NCBI GenBank assembly: GCA_018819065.1
Contig: JAHJQL010000078.1
Coordinates: forward strand, 1 to 54,972
Origin: Nanobdellota archaeon
GTDB lineage: Archaea; Nanobdellota; Nanobdellia; Woesearchaeales; GCA-2686295
DNA length: 54,972 nucleotides
Direction: 5' to 3'
Below, in pieces: positions 1 to 54,972 of this stretch (position 1 is the first letter of the stretch; each line of letters starts with the position of its first letter). The translations under genes were made by a program, and so were the position numbers. A model generated the notes under the pieces. It was not told the DNA's origin. It made no database searches and saw only the letters and a program-made list of their open reading frames with translations.

Positions 1-81
1 CGGAATAACGTTTTATCTATGACAGAAATCTCTTTTTTTTAAAGAGAAATAATAGAAAAATCAGAAAGTTTCTTCAAATAA

Positions 82-981
82 CTACATGGCTTCAAGTCTT
101 TTAATTCTCTCCTCAATAGGTGGATGGGTCATGAACAGTTTTGAGACAAAGCCCTTCTTATTCCTAAAAGGGGTGGATATGAATAAATGTGCTGTTGCCT
201 TGTTTGCATGATCAACAAGCGGATCAGGGTCACTTGCAATCTTTCTCAAAGCACTAGCAAGGCCTGGCGGGTAACGAGTAAGAATAGCACCGTTTGCATC
301 AGCCATGAATTCTCTCTTCCGACTTATTGCAAGCCTTATCATCTCTCCAATTATTGGGCTTAAAACAGCCAAGACTAACCCTACAACAATTAAAATTATT
401 CCTATATTACCACCTTTTGAGTCCCTGTTTCGACCTCCCCCCCACAAAAACGACCTTAAAAGAAAATCGCTAAGCAGCGTGACAATGCCAATTAGCACGG
501 CTGCAAGCATCATAACCCTAATATCATAATTTTTTATGTGAGACATCTCATGGGCGACTACTCCTTCAAGCTCCTGCCTGTTCATAGTCTTTAAAAGCCC
601 TGTAGTTACTGTAATAGATGCAGTCTCATGGTTTCTGCCAGTTGCAAACGCGTTTAAAGCAGAGTCGTCAATAACATAAGCCTTTGGTGTTGGAATGCTT
701 GCAGAAATAGCAACCGCTTCAACAGTGTTGTAAAGGTAAGGATACTCTTTTTTTGTCACAGGCTTAGCCTTAGTCATCGCAAGAATCATGGAGTTTCCAG
801 AAAAAAACCCAATTAAAGAGTATATCATGCCAAACAACAAAGCTATTGCTAGTCCAAAATATATGCTTCCATAAAGAATGCCAATTATTGCTCCAAGAAA
901 TCCTATCAAAATCATGAATACAAATATAAGTATCCAGGACTTAATCTTATTAGACCTCACCTCGTCAAACATCAATCTCAT
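82..981 (-). CDS. htpX: HtpX-like membrane zinc metalloprotease (M48)
   Basis: Membrane-embedded zinc endopeptidase expected to degrade misfolded membrane proteins, with its active site on the cytoplasmic side. Of 299 residues, two N-terminal membrane segments lie at about 15-37 and 41-62 and further hydrophobic stretches at about 153-176 and 191-214. The zinc motif HEMSH is at 144-148, and the third ligand is probably Glu224 in the SRKREFMADA block, typical of M48B. I start at the ATG at 981 rather than the GTG at 990, because GGTG (988-991) sits 6 nt upstream of that ATG and family members begin MRLMFD. It lies 38 bp downstream of lemA on the same strand, a common pairing, so the two are probably co-transcribed. 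Family assignment is firm; the substrate is unknown. Confidence 0.95.
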   Translation of the reverse strand: MRLMFDEVRSNKIKSWILIFVFMILIGFLGAIIGILYGSIYFGLAIALLFGMIYSLIGFFSGNSMILAMTKAKPVTKKEYPYLYNTVEAVAISASIPTPKAYVIDDSALNAFATGRNHETASITVTTGLLKTMNRQELEGVVAHEMSHIKNYDIRVMMLAAVLIGIVTLLSDFLLRSFLWGGGRNRDSKGGNIGIILIVVGLVLAVLSPIIGEMIRLAISRKREFMADANGAILTRYPPGLASALRKIASDPDPLVDHANKATAHLFISTPFRNKKGFVSKLFMTHPPIEERIKRLEAM

Positions 982-1019
982 AGTCAACACCTAAAAAATA
1001 TTAAAAAAAGAATAAAAAA

Positions 1020-1571
1020 TTAAAATTGAACTTTAACATTCTTCTTCTCTGCTTCAGTTGCTTCAAACATCTGCTCCTGCTTAAAGCTAAGCATGTTTGC
1101 GAAGATGTTGTTTGGAAACTTCTCAATCTTTGTATTGAAAAACATAACCATGTCGTTATAATGTTGTCTTGAATAAGCAATCTTGTTCTCAGTTCCAGAT
1201 AGTTCTTCTTGAAGCTGCATGAAGTTCTCATTAGCCTTAAGATTTGGATAATTCTCCGAGACTGCAAACAATGACTTGAGAGTCTCTGAAAGCATGTTGG
1301 ATGCCTTAGCTTTTCCCTCAATACTTGTAGCTTTCAAGAACTGAGTTCTTGCCTTAGTAACATTTTCAAGAACACCTTTCTCATGCTTCATGTAACCCTT
1401 GACGGCCTCAACCAAGTTTGGTATGAGATCATTTCTTCTCTTCAACTGAACGTCAATCTGTGCCCAAGAATTTTTCACTTGGTTCCTCAATCTTATGAGG
1501 CTGTTGTACAAAAAAATAACAAATAACACAAAGACCGCCAATATTATTATAATAATTGTTGATGTGTTCAT
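1020..1571 (-). CDS. lemA: LemA family membrane protein
   Basis: LemA proteins are small membrane-anchored helical proteins of unknown biochemical role, often encoded beside HtpX-type proteases. The 183-residue product has one N-terminal membrane helix at about 4-24, then the diagnostic LemA core: [33 protein letters not shown] near 47-61, and [16 protein letters not shown] in the last third. The rest is predicted alpha-helical and should lie outside the membrane. A GGAGGGG site just upstream of the ATG supports the start. It is the first gene of a probable lemA-htpX operon. The link to membrane protein quality control is inferred from gene context, not from sequence. Confidence 0.95.
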
Positions 1572-1651
1572 TTTTTTACCCCTCCTCTAATTTGTTTTCA
1601 TGAATTAATGCTAGTTTAAAAATTTAAGTATATAAATATAGTTTGTGGAGT

Positions 1652-3019
1652 TCATAATTTTTTAACAATAAAGCCATCTGTGGTGTCATCCACATAAAAG
1701 CCTTTCTCTTTAATCTTAGCCCTTAGCTTATCAGATTTTACCCAGTCTTTTTCATTTCTCGCCTGCACTCTTTGCTCTGCCAAAGCAAGAATCTCATCAG
1801 GAATCTCCTCTTCAAAAGTCATGAATCCCAAGACAACATCCAATTCCCTCATGAATTTAATTATTTTTTCACCGTCTTTCTTGCCAATCTCAAGCTTGTT
1901 AACATCCCTGATAAAGTCATAGATTGCAGCAACTGCTTGAGGCATCTCAAAATCATTATCCATATGTTTTTCAAACGTTTCTTTGGTTTTTTCAATTAAT
2001 TCTTTTACTTTTTTATTGTCTTTTCCATTCGCCACCAAAACTTTTCTTATGAACTCGTTTATTCTATCCAAGCCTTTCTTTGCTTGTTCAATATTTTCAT
2101 CTGAAAAATCTATAGCTGTTCTATAATGTGTTGATGCAAAGAAGAATCTAAAAGTTTTTTTATCCCATTTTGATAACATGTCTCTAATTGTCAAAAAATT
2201 TCCTAAAGACTTAGCCATTTTTTCTTTTCTTATGTTTAAAAAAGCTGTGTGAAGCCAGTATTTGACAAATGGTTTGTTCCCTGATATGGCTTCCATCTGG
2301 GCAATTTCAGATTCGTGATGAGGAAATATTAAGTCAATACCTCCTCCATGTAAATCGTAGTTTGGGCCAAACTCAGTTTCTGTTATTGCAGTGTCTTCTA
2401 TATGCCATCCAGGTCTTCCTTTTCCCCAAGGGCTGTCCCAAAAAGGTTCTCCGGGTTTTTGTTTCTTCCAAAGAGAGAAATCTGCAGGGTTCTTCTTTTC
2501 CTCGTTGATTGTAACCCTTGCTCCCGCCTGTATTTGGTCTAATGGTTGGTGTGATAGCTTTCCATATTCGCTAAACTTGTCAATTTCAAAATAAACTCCA
2601 TCTTTTGTTTCATAAGCATATCCCTTCTCAAGCAAGGTCTTGATTTGTTTTATAATCTGGGGAATGTAATCTGTTGCCCGTGCATATTTATCTATGCTGT
2701 CAACTCCTAAAGATTTCATGTCTTCATAATATTCCTCTTCAAACCTCGCGGCCAGTTTCTTTGAAGTCTCATTATTTTCATTAGCTCTTTTTATAATCTT
2801 GTCATCGATGTCTGTAATGTTTTGTAGGTAAAAAACGTCAAATCCTTTATATCTTAGATACTTTGCGATTATATCAAACTGCACGTAAGTCTTTGCATGT
2901 CCCACGTGGCTATAATCATAGATAGTCGGTCCGCAGACAAACATCTTAACTTTCTTTCCTTTTAACGGAACAAATTTTTCTATCTTTCGGGTTAATGTGT
3001 TGAAAACTTTTAATGCCAT
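1652..3019 (-). CDS. cysS: Cysteinyl-tRNA synthetase
   Basis: Class I synthetase charging tRNA-Cys with cysteine in the cytoplasm. At 455 residues it is the normal length and aligns throughout with the bacterial/archaeal family. The HIGH motif appears as HVGH (38-41) and KMSKS as KMAKS (267-271). The NITDIDDKIIKRANEN block near 67-82 and HGGGIDL near 224-230 are intact. In E. coli CysRS the active-site zinc is held by Cys28, Cys209, His234 and Glu238. Here the first Cys (Cys29), His234 and Glu238 are kept, but position 209 is Asp (GWHIEDTAI instead of WHIECSAM). The zinc site is therefore altered or bound differently. Upstream is a divergent AI-2E family permease; no operon partner is visible. 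Confidence 0.97.
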   Translation of the reverse strand: MALKVFNTLTRKIEKFVPLKGKKVKMFVCGPTIYDYSHVGHAKTYVQFDIIAKYLRYKGFDVFYLQNITDIDDKIIKRANENNETSKKLAARFEEEYYEDMKSLGVDSIDKYARATDYIPQIIKQIKTLLEKGYAYETKDGVYFEIDKFSEYGKLSHQPLDQIQAGARVTINEEKKNPADFSLWKKQKPGEPFWDSPWGKGRPGWHIEDTAITETEFGPNYDLHGGGIDLIFPHHESEIAQMEAISGNKPFVKYWLHTAFLNIRKEKMAKSLGNFLTIRDMLSKWDKKTFRFFFASTHYRTAIDFSDENIEQAKKGLDRINEFIRKVLVANGKDNKKVKELIEKTKETFEKHMDNDFEMPQAVAAIYDFIRDVNKLEIGKKDGEKIIKFMRELDVVLGFMTFEEEIPDEILALAEQRVQARNEKDWVKSDKLRAKIKEKGFYVDDTTDGFIVKKL

Positions 3020-3080
3020 GATATCATCGTCTTTCTTTCTTTGTTTTTATATTTTTGCACTCCAGAGCCATTTCATTCAC

Positions 3081-3091
3081 AATATTTATAA
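3081..3091 (+). promoter_or_regulatory. TATA box of the AI-2E permease gene (leaderless)
   Basis: AATATTTATAA is centred about 29 nt before the ATG at 3116, with no SD between. That spacing puts the transcription start at or next to the start codon, the archaeal leaderless arrangement. Confidence 0.5.
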
Positions 3092-3115
3092 ACTATTATA
3101 ACGGTTATTTTATTT

Positions 3116-4117
3116 ATGAAAGAGTCAAGGGTCGCGAAATATTTTTTGGTGTTTTTGCTTGTTGTTCTCTTATATCTTTCGTTGTTAATCATTCTTCCTG
3201 TTGTAAAAAATATCATTCTGGCGCTTGTTTTAGTCTTTGCATTCTACCCAGTTTATGATTTTCTTAATAAATACGTCAAGAATAAGACCTTGTCATCTTT
3301 TTTGATGCTGTTCTTAATATTAATGCTCATAATTATCCCTGGCAGTTTTATAATAAAATCGTTGATAAGCCAATCTAACACAGCATACTCTTTCTTCATA
3401 AAATATGATTTCAACGAGTTGTACCAGTACATGCCAGAATATTTTGCTGAGACGATACAGTTGCAAAAATATGTTGGGGACTTGCTTTTAAATGTTAAGA
3501 ACTTCATTGTCAGTTTCACCCCTGGATTTATAACTTCTATAGCACATTCAGTTCTTGGACTCTTCATAATGTTTTTTATTATGTTTTACGCTTTTAGGGA
3601 TGGAAAAACTTGGGTTGTCAAATTTGAAGAATATCTGCCGCTAAAAAAAGAGTATACAAAAAAATTGTTGTTAGATGGTGAGAGGATTATTGGAGCTGTT
3701 TTATACGGCTACATTTTAACAGCGATAATACAAGGTTCCCTTGCAGGACTAATTTTCTTCTTGCTTGGAATACCAAATCCTGTGTTTTGGGGTTTTATAA
3801 TGATTATACTTGCGCTTATTCCATTCCTTGGAACAGCGATAATTTGGCTTCCGGCAGCAATAATTGAGATGTTGTCAGGAAACTACTTTTCGGGTATAAT
3901 CCTTCTAATCTTAGGATTTATAGTTATAACAAACATTGACAACTTGTTAAGGCCAAAACTCATAAGCAAGAAGGCAGATGTCCACCCTGCAATAATACTT
4001 GTTGGTGTAATTGGAGGTTTATCTGTTTTTGGATTCACAGGTATGATACTTGGACCATTGATACTAACACTGTTGATTGTGATAATAAAATTTTTTACAC
4101 TAGAATTTCAAAGTTAA
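3116..4117 (+). CDS. AI-2E transporter family (PerM-like) permease
   Basis: Polytopic membrane protein of the AI-2E/UPF0118 family. Members have been linked to AI-2 export, Na+/H+ antiport or general permease roles, so the substrate cannot be assigned. The 333-residue protein has a short cytoplasmic N-terminus, a pair of membrane segments near 10-50 and one near 60-85, then a hydrophilic region (about 90-150). A block of further helices follows, with the family signature LIPFLGTAIIWLPAAI near 238-253 and a C-terminal helix rich in glycine and leucine. The ATG has no SD and the gene looks leaderless. Its stop overlaps by 4 nt the stop of the convergent radical SAM gene. Confidence 0.9.
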   Translation: MKESRVAKYFLVFLLVVLLYLSLLIILPVVKNIILALVLVFAFYPVYDFLNKYVKNKTLSSFLMLFLILMLIIIPGSFIIKSLISQSNTAYSFFIKYDFNELYQYMPEYFAETIQLQKYVGDLLLNVKNFIVSFTPGFITSIAHSVLGLFIMFFIMFYAFRDGKTWVVKFEEYLPLKKEYTKKLLLDGERIIGAVLYGYILTAIIQGSLAGLIFFLLGIPNPVFWGFIMIILALIPFLGTAIIWLPAAIIEMLSGNYFSGIILLILGFIVITNIDNLLRPKLISKKADVHPAIILVGVIGGLSVFGFTGMILGPLILTLLIVIIKFFTLEFQS

Positions 4118-5115
4118 GAGTTCATATTTTTCAAGTATTCACATAATTTTTTCTTAACAATTGCTTTTACATCATTCTCAACAGGCAACAATTCTACTTC
4201 TCTATCCCAATTAATATCAGGAATTTTTGTAAGCGACCCTAAAAACTCTCTGTCGGCTGCTCTTGCCTGAAGCTCTATCTCTTTTGCTTCTAGGCTTCCA
4301 AAGCTCTTTGTTATTGGGAATTTTGAGATGGAATTAGCACCTGCATTTAGAAGAAGCGACACTCTGTCTATCTTGTTTTTCCATATACCCATCTGGATAT
4401 CAATTTTTGGAAATGCAATCCTTAAGTTGGCGATGTACCATGCCTGGTATTCTTTCTCCGGAGACTTCTTATTTTCAAAAACAGTTCCAACCACTGGGTT
4501 GAGTGCGTAGATATGAATCTTTTCAATATGATTATTAATTATGAATTCTTTTAAAGTTTCAAAGTCATCTTTGGTTTCGCCAAGACCAAGTATTATAGTC
4601 ATACTATTCTTCAATCCCAATCTGTGTGCATCCTTAAACATCTTGATGTATGGCTTTAAAGGTTTTGAAGGGCAGATTTCTCTGTGCAGCTTTTCATTAA
4701 TAGTTTCGATTGAGCCAACAACTCCTTTGATGTGAGGAGTATACTTTTCTAGCTGTGACTTTGAAACAGCACCAATGTTTAACCAGACGTTCTCTCCAAT
4801 TATGTGATTTATGACTTTAAGAATCTCCAGAATGTCCTTATGAGGATACGCATTCATTCCACCGCTAAAAAAGCCAATTCTCCAGCCAAGATTCTTACAA
4901 AGAATAGCTTCTGCAAATAATGACTCCTTTGACCTTACAGCCTTTTCTTCTGATGCGCCACCGCTAGTCTGTTGAACACTCATGTAACAAAACTTACAAT
5001 CTCTAATAGAACAAGACCAGCTAAAAAATAGCGCCCTCTCAAACCAAGTGGTATTTGGAAAATTCTCCTTGTAAACTTTGTTTGCATCATCAATTAATCT
5101 TTCTAATTCGTCCAT
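4114..5115 (-). CDS. Radical SAM protein with CX4CX2C cluster motif
   Basis: A 333-residue radical SAM enzyme of unknown substrate, resembling the archaeal biotin-synthase-related group. The presumed 4Fe-4S ligands are Cys35, Cys40 and Cys43 in SWSCSIRDCKFCYMS, giving CX4CX2C spacing instead of the canonical CX3CX2C. Downstream are a GG-type SAM-contact motif (FFSGGMNAYP near 91-100) and GLGETKDDF near 176-184, as expected for the partial TIM barrel. A distinctive C-terminal part includes LLLNAGANSISKFP and SFGSLEAKEIELQARAADREF. The gene overlaps the permease stop by 4 nt and no pathway partner is adjacent. The class is secure; the reaction is not. A related alternative-motif enzyme with a known job is HmdB (CX5CX2C). 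Confidence 0.85.
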   Translation of the reverse strand: MDELERLIDDANKVYKENFPNTTWFERALFFSWSCSIRDCKFCYMSVQQTSGGASEEKAVRSKESLFAEAILCKNLGWRIGFFSGGMNAYPHKDILEILKVINHIIGENVWLNIGAVSKSQLEKYTPHIKGVVGSIETINEKLHREICPSKPLKPYIKMFKDAHRLGLKNSMTIILGLGETKDDFETLKEFIINNHIEKIHIYALNPVVGTVFENKKSPEKEYQAWYIANLRIAFPKIDIQMGIWKNKIDRVSLLLNAGANSISKFPITKSFGSLEAKEIELQARAADREFLGSLTKIPDINWDREVELLPVENDVKAIVKKKLCEYLKNMNS

Positions 5116-5147
5116 AAAAATATTAGAAAAATTATTAATTTAAAAAA

Positions 5148-6572
5148 TTATAGAATTGGAAGAAGTGTTTCAAGCTCATAACTGCTTATTGCAAGTTCAA
5201 CTTTTTCTTTGTAATCTTTAACATGCATTCTTTTATTCTCTATGAACTTTTCAAATAAGTGTTTTCCTAAGACATCCTTGACTAACTCGCTTTTCTCTGT
5301 TAGTTTAAGAGCTTCTTCTAAACTTTCAGGGAGACTTTTTATTCCTTTCTTAACCCTGTCTTCTTCGCTTAGCTCATAAACATTTTCTCTTGTTGGTTTT
5401 GGAACATCTAGTTGTTCTGTTATGCCATTTACACCTGCTTGTATCATCAAAGCAAATGCTAAATAGGGATTTGTTGAAGGGTCAGGGCTTCTAAGTTCAA
5501 GTCTTGTACCTTCCTCTTTTCCAGGTCTGTATTGTGGTTTTCTGATTAAATTTGACCTGTTGGCAGGGTCCCAGCAGATATATACTGGCGCTTCATAGCC
5601 TGGAACCAGTCTTTTGTAAGAGTTCACCCACTGGTTGAGAACTGATGTTATCTCCGGAATGTATTTCATAAGACCGGCCATGTATCTTTTTCCTTCAAGC
5701 GACAGATTGTACTCATCATCTTTGTCAAAAAAGATGTTTTTACCATTCTTCATCAATGATTGGTGTACATGCATGCCGCTTCCATTGATTCCAGCGATTG
5801 GTTTTGGCATGAAGCTTGCAAATAATCCATATGACTTAGCAGTTTTTCGAACAATATATTTGTACAGCATTACAAAATCAGCCATTTCAAGAGCTTCAAG
5901 ATATTTTATGTCAGTCTCGTGCTGAGAAAATGCAACTTCATGATGATCATATTCAAACTCGTAGCCCATCATTTGCATTAATAGTTGACTCTCCTTTCTT
6001 ACTTCTCCAAATTTTCCACCTTTAAAGTATTCTCCAAAATCAACTATTACAGGTCGTCCATCTTTTACTAATGGCCTTCCCATCCCGTTTGCTTCAAATA
6101 AAAAGTATTCTAATTCAGGACCAAGGTTGATTTTATCAACACCCATTTTATCATTTATTTCTTGAAGAGTTTTTTTAAGAACAAACCGACAATCACCTTC
6201 ATATTGGCTTTTATCAGGGTTTTTTATGTCGACAAATGCAACTAGCTCTTTCCAAGTTTTGTCAAATCCTTCTGTGGTTGTTTTATAAGTCCAAGGCAAC
6301 AACCTTGCTGTTTTAATGTCCGGAATAACAATCTTATCGCTTTCTTCTATTCTTGCGTGTCCAAGAACTGAGCTTCCATCATAACCTAAGCCTTCTTCGA
6401 GTGTTTGTTTGGTTATTCGCTCTTTTGGAACGGCTAGCTCGCATTGTTGGTTTCCAAGTATATCAGGGAACCAAAGCCTAACAAATTTTATTTCTTCATT
6501 TTGTTGTAGCTGTTTTAAGAATTCTTTTTTGTCTTCAGTTGTTTTCCAGCCAGAATCACTATTTTTTTTCAT
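5148..6572 (-). CDS. glnA: Glutamine synthetase, type I
   Basis: Makes glutamine from glutamate, ammonia and ATP, the central nitrogen-assimilation step; it acts as a cytoplasmic dodecamer. The 474-residue length fits GSI. Recognisable blocks in order are the N-terminal beta-grasp (EIKFVRLWFPDILGNQ near 28-43), DGSSVLGHARIEESD (about 85-99), the metal-binding GPELEYFLFE (about 147-156), YEFEYDHHEVAFSQHETD (about 204-221), the ammonia/ATP region GINGSGMHVHQSL and NRSNLIRKPQYRPGKEEG. A GGTGAT SD (6576-6581) precedes the ATG. A divergently transcribed Lrp regulator and a shared 143 bp control region suggest regulation by that protein. No adenylylation enzyme is nearby. The N-terminal extension SDSGWKTTEDKKEFLKQL is typical of archaeal and low-GC bacterial forms. 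Confidence 0.97.
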   Translation of the reverse strand: MKKNSDSGWKTTEDKKEFLKQLQQNEEIKFVRLWFPDILGNQQCELAVPKERITKQTLEEGLGYDGSSVLGHARIEESDKIVIPDIKTARLLPWTYKTTTEGFDKTWKELVAFVDIKNPDKSQYEGDCRFVLKKTLQEINDKMGVDKINLGPELEYFLFEANGMGRPLVKDGRPVIVDFGEYFKGGKFGEVRKESQLLMQMMGYEFEYDHHEVAFSQHETDIKYLEALEMADFVMLYKYIVRKTAKSYGLFASFMPKPIAGINGSGMHVHQSLMKNGKNIFFDKDDEYNLSLEGKRYMAGLMKYIPEITSVLNQWVNSYKRLVPGYEAPVYICWDPANRSNLIRKPQYRPGKEEGTRLELRSPDPSTNPYLAFALMIQAGVNGITEQLDVPKPTRENVYELSEEDRVKKGIKSLPESLEEALKLTEKSELVKDVLGKHLFEKFIENKRMHVKDYKEKVELAISSYELETLLPIL

Positions 6573-6603
6573 TAAATCACCTTTTTGTTTGGCTTGAGAA
6601 ATA

Positions 6604-6611
6604 CATATAAA
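6604..6611 (-). promoter_or_regulatory. TATA box of glnA
   Basis: On the minus strand this reads TTTATATG, about 35 nt upstream of the glnA ATG. It predicts a leader of about 8 nt that just includes the GGTGAT SD at 6576-6581. Confidence 0.5.
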
Positions 6612-6628
6612 TACTTTTTCTACTTTTA

Positions 6629-6645
6629 GTAAAACAAATGTTTAC
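6629..6645. promoter_or_regulatory. Candidate Lrp operator between glnA and its divergent regulator
   Basis: Imperfect palindrome GTAAA-N7-TTTAC located between the two divergent TATA boxes. Lrp/AsnC proteins bind dyad-symmetric AT-rich sites of about this size, and the neighbouring gene encodes one. Binding is inferred only. Confidence 0.35.
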
Positions 6646-6680
6646 ATGTAGGTCGTGTTTATTGCTTTTTGTTTCAAAAA

Positions 6681-6690
6681 GTTTATATAT
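6681..6690 (+). promoter_or_regulatory. TATA box of the Lrp-family gene
   Basis: GTTTATATAT centred about 30 nt before the ATG at 6716, with no SD in between. This fits a leaderless or nearly leaderless transcript. Confidence 0.5.
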
Positions 6691-6715
6691 TTGTGGTGTT
6701 TTTAAACATCTGAAC

Positions 6716-7159
6716 ATGATTTTGGATGATACAGACAGAAACATTTTAAACGAGTTGATGGAAAACAGCAGACAATCCTACAGACAACTAGCTAAAAAGG
6801 TGAATGTCTCGGTAGCAACAGTGATGCACAGAGTCAACCGCATGAAAAAAGAAGGAGTAATAGAACATTTTACAACTAAAGTCAACTATGATAAGCTAGA
6901 GTATGACATTCACGTACTAATAGATGTTCGGATATCAAAAGGAAGATTGTTTGAGATAGAAAGCAAAGTTGCAAAGAATAACAATGTCTACGCAGTGTAT
7001 GATAATACAGGTCATTTTGATGCGACAATACTTGCAAAGTTCAAGAACCGAAGTTTAATGGATGCTTTTCTAAAAAAACTTCAAACATATGATTTTGTTG
7101 AGAGAACTGAAACAAAACTCATATTAAATACTATAAAGAATGATTTCATAAAGGTTTGA
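6716..7159 (+). CDS. Lrp/AsnC family transcriptional regulator
   Basis: A 147-residue regulator with the standard two-domain Lrp layout. An N-terminal winged helix-turn-helix (about 1-50; DDTDRNILNELMENSRQSYRQLA, helix-turn-helix around 22-42) precedes an alpha/beta RAM ligand-binding domain (about 65-140). The RAM strand-loop is divergent (AKNNNVYAVYDNTGHFDATILAKF). I start at MILDDTDRN rather than at the upstream in-frame ATG at 6638, because the shorter form matches the family and the TATA box at 6681-6690 would lie inside the longer one. It is divergent from glutamine synthetase, so control of glnA and itself is likely; archaeal Lrp proteins commonly control glnA. The effector is unknown. 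Its 3' end overlaps the convergent debranching-enzyme gene by 14 nt. Confidence 0.92.
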   Translation: MILDDTDRNILNELMENSRQSYRQLAKKVNVSVATVMHRVNRMKKEGVIEHFTTKVNYDKLEYDIHVLIDVRISKGRLFEIESKVAKNNNVYAVYDNTGHFDATILAKFKNRSLMDAFLKKLQTYDFVERTETKLILNTIKNDFIKV

Positions 7160-8942
7160 ACTTGTATGCTAATTCAATAAATGTTGCTGCACTCCATGCT
7201 TGAGCAAGGCAGCCCTCAGATAACTGTTTTTCTGCAGAGCTAAGTTCAGCGCAGTGACCGATGAATCCTGAAGATAATATTTCATTCTCGCTTGCTTTGT
7301 AAATATAATCTATGAAGTAATGGAATTTTTTCTTGTCAAGGTCAAACATACAGACAGCAGCCAGATTATTAATCCAAAACCAACTATCGCCGTGATGGTA
7401 ACTTAAGTTGTTGTGACCAGTATATCTAGGCTGGAACGATGTGTCGTTCTTGTCGATTGTTGAAAGGCCACCCCAGTCAAGCCATAACTTTCCAATTATC
7501 TTGTCAAAAACCATTTTCCACTCATATTTTTTGAGAAGTTCTGGATAGCAGTAGTATGCAATGAATATGTTTGGTCTTGGAGTTGTGTCTTTGACTCTGT
7601 CAAGTAATAATCCGTCTTTAAAAAAACTATTTCTTACATCTTCTGACAGCATTTTTTCAAGCGAGTCATAACCTAAGAAAGATAATTTTAATTTCCTGCA
7701 CAATAATTTCATCAACTTAAAAGTTGATAGAAACAACGCCTGAATTTCAATACAAAAACCTTCCCTTCCACCGTTGCCAACATCTGTATCCATCCAAGTT
7801 TCTTTGTTACTGCTAAAAACTAGTGACTGCTTCATATACTTAGTTGTTTGTTCTTCAATGCACAAATGCAGCTTGTGTTTTATTAATTCTAAATCATTAG
7901 TTGAAAAAAACTTTTTCAAAACACCATTTTCATCAAGCAAAGTTAGAAAGTCATAAAACCTTTTGAAAAGCCAAAACGTTGCATCAGCACTCTCAAGCAA
8001 AGTGTTTGGAGTCCTGTTAGGTATGCGGCCGTTATTGTTCATGGAGTTCAGATAGCTCATCAATCTTTTCTTTACAAACTCAAATTTCCCTTCAAGCATA
8101 AACGCTTTTAATGATATCAATTCATCCCTTGACCAGAACTGATAAAACCACGGCAGACCTGCAAATAATCCTTCTAGCTCGTTGTTGCCTTTACCAATTT
8201 TAGTTCTCAAACCATCAAGAGAATGTGCTGCTGCATCAAATGAAATATTTTCTTCTTTGCAAACATTTTTCACCCTTAAATCACAAGATTTTTTCAATAT
8301 AGCTTCATTTTTAGCAGCAGAAATCACATTTTCTAAAGCTTCTTGTTTCTTATCAGAGAATGAGAAGAAAAGCTTTATGTTATCTTTGCATTTTATATTC
8401 ATTGCTTTGTATATGTAAAATTCAAACCTAGTATTTCTAAGCTTGTCATAGGAATACTCTCTCTTATCCCAAACACCGACATTCTCAAATTCACTAATTC
8501 CTTTTATGGCTAAGTATTTTTTGTGTTTTTCATAGCAGATTATGATTATATCTCTTTCTTTTTGGACGGAGTACATTCTGTTTTTATCATCATAGTCAAA
8601 TATTGACCTAAAATCCAGTTCCAGATTGATATTTCCAGAGTAATTTTTAGCTTCGTAAATAAGCGCTGTAGATGTCAAGTAGAACATTTCTTCTGAAGAA
8701 TCATACATTCGCACAACATGGCTGAAATTATTCTCAAGACCACTCATTTCTTTGTCCAAGTAAATGTTTTCTACGCACTTGTACATATTCCAATGGTTAT
8801 CAAGAAAAAACCATCCTTGCATGTGGGTAATATTTTGCTTGCTACCAAAAGATAAGTATGAGCCTTTCTTGTCTGTGAGAAGAAAACTTCCCTCACCCTC
8901 TTTTTTTAAAGCTCTTCTTCCAAGCTTATGAATTATTTCCAT
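7146..8942 (-). CDS. Glycogen debranching enzyme (amylo-alpha-1,6-glucosidase type)
   Basis: Predicted to hydrolyse alpha-1,6 branch points of glycogen or a related glucan in the cytoplasm. The 598-residue protein has an N-terminal beta-rich domain (about 1-210) followed by an (alpha/alpha)6 catalytic domain. Catalytic-domain landmarks are AGLPWFYQFWSRDELISL (about 255-272), GRIPNRTPNT, ETWMDTDVGNGGREGFCIEIQALF (split near 390-413, with the acidic ETWMD motif) and SYHHGDSWFWINNLA (about 525-539). These match archaeal GDEs with the AGxPWFxxxxRD and ETWMD signatures. The start overlaps the end of the upstream sugar nucleotidyltransferase gene by 17 nt, so the pair forms an operon. That suggests glycogen synthesis and breakdown are encoded together, although no glycogen synthase is in the window. 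Confidence 0.9.
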   Translation of the reverse strand: MEIIHKLGRRALKKEGEGSFLLTDKKGSYLSFGSKQNITHMQGWFFLDNHWNMYKCVENIYLDKEMSGLENNFSHVVRMYDSSEEMFYLTSTALIYEAKNYSGNINLELDFRSIFDYDDKNRMYSVQKERDIIIICYEKHKKYLAIKGISEFENVGVWDKREYSYDKLRNTRFEFYIYKAMNIKCKDNIKLFFSFSDKKQEALENVISAAKNEAILKKSCDLRVKNVCKEENISFDAAAHSLDGLRTKIGKGNNELEGLFAGLPWFYQFWSRDELISLKAFMLEGKFEFVKKRLMSYLNSMNNNGRIPNRTPNTLLESADATFWLFKRFYDFLTLLDENGVLKKFFSTNDLELIKHKLHLCIEEQTTKYMKQSLVFSSNKETWMDTDVGNGGREGFCIEIQALFLSTFKLMKLLCRKLKLSFLGYDSLEKMLSEDVRNSFFKDGLLLDRVKDTTPRPNIFIAYYCYPELLKKYEWKMVFDKIIGKLWLDWGGLSTIDKNDTSFQPRYTGHNNLSYHHGDSWFWINNLAAVCMFDLDKKKFHYFIDYIYKASENEILSSGFIGHCAELSSAEKQLSEGCLAQAWSAATFIELAYKFKPL

Positions 8943-9927
8943 TCCCTTCGAAAATTAATTCTGAATCATCACCAACGTTTAGTTTGTTATAAGTTCCCTT
9001 AACACAAGCGTTAACACCAATAATTGAGTTTTTCATCTGAGAATCTTCAATTGTTGCCCGTTCGCTTATTATACTATTCTTTATGATTGAATTCTTTATA
9101 TTAGCATCCTTAGATATAGATACAAAAGGTCCGATTATGGAGTTTTGGACAACCACTCCTTTTTCTATGAAAACAGGATTTATTATCAAGCTGTTTTTTA
9201 CTTCATCATACGTTTTTGGAGGCATCTTTTTCAACAAGTATTGGTTTGTTGCAAGCAAGGTTTCTGGCTTTCCACAATCCTCCCACACACTAACATTCTC
9301 AGACTTGAACTTTGCACCTTTTTGAATCATGATATTAAACGCGTCAACAAGGTAAAATTCTCCTTTTGTCTGCATGTCATGATCAATTAAGTGGTTTATG
9401 CTTTCAAAAAGCAACTTGGAATCTTTAATGTAATATAAACCAATGTTTGCAAGGTTTGAAGGAGGATTTTTAGGCTTTTCAACAATCTTCTCAACAAAAC
9501 CTTGTTTGTCAGGAAAAACTATTCCAAAACGCTCAGGATCCTCATGTTCTTTAACGTATATGAGACCATCGGCTTTGGTTGTTTTTAGCTTTGAGATGTC
9601 TGCATCACTAATCGTATCAACAAACCAAATCAAGACATCCTCTTTGATGTAAGGCTGTGCAAGTTTTATGGCGTGAGCCTGACCTTTTAATTCTTCCTGA
9701 ACAATGAATCTTGTCTTAAAATCATAGTTTTTTGTCACGTATTCCTTTATCTGGTTGCCTAAATATCCAACTATAAATATTATTTCAGAGACATCGACTT
9801 TTTTCAAATCATCAAGAATGTATGCAAGCACCGGTTTTCCTGCAACATGAACGAGAGGCTTAGCGGTGGTGTGAGTATGAGGCCTAAGCCTTGTTCCTTT
9901 TCCAGCTGTTGGAATTATTACTTGCAA
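8926..9927 (-). CDS. Sugar-1-phosphate nucleotidyltransferase with left-handed beta-helix
   Basis: Transfers a nucleotide onto a sugar 1-phosphate to make an NDP-sugar. The N-terminal Rossmann-like domain (about 1-240) has the signature PTAGKGTRLRPHTHTTAKPL near 6-25, VDT in the metal-binding strand near 108-110, ERFGIVFP and EKPKNPPSNLANIGLY. The C-terminal part (about 250-320) is a run of isoleucine-rich hexapeptide repeats (KNSIIKNSIISERATIEDS) forming a left-handed beta-helix. Sugar and nucleotide are undetermined (glucose-1-P with dTTP, UTP or ATP are all possible). The start is TTG at 9927, supported by GGTGA a few bases upstream and by the family N-terminus (M)QVIIPTAGKG. The debranching enzyme downstream hints at ADP- or UDP-glucose for glycogen. 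Confidence 0.88.
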   Translation of the reverse strand: MQVIIPTAGKGTRLRPHTHTTAKPLVHVAGKPVLAYILDDLKKVDVSEIIFIVGYLGNQIKEYVTKNYDFKTRFIVQEELKGQAHAIKLAQPYIKEDVLIWFVDTISDADISKLKTTKADGLIYVKEHEDPERFGIVFPDKQGFVEKIVEKPKNPPSNLANIGLYYIKDSKLLFESINHLIDHDMQTKGEFYLVDAFNIMIQKGAKFKSENVSVWEDCGKPETLLATNQYLLKKMPPKTYDEVKNSLIINPVFIEKGVVVQNSIIGPFVSISKDANIKNSIIKNSIISERATIEDSQMKNSIIGVNACVKGTYNKLNVGDDSELIFEGNGNNS

Positions 9928-9986
9928 TTTATCACCTATGAACGCAAAGACTCAATTGTTTATAAACATTATGCAACGAGTTGCAA

Positions 9987-11018
9987 CTAGTAACTTTTTT
10001 TTGCTTCTTTCTTGTTATGATAATCTTTTGCAAAACTGCCTGCAACAAGCAATGGGAATGCAATACTTGCCTCTGTTTTTATCTTTACTGTTGGTGCATT
10101 GATTTTTATCTTTGCCCATGTCTTTGCCTCTTCCTGGTTTCCTCCTGAGTCAGAAGCGTCAAATTCGTGTGCAGTTGTTATATAGACTGCGTAGTCAAGT
10201 CCTTCACGGAATATGTTAGCATTCAAGACGTAGTGCTTTGAAATTCCACCTCCAAGAATGATAGCTCCAGTCTTGTCCATGTTCAAAGTCATATCAACAA
10301 TCTTTTTATGGTCACCAACAACATCAATATAAAAATCAGACCTTTTTTGTCGCTGAAAGACAAACAAGTCGCCAATTGAACCATCAGTAAACCCTGGACA
10401 AAAGATTGGTATGTCATTTTTTGCAGCCCAGAAAAGATATGATTCTTCATGATTAACCCTAAATCCTAGTTCTTTGATAAACTCTGAAGGTGTAAACGGT
10501 GTTCCTCTCTTCTTCTGTATCTCATAAATATAATCAAAGAAGGGATTCATAAATTTTTCAAAGTACAAGTAGCGATCAAACGGAGCAAATATGTTTCCAA
10601 TCCTGCCAACACCACTCTCAAATAATACTCTTCCGGGAATATCGAAGTTTCCAATTACAAAAGGTCTCATAGTTTTAATCACATCTTCTTCTACACCACC
10701 TGCAGAAGTAACTATTGCATGCACGTATTTGTGTTTGACCAAGAACGTTATGATATCTCTCAATCCACTAGAAGTCATATTTGAGGTTATCGAAAGAAAT
10801 ATCTTTGCCTCATCTTTTATCATCATGCGGACAATCTCAATTCCATTGTACAAGTTTGTTGCCTGGATTCCAGTGGTAGCAAAAGAATTTAAGAAATCAT
10901 CAAAATTAAAATCATCTTCAAAGTTATATCCCTCAACAGACGTATGATTATCAAGAGTTACCGTCTTTCTCATAAACTTCAAATTTTTTTTATATTCAGT
11001 CTCACGATTAGCAACCAT
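9987..11018 (-). CDS. dys: Deoxyhypusine synthase
   Basis: Transfers the aminobutyl group of spermidine to a specific lysine of aIF5A, the first and, in many archaea, key step of hypusine formation. It uses NAD. The 343 residues include SITSNMTSSGLRDIITFLVKH (two blocks near 82-102), the NAD-binding stretches and GGGISKHYVLNANIFREGLDYA. The catalytic lysine is Lys303 in EAKTWAKIKI. I start at MVANRETEY because GGTGA lies 6 nt upstream of that ATG; the longer reading frame to 11060 adds 14 residues unlike family N-termini. The substrate aIF5A is encoded 4.4 kb away on the other strand. It may continue into the downstream sugar-metabolism pair (59 bp gap), but a functional tie is not evident. 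Confidence 0.95.
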   Translation of the reverse strand: MVANRETEYKKNLKFMRKTVTLDNHTSVEGYNFEDDFNFDDFLNSFATTGIQATNLYNGIEIVRMMIKDEAKIFLSITSNMTSSGLRDIITFLVKHKYVHAIVTSAGGVEEDVIKTMRPFVIGNFDIPGRVLFESGVGRIGNIFAPFDRYLYFEKFMNPFFDYIYEIQKKRGTPFTPSEFIKELGFRVNHEESYLFWAAKNDIPIFCPGFTDGSIGDLFVFQRQKRSDFYIDVVGDHKKIVDMTLNMDKTGAIILGGGISKHYVLNANIFREGLDYAVYITTAHEFDASDSGGNQEEAKTWAKIKINAPTVKIKTEASIAFPLLVAGSFAKDYHNKKEAKKSY

Positions 11019-11128
11019 TTTTTTCACCTTAGAAAATTTTATACTCTTAACTACCAGCAAGCCTTACAGAATCAAACAAGTCATGGCAGTTCATGAATAT
11101 AAAGAACAAAAGTGTTGCTTTTAAATGT

Positions 11129-12079
11129 TTAGTTGCCAACATACTTAGAATATATACTCTTTGCTTCTTTTTCACTATCTGCTTTAATCAACACTCTTCC
11201 ATCTTTAAAGATGGAGATGTTTCTAAATATTAAAAAATCAGAGTTCCCCCTCACCTTGTCAATTCTTTCAAGTCTTTTTTTTAGTTCATTAAGATTTTTT
11301 TTCTCTCCTCTTATCTGATAAGTTGACTTGCCACAAACCTTGGTTGTTTTTGAGCCTTTCTCTCCTTTTAAGTATTCAAAGTTTTTGTTACAAGCAGGAC
11401 AACCATTTCTCTTCTTGACTTTTATTTTTTGAAGATTGAAAGTTTCAACGTCAAGCCAAATCATTTCACTAGGAACTTTCTTATTTAGTAGAATGTCTAA
11501 AGCAATCTTTGCTTGCAAAGACCCAACAATCATGGTTGTAGATGCAAGAACACCAGTGGTTTCACAAGTATCATTACTTTTAGAATTCTCAAAGATACAC
11601 CTAAAGCAAGGACTGTCTTTTGAAAAAGATAGAATTGTTCCTCTTGTCGCTATTCCTGCTGCGTAAATCCAAAGTTTTGAAAACTTAATGCAAAAATCAT
11701 TTATCAAAAACCTAGTTTCAAGGTTATCTGTGCAATCAAGAATTATATCTGCTTTTTTTAACAAATCAATGTTTTTTGGGTTCAAATCCTCTGCAAATGA
11801 ACTAATGATTATTTCTGAATTTATTTTTTTAAGTGCTTTCTTTGCAGTAATTGCTTTTGGAAAACCAACATCTTCTTCTTTGTAAAGCAATTGTCTTTGA
11901 AGATTGCTAAGTTCAACAACATCCCTATCTATCAATATGAGTTTTTTAATACCTGCTCTTGCAAGAATCTGGGCAGAAACACTTCCAATAGCTCCAAGAC
12001 CAACTATTCCAACAGTCTTTTTTCCAATAATCTCTTGTCCATCTTTTCCAATTATTAATTCTTGCCTTGAGTATCTCAT
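11129..12079 (-). CDS. ThiF/MoeB/HesA family E1-like adenylating enzyme
   Basis: Activates the C-terminal glycine of a ubiquitin-like sulfur carrier or modifier (ThiS, MoaD or SAMP type) by adenylation. In 316 residues it has the nucleotide-binding loop GLGAIG (27-32), Asp51, the SNLQRQ arginine-finger region (58-63), the DCTDNLETR motif near 115-123 and a zinc site from Cys158/Cys161 and Cys227/Cys230 (CPAC). A candidate catalytic cysteine is Cys172 in NDTCETTGV. About 85 extra residues after the zinc site form a small lysine-rich alpha/beta tail. It lies 6 bp downstream of fibrillarin and completes a nop5-flpA-thiF gene string. No ubiquitin-like partner is in the window, so thiamin, molybdopterin, tRNA thiolation or protein tagging all remain possible. 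Confidence 0.9.
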   Translation of the reverse strand: MRYSRQELIIGKDGQEIIGKKTVGIVGLGAIGSVSAQILARAGIKKLILIDRDVVELSNLQRQLLYKEEDVGFPKAITAKKALKKINSEIIISSFAEDLNPKNIDLLKKADIILDCTDNLETRFLINDFCIKFSKLWIYAAGIATRGTILSFSKDSPCFRCIFENSKSNDTCETTGVLASTTMIVGSLQAKIALDILLNKKVPSEMIWLDVETFNLQKIKVKKRNGCPACNKNFEYLKGEKGSKTTKVCGKSTYQIRGEKKNLNELKKRLERIDKVRGNSDFLIFRNISIFKDGRVLIKADSEKEAKSIYSKYVGN

Positions 12080-12085
12080 AAAGAA

Positions 12086-12745
12086 TTATCTCTTCTTAAC
12101 AATGAAGAACCCATGATCCTTTTCAAAAGGCTGCAACTCTCTAAAATCAACGACAGTAATCATTTTTTCAAGTGCAGATTTAACTTCCTTGTACAAATCC
12201 CTTGGTTGCTTGGTAACATCTATACTTCGAGCCTTTAGCGCTAGCAACCCAAAACCGCCTTGCTTTAGGTATGTATCGCAGTTCTTTAAAAAAATCTCAA
12301 CTTGGTTTTTTTGTGAAATATCTTGATAAACTATGTCAACTTTGCTGACAACTGTTTCATAATCTTTTGGGTGATTAGCACTTGCAAGTATTGGTATCAT
12401 ATTTCTTCTTTCTTCACAAACAATCACTAAATCTCTTGCAACTATTGGCGCAATCTCAACAGCAAAGACGAAGCCTTTTGCTACGATATCAGAAACAAAT
12501 GAAGGAGTGTAGCCGTGAGATGCACCAAGGTATAAAACTGTTGAGTCCTCTTTAAAGCCTATTTGAGAAATTTGATTCATCAAAGCAGCTGCGAGTTTGC
12601 TTCTTTTTGGATCCCACTCTCTAAACAAGTTATTTCCATCTCTAACAATTCTCTCGTCAAACAACGAATTGGAAAAATCAGTTTTTACATACAATCTTCC
12701 TTTCTCAATAAATATATTTGGAAAATTCTTGTTGAAAATATTCAT
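12086..12745 (-). CDS. flpA: Fibrillarin-like rRNA/tRNA 2'-O-methyltransferase
   Basis: SAM-dependent methyltransferase of the archaeal box C/D sRNP, which places 2'-O-methyl groups on rRNA and tRNA at guide-specified sites. The 219 residues are the normal archaeal length. Landmarks are FREWDPKRSKLAAAL (41-55), the SAM loop LYLGASHGYTPSF (71-83), AVEIAP near 104-109 and VDIVYQDISQ near 133-142. The C-terminal block PFEKDHGFFIVKKR is typical. The start ATG overlaps the nop5 stop by 4 nt (ATGA), so the two subunits are translationally coupled. Its usual contact on Nop5, the Nop5 N-terminal domain, appears to be absent from the neighbouring gene. Confidence 0.97.
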   Translation of the reverse strand: MNIFNKNFPNIFIEKGRLYVKTDFSNSLFDERIVRDGNNLFREWDPKRSKLAAALMNQISQIGFKEDSTVLYLGASHGYTPSFVSDIVAKGFVFAVEIAPIVARDLVIVCEERRNMIPILASANHPKDYETVVSKVDIVYQDISQKNQVEIFLKNCDTYLKQGGFGLLALKARSIDVTKQPRDLYKEVKSALEKMITVVDFRELQPFEKDHGFFIVKKR

Positions 12746-13476
12746 TTGAACTTCTCCTCTAAATCTTTTTTTAGCTTATCTCCAATGAACTCTCCTTTGA
12801 AATAATCAGTTTTAATAGCAATTGCTATTTTATCAGCAAAGACTCTTGCACGTTTTCCTCTCTCTGATTTCTTAGCAGAGCCAACGAGTGTGTGCTGCAA
12901 GATTATTCCATGTTTTGGAGGTCTAGCACCAGTCTTTAGATGTCTAAAAAGCGCAGTTTCAGCACCTAAAAGCTGTATCTTTGAAGAATGCATCATTGCA
13001 AGTTTTTTTAATGAACCTCCCGCTCTTATTAGTTTAGCGCTAAGAAGGGAGCCTGCTAAAGTGTAACAGTTCTTACAATATGAAGAAGTGACTTTTTCAA
13101 GGTAATTTTTTAGTTCATCCCTAAGCTCGTAAAGAGTGCTTATCTTTAAAGCAAGATTGTTTATGGGTTCATAATCTTTATCAGATAATTCTGTTCCCAT
13201 AGACTCTTTTAACTGGTATTCTTCTATTAGTTCATTTCTTTTCTTTGTTAGTATAACTTTGACAAAAGTCTCATGATCACTAATCTTTTTTGAAATTTCA
13301 GGAAGATACAACGCATACCAGTCTATAAGCCTCTTAGTCAAAACATTTGTTATCTTCGCAAGCTCATCAATATTGTTGATTGCATGGATTATGAATTCAT
13401 CTTCACAAATAGATTCCCTGATGTTTTTTTTAGCTAATAAAATAGCTTTTTCCCTTAACTTATCAAAGTCTTCCAT
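12742..13476 (-). CDS. Nop5/Nop56/58 core protein lacking the N-terminal domain
   Basis: Scaffold subunit of the archaeal C/D sRNP. It joins L7Ae-bound guide RNA to fibrillarin and dimerises through a coiled coil. This 244-residue version starts directly in the coiled-coil region (AINNIDELAKITNVLTKR near 30-47, WYALYLPEISKKISDHETF near 51-69). It then carries the Nop domain with the RNA-binding signature GGSLKKLAMMHSSKIQLLG (about 150-168), GAETALFRHLKTG and PPKHGIILQH. Typical archaeal Nop5 is about 380-410 residues, with an N-terminal domain of roughly 110-120 residues that binds fibrillarin; that domain is missing here. The reading frame extends to 13644, but those extra residues are unlike Nop5 and would run into aRF1. 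It is the first gene of the nop5-flpA-thiF operon. Confidence 0.93.
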   Translation of the reverse strand: MEDFDKLREKAILLAKKNIRESICEDEFIIHAINNIDELAKITNVLTKRLIDWYALYLPEISKKISDHETFVKVILTKKRNELIEEYQLKESMGTELSDKDYEPINNLALKISTLYELRDELKNYLEKVTSSYCKNCYTLAGSLLSAKLIRAGGSLKKLAMMHSSKIQLLGAETALFRHLKTGARPPKHGIILQHTLVGSAKKSERGKRARVFADKIAIAIKTDYFKGEFIGDKLKKDLEEKFK

Positions 13477-13537
13477 GAAATTAGCGTATAACAGATATAT
13501 ATTTAAAGCTTTAGAGAAATCTTTATACTGAAACAAA

Positions 13538-14647
13538 ATGAGCGAGGACAAATTAACCGCAAAACAGCGGTTTAAATTAAAACATTTCATCAAAGAACTA
13601 GAACAGCCAAGAGGAAGGCACACAGAATTAATTAGTGTATACATCCCAGCAGGTTATGATATGAACAAGATAACCAATCACTTATTCCAGGAGCAAGGAA
13701 CAGCTTCAAACATAAAGAGCAAAGCAACGAAAGATAATGTGATTACAGGCCTTGAAAAAATGATGCAGCACCTAAAGCTGTACTCTAAAACACCAAAAAA
13801 TGGCCTCGCAGTATTCTCAGGAAATGTATCAGAACGTGAAGGCCAACAAGATTTCAAGGTCTGGAGTATTGAACCACCAGTACCTTTGAAACAGAGACTC
13901 TACAGGTGCGATAAAGAGTTCGTTGTAGAACCATTAAGAGAACAAATAGATGATGTTAACGCTTATGGACTTGTTGTTTTGGATAAAAGAGAAGGAAACG
14001 TCGCACTCTTAAAAGGAAAAACAATCATTCCATTAAAAAAAGCGCAGTCAGCAGTACCAGGAAAAACTAGAGCTGGAGGACAAAGTTCTAAAAGATTTGA
14101 AAGACTAAGAGAAGGTGCTGCAAAAGAATTCTTTAAAAAAATGGCTGATATGATGAAAGAAGAGTTTTTGATGAACCAAGAATTAAAAGGAATTATAGTT
14201 GGTGGGCCAGGTCACACTAAAAACGAGTTTGTCGATGGAAACTACATAACCGACCAGCTCAAACAAAAAATAATAGCATTAAAAGACTTATCATACACAG
14301 GAGAGTTTGGCTTGCAAGAACTGCTTGACAAATCAGATGATGTATTATCAGAGGAAGAAGTCATCGAAGAAAAAAAGCTGATGCAAAAGTTCTTCAACCT
14401 GCTTGCAAAACAACCAGGAATGGTTAACTATGGATTAGAACAAGTGATGGACGACATAAAAATGGGTGTTGTAGAGATAGTCATGCTCTCAGAAGAGTTA
14501 GATGATAACACTATAGCGGAATTTGAAAAAGAAGCTGAGAAACTAGGCTCAGAAGTTATGATGATATCAACAGATACAAGAGAAGGAGTACAGCTAAGAG
14601 ACCTTGGAAAAGTAGCAGCAATTCTCAGATATGAAGTTCAAAGATGA
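13538..14647 (+). CDS. prf1: Archaeal peptide chain release factor aRF1 (minidomain missing)
   Basis: Recognises all three stop codons and triggers peptide release on the ribosome. Domain 1 carries NIKS (58-61) for stop-codon decoding. Domain 2 carries GGQ (180-182) in TRAGGQSSKRFERLREGAA, which contacts the peptidyl-transferase centre. Domain 3 is shortened: after VEIVMLSEELDD (near 312-323) the chain passes straight to TIAEFEKEAEKLGSEVMMIS and ends in LGKVAAILRYEVQR. The minidomain, often a zinc-finger-like insertion of about 45-55 residues in other archaea, is absent. That explains 369 residues against the usual 400-425. The start is divergent from nop5 with 61 bp between. Function should be retained because both catalytic motifs are intact. 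Confidence 0.96.
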   Translation: MSEDKLTAKQRFKLKHFIKELEQPRGRHTELISVYIPAGYDMNKITNHLFQEQGTASNIKSKATKDNVITGLEKMMQHLKLYSKTPKNGLAVFSGNVSEREGQQDFKVWSIEPPVPLKQRLYRCDKEFVVEPLREQIDDVNAYGLVVLDKREGNVALLKGKTIIPLKKAQSAVPGKTRAGGQSSKRFERLREGAAKEFFKKMADMMKEEFLMNQELKGIIVGGPGHTKNEFVDGNYITDQLKQKIIALKDLSYTGEFGLQELLDKSDDVLSEEEVIEEKKLMQKFFNLLAKQPGMVNYGLEQVMDDIKMGVVEIVMLSEELDDNTIAEFEKEAEKLGSEVMMISTDTREGVQLRDLGKVAAILRYEVQR

Positions 14648-14673
14648 TTTTGAATTAACAACGGTAATTTTTT

Positions 14674-15330
14674 ATGAATATTGCAACTAGAGCATTCAAA
14701 GAATTATTCCCGGAAAAAGAGCTTGTCAGAGAAATAAAACTCAATTATTCTGCAAAATTCAAGCCATACAATGCAAATGTCAAGTATAATTCATCCAGAT
14801 TAACATTTAATCTTTCAAGAAAATGGACTGAATTATCAGATGATATCCAGATAGGATTAATACAAGGACTATTGCTAAAGATGTACAAAGAAAAAAAAAC
14901 GACGATAAACATACAACTCTATCAGAAATTCATAAAAAACATATCAAAATATTCAAGAACTGAGCAAGTAGATCCTTTCTTAAAAAAATCATTTGACAGA
15001 ATAAACGAGAAATACTTCTTCAACTTTTTAGAAACTCCTAACTTGGTGTGGGGTCAAGAATCATTTAGAAAGCTTGGAAGCTATGAATACACCACAAACA
15101 CAATAACAATAAGCGCAGTCTTAAAAGATGAACCTTTGCTCCTAGACTATGTAATCTACCATGAAATGCTACACAAAAGTTTAAACTTTAAGAGCAAAAA
15201 CGGTCGAAACTATCATCACACAACCGAATTTCGAAATAGAGAAAAAGAATTTGAAGACAAAGATATAGAATCAAAACTAACAGCTTTTCTAAGGAAAAAA
15301 AGACTTAAAAAACTATTCAGATTCTTCTAA
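14674..15330 (+). CDS. SprT-like zinc metalloprotease (putative)
   Basis: A 218-residue protein whose C-terminal half looks like a SprT/WLM-type minigluzincin: DYVIYHEMLHKSL (158-170) gives an HExxH zinc motif (His163, Glu164, His167). Downstream histidines in NYHHTTEFRNREKEFE are candidate third ligands. The N-terminal 100 residues are helical and have no assignable domain. SprT relatives cleave DNA-protein crosslinks, but the basic helical ends (KKRLKKLFRF at the C-terminus) fit a nucleic-acid-associated role only weakly. It starts 27 bp after aRF1 on the same strand and may be co-transcribed with it. Protease family membership is fairly clear from the motif; the substrate is unknown. Confidence 0.75.
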   Translation: MNIATRAFKELFPEKELVREIKLNYSAKFKPYNANVKYNSSRLTFNLSRKWTELSDDIQIGLIQGLLLKMYKEKKTTINIQLYQKFIKNISKYSRTEQVDPFLKKSFDRINEKYFFNFLETPNLVWGQESFRKLGSYEYTTNTITISAVLKDEPLLLDYVIYHEMLHKSLNFKSKNGRNYHHTTEFRNREKEFEDKDIESKLTAFLRKKRLKKLFRFF

Positions 15331-15342
15331 AACAAAGCAAAA

Positions 15343-15355
15343 CATATATAAATAA
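15343..15355 (+). promoter_or_regulatory. TATA box of the aIF5A-L40e transcript
   Basis: CATATATAAATAA lies about 50 nt before the aIF5A ATG. It predicts a leader of roughly 24 nt that contains the GGTGA SD near 15389-15393, so this transcript is leadered. Confidence 0.5.
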
Positions 15356-15398
15356 ACACTTTTTCTTCAGAGTAATAATTATCACTGGTGAAAAATCA

Positions 15399-15797
15399 AT
15401 GGCTGATATAAAACATAAAGACGCTGGAAGCTTACAAAAAGGAAACTATGTGGTGATGGAAGGGGCGGCATGTATAGTAACTGATGTAAAGATATCAAGA
15501 CCTGGAAAACACGGCCATGCAAAAGTGAACTTAACAGCTGTTGGCATGCTTGATGGCAAGAAGAGAAACACAGTTATGCCAGGTCACGATTCAATTGAAG
15601 TCCCAGTAATTGACAAGAGAAACGCACAGGTCTTAAGCATCAATGCAAATAAGGCAAACGTGATGGATTCAGAAACATACGAGACCTTTGATGTGGTTAT
15701 ACCAACAGAACTAGAAGGGCAAGTTGTAGAAGAAGCAACTGTAGTCTACTGGATTGTTCTTAACGACAGAGTATTAAAACAAGTGAAGAGTGAATAA
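15399..15797 (+). CDS. eif5A: Translation factor aIF5A
   Basis: Archaeal homologue of eIF5A/EF-P, which binds the ribosomal E site and relieves stalling on difficult peptides. The 132-residue protein has the N-terminal SH3-like barrel with the modification loop SRPGKHGHAK; Lys37 is the expected deoxyhypusine/hypusine site. A C-terminal OB-fold follows (about 75-132; ETYETFDVVIPTELEGQV). The start is set by GGTGA 6-8 nt upstream. The modifying enzyme, deoxyhypusine synthase, is in the same window, so the pathway's first step is present. L40e follows 2 bp after the stop, forming a two-gene translation operon. Confidence 0.97.
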   Translation: MADIKHKDAGSLQKGNYVVMEGAACIVTDVKISRPGKHGHAKVNLTAVGMLDGKKRNTVMPGHDSIEVPVIDKRNAQVLSINANKANVMDSETYETFDVVIPTELEGQVVEEATVVYWIVLNDRVLKQVKSE

Positions 15798-15799
15798 AA

Positions 15800-15961
15800 A
15801 TGGTGAAGTTCCCTGAAGCAGAAGCAAGACTGTTTAAAAATATGTTTGTATGTCGAAAGTGCAAGTCAAAAATGAGGGCTCCCAGCCTAAAAGTCTCAGC
15901 TGGAAAAGTTAAATGCAGAAAATGTGATTCAAGCGCTCTAAGAACTATTAAGAAGAAATAA
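15800..15961 (+). CDS. rpl40e: Ribosomal protein L40e (zinc ribbon)
   Basis: A small 53-residue large-subunit protein. It starts MVKFPEAEARLFKN, which matches the conserved archaeal L40e opening FPEAEARL. Four cysteines in two CxxC pairs (Cys18/Cys21 in CRKC and Cys39/Cys42 in CRKC) form the zinc ribbon. The tail is basic (LRTIKKK). It begins two nucleotides after the aIF5A stop and must be translated from the same mRNA. The length and both metal pairs are as expected for an archaeal L40e not fused to ubiquitin. Confidence 0.93.
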   Translation: MVKFPEAEARLFKNMFVCRKCKSKMRAPSLKVSAGKVKCRKCDSSALRTIKKK

Positions 15962-16002
15962 GCACAAACCTTTTAAACTATGATTTTTCTTTATATTTCA
16001 AT

Positions 16003-17442
16003 ATGAGTTTTTTATCTTTCTTAACACAATACAAGTTTGTGATAATGTTCTACCTTGCAATAATATTGCTGATATACTTTAACAGGAAGAAATTTGAAGT
16101 TCAGGCAAAAATAATCTATCTTTACAAGACAAAATTCGGCCTTAAGTTCATGGATAGTTTTGCAAATCCTCGATCTGAGAAAACTGATGGGTTTGGACGT
16201 TTCTTGTTTGGCATAAGCGCTGGATTAACAATTATTTCAGGGCTAGTTATGCTTACAAATAAAATGTATGACTTGTTTGTCAAGAGCAACTTATTATCTG
16301 AAGGAGCAATGTTGGTATTCTTCATGATATTCTCAGCATCCTTTATCTTCTTGTTAATATCAATTATATTTTTCAAACAGCTAAAAAGTGCTGGAACAGT
16401 TGGAATCTATGTTGGGTTCTTGGGAATGATATTGATAAGTGTATTCGTCCTAAAAGGATTTGTTGACTTATTCCTAAAACCAGATGCTCCACCAGTTCTA
16501 AGTCCAATAATACCAGGCGTGAGCATTCCTGGAAGCCCAATAATGGTGCCTTTTTGGTATGGTATAATAGCGCTGTTTGTGGTAGTTTTAATTCACGAAT
16601 TTTCTCATGGAATACTTTGCAGAGTCCATAAAATAAAAGTCAAGAGCTCAGGAGTGGGTATGATGGCGATACTACCTTTAGCGTTTGTGGAGCCAGATGA
16701 AGAATCATTAAAAAAATCAAGCTTCAAAGCTAAAAACTCTATGTTTGCAGCCGGACCATTCTCAAACATACTAACAGGCATACTAGTTATATTAATATTG
16801 ACATTCATACTATTACCAGTTACTTTTTCAATGGCTGAGCCAATAGAAGGAGGTGTAAGGGTTTTTGCACTTGAAGGAACACCAGCAAGCCAAGCAGGAA
16901 TAGGAACGCGAGGATCAATAATTATACCAGTTGACGTTTTAAACAAGTACCCCGTATCAGCCAAAGACTCAGAGTTCTTAGAAGAAAACAGTGGAAAAAC
17001 AATAACTAGCTTAAATGGTGTTCCAATCAACTCTACAAAGGATTTCATAACACAACTAGAAAATGTGACTGCAGGGGATACAGTAATCCTTGCAAATGAC
17101 AAAGAAAGCTTTGCAATAAACACAATCAACAAGAGTGGCAAACCATACATGGGCGTAAACATCGTCGGCCTTAAAATAAAGGAAGCTTCTAATAACTATC
17201 TGTTTAACTTCTTCAAAATATTATTAGAATTATTCATCTGGATATACACATTAAGCTTAGGTCTTGGACTAGCAAACCTATTGCCGCTAGGAATAACAGA
17301 TGGAGGAAGAATGATACACATAACACTAGAAAAATGGTTTGGAGAAAAAAAAGCAATTCAAATATTCTCAAGGGTAACAGTTCTATTCTTTGTAATAATA
17401 CTAGTGCTGGTGTTCGTTCCAATAATAAAAGCAGTTATTTAG
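16003..17442 (+). CDS. Site-2 protease family (M50) intramembrane metalloprotease
   Basis: Intramembrane zinc protease related to S2P/RseP, which cleaves membrane-bound substrates such as anti-sigma factors or remnant signal peptides. In 479 residues there are N-terminal membrane segments (about 8-25, 66-85, 103-123, 136-156) and the zinc motif HEFSH (198-202) in a membrane helix. A PDZ-like domain between the catalytic halves (about 275-385) contains NGVPINSTKDF. The second catalytic motif LLPLGITDGG supplies the aspartate (Asp433). A C-terminal membrane helix ends the protein. The spacer is short (41 bp) with a TATA-like TTTTAAA about 29 nt before the ATG, so the transcript is probably leaderless. 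The substrate is unknown. Confidence 0.93.
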   Translation: MSFLSFLTQYKFVIMFYLAIILLIYFNRKKFEVQAKIIYLYKTKFGLKFMDSFANPRSEKTDGFGRFLFGISAGLTIISGLVMLTNKMYDLFVKSNLLSEGAMLVFFMIFSASFIFLLISIIFFKQLKSAGTVGIYVGFLGMILISVFVLKGFVDLFLKPDAPPVLSPIIPGVSIPGSPIMVPFWYGIIALFVVVLIHEFSHGILCRVHKIKVKSSGVGMMAILPLAFVEPDEESLKKSSFKAKNSMFAAGPFSNILTGILVILILTFILLPVTFSMAEPIEGGVRVFALEGTPASQAGIGTRGSIIIPVDVLNKYPVSAKDSEFLEENSGKTITSLNGVPINSTKDFITQLENVTAGDTVILANDKESFAINTINKSGKPYMGVNIVGLKIKEASNNYLFNFFKILLELFIWIYTLSLGLGLANLLPLGITDGGRMIHITLEKWFGEKKAIQIFSRVTVLFFVIILVLVFVPIIKAVI

Positions 17443-17480
17443 ACAAAGATTTATTAATTATTAACTTTTTATAATTGTTT

Positions 17481-19463
17481 ATGGGTTATACTAAAGAATT
17501 ATCTTCTCTTGACAAGAAGAGCGTCTTGTTAGCAGGTGGTAAGGGAGCATCTCTTGGAGAGATGATAAGTGCAGGTATATCTGTGCCTCCTGGATTTGTG
17601 ATTTTATCCACAGCTTTTGAACGTTTTCTTAAAGAAACAAGATTAATAGTAGAGATTGATGCAGCTTTAGATAAAGTAAATCATGAAGAAGTGCACACAG
17701 TTGAAAAAGCATCAGAAAGCATTAAAGCATTGATAATGAATGCAGATATGTCTAAGGATATAAAAGAAGAAATAGAAAAAGAGTTTAAAGTTCTCGGAGC
17801 AGATTTTGTAGCAGTTAGATCATCAGCAACAGCAGAAGACTCAGCAACAGCTGCATGGGCAGGACAACTTGAAAGCTATCTTAATACAACCTCAAAAACA
17901 CTTCTTGATAACGTGAAAAAATGTTGGGCATCATTGTACACTCCGCGAGCCATATTTTATCGTTTTGAGAAAAAACTTCACAAGGATAAAGTTTCTGTAG
18001 CAGTTGTTGTGCAAAAAATGGTACAAAGCGAAGAATCTGGAATAGCTTTTTCAGTCCATCCTGTAACGCAGGACTATAACCAATTAATAATAGAGGCAGG
18101 GTTTGGTCTTGGTGAAGCAATAGTTTCAGGGCAAATAACACCCGATAGCTACGTTGTGAGAAAGAAAGAACTTGAAATAGAAGAAAAAATTGTGAATGAA
18201 CAAGAAAGGATGCTTGTGAAGAAAAAAGACGGCGGAATAGAATTGGTAGATGTTCTTCAACCAACAAAACAAGTATTGACAGACACAGAAATAATAGAGT
18301 TGAGTAAATTAATAATAAAAATAGAAGAACACTACAGTTTTCCAGTAGATATAGAATGGGCAAGAGATAAGAGAAAGTTCTATATTGTTCAGAGCAGACC
18401 GATAACGACGCTGACTTCTAAACCTGCTGTTCAAAGAGCAAATCTCTACAACAAAGTATTCTCAAGAGACTTCTGTCTTGCACACCTTGAGATATGGTAC
18501 AGAGGAGAAAGCACCAATCCCAAGATATGGACAGATAAAAAACAGCCGTTTTTGCCCTACATAGTTTTTGAAAGGAGAGACGGAACAGTAAATTCGTATT
18601 ATGACATGAAAGGCTTCAAGTGGATCAAGGAACTACTTGTAAAAACAGCAAAGAAAAATAAAAGATTCATTAAACTTCTGGAAGAAACAGTCTGCAGAGA
18701 AGTGAAGAAGATAAAACCTATCTATGAAAAAAGAAAAACTTTGAAATGGAACAATCTTGTTGTATTCTTAGCAGACTTTGAAGAGATGTTTCCCTGGCTT
18801 GAAGCAATGTTTTTGTTCTGCGAGATGAGCAAGGAAGAAGTAAAAGGACTTGACATAACGAATATAAGGAACCTTCGGGAAGAGCTAGGAGACTTATCAG
18901 TAGGAGTTGATGAAGTCATAAGAAAATCACTTGAGGAAATATATCCGGACAAGAAAGAATATTCTGAAGTCATGACAGTGGCAGAAATACTGGCAGATAA
19001 GATTCTACCTGTCCCTAAACTAAAGCAAAGGAATGAGAAATATTATTTTACAGGCAATAAGCTGTTTACAGGAGTCGATAAGGAGTTTATAGAAAAAAAA
19101 TTCAGGATACGTTTTGAAAAAACAGATGCGCCAGACAGCCTAAAAGAACTGAAAGGACAGAGGGCTTATCCTGGAATCGTCAGAGGCAAAGTTAGGCGGG
19201 TGATGGGAAGAAAGCAGATACCAACCCTGAAAAAAGGAGAGATACTGGTCTCTCCGATGACCATGCCGGACTTTCTGCCTGCAATCAGGAACGCCGCGGC
19301 GATAGTCACTGACGAAGGCGGAATCACCTGCCACGCAGCAATCGTCGCAAGAGAACTTCACAAACCTTGTATCGTTGGAACAAAGATTGCGACACAAGTA
19401 TTCAAAGATGGCGATATAATCGAAGTTGACGCAAACAAAGGGATTGTTAGAAAGATAAATTAA
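17481..19463 (+). CDS. PEP-synthase-like dikinase with an unknown central domain
   Basis: A 660-residue phosphotransferase built as ATP-grasp, novel domain, then phosphohistidine domain. Residues about 1-315 are the PEP-synthase-type ATP-binding domain (GGKGASLGEM near 18-27, VRSSATAEDSATAAWAGQ near 113-130, ending DIEWARDKRKFYIVQSRPI). Residues about 320-560 match nothing I recognise and are charged and mostly helical (RDFCLAHLEIWYRG, IKELLVKTAKKNKRF). Residues about 565-660 are the swivelling domain with the catalytic histidine His618 in GGITCHAAIVAREL. The PEP/pyruvate TIM barrel of PEP synthase is absent. The same layout occurs in rifampin phosphotransferase, where the middle domain holds the acceptor. 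It should therefore move a phosphate from ATP to an unidentified substrate. I use the ATG, not the TTG at 17475. Confidence 0.85.
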   Translation: MGYTKELSSLDKKSVLLAGGKGASLGEMISAGISVPPGFVILSTAFERFLKETRLIVEIDAALDKVNHEEVHTVEKASESIKALIMNADMSKDIKEEIEKEFKVLGADFVAVRSSATAEDSATAAWAGQLESYLNTTSKTLLDNVKKCWASLYTPRAIFYRFEKKLHKDKVSVAVVVQKMVQSEESGIAFSVHPVTQDYNQLIIEAGFGLGEAIVSGQITPDSYVVRKKELEIEEKIVNEQERMLVKKKDGGIELVDVLQPTKQVLTDTEIIELSKLIIKIEEHYSFPVDIEWARDKRKFYIVQSRPITTLTSKPAVQRANLYNKVFSRDFCLAHLEIWYRGESTNPKIWTDKKQPFLPYIVFERRDGTVNSYYDMKGFKWIKELLVKTAKKNKRFIKLLEETVCREVKKIKPIYEKRKTLKWNNLVVFLADFEEMFPWLEAMFLFCEMSKEEVKGLDITNIRNLREELGDLSVGVDEVIRKSLEEIYPDKKEYSEVMTVAEILADKILPVPKLKQRNEKYYFTGNKLFTGVDKEFIEKKFRIRFEKTDAPDSLKELKGQRAYPGIVRGKVRRVMGRKQIPTLKKGEILVSPMTMPDFLPAIRNAAAIVTDEGGITCHAAIVARELHKPCIVGTKIATQVFKDGDIIEVDANKGIVRKIN

Positions 19464-19793
19464 TTATTTTTGTTTTTTCTTCTTTTCAAAATAAGTCTTC
19501 ACATCTGAACTAACTTTTGGTTTTGCACCTGCACCGTTTTCATAATATTTTTTCTCAGCGGTTTCTCCCCATGAATATTCTCCTTTTTCTTTTACACTTT
19601 TTACTATGAATTCTCCTGTCAAAACTCCTTTTCTAAGATGATAGTAAATAAGTCGTTGACTAACTTTTGGAAATAGTTCAATGTATGCTTTATGCACTTC
19701 ATATCCATATCCTTTTTTCATAAAATAGAGTATTTCAATGATGTTTTGTCTAACAACACTTCCAATTGGTCTTCCTGCAGTCATTCTTTTCAT
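19464..19793 (-). CDS. Small winged-helix DNA-binding protein
   Basis: A 109-residue basic protein that begins AGRPIGSVVRQNIIEIL and continues as a winged helix (about 10-85; KGYGYEVHKAY, RLIYYHLRKGV). It resembles a PadR-type or related archaeal wHTH family with the opening GRP-x-S-x-x-R-x-N. The C-terminal 25 residues are lysine-rich and probably disordered. It is convergent with the dikinase gene, stop to stop with no gap, and divergent from the tRNA methyltransferase gene 53 bp away, which it might control. No ligand domain is present. DNA binding is likely; the target is unknown. Confidence 0.75.
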   Translation of the reverse strand: MKRMTAGRPIGSVVRQNIIEILYFMKKGYGYEVHKAYIELFPKVSQRLIYYHLRKGVLTGEFIVKSVKEKGEYSWGETAEKKYYENGAGAKPKVSSDVKTYFEKKKKQK

Positions 19794-19846
19794 TATTGAA
19801 ATTAATTATATAAATGTTTTTAAAACAGTTCAAATTAGAACAATTC

Positions 19847-20782
19847 ATGTATGCATATTATCTAAGCAAGCAAAACCTTGACTTAAGTGTCGCAGAAGTA
19901 TTGGCTTTGTCAAAAAACGAGAAATACACATTGATTGATAATTTATTAGTTCTTGATGAGTTAGTTGATTATAAGCGATTGGCTTATACAAAGAGTGTTT
20001 ATGAATTGTTGTTTTTATGCGAGAAAAAAGAGTTGAAGAATAAGCTGCAAAATTATGATTTTGAAAAAATTTATCGTGAGAATTTTCGGTTAAATGTCAT
20101 CGGCAGTTCTGAATTTGAAACCGGTAAACTAGCAGACATAATCTGGAAAAAAATCAAAAAACCAGTTGTAGATTTGAAGAATGCTAAAACTAAGATAGAC
20201 ATTATTTTTTCAAAACAAATATTTGTTTGTCTACTGATTGAGGAACTCAAAGACAAGTTTGAAAAAAGAAGAGCACACTTAAGACCTTATAATCATCCAA
20301 CATCTCTTCATCCTCGGCTTGCAAGGTGCCTTGTAAATTTAGCGAATTCAAAACGAATACTTGATCCTTTCTGTGGTTCTGGAGGAATATTAATAGAAGC
20401 AGGACTTATAAGTCTAGACATCTGTGGTTTTGACATTGACAAAATAATGCTTAAGAGATGCAAAGAAAACCTTGAATATTTCAAAATAAAGAATTATAAG
20501 CTTGAAGAAAAAGATGCTTTGAAGATTGACAGAAAATTTGAGTGTATAGTTACAGACCTTCCTTACGGAAAAAATTCTAAGGTTAAGGATTTGAAAGAAA
20601 CTTATTTTAAATTTCTCTTTAAAGCTTCAAAGTGTGTTGAAAGAATGGTTGTTGTATTTCCTGATTGTGTCGACTCTGAAAAAATAATAAAAGAAAGTGG
20701 CTGGAATGTTAAAAACAGTTTTAATTATTACATTCATAAGAGCATGACTAAAAAAATATTCATCCTAGGAAAACATTGTTAA
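19847..20782 (+). CDS. tRNA (guanine-N2) methyltransferase, Trm11/TrmG10-like
   Basis: SAM-dependent RNA methyltransferase predicted to modify G10 of tRNA to m2G/m2,2G. The 311-residue protein has an N-terminal THUMP-like region (about 1-150; FEKIYRENFRLNVI) and a C-terminal Rossmann methyltransferase with HPRLARCLVNLA, the SAM motif LDPFCGSGGILIEA and the catalytic motif TDLPYGKN. The last is the N/D-P-P-Y type motif of N2-guanine methylases, with Leu in the third position. I choose the ATG at 19847 (MYAYYLSKQN) because it better fits the family than the upstream ATG at 19814, which is also close to the TATA-like ATTATATAAATG. Its 3' end overlaps the convergent gene by 18 bp. Confidence 0.85.
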   Translation: MYAYYLSKQNLDLSVAEVLALSKNEKYTLIDNLLVLDELVDYKRLAYTKSVYELLFLCEKKELKNKLQNYDFEKIYRENFRLNVIGSSEFETGKLADIIWKKIKKPVVDLKNAKTKIDIIFSKQIFVCLLIEELKDKFEKRRAHLRPYNHPTSLHPRLARCLVNLANSKRILDPFCGSGGILIEAGLISLDICGFDIDKIMLKRCKENLEYFKIKNYKLEEKDALKIDRKFECIVTDLPYGKNSKVKDLKETYFKFLFKASKCVERMVVVFPDCVDSEKIIKESGWNVKNSFNYYIHKSMTKKIFILGKHC

Positions 20783-22540
20783 GAAATTTTTAGCAGTTCT
20801 CAAGGCAATTGTTCCTTCTTCAATCTCATACTCTTCACCATTTTCAATCTTTTGCCTCATCTTGTGAACTCTCTTTATCTCGTGAATGAAAGGTATTCGA
20901 ACTGATTGCTTTAAATTCATAATCGCCTCTTCAAAAGATGCTGGTTTTGAGCCAAGCAGCGTTTCATGTTTTTTGCTTAATGCATGAAAAATTGCTTCAT
21001 CACTCAAAACAATTATGTGTTTAATCTTTTCATGAGCTTCTTCTATCTTTTTTGCAGGATCTTTTTCAAGTATAGTTTTAGACTTCGTCTCTTTATATTT
21101 ATCTTCACTCTTTGAAGATTCTTCAACATCTGAGAATATGAAGTCATCATTTTCTTTTTCACTAACAACCCCTTCATCATTTGAAGTTTCTTCATCGTCA
21201 GATTCATCTTTTTTTGGAATAGTTATCTTATTATCAATTTCTCTAACTTCTTTAAGAATCCTCTTAGCTTTCTCTTCAATCTCATCTTCTTTTTCTGTCT
21301 CTTGCTCGTACTTTTCAATCTCTTCTAAAAAAGCGACGTCATCATCAAAGTCAACCTCTTCAATTTCTATACCGTTCTCCTTTGGTTCAACTTTGGTTTT
21401 TTGTGGTTTTGGCAGTTGTGCTTGTTCTTCTTCTGATGTATAGTAATATTCAGGCTTGGGAATTAGAACTTCATCTGTTATTTTATCCTCCGGACTCTCT
21501 CTTTCATCATCATCAGGGAGGGGAACTTCATCTGTTATCTGGTCAACAGCATCTTCTTCACTACTGGTTGTGAGCGCGACTTCCTCTTCAAATTTCACAA
21601 TTCTATTGACAAACAAGATGTACATCTTGTTCTTTGAAATAGTCATGAAAGTTTTTATTGGTTTTTCAATTATGTTCTCAATTTTTTTAGTAATCCTGGC
21701 AATCTCCTCAATATCCTTGTCGTTGACTTTTTGTTTTTCACCATCATTCTTCAAGGGCTTTTTTATCAGTATTTCAGACAAGGGATCTCTGGCGAGTTGA
21801 AACTCTTGAAAGTTTATCTTTGAATTTTTGACTGCCTGTTTATCCTTTAAGAAGACGACGATATCTTTTCCAAACTCATTCTCATAATCTTGAAATCCAA
21901 AGAAAGTCTTGACTGTAACCTCGTTTTCATCCGTATAAGTTTGAGCTGAGACTTTTGAATCAATCATCCTTTGAACTATCACACCCATTTTCTCCTTTGT
22001 GTCAATGTCGCTGTTCTTGCGATATATCAAAGATTTGGGTGTGTAAAGAGTTACCCAGCAGCTCTTTATGGCTTTTAACAAATTGTTTTTCCCTCTGATG
22101 TTTTGAAAGACACAATCATTATTCTCAGAGTAATCAAGGTAATTTGGGCTTCCAATTATTGTCAAGAAAGGCTTTTCAATGGTTGTGACTAGCTTAGAAA
22201 TGTCTAGATGGTCCATGTCGATTGCTAATGTTTCATAAGACTCTGATATCTCATTTTGCATGTCTTGAGGGAACTCACAGCTCATGATAATCTCAGATAT
22301 CTTTGCACATGCTTCATTTAAAGAATTCTTATTTGAGTAGTCAATATTCTTCAAAGCGTTCTCTAGATGTTGTTTTATGTTGTTGCTTTCAATGAACTCA
22401 TCAAACATGGAGCTCTTTATGACAAAGCAAATTGGGATGTTAAGCTTTTTATTGTAAAGCGCCGCTAAATCAACTGCTTTAAACCCTACGATGTCTGAGT
22501 CAGATCTGTTTATTTTGTTAAGAGTGAGTATGTTATCCAT
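20765..22540 (-). CDS. Degenerate PEP-synthase-like ATP-grasp protein with acidic linker
   Basis: A 591-residue protein whose first ~315 residues align with the ATP-binding domain of PEP synthase and of the dikinase encoded nearby. Shared blocks are KSCWVTLYTPKSLIYR (versus KKCWASLYTPRAIFYR), GVIVQRMIDS (versus VVVQKMVQS) and the closing strand KNKMYILFVNRI. The catalytic segments are gone: VRSSATAEDS is replaced by IIGSPNYLDYS and the glycine loop GGKGASL by GFKAVDL. Residues about 318-485 are very rich in Glu and Asp and likely disordered. The last ~100 residues form a helical domain (ALSKKHETLLGSKPASFEEA, HKMRQKIENG, ALRTAKNFL) that loosely resembles a HEPN fold. It is likely a pseudoenzyme or scaffold; no function is assignable. 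It sits upstream of no obvious partner. Confidence 0.8.
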   Translation of the reverse strand: MDNILTLNKINRSDSDIVGFKAVDLAALYNKKLNIPICFVIKSSMFDEFIESNNIKQHLENALKNIDYSNKNSLNEACAKISEIIMSCEFPQDMQNEISESYETLAIDMDHLDISKLVTTIEKPFLTIIGSPNYLDYSENNDCVFQNIRGKNNLLKAIKSCWVTLYTPKSLIYRKNSDIDTKEKMGVIVQRMIDSKVSAQTYTDENEVTVKTFFGFQDYENEFGKDIVVFLKDKQAVKNSKINFQEFQLARDPLSEILIKKPLKNDGEKQKVNDKDIEEIARITKKIENIIEKPIKTFMTISKNKMYILFVNRIVKFEEEVALTTSSEEDAVDQITDEVPLPDDDERESPEDKITDEVLIPKPEYYYTSEEEQAQLPKPQKTKVEPKENGIEIEEVDFDDDVAFLEEIEKYEQETEKEDEIEEKAKRILKEVREIDNKITIPKKDESDDEETSNDEGVVSEKENDDFIFSDVEESSKSEDKYKETKSKTILEKDPAKKIEEAHEKIKHIIVLSDEAIFHALSKKHETLLGSKPASFEEAIMNLKQSVRIPFIHEIKRVHKMRQKIENGEEYEIEEGTIALRTAKNFLTMFS

Positions 22541-22599
22541 GTTTGCACTTCCTTTCTCGAGAATTAAAATGTGAAAGATATTATTTAAACTTTGTGATT

Positions 22600-23385
22600 T
22601 TAATCTAAAAACTTCTTTGCTTCCTCGACGGTTTTTCCTTGTATTACTATGTTTTGAACTGCTTTTGTTAGACTGAATGGTTTATCATGTTGCCAGATGT
22701 TTCTTCCAACAGCAAGACCAATAGCTCCAGTCTTCATAATCTCCGATGACATTTTCAAAAACTCAAGAGGCTCTGTTTTTTCTCCTCCAGATATGACTAC
22801 TTTAGTCCTGCCGGCATTTTTGACAATCCACTTGAAACCTTCAAAATCTTGGTTGTACTGCATCTTTATAATGTCTGCGCCAAGCTCAGCTCCAATCCTT
22901 GCAGCATAGGCTAAAATATTTGTGTCCTTTTGGTTTTGGACAAACTTTCCACGAGGATACATCCATGCAATGGTCGGTAAGCCATAATCATGGGCTGTGT
23001 CTACAATCTTGCTGAACTCAACCATCATCTCGTTTTCTTTCTCGCTTCCACTGTAAATAGTGTACCCGACACCTGTTGCGCCAAGCTTGATGGCTCTTTC
23101 GACACTACAAAGCTGCTTGGATATTGGCTCGAGTTTAGTGATGTTTGTCTGGCCGTTAAGCTTTACAATTAAAGGAATGTCTTTATAATAGTCTTGATAG
23201 TATTTCTCAGCTATTCCATGCTGTAGTATTACAGCGTTGTAATGCCCCTCTAAAGCTATATCTAAGATGTAGTTTGGATCACAATTCTTAAGATTAAAAT
23301 CTATTGGTCCATGCTCCATACCCTGGTCATAAGCTAAGAATATTGCTTTACCATTTGTAAGAAGCTTGTTGATTTGAATACCCAT
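22600..23385 (-). CDS. Class I fructose-bisphosphate aldolase (archaeal DhnA type)
   Basis: Cleaves or forms fructose 1,6-bisphosphate from triose phosphates through a Schiff base; used in glycolysis and gluconeogenesis. The 261 residues form a TIM barrel with AYDQGMEHGP (18-27), the WMYPRG loop near 141-146, the Schiff-base lysine Lys174 in ADIIKMQY, and phosphate-binding GGEKTE and GLAVGRNIWQ near the C-terminus. This matches the archaeal type represented by T. tenax FBA, not the class II zinc enzyme. A GAGGT SD precedes the ATG. It is followed upstream by a PfkB kinase gene on the same strand (53 bp), so the two sugar-phosphate genes may be one operon. The nearby PPDK fits a gluconeogenic or PPi-linked route. 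Confidence 0.93.
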   Translation of the reverse strand: MGIQINKLLTNGKAIFLAYDQGMEHGPIDFNLKNCDPNYILDIALEGHYNAVILQHGIAEKYYQDYYKDIPLIVKLNGQTNITKLEPISKQLCSVERAIKLGATGVGYTIYSGSEKENEMMVEFSKIVDTAHDYGLPTIAWMYPRGKFVQNQKDTNILAYAARIGAELGADIIKMQYNQDFEGFKWIVKNAGRTKVVISGGEKTEPLEFLKMSSEIMKTGAIGLAVGRNIWQHDKPFSLTKAVQNIVIQGKTVEEAKKFLD

Positions 23386-23438
23386 GAAATAATACCTCTT
23401 TTTATTTGGTTTAAGAGTTAGTTCTATTTAAATTTTTC

Positions 23439-24419
23439 TTATAGTTTCCTCTTTTTAACCACTCTTTTATCTTTCTTAAGTTTTTTTGATAGTTCCTTGT
23501 CAGATAACAGAATGTTTTTTGCGCCGTAGTTCTCAATTACCGACTCTGCATTTATACTAGCCATTCTAAGACAATCCTCAACCTTCTTGTTTTTCATAAT
23601 TCCAGCCACAAAAGTTGACGCAAAAGCATCACCTGCACCAGTTGTTTCCTTGACTTTTCGATTCTTATTAGGATTTACCTCGTACAAAAATCTGCCATCA
23701 TAGCAAAACGCGCCTTTAGGACCATCAGTTATTATTATGAAATCCATGTTTGGAAGCTTTAACCTCTTAACAAGATCTGGAATGTTACCTTTACCAACTA
23801 TTAGTTCAGCCTCTTGCTTGTTAAGAATGAATATGTTTGTATTTTCAAGAATTTTTTTGATGTAAGAAAAACCTTTCTGTGCTAAGTATGATGAAGCGTT
23901 AAATGCAACTTTTATATTATTCTTCTTTGCATGCTCTGAGAGTTTTTTTAGCGTCTCAAAACTCTTACCCATCATGCTTGCAAAGTAAAACCATTCAGCC
24001 TTAAGATTTTTAAGGTTTAATTCCTTAAAAGAAAGGTTGTTGTTGCAACCCTTATAAGTGAGTATTGTCCTGTCTTCTTTAATGGAGTCAAGGATTATGG
24101 AGTAGCCGCCAACTATTCCAAGCGTTCCTAAAAAGTCAATTTTCTCATCTTTTAAAAGCTTAAAAACCTTTAATCCATTTTCGTCTCTCCCAATCTTTCC
24201 AAGATAACCAGTTTTAAAACCCTGCCTTGCAAAAGAAACAGCAGTATTAGTGCCACCACCACCAATCATAAACTCTAATTCAGTAATTAAAATCTTTGAG
24301 CCTAAAGGATAAGCAAGCAGCGCCTCAGTAGTTGTCTTAGTCCTAATCTCCACAAGTTCAGAATCAGTCTTAGCAAAGACATCAACAGTATTAGAACCAA
24401 CCGCTATAACATCGTACAA
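23439..24419 (-). CDS. PfkB/ribokinase family sugar kinase
   Basis: ATP-dependent kinase of the ribokinase fold. The 326 residues show the family N-terminus (M)YDVIAVGSNTVDVF, the substrate-binding GGGGTNTAVSFARQGF (near 53-68), KIGRDENG, and the catalytic anion hole TTGAGDAFASTFVAGI near 275-290 with the GAGD aspartate as base. The substrate cannot be read from sequence; a phosphofructokinase, ribokinase or nucleoside kinase role is possible. It begins at TTG (24419): GAGGTG lies 7 nt upstream and no ATG fits the conserved N-terminus. The FBP aldolase gene follows 53 bp downstream on the same strand, which makes fructose-6-phosphate or another glycolytic sugar a reasonable guess. Confidence 0.88.
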   Translation of the reverse strand: MYDVIAVGSNTVDVFAKTDSELVEIRTKTTTEALLAYPLGSKILITELEFMIGGGGTNTAVSFARQGFKTGYLGKIGRDENGLKVFKLLKDEKIDFLGTLGIVGGYSIILDSIKEDRTILTYKGCNNNLSFKELNLKNLKAEWFYFASMMGKSFETLKKLSEHAKKNNIKVAFNASSYLAQKGFSYIKKILENTNIFILNKQEAELIVGKGNIPDLVKRLKLPNMDFIIITDGPKGAFCYDGRFLYEVNPNKNRKVKETTGAGDAFASTFVAGIMKNKKVEDCLRMASINAESVIENYGAKNILLSDKELSKKLKKDKRVVKKRKL

Positions 24420-24485
24420 ATCAACACACCTCTAATTTTTTAATAATTTAAAAAACATCTGAGTATAAAAGTTTTTTGGATGGGT

Positions 24486-25475
24486 CTAGCCTATGCTGTC
24501 AAGTATCTGGTGGGCGTCTGTTGTGCTTTGCAGCTTTTTTATCTTTTCCCAATCCTTTCCAAGCTTAACCATTAACTTAGTTTTTTCATACTCTTTTTCC
24601 TTGTTGGTTATCCTCGCAATTCTGTCTGCTTCTATAAGCCCGTATGGATAGCCGATAAAGACTGGGTCTTTGCAGAAATTATAGATGTTGCCAAATGTTT
24701 TTTCAAAGTCAGCGTTGTAAACATCAACTCTGAATGCGTGGCTGCTTTTCTCATTTAGCTTTGCAAAGCAGATGTCGCCTAAGAATTCTTCACTTCTAAT
24801 ATTTGCGACGGGATTATAATACCAAGCACCTTCTTTTTTGCCTAAGAGGATTGTTGAAACTGGCCTTCCGTTCTTTGTAATCAATGAATTTGTCTTGCAA
24901 AAACCAATGATGCAAACATTTTTTTCCTTTGATTTTTTGTAAAGCTCCAAAAGGTGTTTTCTTTCATAAGTAAATTTTTCTTCAAGAGAACCATCAAGTA
25001 TTATATAATCAGCTTTTTCTATCATTTCACAGGCAAGTTCTAACTCTAATACCCTCCTGACAAACCCACCTATCTTACTAATCTTAGCTATTGCCCTTCC
25101 ATCTTTTAGTGATTCATCATCTAGGTTAAATTTTAAGCTTATCTTTTCAGGGGCAGTCTCAACCTTGAACTGATTGTTTTCAAAAGTTATCATGCAGTAG
25201 AATTCTCTTTTTTCAAAAAACACTTTTTTGTTGTCTTGATAACAAACCGCTCCAACCCTTATTATCTGTAGTGAAAAATTGTTTGATTCTACAAGTTCAG
25301 CGTTTCCACCATCTATAAAAATCACTCTTGGTTTTTCTTTGCTTGGTTTTAATGCTTTAAAATAACTAGTTGATATCTTAACTCCTTCAAACCCCCTCTT
25401 TGTGAATAGTGGAATTTCATCGGCTGATTCTTTCTTCTCAAGAATCTTTCTAACTTTAGCTATGAGCTCGTCCAT
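24486..25475 (-). CDS. nurA: NurA domain 5'-3' nuclease
   Basis: NurA nuclease works with the HerA ATPase in DNA end resection during homologous recombination. The 329-residue protein has the metal-binding start motif VIFIDGGNAEL (51-61, Asp55) and a second acidic motif DYIILDGSLEEKF near 150-162, which are the two most conserved parts of the family. The C-terminal third includes HAFRVDVYNADFEKTFG and YPYGLIEADRIARITN, as in archaeal NurA. A HerA-type ATPase gene lies about 9.6 kb away in this window, but Mre11 and Rad50 do not. The hypothetical gene upstream starts within 35 bp and may share the transcript. Confidence 0.85.
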   Translation of the reverse strand: MDELIAKVRKILEKKESADEIPLFTKRGFEGVKISTSYFKALKPSKEKPRVIFIDGGNAELVESNNFSLQIIRVGAVCYQDNKKVFFEKREFYCMITFENNQFKVETAPEKISLKFNLDDESLKDGRAIAKISKIGGFVRRVLELELACEMIEKADYIILDGSLEEKFTYERKHLLELYKKSKEKNVCIIGFCKTNSLITKNGRPVSTILLGKKEGAWYYNPVANIRSEEFLGDICFAKLNEKSSHAFRVDVYNADFEKTFGNIYNFCKDPVFIGYPYGLIEADRIARITNKEKEYEKTKLMVKLGKDWEKIKKLQSTTDAHQILDSIG

Positions 25476-25509
25476 TTGATTATTAAAAAACAGTTATTTT
25501 TATAAAACT

Positions 25510-26109
25510 TTAGACGGGTGCACCTTTCTCTTCCCTGTACAGCTTTGGCTCTTTAAATGGTGTTTTTAACTGCAAGAACCTCTTTATCTCCCTATTCAAA
25601 TCATAACACTTCTCTCTAAGTTCTTTTTTATGAAATTCATAATAAGGCTTGTATATTCTGTTCATGAAGAATGGGTGAAATGGTTTTAGAAATTTACTGT
25701 TCTCCCACTTGTTTTGGTAATCCATCTGAAGCCATCCTTCACAATACAATATCAAGTCACCTTTCCAAGTCTTGTATTTTACACCATCAACAACAGTCTC
25801 TACCTTTTGCATGTTTAAGCCCAGATAGTCAAGTTTTAGAACATACCTAATGTAAGGATTGCGTCTAGGAACGTGTATTACTCGCCACCATATACGATAC
25901 TCTTTTGAGCCTCCGGGGAGTTCTTTTTCATAGTAGTACCGCTCATAGTTTTCGCCATCATCAACAGGGTCTTTCCACTCATTTTCATTAATAAAATCAT
26001 GAATTAGCTTGTAAAGGTTCTTGAAATGAAATACATCCTCATACTCAATCTCCCACTTTGCTTCCATTCTATCACGAAGCTTATCGCCGGGCCGAAAGAG
26101 TTTATCCAT
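25510..26109 (-). CDS. Uncharacterised protein rich in aromatic residues
   Basis: A 199-residue soluble protein that I do not recognise. It has alternating charged and aromatic strands (ERYYYEKELPGGSKEYRIWW near 56-75, YIRYVLKLDYLGLNMQKVETV near 85-106) that look like an antiparallel beta-sheet, and a helical C-terminus (YKPYYEFHKKELREKCYDLNREIKRFL). There is no signal peptide or membrane helix. It sits between a PHP-domain gene and nurA on the same strand with gaps of about 35 bp, so it may belong to a small operon with them. Coding is credible from its length, frame and spacing; no function is proposed. Confidence 0.75.
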   Translation of the reverse strand: MDKLFRPGDKLRDRMEAKWEIEYEDVFHFKNLYKLIHDFINENEWKDPVDDGENYERYYYEKELPGGSKEYRIWWRVIHVPRRNPYIRYVLKLDYLGLNMQKVETVVDGVKYKTWKGDLILYCEGWLQMDYQNKWENSKFLKPFHPFFMNRIYKPYYEFHKKELREKCYDLNREIKRFLQLKTPFKEPKLYREEKGAPV

Positions 26110-26144
26110 AGAATAAAAACTGACTTAATTATATATAAATATTG

Positions 26145-26807
26145 CTATTCTAAGTCAAGAACAACCTTAAACACTCTCTTGATGAAATATTTAAGAGGAA
26201 CAGGACTTGTTTTTAGAATAACTTTTTTTTCCCTGATGGCTTTGAAGACTGACTTGACATTTTTTTTTGAGTCAATAAGCGAATAAGTCATGCCTACTTG
26301 ATAAAGGTTGTGTGCATCAGACATCCCAACAACTGCCAAGTCACACTCTCTTGCAACCTTAACAGCTTTTTTGTTAAAATTAATATTTGACGTGTAGAAA
26401 TGAGAATATTCTATAGCGTCAAAAACATCTATATTCTCAACCAATTTTTTTCCAAGACAATTTCCCGTTTTGAAGAAAGGATGAGGCGCAATTATTAAGA
26501 CATCTTTTTTTTTCTTCAAACTCCTTAAATCATTAAATGTATTGATGTTTTTTTCTTCGCCTTCTTTTAAGTTGTATATCAACACTTCTTTTCCTTCAAT
26601 ATACCTTTCAACACCAGGAATTAGAAGTATGCCTTTCTTCTTTGCATAATCAGATAATTCTTTGTTGAAAAAAATGTCTCTGTGAAAGGTCAAGGCCAAC
26701 ACTTCAAAACCTTTTCTTGAAGCGTGATCAATCAACTCTTTAGAAGAGTATGAAAGCTTGTGAAGCTGGTCTTCTCCAGCGTGCAAATGAATGTCTGCTT
26801 TAAGCAT
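26145..26807 (-). CDS. PHP domain metal-dependent phosphoesterase
   Basis: A 220-residue PHP-fold protein, predicted to hydrolyse phosphoester bonds with bound metals. Metal-binding motifs in order are the opening DIHLHAGED (5-13), a second site around VLALTFHRD (36-44), LIPGVERY near 62-69 with the usual glutamate, IIAPHPFF near 105-112 and GMSDAHN near 162-168. The C-terminal tail is basic. It is short for the family and has no polymerase or histidinol-phosphatase-specific region, so the substrate is open; trinucleotide or nucleotide phosphoesterases of this size exist. It starts 55 bp from a divergent AbrB-type regulator gene and is followed by the uncharacterised gene and nurA. Confidence 0.85.
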   Translation of the reverse strand: MLKADIHLHAGEDQLHKLSYSSKELIDHASRKGFEVLALTFHRDIFFNKELSDYAKKKGILLIPGVERYIEGKEVLIYNLKEGEEKNINTFNDLRSLKKKKDVLIIAPHPFFKTGNCLGKKLVENIDVFDAIEYSHFYTSNINFNKKAVKVARECDLAVVGMSDAHNLYQVGMTYSLIDSKKNVKSVFKAIREKKVILKTSPVPLKYFIKRVFKVVLDLE

Positions 26808-26861
26808 TTTTTTCTAGTTCTGGCTCAAGCTTTATATAATTTTCTTGATTCCTAAAGTATT

Positions 26862-27155
26862 ATGAGCTATGAATCATTAGAATCGCTTGAGTGCTTGTTA
26901 GCTATAAGCGACGATAAAGGAAGAGTTGTAATACCTTCAAATATAAGAAAACCTTTGGACATAGTTTCTGGTTCTTTTGTTGAACTAACATATTTGAAAG
27001 TTGAAAATAGGAATGAGCAAGCACAGTTGCTTCCACTAAAAGAAAGCAATCACTTAGATACTCAAGGAAGATTTCAAACTAGCAGTAATACAAGAAAATA
27101 TTTGGGCTTGAAAAAAGGAGCTTATTTTGTGGCAGTTGTTAAGAAATATGTCTGA
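26862..27155 (+). CDS. SpoVT/AbrB-like DNA-binding protein with two repeats
   Basis: A 97-residue protein of two similar halves, each a swapped-hairpin AbrB-type motif: CLLAISDDKGRVVIPSNIRKPLDI (in two parts, 12-35) and HLDTQGRFQTSSNTRKYLGLKKG (about 62-84). Bacterial and archaeal AbrB-like proteins bind DNA as dimers; fusing two motifs makes a single-chain pseudo-dimer possible. Its gene is divergent from the PHP-domain gene and has a TATA box (TTTATATAA near 26833-26841) about 25 nt upstream, so it is probably leaderless. It might regulate the divergent PHP-nurA string, as judged from position only. It ends 6 bp before the stop of topoisomerase VI subunit A. Confidence 0.75.
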   Translation: MSYESLESLECLLAISDDKGRVVIPSNIRKPLDIVSGSFVELTYLKVENRNEQAQLLPLKESNHLDTQGRFQTSSNTRKYLGLKKGAYFVAVVKKYV

Positions 27156-27160
27156 TTTAG

Positions 27161-28243
27161 TTAAGGAAGCCAGGTATCTCGTTTTTTCATCTTTTCAGGC
27201 AGGTAGTTGTCAATGACAAAGTTTAAACCCCACTTTGCAAGTGCTTGCTGCTCTGCCCTTGCCTTCATCTCTATCTGTTGCTTTATAGCTTTTTGCCACT
27301 GTTTATGATGGTGAACAAAAGGGTCATTCTTGAGGGCATCCTTTCCTCTCTTGATATCAACTTCTTTCATAGGATGAGTTGGTAGCTTGTATTCAATGAT
27401 GTCCTGAGGGGTTATTCCTATGAATTTTGCCTTTGGAACGCAGAAATACTCGTTTATATGAGCAGCGTTTCCAGAACCAACCTTCAAAGTTCTGTAGATG
27501 TTAAAGTAACCATAAAAGTCTCCATCTGTAAAGACTAGAACTGGTATGTTCATTTCATCACTTAACTTTCTGATAAACCGTCTGCAAGCCCTTGTAGGAA
27601 CCCCTCCCATGCTTACAAGTATGCAGTTCGCGTTCTTCCAGTAATTATGTTTTACAAGTCTTTGGAACATACCTGCAGTTTCAATTGCGAGGATGAACTT
27701 TGCTTCAGTTTCAAATTTGAGTTCTTCAACACTTGAAGGAATAGAATACGCACCGCTGCCAAACTTTGTGCAGTCAATCCTAATCTCTTTGCCTGTATCA
27801 GGGTTCTTGTCAATTATTATGAGTTTTCCAGCAATGTCGCCTCCTTTCTCCTCAGGGATGAAGCCTAGTTTTTCTCTGTTAACACTCAGCATTGCTTCAA
27901 TGTCATCCATGACTGTATCTGATTCTGGTTGTTCCTTAAAACGAGCATCACCCCAGTTCTTGCTGACGTAATATGCTTCTCTCTTAGTGGCAATGTCGTT
28001 TTTTTCCACAATCTCTTTTGAAAGTGCCATCATCTTTAAGGTCTGTGCAAAAGTCTTAACACTAGAAGCTGTCAGCGTCCTTGACTTCTTGCTGCCCTTA
28101 AGCTCAAAGAAGCCATCTTCCACATTGTATTTTACGTTGCTTAAAGCCCTGATAGGTGATTCTAGGACTGGTCTCTTCTTTTTCTTTATATTATCATAAA
28201 TTTTTTGTGCTTCAGCAGTTATCTTTTCAATTACTTCACTCAT
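27161..28243 (-). CDS. top6A: DNA topoisomerase VI subunit A
   Basis: Catalytic subunit of the type IIB topoisomerase of archaea, which relaxes and decatenates DNA by ATP-driven double-strand passage; it is homologous to Spo11. In 360 residues the winged-helix (CAP) domain carries the catalytic tyrosine in KREAYYVSKNWG (Tyr92, with Tyr91 adjacent). The Toprim domain follows: the metal-binding glutamate in LAIETAGMFQRLV near 200-212 and the aspartate pair in FTDGDFYGY near 248-256. The C-terminus has KQWQKAIKQQIEMKARAEQQAL and LPEKMKKRDTWLP, as in the family. The start overlaps the stop of the subunit B gene by 8 nt, so B then A are translationally coupled. Confidence 0.97.
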   Translation of the reverse strand: MSEVIEKITAEAQKIYDNIKKKKRPVLESPIRALSNVKYNVEDGFFELKGSKKSRTLTASSVKTFAQTLKMMALSKEIVEKNDIATKREAYYVSKNWGDARFKEQPESDTVMDDIEAMLSVNREKLGFIPEEKGGDIAGKLIIIDKNPDTGKEIRIDCTKFGSGAYSIPSSVEELKFETEAKFILAIETAGMFQRLVKHNYWKNANCILVSMGGVPTRACRRFIRKLSDEMNIPVLVFTDGDFYGYFNIYRTLKVGSGNAAHINEYFCVPKAKFIGITPQDIIEYKLPTHPMKEVDIKRGKDALKNDPFVHHHKQWQKAIKQQIEMKARAEQQALAKWGLNFVIDNYLPEKMKKRDTWLP

Positions 28244-29993
28244 CTTTTACCTCTTTATACTCATCATCATTTGGCTCTTCTTCCTCTCGTCCAATTTTTG
28301 CAAACTCTTCATCATACTCTTCATTTTTGGACTCGTCAAAATCCATATTATCAATTTGACCTCTGTGTTTTTCAAGCATCTCTTCAAGTAGTTCAACAAC
28401 GTTTTTTTCTTCAACATCTGAATATTTGATTAGCTCTTTTAAGGCTTCTGCAATTGAAGGGATGTATTTTTCGATGTAACTTCTCTTTTTTAGTTCTTCA
28501 TGAACATTCCTCTTCTTTGCAACGTATTTGTAAAGATTCCTTCCAAGTTCTTGAAGTGCTAGTTTTATCTCTTTTATAATTTCAGGGTAATGGGCTATTG
28601 CTTCTTTTGCTTCACTTGTAAATGGAACCCAGACTGATGCAATGTGAATAAGTATCATACATGGACCTTGAGGGATGTTGTTTCCTGACTGCGACAAACC
28701 ATACGAGCGCCAAGAAGTCTTTGATATTGATTCAGTCATTGCACAGGAGCCTTGCTGATAAAGCAGGGGAACTTTGTTTGCAAACCTAAGAATATTAACT
28801 CCCCCGTCAGCTTTTAGAGTGCCTCCATAAGCAAGGGCTGCTTCAATTATGAAAGGGTTGCCACGATAAACTTCAGGAGGTCTTGATACACTGGTATAAA
28901 ACTCTGCGTTGACTTCTTTTTTTAGTCCTTTTTCAAGAAGCTCTGCACCAATAGGGCTTATGCAATCGCTTGGAGGACTCATAATTTTTGTGTTTCTAAT
29001 GGCTTCTATTATCTTTTCAGCCATCTCTCTTGAAACCTTGTTAGGTTTTGTGTTTGGAGGAATATATGCTTTTTCAAGGATTTCATCCGCTGTTTTTCCA
29101 CCAACCCTTGAAAACTCTGTTGTCAAAAATTTTTTTATCGTGACAGTCTGAGTCCAGTTAAGCATCTTAATTAATATTCCAAGTTCAACGCCGTAAGGGT
29201 GTGGTTTGATTTCAGCCGGCTGAAAAGGTAGTTTGTCTGTAGCTCTTGGAAATATTATCTGTTCACCTTTTGGATTAACATAAATTATAGTTACGTGAGG
29301 ATTAATTATCGCTGTCTGCTTTAGATACTCATCAACTGATTGAGGTCCTTTTTGATATGTTCCTTCAAGGTCAAGCTCTATTCTCGTGCCATGATCCTTG
29401 CTCCAGTCTTTCTCCTCATCTTGTATTATTTCAGGTTTGTTCTTCTGAGTATCTATTTTTAACTCGTAGTAATGTGCTTTGACTGTTGGGTCTATCTTGC
29501 TAATAATTTTTGCAGCCCTACCAGTAGTGAGTTGGCTGTACATGACGCTTGCAGATATTCCTATTCCTTGCTGTCCGCGATTCTGCTTTAAGCTGTGAAA
29601 CTTTGAACCATACAATAGCTTTGCAAAAATCTTAGGTATTTGGGTTTTTACAATTCCAGGACCATTATCCTCAACTGACACTCTGTAACGGTCATTACCC
29701 ATATCAGTTATGACTATCTCAAGTTCAGGCAAAATACTTGACTCATCACAAGCGTCAAGAGAATTATCAACAGCTTCCTTAATAGTCGTCAATAACGCCT
29801 TTCTTTTATTGTCAAAACCCAGAAGGTGCCTGTTCTTTTCAAAGAATTCAGCTATTGATATCTCACGCTGCTTCTTTGCAAGTTCATTGGCTTTAATCTC
29901 TTTTTTCTTTGGCTGGGAATCATTATTTTCTTCTTTCTCATTATTATCTTCAGAGTTTCTAAAAGAATCAAGTCCAATCGTAGTCTCCACCAT
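28236..29993 (-). CDS. top6B: DNA topoisomerase VI subunit B
   Basis: ATPase subunit of topoisomerase VI. The 585-residue product has the GHKL ATP-binding fold with EAVDNSLDACDESS near 70-83, VEDNGPGI near 111-118 and RGQQGIGISA near 139-148. A helix-two-turn-helix region follows, then a transducer domain with the switch lysine region. The first ~35 residues are acidic and lysine-rich and the last ~40 (EESKNEEYDEEFAKIGREEE) strongly acidic; both are probably disordered tails. The C-terminal Ig-like fold found in some archaea is not evident, which is common in shorter forms. It lies immediately upstream of, and overlaps, the subunit A gene. Its promoter region is shared with the divergent 159-residue membrane protein gene. 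Confidence 0.97.
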   Translation of the reverse strand: MVETTIGLDSFRNSEDNNEKEENNDSQPKKKEIKANELAKKQREISIAEFFEKNRHLLGFDNKRKALLTTIKEAVDNSLDACDESSILPELEIVITDMGNDRYRVSVEDNGPGIVKTQIPKIFAKLLYGSKFHSLKQNRGQQGIGISASVMYSQLTTGRAAKIISKIDPTVKAHYYELKIDTQKNKPEIIQDEEKDWSKDHGTRIELDLEGTYQKGPQSVDEYLKQTAIINPHVTIIYVNPKGEQIIFPRATDKLPFQPAEIKPHPYGVELGILIKMLNWTQTVTIKKFLTTEFSRVGGKTADEILEKAYIPPNTKPNKVSREMAEKIIEAIRNTKIMSPPSDCISPIGAELLEKGLKKEVNAEFYTSVSRPPEVYRGNPFIIEAALAYGGTLKADGGVNILRFANKVPLLYQQGSCAMTESISKTSWRSYGLSQSGNNIPQGPCMILIHIASVWVPFTSEAKEAIAHYPEIIKEIKLALQELGRNLYKYVAKKRNVHEELKKRSYIEKYIPSIAEALKELIKYSDVEEKNVVELLEEMLEKHRGQIDNMDFDESKNEEYDEEFAKIGREEEEPNDDEYKEVKDE

Positions 29994-30084
29994 GTTCTTA
30001 ATGTTTTTTTGTTATATTTAATAAAACTTTCTACTATTAAACAATTAGAAATATTTAAATAATATCTCATTTACAATTATTAAC

Positions 30085-30564
30085 ATGGCCAAAGACTTGA
30101 CTTCTTTCATAAAAGAACAAATGTCTCAAGGAAGAGATGCAAGAACTATAAGAGAATATCTGATTGGCCGAAATGTTGATAAGAAATCAATTGATAAAGC
30201 TTTTGATAAATCATTTGGAGGAAGCTCACACCCAGCCAAAAAATCTTCCGCTGAAAAGTTCGTCATCGCAGGAATGATAGTTTTATTTCTAATACTTGTA
30301 ATGGTGGGGTTTAACATATATTACAAAATTGATCCACTCAAAATGACGCCAAAAGAACCTATAAGAACTTTTGAGCCATCAACTACAAATGATCTTAAAA
30401 CCCCGTCGGTTGTTAACTGTGAGTTTGAAGACTCTGAACAAAAGTATGACTGCTACGTCTCAAAATTTGAGAATAACGAAGTCAAATGTTATGAAATAAA
30501 GGATTATAATGAGAAAGATTTTTGTTATAGAGTGCAGGACTTCTATGCATTAAGCAACGTCTAG
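30085..30564 (+). CDS. Uncharacterised single-pass membrane protein
   Basis: A 159-residue protein that I do not recognise. The N-terminal ~50 residues are a basic helical motif (FIKEQMSQGRDARTIREYL, then KKSIDKAFDKSF) like the helix pair that begins many small DPANN membrane proteins. One membrane helix follows (about 58-82; FVIAGMIVLFLILVMVGFNIYY), then an outside domain of about 75 residues with four cysteines (NCEFEDSEQKYDCYV, VKCYEIKDYNEKDFCYR) that could form two disulfides. It is divergent from Topo VI B; a TATA-like ATTTAAATA about 27 nt before the ATG suggests a leaderless transcript. Its stop overlaps by 4 nt the stop of the KH-domain gene. Confidence 0.7.
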   Translation: MAKDLTSFIKEQMSQGRDARTIREYLIGRNVDKKSIDKAFDKSFGGSSHPAKKSSAEKFVIAGMIVLFLILVMVGFNIYYKIDPLKMTPKEPIRTFEPSTTNDLKTPSVVNCEFEDSEQKYDCYVSKFENNEVKCYEIKDYNEKDFCYRVQDFYALSNV

Positions 30565-31103
30565 ATATTAAGCATTTTATGCTCTTTAAACTTTCTTCTA
30601 AACTTTTCAAGCTTTCTATAAACAGCTGCATGAGTCGCGCCTTCAAGAAGCATGTCAACAGCATTTCTAGCCATGACGACGTTCTCCGGCAGACCTATTA
30701 TAGATACAGTCTTTCCGTAAACTGAAATGTTAGTTTCTGTAAGCATCTCAATAATCTCACGCGATTTTCCTTTCTTTCCAATAATTCTTCCGCGAACCCT
30801 GTCAAGCTGTTTTTTCTTATCAGAGAAATCTTGAAGCGATATTACTTCCATCGTGTAATCTTGCTTTAACAGTTGCTTTGCAACCTCAGGGCTAAAACCT
30901 CTGCCAATTGCAAGAATCAACTCCCTGACAAAATATAATTTAACAGGGTCCTTGCCTTCAATAGTTACAATTCCTTCCTTAGAATCAACATCTATGGCTG
31001 TTTTAGAATTCTCCTCTAAATCCTTCTTTGTCGTGCCATTTTTGCCTATAACAACAGCAATCCTGGCCTTTGGGATTTTTAACTCGTGCATGTACGCGTC
31101 CAT
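30561..31103 (-). CDS. KH-domain RNA-binding protein, Dim2/Pno1-like
   Basis: Archaeal homologue of the eukaryotic pre-40S factor Dim2/Pno1, expected to bind the 3' end of 16S rRNA during small-subunit maturation. The 180 residues contain two KH modules. The first (about 5-75) has the degenerate G-loop VIGKNGTTKKDLEE and the second (about 95-170) has GRIIGKKGKSREIIEMLTE. FVRELILAIGRGFSPEVA lies between, as in the family. The C-terminus AVDMLLEGATHAAVYRKLEKFRR is diagnostic. The gene for its known partner type, a RIO kinase, is immediately upstream on the same strand (33 bp), so the two form a ribosome-assembly operon. Confidence 0.92.
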   Translation of the reverse strand: MDAYMHELKIPKARIAVVIGKNGTTKKDLEENSKTAIDVDSKEGIVTIEGKDPVKLYFVRELILAIGRGFSPEVAKQLLKQDYTMEVISLQDFSDKKKQLDRVRGRIIGKKGKSREIIEMLTETNISVYGKTVSIIGLPENVVMARNAVDMLLEGATHAAVYRKLEKFRRKFKEHKMLNI

Positions 31104-31136
31104 GTTTTTTTAGAAATAAATGTTCCTATAAAAATG

Positions 31137-31826
31137 TTATTGAACAGACTTTATGACTTCTTCAATCTCTTTTTCTGAAATCATCTTCTTAAAAAACCTT
31201 CTGATATTATTAAGGTCACGGTCATATAGACTATACGCGTTTGGACTGATGAGAAGGGTTCCCTGTGAGAAATCTATGAATATTGGTTCTTCATCATGGT
31301 TTAAGATGTTAAATTCTGAAAGGTCGCCGTGAACAAGCCCCCTTTCTTTGAGTTTTTGTATGTTGACAACTATTTTTTTTAAGAATTCCTTTGGTTTTTT
31401 GGGCCTCTTATCCTTAAGCATTGGCGCTGGATCTCCAATCATCTCCATGACTAATATGTTGCTTTTAAAAGTTATTGGTGTTGGAACCCTTATTGCTTCT
31501 CTTGCTATCATCAAATTCTTAAACTCTCGCTGAGTCCATGAGAATACTATACTTCTTTTCTGCTTCTTCGTTCGAAGGTATCTTGGATCAGCAGCTATGT
31601 ATTCATACATCTTGTTAAAATTACAGTTCTCAAGGCGATATATCTTTACAATTACTTGAGTTTCATCTTTTGTTCTGGCGGAGAAGATATTTGCTTCTTT
31701 ACCTATGAATATTGGTGTTTTTAACTCTTCAAAATGGCCTTCGCTTGTCAGCTTGAACAAGTTTTTTCGGGAGAACTCTGAAAAAACGTTTTTGTAGACT
31801 TTCCACTTCTCTTTTGACTTGCCCAT
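31137..31826 (-). CDS. rio1: RIO1-type serine kinase/ATPase
   Basis: Atypical kinase needed for late maturation of the small ribosomal subunit. The 229-residue protein has the RIO fold with a flexible P-loop (GKEANIFSARTKD, 42-54), the ATP-binding lysine in VIVKIYR near 58-64, SWTQREFKNLMIA near 100-112, the catalytic loop HGDLSEFNIL and the metal motif IDFSQGTLL. This order and spacing are typical of Rio1 rather than Rio2, which has an N-terminal winged helix that is missing here. Downstream on the same strand is the Dim2-like KH gene. The DnaG gene ends 49 bp upstream on the same strand and might be in the same transcript. Confidence 0.95.
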   Translation of the reverse strand: MGKSKEKWKVYKNVFSEFSRKNLFKLTSEGHFEELKTPIFIGKEANIFSARTKDETQVIVKIYRLENCNFNKMYEYIAADPRYLRTKKQKRSIVFSWTQREFKNLMIAREAIRVPTPITFKSNILVMEMIGDPAPMLKDKRPKKPKEFLKKIVVNIQKLKERGLVHGDLSEFNILNHDEEPIFIDFSQGTLLISPNAYSLYDRDLNNIRRFFKKMISEKEIEEVIKSVQ

Positions 31827-31874
31827 AATAAAATAAGAAAAATTAATTGGAATATAAAAATCTGCTCAAAAGTT

Positions 31875-33131
31875 TTACAAGTCGTCTCCTGTGATTATTG
31901 TAACTCTTGAAGACTTTGCTTTTGACTCCATAGCCACTAAGAACCTAACATTCGTCCTTTCAGCTGTCATGACGAGGTCTTTGTCTATTACTCCGTCTAA
32001 TACAACTGCGTATATGCCAGTCCTTAAACTCTTGACAGTGCTTTGAAGTTCAGACACAGGAACTTTTCCAAGGATGTTGATGTTTTCATCTAGTATGTAT
32101 GCTCCTCTTGTGCCTATTAAATCCTCAAGCATATCACTAAACTTTTTCTTTTCATTATCACTGAGCTTCTTCTTGGAGTATGATAAGTCTTTTTTATCAT
32201 CAATTTTTTCATCTCTTTTATAATTGTTGCTGATGGGCTTTGTGTCTTTGCTTTTGTTAGAATAGTCATACTTGTCATTGCTCTTTAAGTCAGATGTGGC
32301 TCCTGCATCTAGCTTTGCTTGTTCAGATGCAATCTTTCCTCTCAAAGCCTTGTGTATCTCTTTTTGCGTGAGCTCCTCAACTTCCTTGCCATCAGGGGCT
32401 CTGCAGATGAAATCTATGTCTGCAACGCTTAACAATTCCTTTATTATGAGGTTTCCACCCCTGTCGCCATCGACAAATGCAGTTGTTACTTTTCTCTTTG
32501 TCAACTCGTGGATTGTTAAAGGCACGCTTGTTCCGTTTATTGCAATCGCGTTTTTAAAGCCGTGCTTTAAAAGATTCAAGACATCAGCTCTTCCTTCGAC
32601 GATTATTATATCATCGCTTTCTTCAATTGCCGGTCCTGCCGGAAGCCTTTCTTTTCCATACTCTTGTATCTCCATAACCCTTACAGAGTAAGATACTTCA
32701 TCAGCTAGTTCCTGGCTGTCAGGCAGCACTCCGTCCATTAAGTTTTTCAACAACTCTTTTGCTCTCTCTATCACTTGCCGTCTCTTAGAAATTCTTATAT
32801 CCTCGATTCTATCAACAATTGTCTTTGCGTTGCATGGACCAATTCTTTGAATTATCTCAAGAGCTGCAGCGACAATTGATGTCTCTGCCTTGTCGAGTGA
32901 TGAAGGTATTATGATTTCTCCTGAAGTCTTCCCACTCTTCGTCTCAACATTTACTTCTATTCTTCCAATTCTTCCAGATCTTTGAAGTTCTCTAAGCTCT
33001 AAGTCAGCTCCAAGGAGACCTTCTGTTTGTCCAAAAATTGCGCCTATCACGTCAGGCTTGTCAACAACTCCTTCAATCTGAATTTTTGCATGAATAATAT
33101 ATTTTGCTGCTACTTGTGCTATCTTTGCCAT
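31875..33131 (-). CDS. dnaG: Archaeal DnaG-type Toprim protein
   Basis: Homologue of bacterial primase that in archaea is associated mainly with the RNA exosome. The 418 residues contain an N-terminal RNA-binding region (about 1-130), then the Toprim domain with [20 protein letters not shown] (about 180-200, acidic Glu), the SVPLTIHEL block and [10 protein letters not shown] (about 225-234, DxD-like). A lysine/aspartate-rich linker (about 275-325) leads to a C-terminal alpha/beta region ([13 protein letters not shown]). A strong SD (GGAGGGGATT) precedes the ATG. The archaeal zinc-finger domain of bacterial DnaG is absent, as is normal for this type. It is first in a possible dnaG-rio1-dim2 string. 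Confidence 0.94.
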
Positions 33132-33304
33132 TTTTTTAATCCCCTCCTTTTAAATCAAGAAATCACGTAGAAATACTAAAAAACATTTCTTTGAAAATTA
33201 GTGAATGGTTAAATAGTACTTCGAAGAACAAACTTTTTTTTTTAATAAATTGTTTTTTGAGTGAATAAATGAGCTTGTTCTTTGTGATTTTAGTGATTAA
33301 TGAT

Positions 33305-33520
33305 TATAATTTTTGTTGCCCGAATCACTAACGCCTAAGTTCATAGCTTGACACAACAGAAAACTTTTTTGTTTCTGTGTCCCAAAAACGTAGCGAAACG
33401 TTTTTATGGGTTCGTCGTGCTCGATTAGGTACTCTCTGTGTCGGGCTGATCTGTGTGAGGGTGTCTTTGTCTCATTACTGAACTTTTTTGTTCTGCTCAA
33501 AAAAGGACCCTTTCACACTT
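33305..33520 (-). ncRNA. Candidate structured ncRNA, possibly a minimal RNase P RNA
   Basis: The 428 bp gap between dnaG and the parvulin gene holds a structured stretch on the minus strand. A TATA box (33542-33550) lies about 27 nt before its first bases. Folding features in order: an outer GUGUG...GGGU pairing with ACCCUCACAC, a CUUUUUUG/CAAAAAAG hairpin, a CCC-(A/U)-AAAAACG/CGUUUUUGGG hairpin, and a GACAC/GUGUC hairpin. Segments resemble RNase P conserved regions: GUGAAAGGGUCC (CR-I-like), GAGCACGACGAAC (CR-IV-like) and AGCUAUGAA with GAUUCGGGC (CR-V-like). All are imperfect, so identity is a guess. No SRP-type GGAAG motif is present. A 67-residue open frame here (minus strand) looks spurious. 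Confidence 0.45.
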
Positions 33521-33541
33521 AATTCTTGGAAATATCAATCG

Positions 33542-33550
33542 ATTTATAAA
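33542..33550 (-). promoter_or_regulatory. TATA box of the candidate ncRNA
   Basis: Reads TTTATAAAT on the minus strand, just past the parvulin stop codon. Its centre is 26-27 nt from position 33520, where the foldable segment starts, so promoter and structure agree. Confidence 0.5.
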
Positions 33551-33559
33551 CATTGTTGT

Positions 33560-34906
33560 TTACAGGTTGCAACCGCTAAGCTTTGAGAGACTCTGAAAAG
33601 TCTGTTCTCCAGGGTAGTACTTTCCATTAATCTCCCAAGTTGGATAGCCTTTTATTCCTGCACTTATACAAGCAGGTGATTGCTGGTTAGGGTTGCCTTC
33701 AACTGTGCATTCAATATAATTTATCTTTTTAAATGCGTCTCCAAAAGCTTCCTTTTGGGCGTTGCAGTGACTGCACCAATACGCTCCATACATCTTAACG
33801 CCTTTTTTTGATAAGCAATCAGCGAATGAATCTAGTGTTTGTGTTGTTGTTTTTGGCGTTTCATCAATGGTTGGCGATGTTATGACAACTTCTTTTACTT
33901 CATCATCATCATTACAAATAGTTGCATCTGGTGTTTCAAGGCAGTTTATTATCTGCGCATTTTTTCTTAGTTCACTAATATAATTGTTGAATGCAGCTTT
34001 TTGTTTTTCAACTAAAACTACTTCTCTTATCTCTTCACTCACATCTGAAAGTTTAACGGTACTTGCAGGAGTTTTCTCAACAGTCCATATCAAGTGGTAT
34101 CCAAACTGGGTCTTTGCAATGCTTGCCTCTCCAACTTTATTATTAAAAGCGGCGTCTTTAAACTCTTGGACAAAGTTTTCATTCATTGAAAACGCGGGGT
34201 ATTCTCCGCAAGAACTGATGCTTCCAGGATCTTCAGATTGGCTGGTTACTAGTTCGCAAAACTTAGAGTTGTTGACTTCAAAAGTTGTTTGTATTTCTTT
34301 TATCTTTTTAAGCGCTTCTGCGTCAGTTTTGTTGTTGAATGATACAAGTATGTGTTTAGCTCTAACCATCTCTGGAGTGACAAAAAAACTTGGGTTGTTA
34401 TCGTAAAACTCTTCAACCTCTTGGTCGCTGACGATTATCTTTGAGAAAAGCGACTGGTTTAAGAATACAAGTATCCTCATCTGGCTTTTGAATTCATCAA
34501 AGCTTATACTTTGGTTTTCCAAAGTTGATTTTAACTCATCTAATGTGAGATTATTGTTTTTTAATATGTTATCGATATAAGGCTGAACATCTATGTCCTC
34601 TTTAGAAGTCACTTCCTCTAAAAGTTTTCTATCAATAAGCTGATTTAAAGCGAATTTATCATCTGTTGTTTGTTTAAATTGAGGGGGCATTTTATCAATC
34701 TCTTCTTGTAACTCATTTAGTGTTATTAATTTTTCATTCACAGAAGCAATAACTTTGTCGCTACTTGCCCTAACACCATTATCTCCTATTGGTTTTACAA
34801 CGAAATACACTGCAACACCAATTATTGCTACAACTAGTGCTGTAATTAAATACATTTGATAATTGCTCTTTTTCTTAGAACTTTTTTTTGTTTTCTTTTT
34901 TGCCAA
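33560..34906 (-). CDS. Membrane-anchored parvulin (PpiC/SurA-like) fused to thioredoxin-like domain
   Basis: A 448-residue extracytoplasmic folding factor. The N-terminus is a basic cluster (KKKTKKSSKKKSN) and one membrane helix (about 18-38). Next come a SurA-N-like helical region (about 50-165; VIASVNEKLITLNELQEEID) and a parvulin prolyl isomerase domain (about 175-280; RAKHILVSF, SEDPGSISSCGEYPAF, KTQFGYHLIW). After a Thr-rich linker, the last ~95 residues form a thioredoxin-like domain with CxxC at WCSHCNAQKEAFG and the cis-proline in GYPTWEINGKYY. It should both isomerise prolines and exchange disulfides in exported proteins. The thioredoxin part resembles that attached to VKOR-type proteins. 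It is a single gene between the ncRNA and the HerA-type gene. Confidence 0.88.
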   Translation of the reverse strand: MAKKKTKKSSKKKSNYQMYLITALVVAIIGVAVYFVVKPIGDNGVRASSDKVIASVNEKLITLNELQEEIDKMPPQFKQTTDDKFALNQLIDRKLLEEVTSKEDIDVQPYIDNILKNNNLTLDELKSTLENQSISFDEFKSQMRILVFLNQSLFSKIIVSDQEVEEFYDNNPSFFVTPEMVRAKHILVSFNNKTDAEALKKIKEIQTTFEVNNSKFCELVTSQSEDPGSISSCGEYPAFSMNENFVQEFKDAAFNNKVGEASIAKTQFGYHLIWTVEKTPASTVKLSDVSEEIREVVLVEKQKAAFNNYISELRKNAQIINCLETPDATICNDDDEVKEVVITSPTIDETPKTTTQTLDSFADCLSKKGVKMYGAYWCSHCNAQKEAFGDAFKKINYIECTVEGNPNQQSPACISAGIKGYPTWEINGKYYPGEQTFQSLSKLSGCNL

Positions 34907-35023
34907 TCAAACCACCTTATTTTTATTTTTAACTGTTTATTAGTGATGATGGAAATTATATAAATGTTATAAATGTTTTGATTACTTAGTGAATATTTTC
35001 TTGTGAAGATATTTTACAATAAA

Positions 35024-35033
35024 TATTTATATG
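35024..35033 (+). promoter_or_regulatory. TATA box of the HerA-type gene (leaderless)
   Basis: TATTTATATG centred about 28 nt before the ATG at 35056, with no SD in the interval. Confidence 0.5.
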
Positions 35034-35055
35034 AGTTTCTCACTAAGAAATTAAT

Positions 35056-36372
35056 ATGTATGAAATAGTTATTGGTCGAAGCGACAAAGACAAAGAGAAA
35101 TATGGGCTTTCAGGAACTATTTTTCTTGGAAAGCACTTTGTCAAGATGGGAAGAACAAGTTCTCTGGCCAACAAGATATACATGGACATGATAAGATCAC
35201 ACGTCGTGTTTATCTGTGGTAAAAGGGGGAGTGGAAAAAGCTACACGATGGGAGTTATTGCTGAAGGAATGGCTGACCTTCCAAAAGAGATAAAGCAGAA
35301 CATCTCGATAATAATGCTTGACACCATGGGTATTTACTGGACTATGAAATACCCTAACAAGAAAGATCAAAAACTCTTGACAGAATGGGAACTTGAAAGC
35401 AAAGGATTAGATGTTCAGATATATACTCCAACTGGCTACTTTAAAACCTATAAAGACAAAGGGATACCAACAGACCATCCTTTCTCAATAAAACCATCAG
35501 AGCTAGATGCAGACGACTGGAACATGACTTTTGAGGTTAGCCCTCATGAGCCAATAGGGGTGTTAATCGAACGAATAATATATAATTTCAAAGACAAAGA
35601 GATTGATTATGATATTGATGATATAATAAAAGCGATTGCAAAAGACCAAGACGCAGATAACACTATTAAGGGAGCGGCTAAAAACCTCTTTATGAATGCA
35701 AAAAACTGGGGGGTCTTTGATAAGGAAGGAACACCCCTAAAAGAACTTGTGAGAGGAGGACAAGTAACTATTTTAGACGTGTCATGCTACGCCACAATGC
35801 CTGGTTCGTGGAAGATTAAAAATCTAGTCATAGGACTTGTATCTCAAAAACTATTCATCAAGCGAATGATTGATAGAAAAGATGAAGAGTTCCAAGAAGT
35901 ACACAAATCAGTCAACTACTTTGGCGATGAGGACACCTCAAAACAAGAATCACCATTAGTTTGGCTTATAATAGATGAAGCCCATGAATTCTTGCCAGTG
36001 ACTGGAAAAACAGTTGCAACAGATCCATTAGTGACCATTCTAAGAGAAGGACGACAACCAGGAATATCTTTAGTACTAGCAACTCAGCAACCTGGAAAGA
36101 TACACACAGATGTCATGACCCAGTCAGACACAGTTATATCCCACAGGATAACTGCAAAGATGGATACTGAAGCACTTGGAATGCTTATGCAGTCATACAT
36201 GAGAGAGGGACTTGACGTGCAGCTAGACAACCTTCCAAGGATGAAAGGAACAGCAGTAATATTTGATGATACCAACGAGAAGATGTATCCTATGAGTGTA
36301 AGACCAAGGCTTACATGGCACGGGGGAGAATCACCATCTGCGCTGCATCAAAAGCAAGATCTATTCGAATAG
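35056..36372 (+). CDS. herA: HerA-type DNA translocase ATPase (DUF87)
   Basis: Hexameric ATPase of the HerA/FtsK superfamily that partners NurA in DNA end processing. The 438 residues have a short N-terminal strand region (about 1-45) in place of a full HAS-barrel, Walker A GKRGSGKS (55-62), Walker B LIIDEAHEFLP near 308-318 and an arginine-finger region ILREGRQPGISLVLATQQP near 332-350. The end TMPGSWKIKNL and the TVISHRITAKMDTEALG block agree with DUF87 family members. A TATA box 28 nt upstream suggests a leaderless transcript. NurA is 10 kb away in the same window on the other strand, supporting the HerA assignment. A different DUF87 ATPase role, such as in conjugation-like DNA transfer, cannot be excluded. 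Confidence 0.85.
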   Translation: MYEIVIGRSDKDKEKYGLSGTIFLGKHFVKMGRTSSLANKIYMDMIRSHVVFICGKRGSGKSYTMGVIAEGMADLPKEIKQNISIIMLDTMGIYWTMKYPNKKDQKLLTEWELESKGLDVQIYTPTGYFKTYKDKGIPTDHPFSIKPSELDADDWNMTFEVSPHEPIGVLIERIIYNFKDKEIDYDIDDIIKAIAKDQDADNTIKGAAKNLFMNAKNWGVFDKEGTPLKELVRGGQVTILDVSCYATMPGSWKIKNLVIGLVSQKLFIKRMIDRKDEEFQEVHKSVNYFGDEDTSKQESPLVWLIIDEAHEFLPVTGKTVATDPLVTILREGRQPGISLVLATQQPGKIHTDVMTQSDTVISHRITAKMDTEALGMLMQSYMREGLDVQLDNLPRMKGTAVIFDDTNEKMYPMSVRPRLTWHGGESPSALHQKQDLFE

Positions 36373-36456
36373 TTGGCAATTATTTTGTTATTCAACGAGT
36401 TTTTTTCGAAAAAACTTTCTAAACATTTATAAAACCAAAAAACCTCCTTTTTTTAC

Positions 36457-36765
36457 ATGGTTTTTTCAAAAGCATTTCCGAGGACCACAGACAAGAGTGC
36501 GTATCCAAGGTGGGAAGAGGTATACTTATCTGATGAAGAGGAATTGGTTGTTGATAAGAATTGCAAAGTTGAAAATATTAGATTGATGAAGGAATGCATT
36601 GAAGATGCAAAGAAGATATTCAAAGATAAAAACCTTAAAGACTTCCAATCAGACGTCATAAACATAGCAATTTCTTTATTTGAAAAAAGAGCTTCTCACA
36701 ACGTTTACTGGAAGGAGAATAAGGCAAAAGAAAAATTTGACGAGTTATACTCTGAACAGAAATAA
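36457..36765 (+). CDS. Small uncharacterised helical protein
   Basis: A 102-residue acidic/lysine-rich soluble protein. It starts MVFSKAFPRTTDKSAYPRWEE and continues as probable helices (NIRLMKECIEDAKKIFKDKN, FQSDVINIAISLFEKRAS). There are no motifs, signal peptide or membrane segments. It lies 84 bp after the HerA-type gene on the same strand, with TATA-like TTTATAAAA before it at about 36426-36434, so it has its own promoter. Convergent with a 78-residue membrane protein gene, 3 bp apart. It is probably real from its spacing and compact layout. No function can be given. Confidence 0.65.
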   Translation: MVFSKAFPRTTDKSAYPRWEEVYLSDEEELVVDKNCKVENIRLMKECIEDAKKIFKDKNLKDFQSDVINIAISLFEKRASHNVYWKENKAKEKFDELYSEQK

Positions 36766-36768
36766 AAA

Positions 36769-37005
36769 TTATTTCTTCTTTTTGTAATGACCTTTTTTAT
36801 GTATGGCTAGCATTTCAAGGCTTTCACCCTCTATTGGTGCTTTAGTCATGCTAATCATAGTTGCAATGAACATTATTACAAACACTATTAAAAACGACCA
36901 AGCCCAACTCTTAAAAACTGGGTGGTTTATAAAAAAAGCAGATATTATAAATCCAAACATTGATACAAGCATTAAACTGCTGTGCAAAGGAGCGACTTTA
37001 AACAT
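36769..37005 (-). CDS. Small membrane protein with two transmembrane helices
   Basis: A 78-residue protein with two hydrophobic helices (about 9-27 and 33-53; SFLIVFVIMFIATMISM) and a cytoplasmic tail ending in HKKGHYKKKK. A strong GAGGTGA site 5-6 nt upstream of the ATG supports coding and the start. It is convergent with the 102-residue gene, 3 bp apart, and downstream (in its own direction) of nothing else; trpS lies upstream on the same strand 60 bp away, so it may be a tail gene of the trpS transcript. Function unknown. Confidence 0.65.
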   Translation of the reverse strand: MFKVAPLHSSLMLVSMFGFIISAFFINHPVFKSWAWSFLIVFVIMFIATMISMTKAPIEGESLEMLAIHKKGHYKKKK

Positions 37006-37065
37006 TTAATTCACCTCATATTTTATAATAAAATTATTAGAGTCTCTTGTTTAAATATTTTGCCT

Positions 37066-38151
37066 TTAAAAAGTCACGAATCTAATCTTGTCAACCTGGC
37101 TTTTGGCCTTTTGAAGCTTCTTGTTAAAATCATTCATGAATAATATCATCTTCTCCGATGCCAATTGTTTTATCTCTCCAGCACTCATCCTGCCAGATTT
37201 GTATTCTTGATATATTCTTTCTAGTTCTTTGTCATCTTCGACTAAGTGTTGCTTTAAGAGTTCAAAAATCATGCACTTCTCGACTTCAGCTCCGAGTTTT
37301 TTATGCTCTTCAAGTGTTTCTCTCCCGCCACTTAGAGCCTTCATAATTTTTTTCCTTACTGACTTGTCATCTTCAGGTATTGATATGCAGGACTCAGGCT
37401 TTGACTTTGACATCTTCATGCTGCCGTCAAGAGATGGTGTATACTTGTGATATATTGAGCTTGGTGGGAAGAACTTTTTGTCTTTCATGCGATTAACAAC
37501 GTCTCTGGCAAGCCTTATATGTGGGTCTTGGTCAATTCCAACAGGTATTATCCCTGGCATTCGCTCTTCAAATTGTGGATAGAGGACATCACCTACCTGT
37601 GTTACCGCACTCATAATCCTTCCAGGGTCTGCGCTTCCATAGATTGCTTTAAACTCGTTTAGCGTAATCTTTCTTGCTGCTTCATAGGCGAAGTGGATAA
37701 CTTCTTTGTTTTCTGACTGGAAGTAAAAAACTGTTTTTTTAGGGTCAAGACCAAGTGCAATGTATGCGGGGATGTGAAAATTCATCGCTCGCTTCTTTCC
37801 TTCTTCTAAACTCACTCCTCTTGCAGCCTGTGCTTCGAGGTCAGCGATTAATATGTACGTCTTTGCGCCTTGTTCTTGAAAGTATCTGAGGTTTTCAACC
37901 ACTAGTTTTGTTCCCAGATGGATTTCTTTGCTTGTAGGCATTATTCCAGACAAAGTGTAGAAAGGTTTTTTCTCTTTTATGCACCTATCAATTATTTTTA
38001 GGTCTCTGCCTGCAAAAACAACTCCTCTGCGCATAACTTTGTTTGGGTTTAGAAAAGTGGAGCTGTCAAATATTTCAAGTCCAAAGTCCTTTATGACTTT
38101 CTGATAATCCTTGACTAGCTCTGAGCCGTACGGGTCAATTGTTTTTATCAT
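37066..38151 (-). CDS. trpS: Tryptophanyl-tRNA synthetase
   Basis: Class I synthetase charging tRNA-Trp. The 361 residues have the HIGH-like motif in MPTSKEIHLGT (71-81), the tryptophan-pocket region near QDPHIRLARDV (about 212-222), KMSKS in GSMKMSKSKPES, and a C-terminal helical anticodon-binding domain (IMKALSGGRETLEEHKK, ending KSQVDKIRFVTF). It is of the archaeal/eukaryotic TrpRS type, which has an extended N-terminus (about 45 residues before the Rossmann fold). A GGTGAT SD precedes the ATG. A 34 bp direct repeat lies 75-155 bp upstream and could control the gene. The 78-residue membrane gene lies downstream. Confidence 0.95.
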   Translation of the reverse strand: MIKTIDPYGSELVKDYQKVIKDFGLEIFDSSTFLNPNKVMRRGVVFAGRDLKIIDRCIKEKKPFYTLSGIMPTSKEIHLGTKLVVENLRYFQEQGAKTYILIADLEAQAARGVSLEEGKKRAMNFHIPAYIALGLDPKKTVFYFQSENKEVIHFAYEAARKITLNEFKAIYGSADPGRIMSAVTQVGDVLYPQFEERMPGIIPVGIDQDPHIRLARDVVNRMKDKKFFPPSSIYHKYTPSLDGSMKMSKSKPESCISIPEDDKSVRKKIMKALSGGRETLEEHKKLGAEVEKCMIFELLKQHLVEDDKELERIYQEYKSGRMSAGEIKQLASEKMILFMNDFNKKLQKAKSQVDKIRFVTF

Positions 38152-38226
38152 CTCGTATCACCTTTATCCTTTTACTATATAAAAGTTTTTCTTGTTTTTT
38201 TAATGATTTGTTCTTTTACTGACATA

Positions 38227-38304
38227 GTAAGTATATTTTACTTACATTGTAAGTTTTTTTTACTTATTTTGTAAGTATATTTTACTTACATTGTAAGTTT
38301 TTTT
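38227..38304. repeat. Two 34 bp direct repeats with inner palindromes, upstream of trpS
   Basis: The same 34 bp block occurs at 38227-38260 and 38271-38304, a period of 44 bp. Each copy has GTAAGTA and TACTTAC arms around a 5 nt centre, plus a further GTAAG. Two copies of a dyad in one promoter-length region suggest a regulator-binding array for trpS, or a decayed small mobile repeat. The remaining part of the gap (38305-38536) shows nothing I can name apart from a short GGC/GCC hairpin near 38420. Confidence 0.6.
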
Positions 38305-38536
38305 ATTGAATAAACTGTGTTAAAACCACAATCCATTTGTCGTCTTGAAAATACTTGTTAGAATAAAGCTAACGCCACCGACAATCACCAATTATAGAAG
38401 TATCTAAGAAAAACTTGGGCCTAAAGCCAAAAATAATCACTCTTCAAATTCATAAAACTAAGAAAACCACTCTTTGTATTTAAATACTTCTCAATAAACC
38501 ATAATAAACCATTATTAAATGAAAATTAAATGAAAA

Positions 38537-38547
38537 CTTTTATAAAC
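38537..38547 (+). promoter_or_regulatory. TATA box of the SecB-like gene and CDC48 string
   Basis: CTTTTATAAAC lies about 38 nt before the ATG at 38581. With a TSS near 38568 the leader would be about 12 nt and begin at the GGGTGG SD. Confidence 0.4.
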
Positions 38548-38580
38548 AAATTATTCATCTCTTCATGCGGGTGGTATATT

Positions 38581-38979
38581 ATGACAGTTGTAAGCTTTAA
38601 CATTACAAAAATGCTGGCAGAAAAAAAGAAGCTGGCAAAAGGAAAGATAGATATAAAAAACAATGTCACAATAAAAAATGTTTCAGAATCAAAACTCGCG
38701 ATAGATCCAAAAAGAGTTGCTTTAAAATTTGATTTTGAATATGTCGCAAAATATGAACCAGAATTAGGTGTTATTGAAATTAGCGGAGAAACAATCTTTC
38801 TAGCTGAAAAACAAGTTGCAGTAGAAACAATCAAAATATGGAATAAAGACAAGAAAATCTCAGGAGATTTTGTCAACAGCCTGATGAATCACATACTTGC
38901 AAAATGCAACGTTCAAGCAGTGATATTAAGCAAAGACATAAACTTGCCAGCACCAATACCTCTTCCAAGAATAAAATAA
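38581..38979 (+). CDS. Small protein, SecB-like fold suspected
   Basis: A 132-residue protein that begins MTVVSFNITKMLAEKKKLAK. I use this ATG because GGGTGG is 8 nt upstream. Predicted beta strands (VALKFDFEYVAKYEPELGVI, IEISGETIFLAEK) are followed by a helix (DFVNSLMNHILAKCNVQAVIL) and the short proline-rich end LPAPIPLPRIK. This order of curved strands, a helix and a closing strand like QLNLAPVNF in bacterial SecB suggests a SecB-type chaperone; Methanocaldococcus has a SecB homologue. The resemblance is by eye and weak. It precedes the CDC48 gene by 42 bp and should share its transcript. That pairing would suit a protein-handling role. Confidence 0.55.
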   Translation: MTVVSFNITKMLAEKKKLAKGKIDIKNNVTIKNVSESKLAIDPKRVALKFDFEYVAKYEPELGVIEISGETIFLAEKQVAVETIKIWNKDKKISGDFVNSLMNHILAKCNVQAVILSKDINLPAPIPLPRIK

Positions 38980-39008
38980 AGTAAAATAATTTTCAATAAC
39001 CGTTTTTC

Positions 39009-39015
39009 GGGGTGA
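39009..39015 (+). promoter_or_regulatory. Shine-Dalgarno site that fixes a CTG start of CDC48
   Basis: GGGGTGA ends 6 nt before CTG at 39022. A TGA stop at 39013-39015 lies in the CDC48 frame inside this motif, so no upstream ATG can be used, and the reading frame from CTG encodes the conserved N-terminus. Confidence 0.6.
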
Positions 39016-39021
39016 ACCAAA

Positions 39022-41688
39022 CTGACTGTTAAACTAAAAGTTGCGGAAGCAATACAAGAAGATGTAAACAAAGGAATTGTTAGGATAGATAGCTCTTTCT
39101 TAAGAGAATTAGACATAAGACCAGGAAATATAGTAGAAATAGAAGGAGAAAGAAAAACAGTGGCGATAGTTGATAGGTCACTTCCAGGAGATATAGGACT
39201 CAACATAATAAGAATGGATGGTCTAATTAGAAGAAACGCAAAAACAACTATCGGAGAACAGGTTACAATAATAAAAGGGGATATAAAAGAAGCAAAAAAG
39301 ATTACTATAGCACCAGCAAGAAAAGGAATTATGATTAAAGCCAGTCCTGAAGTATTCAAACAAGGACTGCTTGGAAGAGCAGTGGTGAAAGGAGATATAG
39401 TGTCTCTTGGCGGAACAAAAAGAAGAAGAAACACGATGGTTGGAAACCCTCTGTATGATGATGTGTTCTCAATGCTTGGAGACACAATGGCTGGATTTGG
39501 CCTCGGAGACTTAAAATTTATAGTTGTAGATGCACAACCAAAACAAGCAGTCCTAATAACTGAACACACACATATAAGCTACAATCCTGAAGCCCAGGAC
39601 TTAGAAGAAGATGCAATACTAGATACAACTTACGAAGACGTTGGAGGACTAGAATCAGAAATAAAGAAAGTAAGAGAAATGGTAGAACTCCCACTAAAAC
39701 ACCCAGAGGTATTTGATAAACTTGGAATAGAACCACCAAAAGGAGTGCTGCTTCACGGACCACCAGGAACAGGAAAGACGCTTCTAGCAAAAGCAGTTGC
39801 AAACGAAACAAACGCAAACTTCATACTAATAAACGGGCCAGAAATAATGAGTAAGTATTATGGTCAAAGCGAAGAAAACCTAAGAAAAAAATTTGAAGAA
39901 GCAGAAAAAAATGCGCCTTCAATAATATTCATAGATGAAATAGACGCCATTGCATCAAAGAGAGAAGAAAGCAAAGGAGAAGTTGAAAGAAGAGTGGTTG
40001 CACAGTTATTAGCATTAATGGATGGTTTGAAGAGCAGAGGACAAGTAGTGGTTATTGCAGCTTCAAACATACCAAACTCTCTAGATCCAGCCCTTCGAAG
40101 GCCAGGAAGATTTGACAGAGAAATAGAGATAGGCGTACCTCAAAAAGAAGGCAGACTCTCAATCCTGAAGATTCATACGAGAAACATGCCAATAACACCT
40201 GATTTTAATTTACGAGAAACAAAGATACTGCTCAAAAAGACTGTGTCTAAACTTAAGAAAGAAATTAAAGACTTAAAAGCCGCAGATTTTAATGTTCGTT
40301 CAGAAGCACAGATAAAAAACAGAATTGCAGATACTGACACTTTTGAGAGTATCTTAAAAAAGCTTGAAGGCATAGAACAGAAAAAATTTGAAGACTTAAT
40401 GAATGGGAAAGATAAAAACGTACTAGCAGAGGATGAAAAATCAAAAATGTATGATTTGCTGCTTCAAGAGTTACTATCAACTTTCGCCAGTGTCACACAC
40501 GGATTTGTAGGTGCAGATTTAGCGTCGCTAGCAAAAGAAGCAGCCATGATAGTTTTAAGAAGAGTACTTCCAGACTTGAATTTGGAAGAAGAAAAAACCA
40601 TACCAACAGAAATACTTGAAAAATTACAGTTGACACAAGATGATTTTAAGCAAGCACTAAAAGTTGTAAGACCATCAGCGATGAGAGAAGTACTAATAGA
40701 AGTTCCAAACGTCAAGTGGAGCGATATTGGAGGATTAGAAGAAGTAAAACAAGAATTAATAGAAGCAGTTGATTGGCCATTAAAAAATCCAGAAGCATTT
40801 TTACAATTAGGGATAAAACCACCACGAGGAGTACTTATATATGGTGCGCCAGGAACAGGAAAAACCCTGCTTGCAAAAGCAATAGCAACAGAGTCAGAAG
40901 CAAACTTCATACTGATAAAAGGACCAGAACTATTAAGCAAATGGGTTGGAGAAAGTGAGAAAGCTGTAAGGAAAATATTTGAAAAAGCAAGACAAACATC
41001 CCCAACAATAATATTCTTTGACGAGATAGATGCTATGGCTCAAAAAAGAAGCCAATACTCTGACTCAAAAGTAAACGAGCGAGTGGTTAATCAATTATTA
41101 ACAGAAATGGATGGACTGCAAGAATTAAATGATGTGGTAATAATTGCAGCTACCAATCGACCGGATATGCTCGATACCGCGCTTCTTAGACCCGGACGAT
41201 TTGACAGAATTGTATTAACACCAGCACCTGATTTTTTATCAAGATATAATATATTTAAAGTTCATCTCAAAAATATTCCTTTAGATGAATCAACTATTCC
41301 GAAAACATATGCTGTTACTAAATCAAATGTTGTAAGTAAGATGGCTTCAGGAGAAGTTGTATCTGAAAAAGAATTGAACAAGAAAACTGTTTTGCTGAAA
41401 TATTCTGATTTATCTGATAAAGATAGATTTAGTTATATTCTTGCTGATAAAACAGAAAACTATGTAGGAGCAGATATTGAAGCAGTATGCAGAGAAGCTG
41501 CAATACTGGCACTGCGAGATGATATAAAAGCAAAAATTGTTAGTATGAAATACTTTGAAAAAGCGTTAGATAAAGTAAGGCCTTCAGTGACTCCTGAGAT
41601 AGAAGCTGAATATGCAAACCTAAAGAATCAGTTCGCAAGCGCCAGAGCAAAGAGCATGAAAGAAGAAAAACCAAGCTACTACGGATGA
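39022..41688 (+). CDS. cdc48: CDC48/p97 family AAA+ ATPase, probable CTG start
   Basis: Double AAA+ unfoldase of archaea that feeds proteins to the proteasome or refolding. From CTG at 39022 it is 888 residues. The N-domain is a double-psi barrel ([18 protein letters not shown] onward to about 190). D1 has Walker A GPPGTGKT (246-253) and Walker B FIDEIDA; D2 has GAPGTGKT (608-615) and FFDEIDA. Both alpha-subdomains carry extra helical inserts: about 85 residues in D1 (near 393-487, with KIDLK-like repeats) and about 45 residues in D2 (near 753-812). The next in-frame start codon is GTG at 39160, which would cut off 46 conserved N-terminal residues. It likely shares a transcript with the SecB-like gene. 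Confidence 0.95.
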
Positions 41689-41702
41689 TTTTATTTTATA
41701 CT

Positions 41703-42737
41703 TTATTTTATATTCTTATAAATTGCGTCTGGTAATGGATCAAATATATGTTCTTTATAAGCTACCCATGTCGAATATTTTTTGACAACATCTGAAAAAA
41801 CATTTTTTATATCCTTTATCATCAAATGAAAATGTCTTTGATTATCAACAACCAAATACAAAAGCAAGTCCCAACCTCCAAGTGTTTTTGCAGAACGAAT
41901 TATGTTTAAATTTTGATTTAAGAATTCCTCAAACTTCTTCTCTTTTTTTAAATCAAACATCTTCATTTCCATGCTGTAAGTGTACCATTGATACTTCATC
42001 TTTGACAAGTTAACTAGTATTGTAAAATTTTTTATTATCTTTTTTTTCTCAAGATTTTTTATTCTGTAACTTACAGTGTCTGAACTTATGTTAAGTTTTT
42101 CCCCTATAGCATAAGCTGATATTCTTGCGTCTTCACACAAAAGTTCTAATATTTTATAGTCTATTAAGTCTATTTTCACAATTTCATCTCTTTTAAACAC
42201 TGATTCTAGTGTGTGATTTCCTTGTTCGTGTATGAGCGGTGGTACATGCGATGAATTGAACCTTCTGATGAGCTCTAGTTTGCTTTTCTCAAGAATTGTT
42301 TCAGGAAATGCTGCACAGATTTCTAACATTATCCTGTCAAATTCAATGAGATCTCTTGCAATAATGCTTATCTCAAAATCCCACGTATCTGTATATTCTA
42401 TCAGACTAAATATGTTGGGATGCGCCTTTAGATATTCAATCATTTCAAGCTTCTTTTTAGGATCTTTTTCATCCACTAAGAAAAATACGTGAAACATGTA
42501 AAGCCCGAGTTTTTCATAATTGATGTTTGGAAAGAATTTTAGTATTATTCCTTCTTTTACAAGTCTATTTATTCGGTAACTAACTCCATCCCTTGACAAT
42601 TTCACTTTTTTAGCTATTTGAGTTAATGGTATTCTGGAGTTTTTTTCCAGGTAGGAGAGAATTTTTTTGTCTTTCAAATCAATTTTTACTGTGTTGTCCT
42701 CTATTCCATAATCGAATCTTCCGGGTTTATCACTCAT
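41703..42737 (-). CDS. Tandem-fused double Lrp/AsnC regulator
   Basis: A 344-residue protein made of two complete Lrp units in one chain. Unit 1 (about 15-165) has the wHTH LTQIAKKVKLSRDGVSYRINRL and a RAM domain (FHVFFLVDEKDPKKK). Unit 2 (about 190-335) has AYAIGEKLNISSDTVSYRIKNL and its own RAM domain (WYTYSMEMKMFDLKKE). The two HTH recognition helices are alike (VSYRINRL, VSYRIKNL), which suggests a duplication. A single chain with two DNA-binding heads may act as an obligate pseudo-dimer. It is convergent with CDC48 (14 bp apart). The promoter gives a leaderless start (TTTATAG about 24 nt upstream). The target genes are unknown. Confidence 0.9.
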   Translation of the reverse strand: MSDKPGRFDYGIEDNTVKIDLKDKKILSYLEKNSRIPLTQIAKKVKLSRDGVSYRINRLVKEGIILKFFPNINYEKLGLYMFHVFFLVDEKDPKKKLEMIEYLKAHPNIFSLIEYTDTWDFEISIIARDLIEFDRIMLEICAAFPETILEKSKLELIRRFNSSHVPPLIHEQGNHTLESVFKRDEIVKIDLIDYKILELLCEDARISAYAIGEKLNISSDTVSYRIKNLEKKKIIKNFTILVNLSKMKYQWYTYSMEMKMFDLKKEKKFEEFLNQNLNIIRSAKTLGGWDLLLYLVVDNQRHFHLMIKDIKNVFSDVVKKYSTWVAYKEHIFDPLPDAIYKNIK

Positions 42738-42847
42738 ATTAGTCCGAGAAAGCCTATAAATTATTAAAATTTTTCGGTAAATCAGAACATTTCCGCAAAT
42801 ACGTTCTTATATTTGCTTAACTTATCTGAAATAAAATTACTTAGGTG

Positions 42848-43366
42848 ATGAAGTTGGATGAACTGAGAATAAAAAATATTAGTCTAGATGAACTGGTATC
42901 AAAAGTTAGAAAAGCAGGATATGAAGATAAATATTCTCTTGATGCAGACAAAAAAATCTGGAGAATGTATACTAAAGAAACTGAAAATATCTTACAAGCA
43001 GCTTACATCAGTGACTTTTGTGAAGTGTTTGCAACAGAAACATTTCGAAAGTTAGGAAATCATGGAGATGAACAAACTGCGGTAAGAGGAATACTTTTTA
43101 CCTATCAAAACCATATTACTAAAATAGATGAAGCAGGACAAACCACGTTTTTGAACACTGGAATATACATTGCAGTAGGTGCAGCTCTTGGGTTAATGAC
43201 CAGACATCCAATAGGCGTAGCCTTTGGTGCGGGAATAGGCTATTACCTATCGCATGTAGTCAAATCAAACAAGATAGAAACTCAAAAAACAGAGTTGGAT
43301 GATTATCTTTCAAGCCACAACATCTACATCGGAAAAAGTGCCTTGAAAAAACTAAACGCCACCTAG
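42848..43366 (+). CDS. Uncharacterised protein with a glycine-rich membrane hairpin
   Basis: A 172-residue protein without a recognised domain. It has a basic/acidic soluble N-terminal half (LVSKVRKAGYEDKYS, KIWRMYTKETENILQ) and a C-terminal hydrophobic pair of helices (about 104-139; IYIAVGAALGLMTRHPIGVAF, AGIGYYLSHVV) with a glycine-zipper look, followed by a tail. The start is unclear: GGTGA at 42844-42848 overlaps the ATG at 42848 and is best spaced for TTG at 42854, while an in-frame GTG is at 42845. It sits 89 bp before hflK on the same strand and could be linked with the HflK/HflC membrane complex. That link rests on position only. Confidence 0.6.
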   Translation: MKLDELRIKNISLDELVSKVRKAGYEDKYSLDADKKIWRMYTKETENILQAAYISDFCEVFATETFRKLGNHGDEQTAVRGILFTYQNHITKIDEAGQTTFLNTGIYIAVGAALGLMTRHPIGVAFGAGIGYYLSHVVKSNKIETQKTELDDYLSSHNIYIGKSALKKLNAT

Positions 43367-43455
43367 TTGGCTTTTTTTGGAATTTTTATGTTCGAAGTAG
43401 ATTGAGGGCTGTCAAAATTAAGAGGATGAGAAGATAATTAGGAGGAGGATTAAAA

Positions 43456-44469
43456 ATGAGCGAATATGGACGAAGAAAAGAATATGATAGTGGACTGAAT
43501 GAAGGATCAGAACTAAAACAAGGACTAAAGGACTTGGTGAAGAGTGTTCCTAGATGGGTAAAAAATACTGCAATAGGACTTGTTGGAGGCACAATGTTGC
43601 TTTCTTCTTTTTACGTTGTCAATCCATCAGAAGAAGCAGTAGTCACAAGGTTTGGAAAATATGTAAGAACAGAACAACCCGGATTGCACTTTAAAGCACC
43701 ATGGCCTGTTGAATCAGTTGATGAAATAGCAGTAACTGAAGTTAGGCGAATGGAGATTGGATTTAGAACAATCGATCAGGGACCACCAGCAGAATATGAG
43801 AAGCATGAAGAAGAATCTCTAATGTTAACAGGTGATGAAAATATTGTTCGTTCAGAATTTATTGTTCAATACCGTGTCAAAGATCCAAGACAATATCTTT
43901 TCAATGTAAAGGATCCTGAAGGAACCTTAAAAGACGCAGCAGAATCAGTTCACAGACAAGTAATAGGAAATAATAGTATAGATATGGCTTTGACAGATGG
44001 AAAAACAGTAATACAAAATCAGACAAAGGAAAAACTCCAAGAAGTTGTTGACAAATACAAGATGGGGATTAATATTGTTGCAATACAACTTCAAGATGTT
44101 TATGCTCCTCAAGAAGTAAAACATGCATTTGATCAAGTTGCCAGTGCAAAAGAAGATATGGTCACAAAAATAAACGTGGCAAGAGGATATCAAAATGATA
44201 TCATACCAAATGCACGAGGAAATGCAGAAAAACTTCTAAAAGAATCAGAAGCCTATAAGATTGAACGTATAAATAATGCACGAGGAGATGCAAGTAGATT
44301 CGATCTAGTTCTAAGGGAGTATAACAAAGCACCTCAAATTACAGAGGACAGATTGTACATCGAAACAATGAAGCAAATATATCCTAAACTAGAAAAAATT
44401 CTGGTTGATGACAAAGATGGTTTGCTAAAACTACTAAATGTTGATAAGAAACAAGGTGGAGGTAATTAA
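43456..44469 (+). CDS. hflK: HflK-type SPFH/Band 7 membrane protein
   Basis: Membrane-anchored SPFH protein of the HflK type; in bacteria HflK and HflC form a cage around the FtsH protease. The 337-residue protein has one membrane segment (about 35-57; AIGLVGGTMLLSSFYVV) and then NPSEEAVVTRFGKY, the SPFH domain including EEESLMLTGDENIVRSEFIVQYRVKDP, and a long helical C-terminus (about 235-320) rich in charged residues. The TGDENIV motif is characteristic of HflK. A GGAGG SD is 8 nt upstream. hflC starts 1 bp after its stop. FtsH is not encoded nearby, and archaea mostly use LonB instead. Confidence 0.92.
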   Translation: MSEYGRRKEYDSGLNEGSELKQGLKDLVKSVPRWVKNTAIGLVGGTMLLSSFYVVNPSEEAVVTRFGKYVRTEQPGLHFKAPWPVESVDEIAVTEVRRMEIGFRTIDQGPPAEYEKHEEESLMLTGDENIVRSEFIVQYRVKDPRQYLFNVKDPEGTLKDAAESVHRQVIGNNSIDMALTDGKTVIQNQTKEKLQEVVDKYKMGINIVAIQLQDVYAPQEVKHAFDQVASAKEDMVTKINVARGYQNDIIPNARGNAEKLLKESEAYKIERINNARGDASRFDLVLREYNKAPQITEDRLYIETMKQIYPKLEKILVDDKDGLLKLLNVDKKQGGGN

Positions 44470-44470
44470 G

Positions 44471-45487
44471 ATGTCTATAACAAAGAAAGTCAAGAATTAC
44501 GTGATAGGAACAATTGCTGGGCTTAGTCTTATGGCTAGTTGTTCATCAGTGTATACTATTAGCGAAACAGAGCAAGCGGTAATTACAAAATTTGGAAAAC
44601 CAACTCATATAGTTTTAGGTTCAGATGTTGCCGGAGAAATCGACTCTGTTTTAATAAAAGAAGTTGAAGAGTGGAACAAGCAGCAAAAAGAGCCGGTAGA
44701 AACAGTTACTGCAGGGGCAGGTGTTCATTTTAAAATTCCATTTGTTGAGTCAGTAACCACTTTTGAAGACAGAATTTTAGAGTATGATTCTGCTCCAACA
44801 GAAGTTGTTACAAAGGATAAAAAACATCTTTTTGTGGATAACTATGCCAGATGGAGAATAACAAATCCTTTAAAGTTCATGAAAAGTGCAGTTACTGAAA
44901 ACGGTGCTCAATCAAGGCTTGATGATATAATTTATTCTGTAGTTAGAGAATATGCAGGACAGAATAATCTAATTGAGCTTGTAAGAAGCACAAACACCAT
45001 GGAAAAAACAACAGAAATAGAATTTGAAAATATAGAAGTTGGCAGAGAAAAAGTGATGAAATACATCACTGAACTATGCAACCAAAAAGCTGATGAGTAC
45101 GGAATTGAGATAATTGATGTCAGGATAAAAAGAGCAGACCTGCCTGTTGAAAACGCTAAGAGTGTTTATAACAGAATGATAGCTGAGAGAAACAGAATCG
45201 CAACTAAGTATCGATCTCAGGGTGAAGAAGAAGCTACAAAGATAAGAGCTGAAACTGATAGACAAAGAACAGAAATACTTAGTAGTGCTTATGAGAAGGC
45301 TGAAAAAACTAGGGGAGAAGGAGATGCGAAGGCTTTGGAGATATACGCAAATGCGTACTCTAAGAATCCAAAATTTTATAACCTTTGGAGAACGCTTGAA
45401 AGCTATCCTGTTGCATTAGACGGCGCAAAAGTCATCATGTCAACAGAGACCGACTTTAACAAATATCTTAAAGGACCAAGAAAATAA
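44471..45487 (+). CDS. hflC: HflC-type SPFH/Band 7 membrane protein
   Basis: Partner of HflK. The 338-residue product has a short N-terminal hydrophobic segment (about 8-24; YVIGTIAGLSLMASCSS) that ends in MASC, which could be a lipobox, then the SPFH domain (TISETEQAVITKFGKP, VTKDKKHLFVDNYARWRITNP) and a helical C-terminus (RNRIATKYRSQGEEEATKIRAETDR). The YARWRI and EEEATKIRA blocks are typical HflC. I choose the ATG at 44471 with its own GGAGGT site, rather than an in-frame ATG 33 bases upstream, because it immediately follows the hflK stop. The pair is an operon. Confidence 0.92.
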   Translation: MSITKKVKNYVIGTIAGLSLMASCSSVYTISETEQAVITKFGKPTHIVLGSDVAGEIDSVLIKEVEEWNKQQKEPVETVTAGAGVHFKIPFVESVTTFEDRILEYDSAPTEVVTKDKKHLFVDNYARWRITNPLKFMKSAVTENGAQSRLDDIIYSVVREYAGQNNLIELVRSTNTMEKTTEIEFENIEVGREKVMKYITELCNQKADEYGIEIIDVRIKRADLPVENAKSVYNRMIAERNRIATKYRSQGEEEATKIRAETDRQRTEILSSAYEKAEKTRGEGDAKALEIYANAYSKNPKFYNLWRTLESYPVALDGAKVIMSTETDFNKYLKGPRK

Positions 45488-45513
45488 TTTTTTTCTTAAC
45501 AAAATGTACAATA

Positions 45514-45533
45514 CCTCAACCTTTAGGTTGAGG
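45514..45533. repeat. Palindromic hairpin A (CCTCAACC stem)
   Basis: Perfect 8 bp stem CCTCAACC/GGTTGAGG with a TTTA loop. It pairs in sequence style with the second palindrome 57 bp downstream. See the second hairpin for interpretation. Confidence 0.6.
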
Positions 45534-45589
45534 ATAAATACATTTTGGAAATCCCAAAAATCTAATTTTCGAAAGAACTGTTGTTCATA

Positions 45590-45609
45590 CCACAACCTAA
45601 AGGTTGTGG
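45590..45609. repeat. Palindromic hairpin B (CCACAACC stem)
   Basis: Perfect 8 bp stem CCACAACC/GGTTGTGG with a TAAA loop. Both palindromes share the CAACC/GGTTG core, and their loops are complementary. Such CAACCT-N-AGGTTG palindromes resemble the end hairpins of IS200/IS605 elements, so the roughly 96 bp between and including them could be a short non-autonomous relic. They also lie between hflC and gatD and might act as a terminator. Confidence 0.5.
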
Positions 45610-45661
45610 TTAGACAATTCCATCAGATTTTTGTTGATTTTTAATCTTTTTTTCTAGTAAA

Positions 45662-45670
45662 TTTTATAAA
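45662..45670 (+). promoter_or_regulatory. TATA box of gatD (leaderless)
   Basis: TTTTATAAA centred about 28 nt before the gatD ATG at 45694, with no SD between. Confidence 0.5.
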
Positions 45671-45693
45671 CACTCACTTCTTTAACCAGTAAC

Positions 45694-46983
45694 ATGATTG
45701 GTGCAGGAGATAAAATAAGGGTTTTTTACAAGGATAAAATCTTTGAAGGAATACTGATGTCTCAGGAAAAGCCTGATTTTCTAGACATAAAACTTTCGAG
45801 CGGTTACAATGTTGGACTAAAGAAAAAATCAATAACAAAGACTGAACTTTTGAAGAAAAAATCAGAGCTAAAAGTACCTCCTGAAAAAAATGTTGTGAAG
45901 AAGAATCTTCCAACAATGTCAATACTGCACACAGGCGGAACTATAGCTTCAAAAGTAGATTATTCAACGGGTGCAGTAATAGCACAATTTACAGAAGGAG
46001 AACTCTTGTCAATGTTTCCAGAGATAAAAAACCTGGCGAACATAAACAGCCGACTGATAAGAAATATGCAATCAGAGATGATGAGATTTTCACACTACAA
46101 CCTTCTTGCAAAAGCAATAGCAGAAGAAGCAAAAAAAGGAGTGGATGGAGTAATACTAACGCACGGAACAGATACGATGCACTACACAGCAGCAGCGCTC
46201 TCTTTTGCACTTGAAAACCTAACTATACCAGTCATTCTTGTCGGAAGCCAACGAAGCTCAGATAGGGGAAGCACTGATGCTGCGATGAACTTGCTTGCAG
46301 CAGTCCAGTTCATAACAAACACTGACTTTGCAGGTGTTGCCATGTGCATGCATGAAAATAATGATGACAAAAACTGTCTAATACTTCCAGGATGCAAAAG
46401 CAGAAAGATGCACACATCAAGAAGAGACGCGTTTAGACCCATAAATACGACAGCGATAGCAAGAATTGATGTGGAGAGCAAAAAGATAACACTCATATCA
46501 GAATATGATAAAAAAGATAAGAACAAGAAGATATCACTAAAATTGTTTGATGAAAAACTAAAGGTTGGGTTAATAAAAGCTCATGTTAACATGTTTGCAT
46601 CAGAGTTTTTAGCTTACAAAGACTTTGATGGATTAGTGGTTGAAATTATGGGTATAGGACACATTCCAACGATGAAAGTGGATGAGTTTACAAGTGAAAA
46701 CGAAAAAATCCTAAACGCAATAAATACACTTTCAAAGAAAGTGGTCGTCGCAGCTGCACCACAGACGATTTACGGACGAGTAGACATGGATGTTTATACA
46801 CCCGGAAAACAACTGCTTAAAGCAGGGGTTATTGGCAACCACACAGACATGACGCCTGAAACTGCATTCATAAAACTTGCATGGTTGCTTTCAAATCATA
46901 AAAATGAAGCAAGAAAATTATTCGGAAAAAATTTGCGAGGAGAGATTTCTGAAAGAAGCGAGAAAGGAGCATACTTAGTGTAG
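45694..46983 (+). CDS. gatD: Glu-tRNA(Gln) amidotransferase subunit D
   Basis: Archaea-specific asparaginase-like subunit that releases ammonia from glutamine or asparagine for conversion of Glu-tRNA(Gln) to Gln-tRNA(Gln). The 429 residues comprise an N-terminal small beta domain (about 1-65; GAGDKIRVFYKDKIFEG) and a type I/II L-asparaginase core: nucleophile threonine in HTGGTIASK (near 79-87), second-threonine/aspartate motif THGTDTMHYTAAAL (near 156-169), and RGSTDAAMNLLAAVQF near 191-206. The C-terminal domain is GatD-like (KLAWLLSNHKNEARKLF). A TATA box 28 nt upstream suggests a leaderless mRNA. gatE starts 12 bp later and completes the enzyme. Confidence 0.96.
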   Translation: MIGAGDKIRVFYKDKIFEGILMSQEKPDFLDIKLSSGYNVGLKKKSITKTELLKKKSELKVPPEKNVVKKNLPTMSILHTGGTIASKVDYSTGAVIAQFTEGELLSMFPEIKNLANINSRLIRNMQSEMMRFSHYNLLAKAIAEEAKKGVDGVILTHGTDTMHYTAAALSFALENLTIPVILVGSQRSSDRGSTDAAMNLLAAVQFITNTDFAGVAMCMHENNDDKNCLILPGCKSRKMHTSRRDAFRPINTTAIARIDVESKKITLISEYDKKDKNKKISLKLFDEKLKVGLIKAHVNMFASEFLAYKDFDGLVVEIMGIGHIPTMKVDEFTSENEKILNAINTLSKKVVVAAAPQTIYGRVDMDVYTPGKQLLKAGVIGNHTDMTPETAFIKLAWLLSNHKNEARKLFGKNLRGEISERSEKGAYLV

Positions 46984-46995
46984 TTTTATTTTAAA

Positions 46996-48414
46996 ATGAA
47001 TTATAAAGAATTAGGATTCAAATGCGGACTAGAAATACATCAACAACTTGAAGGAAAAAAATTATTCTGTAACTGTCCGACAATCATAAGACGAGATGAA
47101 CCTGACTTCTCATTTGATAGGCGATTACGAGCAAGCGCGGGAGAATCTGGGAAAATAGATGTTGCTGCATCTTACGAACAGCAGAAAAACAAGTTGTTTA
47201 CATATCAAGGGTATGATGACACAACCTGTCTTGTAGAAATGGACGAAGAGCCTCCAAGACCAATAAATCAGGATGCATTAAAGTCTGTTTTGCAGGTAGC
47301 AAAAATGCTTAATTGTGAAATAGTTGACAAGATACAAGTGATGAGAAAAACAGTTGTTGACGGCTCAAACGTATCAGGATTCCAAAGAACAGCACTTGTT
47401 GGGATGAATGGCTGGATAGATGTCAACGGCAAAAAGATACGAGTGGCAACTATCTGTCTTGAAGAAGAAGCATGCCAAGTAGTGAAAAGAACAAAAGACC
47501 ACGACACATACAACCTATCAAGACTTGGAATACCACTACTTGAAATAGCAACAGAGCCAGACATACAAAATCCTGAGGAATGTAGAGATGCAGCTGCAAA
47601 AATAGGAATGATACTTAGAAGCACAGGCGCCTGCAAACGAGGAATTGGAAGCATAAGACAAGACGTCAACGTATCAATAAAAGGTGGTGCAAGAACAGAG
47701 ATAAAAGGGTTTCAGGACTTAAAAAGCATACCAAAAGTCATAGAGAATGAAGTGAAGAGGCAATCACAACTGGTAAAAGCAGGAAAGAAACTATCAAACG
47801 AAGTTCGAAAAGCAGAACCAGACTTTACAACAAGTCACCTGCGACCAATGCCAGGTGCTGCCAGAATGTATCCCGAAACAGATATTCCAACGATAATTCC
47901 CTCACAGAAAAACTTTGAAAAAATTGAGATTATAGATGATAAAATAAAACGCTTTGAGAAAAATTATTCTTTGAATTCTGATCAAGCAAAGCTTGCAGTA
48001 AGTTATGAAGACAAGCAAGGAGTAAATCTTGAGAATTTTTTTAAAAAATATAAAGTAGAACCAAAAGTGATTGTTGAATTTTTTACAGCAATACCAAAAG
48101 AGATAAAGAAAAGATACCAATTAGATATTAATCCAGAATCTGTTGCGGATGAAATATTAAGTAGACTCGCTGCAAAAGAGATAGCAAAAGAGTCTGTAAT
48201 AGAAATACTTGCAGAATATGCAAAGACTAAAAAATTAAACTTTGAAAAATTCAAAGGAGTATCTGACGAAGAACTAGAAAAAGAAATAAAATTAATAGTT
48301 GAGAAAAATCCTGGAGCACCAATAGGAGCCCTAATGGGAATCGTTATGGCTAAGTTTAGAGGAAAAGTTGAAGGGAAAAAAGTGATGGAATTGTTAAAGA
48401 AGCACGCAAAGTAA
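46996..48414 (+). CDS. gatE: Glu-tRNA(Gln) amidotransferase subunit E lacking the GAD insertion
   Basis: Kinase/transamidase subunit of archaeal GatDE, which phosphorylates Glu-tRNA(Gln) and aminates it. The N-terminal cradle domain is complete: GLEIHQQLEGKKLFCNCPT (11-29), MDEEPPRPINQ, RKTVVDGSNVSGFQRT (about 115-130) and GSIRQDVNVSIKGGARTEIKG. Residues GAARMYPETDIP then lead into the C-terminal helical tail. Normal GatE is about 600-640 residues because an AspRS-like GAD domain is inserted before GAARMYPETD; here the chain runs directly from NEVKRQSQLVKAGKKLSNE to EVRKAEPDF, giving 472 residues, the length of a bacterial GatB. It still pairs with gatD immediately upstream, so GatE and not GatB is intended. 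Confidence 0.9.
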   Translation: MNYKELGFKCGLEIHQQLEGKKLFCNCPTIIRRDEPDFSFDRRLRASAGESGKIDVAASYEQQKNKLFTYQGYDDTTCLVEMDEEPPRPINQDALKSVLQVAKMLNCEIVDKIQVMRKTVVDGSNVSGFQRTALVGMNGWIDVNGKKIRVATICLEEEACQVVKRTKDHDTYNLSRLGIPLLEIATEPDIQNPEECRDAAAKIGMILRSTGACKRGIGSIRQDVNVSIKGGARTEIKGFQDLKSIPKVIENEVKRQSQLVKAGKKLSNEVRKAEPDFTTSHLRPMPGAARMYPETDIPTIIPSQKNFEKIEIIDDKIKRFEKNYSLNSDQAKLAVSYEDKQGVNLENFFKKYKVEPKVIVEFFTAIPKEIKKRYQLDINPESVADEILSRLAAKEIAKESVIEILAEYAKTKKLNFEKFKGVSDEELEKEIKLIVEKNPGAPIGALMGIVMAKFRGKVEGKKVMELLKKHAK

Positions 48415-48552
48415 GCTAATTTTTTTTTAATATATTATTTATTATAACTATCTTTAAAAAGACTTTGAGTTTCTTAAATTAATAGTGATTTTAGATTCTA
48501 AAGGAATCTTTTTAAAGTAATACTTATATAAGAAGTAAAGGTGTGTAGAAGA

Positions 48553-51177
48553 ATGAAAAAACACGTATATTATTTTGGAAAAATAGGGACACAAGGAAGC
48601 AAAGACATGAAAGGAATTCTGGGAGGTAAAGGAGCAAACCTTGCAGAAATGGCAAGTCTTGGAGTGCCTGTACCGCCAGGATTTACAATCACAACAGAGA
48701 CTTGCGCAGAATACTACGAGGCAGGCAAGAAAATACCTTTGCAAGCAATAAAAGAAATAGAAGAAAACCTAAAAAAAGTAGAAGCAGAAGTGGGTGCAAA
48801 ACTAGGAGATAAAGAAAAACCATTGCTTTTATCAGTTAGAAGCGGAGCAGCCGCAAGCATGCCAGGAATGATGGATACAATCCTAAACTTAGGACTAAAC
48901 GAAGAAACAATCCAAGGACTAATCAAAAAGTCAGGAAACGAGCGATTTGCATGGGACTCATACAGACGACTAATAAATATGTTTGGAGACGTAGTCATGG
49001 GTGTGGACCACGCTGACTTTGAAGAAATACTAGACAACGCAAAAGAGACAAAAGGAGTGAAGTTTGACACAGACCTAGACGCAAAAGACCTAAAAGAAAT
49101 AGTAGAAAAATACAAAGCACTAGTAAAAAAGAAAACTAAAAAAGAATTTCCAAACAACCCAAAAGAACAACTTATGATGGCAATAGACGCAGTTTTTGAC
49201 TCATGGCACAACGAAAGAGCAGAAGCATACAGACGGCTAAATCACGTCAAAGGACTCAAAGGAACAGCGGTAAACGTACAAGCAATGGTGTTTGGAAACA
49301 TGGGAGAAACATCAGGAACAGGAGTCTGCTTCTCAAGAGACCCAGCAACTGGGGAAAACGTGTTCTACGGAGAATACTTGATGAACGCACAGGGAGAAGA
49401 CGTGGTTGCAGGCATAAGAACGCCAAGACCAATATCAGAACTAAAAAAAGTGATGCCAAAAGCCTATGAAGAACTTTTAGTCATATACAAAAAACTCGAA
49501 AAACACTATAAAGACATGCAAGACATGGAATTCACTATTCAAGACAAGAAGCTATACATGCTGCAAACCAGAAACGGCAAAAGAACAGCACACGCAGCAG
49601 TAAGAATGGCAGTTGAAATGATAGAAGAAGGATTAATTGATGAAAAAACAGCTGTTCTTAGAGTTGACCCAAACCAGCTAGACCAGTTGCTTCACAAACA
49701 ACTAGACCCAGTTGCAAAGCAAAAACATGAATCACTAGGAAAAGGACTACCAGCATCACCAGGAGGAGCTGTTGGAAAAATAGCTTTTGACAACGACTCA
49801 GCAATAGAGATGAAAAAAGCAGGCGACTCAGTAATTTTAGTAAGAAACGAGACCAGCCCAGAAGACTTAATGGGGATGGACGCAGCAGTAGGAATACTAA
49901 CAGCAAAAGGAGGAATGACCTCACACGCCGCAGTCGTAGCCAGAGGAATGGGAAAATGCTGTGTATCAGGACTCGGAGAAGCAAAGGTAAGCGAAAAAAA
50001 CAAGACACTAGAACTAGGTGGACAAAAATTCAAAGAAGGAGACTACATAACACTAGATGGAAGCAGCGGAGAAGTTTACGCAGGAAAAATCCCAACGACA
50101 GAACCAGAACTATCAGGTGCATTTGGAAAACTCATGAAGTATGCAGACAAGTTTAGAACGATGGGAGTAAGAACAAACGCAGACACCCCAAGAGACGCAA
50201 GCCAAGCCATTAAGTTTGGAGCAGAAGGAATAGGACTATGCAGGACAGAACACATGTTCTTTGAAGGAGAAAGAATAAGAGCAGTCAGAGAAATGATACT
50301 ATCACCAAACCTTGAAGGACGAAAAAAAGCACTTGCAAAAATTAAGCCATTCCAAAAAAAAGACTTCGTAGATTTGTTTAAGATAATGAATGGACTTCCA
50401 ATAACGATACGATTGCTAGATCCACCGCTGCACGAATTCTTGCCAAAAGAAGAAAATGAGATAAAAGAAATAGCCAAAGAACTAAAAGTTAGCGTTGACG
50501 CAATAAAGCAAAAGATAAACGCGCTACACGAAGTAAACCCGATGCTAGGACACAGAGGATGTCGCTTAGGAATAACCTATCCAGAAATAACACAGATGCA
50601 GTCAGAAGCAATCTTTGAAGCAGCAAAAGAAGTTTCAAAGTCAGGAATAGAAGTAAAACCAGAAATCATGATACCACTAGTTGGAACTGTAAATGAGCTA
50701 ACAAACCAAAAAGAAATAGTCCTAGAAGTTGCAAACAATGTGCTTGGAAAAGATTCAAAAGTAAAATACTTAATCGGAACAATGATAGAAGTGCCCCGTG
50801 CAGCACTAACAGCAGACGAGATAGCAAAAGAAGCAGAATTCTTTAGCTTTGGAACAAACGACTTAACACAGATGACACTAGGATTCTCAAGAGACGACGT
50901 CGGAAGCTTTGTACCTGAATACATAAACAAAGGAATAATAGAACAAGACCCATTCCAAATATTAGACCAAACAGGCGTTGGACAACTAGTGAAAATGGCT
51001 GTGGAGAAAGGAAGAAAAGCAAGGCCAAACCTAAAAATAGGAATCTGCGGAGAACACGGCGGAGAACCAAGCTCAGTGATATTTTGCCACAAAGCAGGAC
51101 TAAACTACGTCAGCTGCTCACCATACAGAGTCCCAATAGCAAAACTAGCAGCAGCACACGCAGTCTTGAAAGGATGA
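48553..51177 (+). CDS. ppdK: Pyruvate, phosphate dikinase
   Basis: Reversibly makes PEP, AMP and PPi from pyruvate, ATP and Pi, linking glycolysis or gluconeogenesis with PPi. The 874 residues match the standard length. The ATP-grasp domain (about 1-340) has GGKGANLAEMASLGVPVPPG (22-41) and VRSGAAASMPGMMDT (about 92-106). The phosphohistidine domain (about 390-500) has GGMTSHAAVVARGMG with the catalytic His. The PEP/pyruvate TIM barrel (about 510-870) has the GLCRTEHMFF and FGTNDLTQM signatures near the C-terminus, with catalytic Cys in GICGEHGGEP. I use ATG at 48553 (MKKHVYYF) with GGTG 9 nt upstream; GTG at 48541 gives four extra residues. It is transcribed alone, downstream of gatE. Confidence 0.97.
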   Translation: MKKHVYYFGKIGTQGSKDMKGILGGKGANLAEMASLGVPVPPGFTITTETCAEYYEAGKKIPLQAIKEIEENLKKVEAEVGAKLGDKEKPLLLSVRSGAAASMPGMMDTILNLGLNEETIQGLIKKSGNERFAWDSYRRLINMFGDVVMGVDHADFEEILDNAKETKGVKFDTDLDAKDLKEIVEKYKALVKKKTKKEFPNNPKEQLMMAIDAVFDSWHNERAEAYRRLNHVKGLKGTAVNVQAMVFGNMGETSGTGVCFSRDPATGENVFYGEYLMNAQGEDVVAGIRTPRPISELKKVMPKAYEELLVIYKKLEKHYKDMQDMEFTIQDKKLYMLQTRNGKRTAHAAVRMAVEMIEEGLIDEKTAVLRVDPNQLDQLLHKQLDPVAKQKHESLGKGLPASPGGAVGKIAFDNDSAIEMKKAGDSVILVRNETSPEDLMGMDAAVGILTAKGGMTSHAAVVARGMGKCCVSGLGEAKVSEKNKTLELGGQKFKEGDYITLDGSSGEVYAGKIPTTEPELSGAFGKLMKYADKFRTMGVRTNADTPRDASQAIKFGAEGIGLCRTEHMFFEGERIRAVREMILSPNLEGRKKALAKIKPFQKKDFVDLFKIMNGLPITIRLLDPPLHEFLPKEENEIKEIAKELKVSVDAIKQKINALHEVNPMLGHRGCRLGITYPEITQMQSEAIFEAAKEVSKSGIEVKPEIMIPLVGTVNELTNQKEIVLEVANNVLGKDSKVKYLIGTMIEVPRAALTADEIAKEAEFFSFGTNDLTQMTLGFSRDDVGSFVPEYINKGIIEQDPFQILDQTGVGQLVKMAVEKGRKARPNLKIGICGEHGGEPSSVIFCHKAGLNYVSCSPYRVPIAKLAAAHAVLKG

Positions 51178-51309
51178 AATTATTTTTTTATTATTCTTGA
51201 ATTAAATTTTAACTACACAGTTACACCACTTTTTCAAATTCAAAAAAGGAAATACAAGCATTTCAGGCCCTCAAAACCCCAAAATTCAAAGAAATACGTA
51301 TATATGTTA
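51178..51309. other. Left flank of the cassette array
   Basis: This 132 bp stretch follows the ppdK stop. It opens with a run of T that may act as a terminator (51180-51190) and holds no gene. Near 51297-51309, ACGTATATATGTTA resembles the unit junction CGTATAACA..TTA and may be the left edge of the array. Confidence 0.4.
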
Positions 51310-51397
51310 TTATACGCAATTGTGCTTTTATTAAAAAAAGTTAAAAAAACTTTTAAGCACAACTGCCGTTCGCAAAAAACAAGGCTCACTCGTATAA
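51310..51397. repeat. Cassette-array small unit, copy 1
   Basis: An 88 bp gene-less unit with ends TTATACG and CGTATAA. Inside these, GCAATTGTGC pairs with GCACAACTGC, then CTTTT/AAAAG and AAAAGTT/AACTTTT arms fold the whole into a long hairpin. A small CCG...CGG-type arm is on one side. It differs from copies 2 and 4 by one deleted A and two substitutions near the 3' end. Confidence 0.85.
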
Positions 51398-51402
51398 CAG
51401 TA

Positions 51403-51491
51403 TTATACGCAATTGTGCTTTTATTAAAAAAAGTTAAAAAAAACTTTTAAGCACAACTGCCGTTCGCAAAAAATACGGCTCACTCGTATAA
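51403..51491. repeat. Cassette-array small unit, copy 2
   Basis: An 89 bp foldback unit, identical base for base to copy 4. It has ends TTATACG/CGTATAA. It follows copy 1 after a 5 nt spacer CAGTA and is followed by spacer CACCA and then the arsM unit. Confidence 0.88.
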
Positions 51492-51496
51492 CACCA

Positions 51497-52443
51497 TTAG
51501 GCGAAATTGCTTCGGGCGGGCTTTTGGAAAGTTTTATAATTTGGTGATATAATAACAATAAGGAGGCAATAAGATGGATAAAAAGAAAACAAAAAAAATC
51601 GTAAGAGAAGCCTACGGCAAGATTGCCCAAAAGCAAGAAGGCTGTGAGTGTGGTACTTGTGGACCAGACACCAGACAATTTGCTAAATCTATTGGCTATT
51701 CCGAAGAAGAACTTAAAGCTATCCCAGATGAGGCTAACTTGGCTCTCAGTTGTGGGAATCCAACAGCCTTAGCCAGCCTCAAGGAAGGCGAGGTTGCGCT
51801 TGACCTTGGTTCAGGTGCCGGATTTGATTGTTTTCTGGCTGCCTCAAGGGTTGGTCCAGACGGTAAAGTAATCGGAGTAGATATGACGCCAGAAATGATT
51901 GAGAAGGCAAGAGACAACGCAAAAAAGAACGAGGTTAAGAATGTTGAGTTTAGACTTGGCGAGATTGAAAATTTACCCGTGGGAGATAAATCGGTTGATG
52001 TAGTTATAAGTAACTGTGTCATCAATTTATCGGCTGAAAAGCTGAGAGTCTTTCAGGAGATTTATAGGGTGTTAAAGTCTGGTGGTAGAGTAGCAATCTC
52101 TGATATTGCCCTTAAAAAAGAGCTTCCTCAGAAAATTCAGGAGAGCATTGAAGCCTATGTGGGTTGTGTTGGAGGAGCAATACTTGTTGATGAGTATAAA
52201 AAGGTTGTAGAAGCATCTGGATTAAAGGAAGTAAAAATTACAATAAAGGGGTCTTCCGCTTGCATAGATCCGAATACAAAAGACCCAATAGGCAAAGCTA
52301 TTTTAGATGGTTTAGGAGAGGGTGAATCCCTTGAAGGGTATGTGGTTAGTGTTTATGTGGAGGGGCATAAATGATAAAAATTGAAGCCCGCCCTTCGCGA
52401 CTCTCCCTCGCTTCGCTCGGTCGGTGCTATCGCACTCGCCTAA
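51497..52443. mobile_element. Cassette-array unit carrying arsM
   Basis: A 947 bp unit with ends TTAGGCG and CGCCTAA, so its terminal sequence differs from the small units but still matches between its own ends. Inner arms continue (TTCGGGCGGGC at 51511-51521 with GCCCGCCC near 52386-52393). Two small hairpins lie just inside the 3' end (CTCGCTTCGCTCGG, GTGCTATCGCAC). It has one gene and is bounded by spacers CACCA and CAGCGG. Confidence 0.75.
51574..52374 (+). CDS. arsM: Arsenite S-adenosylmethionine methyltransferase (ArsM)
   Basis: Methylates arsenite to volatile or less retained methylarsenicals. The 266 residues contain an N-terminal cysteine cluster (EGCECGTCGPD, 23-33), the arsenic-family motif LALSCGNPTALASL near 52-65, the SAM loop ALDLGSGAGFDCFLAA near 70-85, and the As(III)-binding cysteines in ISNCVINLS (Cys149 region) and YVGCVGGA (near 200-207). 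A very strong AAGGAGG SD 8 nt upstream is bacterial-like and unlike the GGTGA sites elsewhere in the window. It is the only gene of a unit in the cassette array, so it was probably acquired. No arsR or pump gene accompanies it. Function is fairly secure from the CGNP and cysteine motifs. Confidence 0.92.
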   Translation: MDKKKTKKIVREAYGKIAQKQEGCECGTCGPDTRQFAKSIGYSEEELKAIPDEANLALSCGNPTALASLKEGEVALDLGSGAGFDCFLAASRVGPDGKVIGVDMTPEMIEKARDNAKKNEVKNVEFRLGEIENLPVGDKSVDVVISNCVINLSAEKLRVFQEIYRVLKSGGRVAISDIALKKELPQKIQESIEAYVGCVGGAILVDEYKKVVEASGLKEVKITIKGSSACIDPNTKDPIGKAILDGLGEGESLEGYVVSVYVEGHK

Positions 52444-52449
52444 CAGCGG

Positions 52450-52537
52450 TTATACGCAATTGTGCTTTTATAAAAAAAGTTAAAAAAAACTTTTAAGCAC
52501 AACTGCCGTTCGCAAAAAATACGGCTCACTCGTATAA
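52450..52537. repeat. Cassette-array small unit, copy 3
   Basis: An 88 bp foldback unit with ends TTATACG/CGTATAA, differing from copies 2 and 4 by loss of a single T near its centre. It follows the arsM unit after the spacer CAGCGG and is separated from copy 4 by CAGTTA. Confidence 0.88.
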
Positions 52538-52543
52538 CAGTTA

Positions 52544-52632
52544 TTATACGCAATTGTGCTTTTATTAAAAAAAGTTAAAAAAAACTTTTAAGCACAACTG
52601 CCGTTCGCAAAAAATACGGCTCACTCGTATAA
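52544..52632. repeat. Cassette-array small unit, copy 4
   Basis: An 89 bp foldback unit, identical to copy 2 over its full length. Next spacer is CACCA. Copies 1-2 and 3-4 form matching tandem pairs on either side of the arsM unit. Confidence 0.88.
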
Positions 52633-52637
52633 CACCA

Positions 52638-52755
52638 TTAGTTTCAATATTACTCGACAACAATTAATTTAGAATAAAAAATAGATTTTTTATTTGTTGC
52701 CTGCGTCATACTTTCTCGCTAACGCTCGAACTTTTGCTTCGCAAAAGGAAACTAA
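52638..52755. repeat. Cassette-array gene-less unit with TTAGTTTC/GAAACTAA ends
   Basis: A 118 bp unit following the same rule as the others but with different ends: TTAGTTTC at the left and GAAACTAA at the right. Inner parts (ACAACAA near 52657-52663 and TTGTTG near 52693-52699) also pair, and a CTTTTGCTTCGCAAAAG hairpin sits just inside the right end. No reading frame of note. Confidence 0.75.
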
Positions 52756-52841
52756 CAGTTATTATATGAAATTCCGAACCCCGCCATTAAAGGAATATTT
52801 ATATATCTGTTATCCATCTTAATCTTATGGAGAAAATAACT

Positions 52842-53489
52842 ATGAAAATTATAGGTATAAATGCTTCACAAAGAAATAATGGTAACTCATATCAACTACT
52901 TAAATCTGCTCTTGAGGGGGCAAAAGGAGAAAGTAACGGTTTAATAGAAACTAAAGTTTTACAGTTAGCGGATTTTGAAATAAAACCGTGTGCGGCTCAC
53001 TACTCTGGGCTACATGAATTCAAGAATTGGGGTTGTGGTAAGAAGCCTTATAAATGTATACTTAAAGATGATTTTGAAGAAGTATTTCAAAGGATGATCG
53101 ATGCAGATGGTATAATTATAGCCGCACCTCTTTATTACCCTGTGCCGGCGAAATTAGTAGCCTTAATGGAAAGATTGATGGCAATAGTTTATTTTGCAAA
53201 AAAGGCAGATAAAAATTATGTTTGGCCTCTTACGGGTAAGCCGTTTGGAGCTATGGCAACTTCCTATGAAGATAGTAACATCTTAGTTCTGAAAATATTA
53301 AGAAAATTTGGGTTCATTGCAAGAATGTATTTAGTGAGAGAAGCAAAAAATAAAGTCTTTAGTGTTGATGCTAAAGGAGGGGTTGAAAAGAATCCAAAGA
53401 GTTTAGGAGAAGCCAAAAAACTTGGTTCCTTAGTTGCTAAAATCCTTATAAAAAGGAAAGAAAGGGCTAAAAAGAAGAGGGAAATATGA
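52842..53489 (+). CDS. Flavodoxin-like FMN reductase (NADPH-dependent)
   Basis: A 215-residue protein of the NAD(P)H-dependent FMN reductase fold. It starts MKIIGINASQRNNGNSY, where the GINAS-x-R-x-x-G-N-S loop binds the FMN phosphate. Later strands DADGIIIAAPLYYPVPAKLVALM (in two blocks near 88-110) and AMATSYED follow the fold. Cysteines in KPCAAHYSG and NWGCGKKPYKC might hold a metal or redox centre. Two starts are possible: this ATG, with GGAG 9 nt upstream, or the ATG at 52827 (MEKIT), which sits about 26 nt after the TATA-like ATTTATATAT at 52797. It overlaps the next gene by 4 nt and lies in a cassette unit. Confidence 0.85.
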   Translation: MKIIGINASQRNNGNSYQLLKSALEGAKGESNGLIETKVLQLADFEIKPCAAHYSGLHEFKNWGCGKKPYKCILKDDFEEVFQRMIDADGIIIAAPLYYPVPAKLVALMERLMAIVYFAKKADKNYVWPLTGKPFGAMATSYEDSNILVLKILRKFGFIARMYLVREAKNKVFSVDAKGGVEKNPKSLGEAKKLGSLVAKILIKRKERAKKKREI

Positions 53490-54406
53490 AATTCATATTA
53501 AAACCAAAAGCACCATTTGACTTTGATTTACTTTGGAAATTCTATGCTTGGGGAAAGCCGTCTCCAGAAATTTATGAGAATGGCGTTTGGAGAAGAGCTT
53601 TAAATCTTGATAGCAAATTATTTCCAGTTAAAATAAAATCGGTAGGTACAACCGGAAAGCCAAAACTTGAAGTTGAAATTCTTTCAGAAATAAGCAAAGC
53701 AGAAATTAAAAAATTGAAAGAAAAAATTCAGTGGATTTTTAATTCACAAATGGACTTGAAAGAACTGTATTCCTTCTTGGACAAAGATAAAAAACTTAAA
53801 ACTCTTTTAAAAAAATTGTATGGTTTAAAACCAGCAAACTATGCTACAGTCTTTGAAGGTGTTGTAAAGACAATAATTCAACAGCAAATTTCTCTAATTG
53901 GAAGTATGCACATAACCTCAAGATTGATTTCAGAATTCGGAGAAAAAACCGAAGTTGCAAAGGAGTGTTTTTATGAATTTCCTTCACCGGAAGCATTAGC
54001 AAGAGTTCCATCTGCGAAACTAAAACAATGCGGTCTAAGCAGACAGAAGACAACCTATATCAAAGAGTTTTCAAGAAGCATTGCGGAGAATAATGGATTT
54101 AATCCAGAAGAAGTAGTAATACTTCCAGTTTCTAATGGAATTGAAAAATTAAATAAGATTAAGGGTGTAGGCCAGTGGACAGCAGAATTAGTAATTGTTA
54201 CATGCACAGACCACAAAGAACTATTACCAGCAGGCGATCTTGGAGTGAGGCGTGCAATTTCAAATTTTTATTCAAAGGACTTGATGACCGAAGAGGAAAT
54301 TAGAAAATTTACAGAAAAATGGGGAAAACATAAAGCTTTAATTGCCTATTATTTAATATGCAACGAAAGGTCGGATTTTAAATTAAACAAAAAAGGAGGT
54401 AAATAA
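53486..54406 (+). CDS. AlkA-type DNA-3-methyladenine glycosylase (HhH-GPD)
   Basis: Removes alkylated bases from DNA, the first step of base excision repair. The 306 residues have an N-terminal beta-rich region (about 1-100; ending NSQMDLKELYSFL) and a helix-hairpin-helix domain (about 110-290): EGVVKTIIQQQISLIGSM, hairpin LNKIKGVGQWTAELV and the catalytic aspartate in PAGDLGVRRAISNFY. This is the AlkA-like order with the DLG(V)RR signature. The start ATG overlaps the reductase stop (ATGA). It is followed by a DUF3795 gene 3 bp later, so all three genes are co-transcribed in the unit. There is no Ada or methyltransferase repair partner here. Confidence 0.88.
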   Translation: MKFILKPKAPFDFDLLWKFYAWGKPSPEIYENGVWRRALNLDSKLFPVKIKSVGTTGKPKLEVEILSEISKAEIKKLKEKIQWIFNSQMDLKELYSFLDKDKKLKTLLKKLYGLKPANYATVFEGVVKTIIQQQISLIGSMHITSRLISEFGEKTEVAKECFYEFPSPEALARVPSAKLKQCGLSRQKTTYIKEFSRSIAENNGFNPEEVVILPVSNGIEKLNKIKGVGQWTAELVIVTCTDHKELLPAGDLGVRRAISNFYSKDLMTEEEIRKFTEKWGKHKALIAYYLICNERSDFKLNKKGGK

Positions 54407-54409
54407 AAT

Positions 54410-54757
54410 ATGCCAGACAAAAATTTAGCACCAGTATGCGGGCTATACTGTGGAACCTGCGAATACTTTGGAAAGCAATGCCAAGGATGTGGCAATGTAA
54501 AAGGCAAGCCGTTCTGGACAACTCAGATGAAGGTTGAAGTTTGTCCACTGTACGATTGTTGTATTAACAAGAAACAGTTGGAGCATTGTGGACTGTGTGA
54601 TGAATTACCATGCCAGATATTTACAGGTTTCTACGATCCATCTCTAAGCGAAGAAGGGGCAAAGAAAGCAGTTTTCGTCCGACAGCAGGAACTTTTGAAG
54701 AGGAAGGAAATAGGCACAGAAAAATGGCTTGAGGAAAAAGAAGATTGTAAGAAATAA
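54410..54757 (+). CDS. DUF3795 cysteine-rich protein
   Basis: A 115-residue protein of a widespread uncharacterised family. It has CGLYCGTCEYFGKQCQGCG (10-28) and VCPLYDCC near 44-51 with a further CGLCDELPC near 60-68, giving eleven cysteines that could bind zinc or an iron-sulfur cluster. The family is often annotated only by this domain and is common in archaea and anaerobic bacteria. AAGGAGGT precedes the ATG, overlapping the end of the glycosylase gene. It is the last gene of the unit. No function is known. Confidence 0.82.
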   Translation: MPDKNLAPVCGLYCGTCEYFGKQCQGCGNVKGKPFWTTQMKVEVCPLYDCCINKKQLEHCGLCDELPCQIFTGFYDPSLSEEGAKKAVFVRQQELLKRKEIGTEKWLEEKEDCKK

Positions 54758-54837
54758 GCATGAATATTTATGGTGGGGTTCGGAACTCTGCGGTTGCTTC
54801 GCAACCTTGCCCTTCGGGTCATATAACAGCGGAAGCC

Positions 54838-54972
54838 GTCCCGTAATTATTTTTTGGTGAGTATTGAATAGGTACTTCATTAAAGAAAAATGATTCTTTC
54901 TCTTTTAGCAGCTATTAGCTGCTTTTAATCTCCAGATTTTCTGGAGATTATGTGCTATACATGCCAAGTTCA
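54838..54972. other. Right flank of the array with two adjacent hairpins
   Basis: After the last spacer CAGCGG the next bases (AAGCCGTCCCG) do not follow the unit rule, so the array probably ends here, though the window edge is close. No gene is seen. Two perfect hairpins stand side by side: AGCAGCT-ATT-AGCTGCT (54907-54923) and AATCTCCAG-ATTTT-CTGGAGATT (54927-54949). Confidence 0.5.

Follow-up and report, generated by a model that had tools for sequence, protein, structure and literature searches.

A degenerate PEP synthase, most likely converted in place, and its possible role as an adaptor in one woesearchaeal order

The window analysed here is the 54,972-nt contig JAHJQL010000078.1 of the Nanobdellota archaeon assembly GCA_018819065.1, a 1.5 Mb genome whose named relatives are Candidatus Woesearchaeota and DPANN metagenome assemblies. 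An open reading frame on its reverse strand (22540..20765, −) encodes a pseudo-PEP-synthase of 591 aa with a strong Pfam match to PPDK_N (E=2.3e-34). The protein is built of three parts: a catalytically degenerate ATP-grasp head of the PEP-synthase type (residues ~1–316; 21593..22540, −), an acidic disordered linker (residues 317–494; 21059..21592, −) and a C-terminal four-helix domain (residues 495–591; 20768..21058, −). AF2 models, computed from shallow alignments of 5–6 rows (six for the full-length protein), predicted a confident head at residues 1–316 (pLDDT mostly 70–94), a stretch with pLDDT <50 at 317–495 and helices at 495–591. Foldseek matched the head in the PDB to the rifampin phosphotransferase RPH-Lm (5hv1, E=1.2e-19), to 5hv6_B (TM-score (target) 0.83) and to PEP synthases, so that Pfam, AF2 and Foldseek all indicate a retained ATP-grasp fold. 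No phosphohistidine swivel domain (PF00391) was detected by Pfam within the 591 residues, and the scores against TIGR01418 (113.6 versus a cut-off of 739.75) and NF005057 (110.9 versus 598) both stayed below the family level. A sequence-only reading of this DNA had described a recognisable PEP-synthase-type fold, a 165-residue acidic linker and a helical end domain, all of which were borne out; residues 320–485 contain 36.7% Asp+Glu, with a net charge of −40.

The gene belongs to a conserved block of PfkB, aldolase, pseudoenzyme, convergent Trm11-like, wHTH, S2P, eIF5A, SprT and aRF1 genes. Neighbourhood comparison identified two upstream, codirectional syntenic markers in the window, a DhnA-type aldolase (22600–23385, −) and a PfkB-family sugar kinase (23439–24419, −); the convergent marker, a Trm11-like (TIGR01177) methyltransferase (19814..20782, +), overlaps the 3′ end of the pseudoenzyme gene by 18 nt and was present at 37 of 57 loci. 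A TATA-like box, TTTAAATA, lies 42–49 nt upstream of the start codon (22582..22589, −). Because most family genes likewise have such a box shortly upstream, co-transcription with the aldolase gene need not be assumed, and an operon with aldolase and PfkB is weakened as proof of a metabolic role. The remaining marker close to the gene is a small wHTH-like protein (19464..19793, −) that has no significant Pfam match, carries an invariant YSWG motif and is encoded by a core gene of the order; a specific link between the two was rejected, as 302 of the order's 353 genomes have the wHTH gene, whether or not they encode the pseudoenzyme. Elsewhere in the window, a conserved protein of unknown function adjoining NurA (25510–26109, −) showed a sub-threshold match to an archaeal Argonaute PAZ domain (E=0.0019, 18.9 of 27 bits).

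In the ATP site of PPDK and RPH, Q309 and R311 are among the contacts. Together with K22, R117, T136 and E297 of RPH-Lm (PMC4844700), they made up the six contacts that were scored (in double numbering R117/R92, E297/E323, Q309/Q335 and R311/R337). At K22, R117, T136, E297, Q309 and R311 the window protein has K, I, V, F, F and N, respectively, and thus keeps one contact of six, Lys21 (codon 22478..22480, −), the equivalent of the catalytic Lys22. The stretch IIGSPNYLDYS (residues 128–138; 22127..22159, −) aligns with VRSSATAED and replaces the RSSATAED phosphate loop, its Ser131 being invariant among close relatives in an SPNY-like setting. Lys296 (codon 21653..21655, −) takes the place of the QDIEW Asp, D321 of PPDK. 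All 23 close relatives keep zero or one contact: the R117 position is occupied by I, V or F (one A), T136 by V or I (two A, one F), E297, the Glu two residues past the QDIEW Asp, by Phe or Tyr in 17 of the 23, and Q309 mostly by F or L. The Lys22 position is basic in 20 of the 23 (17 R, 3 K), the QDIEW Asp is K or R in 20, and the Q190 position is Gln in 22. Since the contact positions are mostly hydrophobic in these 23 closest members, their phosphate/metal site was largely replaced by hydrophobic residues and did not drift at random. The earlier claim that the phosphate motifs are lost, with VRSSATAEDS turned into IIGSPNYLDYS, therefore stands for five of the six contacts, and contact-by-contact scoring against RPH-Lm supported a dead head; what had been overlooked is that the Lys22 position is still basic. 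Continued binding of a nucleotide or some other metabolite by the head, with the tail passing on the signal, is unlikely: R117, T136, E297, Q309 and R311 are lost across nearly the whole clade, and the R117A and T136V exchanges in RPH-Lm raise the Km for ATP about 6-fold and abolish rifampin phosphorylation (PMC4844700), although the near-invariant hinge Gln190, the basic Lys22 position and the exchange of the metal-site Asp for Lys/Arg would all suit such a ligand sensor.

Searches for the family covered 60 relatives and the order's 353 genomes, with 56 neighbourhoods fetched. This yielded 55 degenerate proteins, that of the window and 54 further relatives, all from a single woesearchaeal order; 21 of them keep none of the six contacts, five keep one and the rest keep two to six. 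Nearly all of the relatives carry the acidic linker, and a recognisable tail domain is missing in about half of the family members. Within the genus of the window, identity amounts to about 60% in the head, 53–57% in the tail and 25–38% in the linker, and head dN values of 0.17–0.29 at dS values of at least 1.8 or saturated point to purifying selection on the head. Arg117 and Glu297 are kept in many intermediates, some of which could therefore bind ATP or carry out other chemistry. An extremely diverged member (L142:1498-2925, genome G034), whose head escaped searches that started from the window protein, has the architecture and the wHTH neighbour intact. At several loci (L037:10263-10778, L122:10157-10669, L131:7341-7853 and others) all within one family, a second all-helical protein of ~170 aa is encoded directly after the pseudoenzyme gene, often overlapping it, and is a candidate partner.

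Composition sets the linker apart: residues 317–494 are 36.5% Asp+Glu with a net charge of −41, and the net charge was negative in all 54 linkers scored. A short motif of the DDFIFS/ESIFSS type was found in 18 of these 54 linkers, compared with 0.6 among shuffled linkers; in the window protein it reads DDFIFS (residues 465–470; 21131..21148, −). The tail, modelled alone by AF2, folds as four helices with a mean pLDDT of 90, and its plausible solved-fold matches in Foldseek are dominated by HEPN proteins, including 2hsb (probability 0.96, TMq 0.69) and several HepT chains, none of them at E <0.001. An iterative profile recovered the domain in 29 family proteins, one of which (L093B) is a separate ORF downstream of its pseudoenzyme gene. 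At strong E-values the domain is confined to this one order, and none was found outside the pseudoenzyme family in the proteomes of the 60 relatives; a Pfam scan of the 29 tails gave no recurring family and a sequence profile search of the PDB gave chance-level matches only. The HEPN motif Rx4-6H occurs in 8 of the 29 tails versus 7.5 in shuffled sequences, and the family tails share no conserved R or H column at the RIPFIH of the window protein, so the data lend no support to an active HEPN RNase; the motif is also missing from some HEPN families (PMC3710099). The suggestion of a HEPN-like tail extends at most to the modelled fold: the domain resembles the four-helix fold of AF0298 (2hsb) and HepT, yet differs from them in having neither a conserved Rx4-6H nor a significant Foldseek E-value. 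No MNT partner was noticed in the pseudoenzyme neighbourhoods examined.

The origin of the gene can be traced through its position. In families f7, f12, f87, f35 and f62, the locus of the pseudoenzyme is taken, in the same context and orientation, by a full-length PEP synthase (747–799 residues) that carries RSSATAED and mostly also a recognisable His motif. Among 18 loci examined with an intact PEP synthase, 15 had at least one synteny marker and 10 at least two (L153–L156, L158, L160, L163, L165, L167 and L169). As relatives encode the intact enzyme at the same position and orientation, conversion in place is the simplest account. All degenerate proteins fell on one side of a branch in the tree (support 98/92); the pseudoenzymes were not placed beside the syntenic PEP synthases with support, the link being one of position, and a single clade of both was neither rejected by the AU test (p=0.34) nor required. 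Across the family the number of contacts kept ranges from zero to six. At the upper end, L118 (genome G298), located beside Trm11 and wHTH, has all six contacts and the acidic linker, and its C-terminal stretch is swivel-like by eye and has no His motif; this member supports conversion in place. The pseudoenzyme is thus most likely a syntenic ortholog of PEP synthase that was converted in place through graded intermediates. Of 16 genomes that have the pseudoenzyme, 13 also have a second type of PEP synthase, as against 1 of 6 genomes that have the intact related type (Fisher p=0.011). These counts were made by hand on the match signatures of the 60 relatives, in groups that are not phylogenetically independent; they suggest that catalysis passed to another PEP synthase.

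Dikinases are also encoded in the window. The nearest is a short dikinase (17475–19463, +) 1.3 kb from the pseudoenzyme gene, composed of PPDK_N, ~230 unassigned residues and a swivel-His domain and devoid of the PEP-binding domain; a complete pyruvate, phosphate dikinase (TIGR01828, 1413 bits) lies at 48541–51177 (+). The window genome has its own full-length PEP synthase (G000:C35:22810-25400, L047), in which an insertion, possibly an intein, splits the swivel domain (PF00391 positions 1–35 and 34–72 about 1.2 kb apart). No polyphosphate kinase was found in this genome, which is uninformative. In other genomes, tandem arrays of ~420–530-aa proteins with a C-terminal phosphohistidine swivel domain were observed (L151, G322:C23:108000-124000; L152, G004:C31:5500-25000; similar arrays at G005:C12/C14, G006:C37, G007:C45 and G270:C18), with 46, 39 and 21 PF00391 matches in G322, G005 and G004, respectively. 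Each array contains or adjoins one stand-alone intact PPDK_N ATP-grasp gene (~300–320 aa), often with start-stop overlap, and gives the impression of a single kinase module that supplies dozens of acceptor proteins; the short dikinase of the window looks like a fused form of these array proteins.

The proximity of the short dikinase had led to the suggestion that the pseudoenzyme regulates it. In its general form, the dead head would compete for or dock the swivelling phosphohistidine domain of an active dikinase and thereby tune PEP–pyruvate flux, which would agree with the derivation of the head from PEP synthase, with the aldolase and PfkB-family kinase genes adjoining it in many lineages and with the excess of second PEP synthases described above. 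We nevertheless regard such a regulator as improbable. The neighbouring dikinase is not conserved, there being none between S2P and wHTH in the congeners L031, L033 and L034, and the pseudoenzyme gene has its own TATA-like box. Furthermore, the pseudoenzyme is kept in genomes with no recognisable intact enzyme of the PEP-synthase/PPDK type, all of them drafts in which absence is not proof: G008 (95% complete) has no PPDK_N match besides the pseudoenzyme, G065 (97% complete) has one other PPDK_N-like protein that lacks the His domain and no swivel domain match, and G062 (86% complete) has neither an intact PPDK_N dikinase nor a swivel domain match. Owing to the lack of conservation of the neighbouring dikinase and to these three genomes, a role requiring an active dikinase is unlikely to be the general job of the pseudoenzyme.

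The evolutionary part of our reading is well supported; its functional part we infer from architecture and conservation. With a probability of roughly 0.55, a PEP synthase gave up catalysis at its original locus and was retained because it binds other molecules, acting as a non-catalytic, multivalent adaptor or scaffold that works with a partner other than an intact dikinase. Four steps of this account have data behind them. The gene lies, in matching orientation, where related lineages still have a full-length PEP synthase of the active type. Its product lost the swivel-His and PEP-binding domains and gained the acidic linker and the new four-helix domain. In the clade of the window protein, mostly hydrophobic side chains took the place of the polar triphosphate/Mg site, with purifying selection maintaining the fold. 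The protein also persists in nearly complete genomes with no recognisable intact PEP-synthase/PPDK-type enzyme. For the mechanism, the combination of a head that is apparently non-catalytic, a charged tether bearing a short motif and a tail fold that often self-associates suggests the anatomy of an adaptor: a partner or ligand may dock on the folded head, and the acidic tether with its DDFIF motif may contact a further partner. Self-association is common among HEPN domains, and the four-helix tail, which resembles them in fold with no Foldseek E-value <0.001, may do the same. The sequence-only reading had offered, as its other option, an unrelated recruited scaffold; a scaffold fits the data better, and the word unrelated has to be dropped, since relatives keep an intact PEP synthase at this very position.

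A different chemistry performed on the old fold, as in pseudokinases found to catalyse other transfers, seems remote: the metal ligands are lost, hydrophobic residues have moved in and no new catalytic triad or metal site is recognisable, notwithstanding the newly conserved SPNY loop and basic cleft residues and the migrated catalytic residues known from pseudoenzymes (PMC10211241). Least probable is a transcription regulator by analogy with the haloarchaeal repressor PspR, a precedent for PEP-synthase-like proteins in that role (PMC10948481) that could be joined to the small wHTH gene nearby at 27 of 57 loci, because the ATP, His and DNA-binding central domains of PspR are absent or lost here, the wHTH gene is found throughout the order irrespective of the pseudoenzyme and the linker is strongly acidic.

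Among known systems, PEP synthase itself (pyruvate, water dikinase; PF01326 head, TIGR01418) shares the ATP-grasp fold and the syntenic position and provides the best sequence relatives; unlike it, the window protein lacks the swivel-His domain, the PEP/pyruvate domain and the ATP contacts, and has a new acidic linker and tail. The closest solved folds of the head are RPH (5hv1) and the HpeI-type stand-alone ATP-grasp subunit (9goj); RPH differs from the window head in keeping its catalytic residues and working with a swivel-His domain (PMC4844700). PspR of Haloferax mediterranei, likewise a PEP-synthase-like protein of an archaeon that took on a non-metabolic role, is the nearest functional precedent and has a different architecture: it keeps the three-domain plan including the ATP and His domains and the His residue, and binds DNA through the central domain (PMC10948481), whereas only the head is present in the window protein and the site of the new function differs. 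The literature searched contained no description of this pseudoenzyme family, and within it the terms 'ATP-grasp' and 'pseudoenzyme' came together only in a paper on TTLL12, likewise a pseudoenzyme of an ATP-grasp family, which belongs to the eukaryotic tubulin-ligase family and has an unrelated architecture.

Most studies of pseudoenzymes treat them as paralogs of active enzymes. In this case it is apparently the locus that was converted, and intact, intermediate and fully degenerate orthologs share one position in related genomes, so that the order of events becomes testable, that is, which contacts were lost first and when the tail and linker arose. We tentatively propose, at slightly less than even chances, that a PEP synthase gene became a conserved pseudoenzyme adaptor in place across one order, graded from L118 to the filled ATP site, and that it documents, throughout that order, how an enzyme became a scaffold with a job unrelated to PEP metabolism. 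As the window protein scores far above the Pfam cut-off and yet lacks the catalytic residues, metabolic reconstructions should not take every PPDK_N match in a DPANN genome for a PEP synthase.
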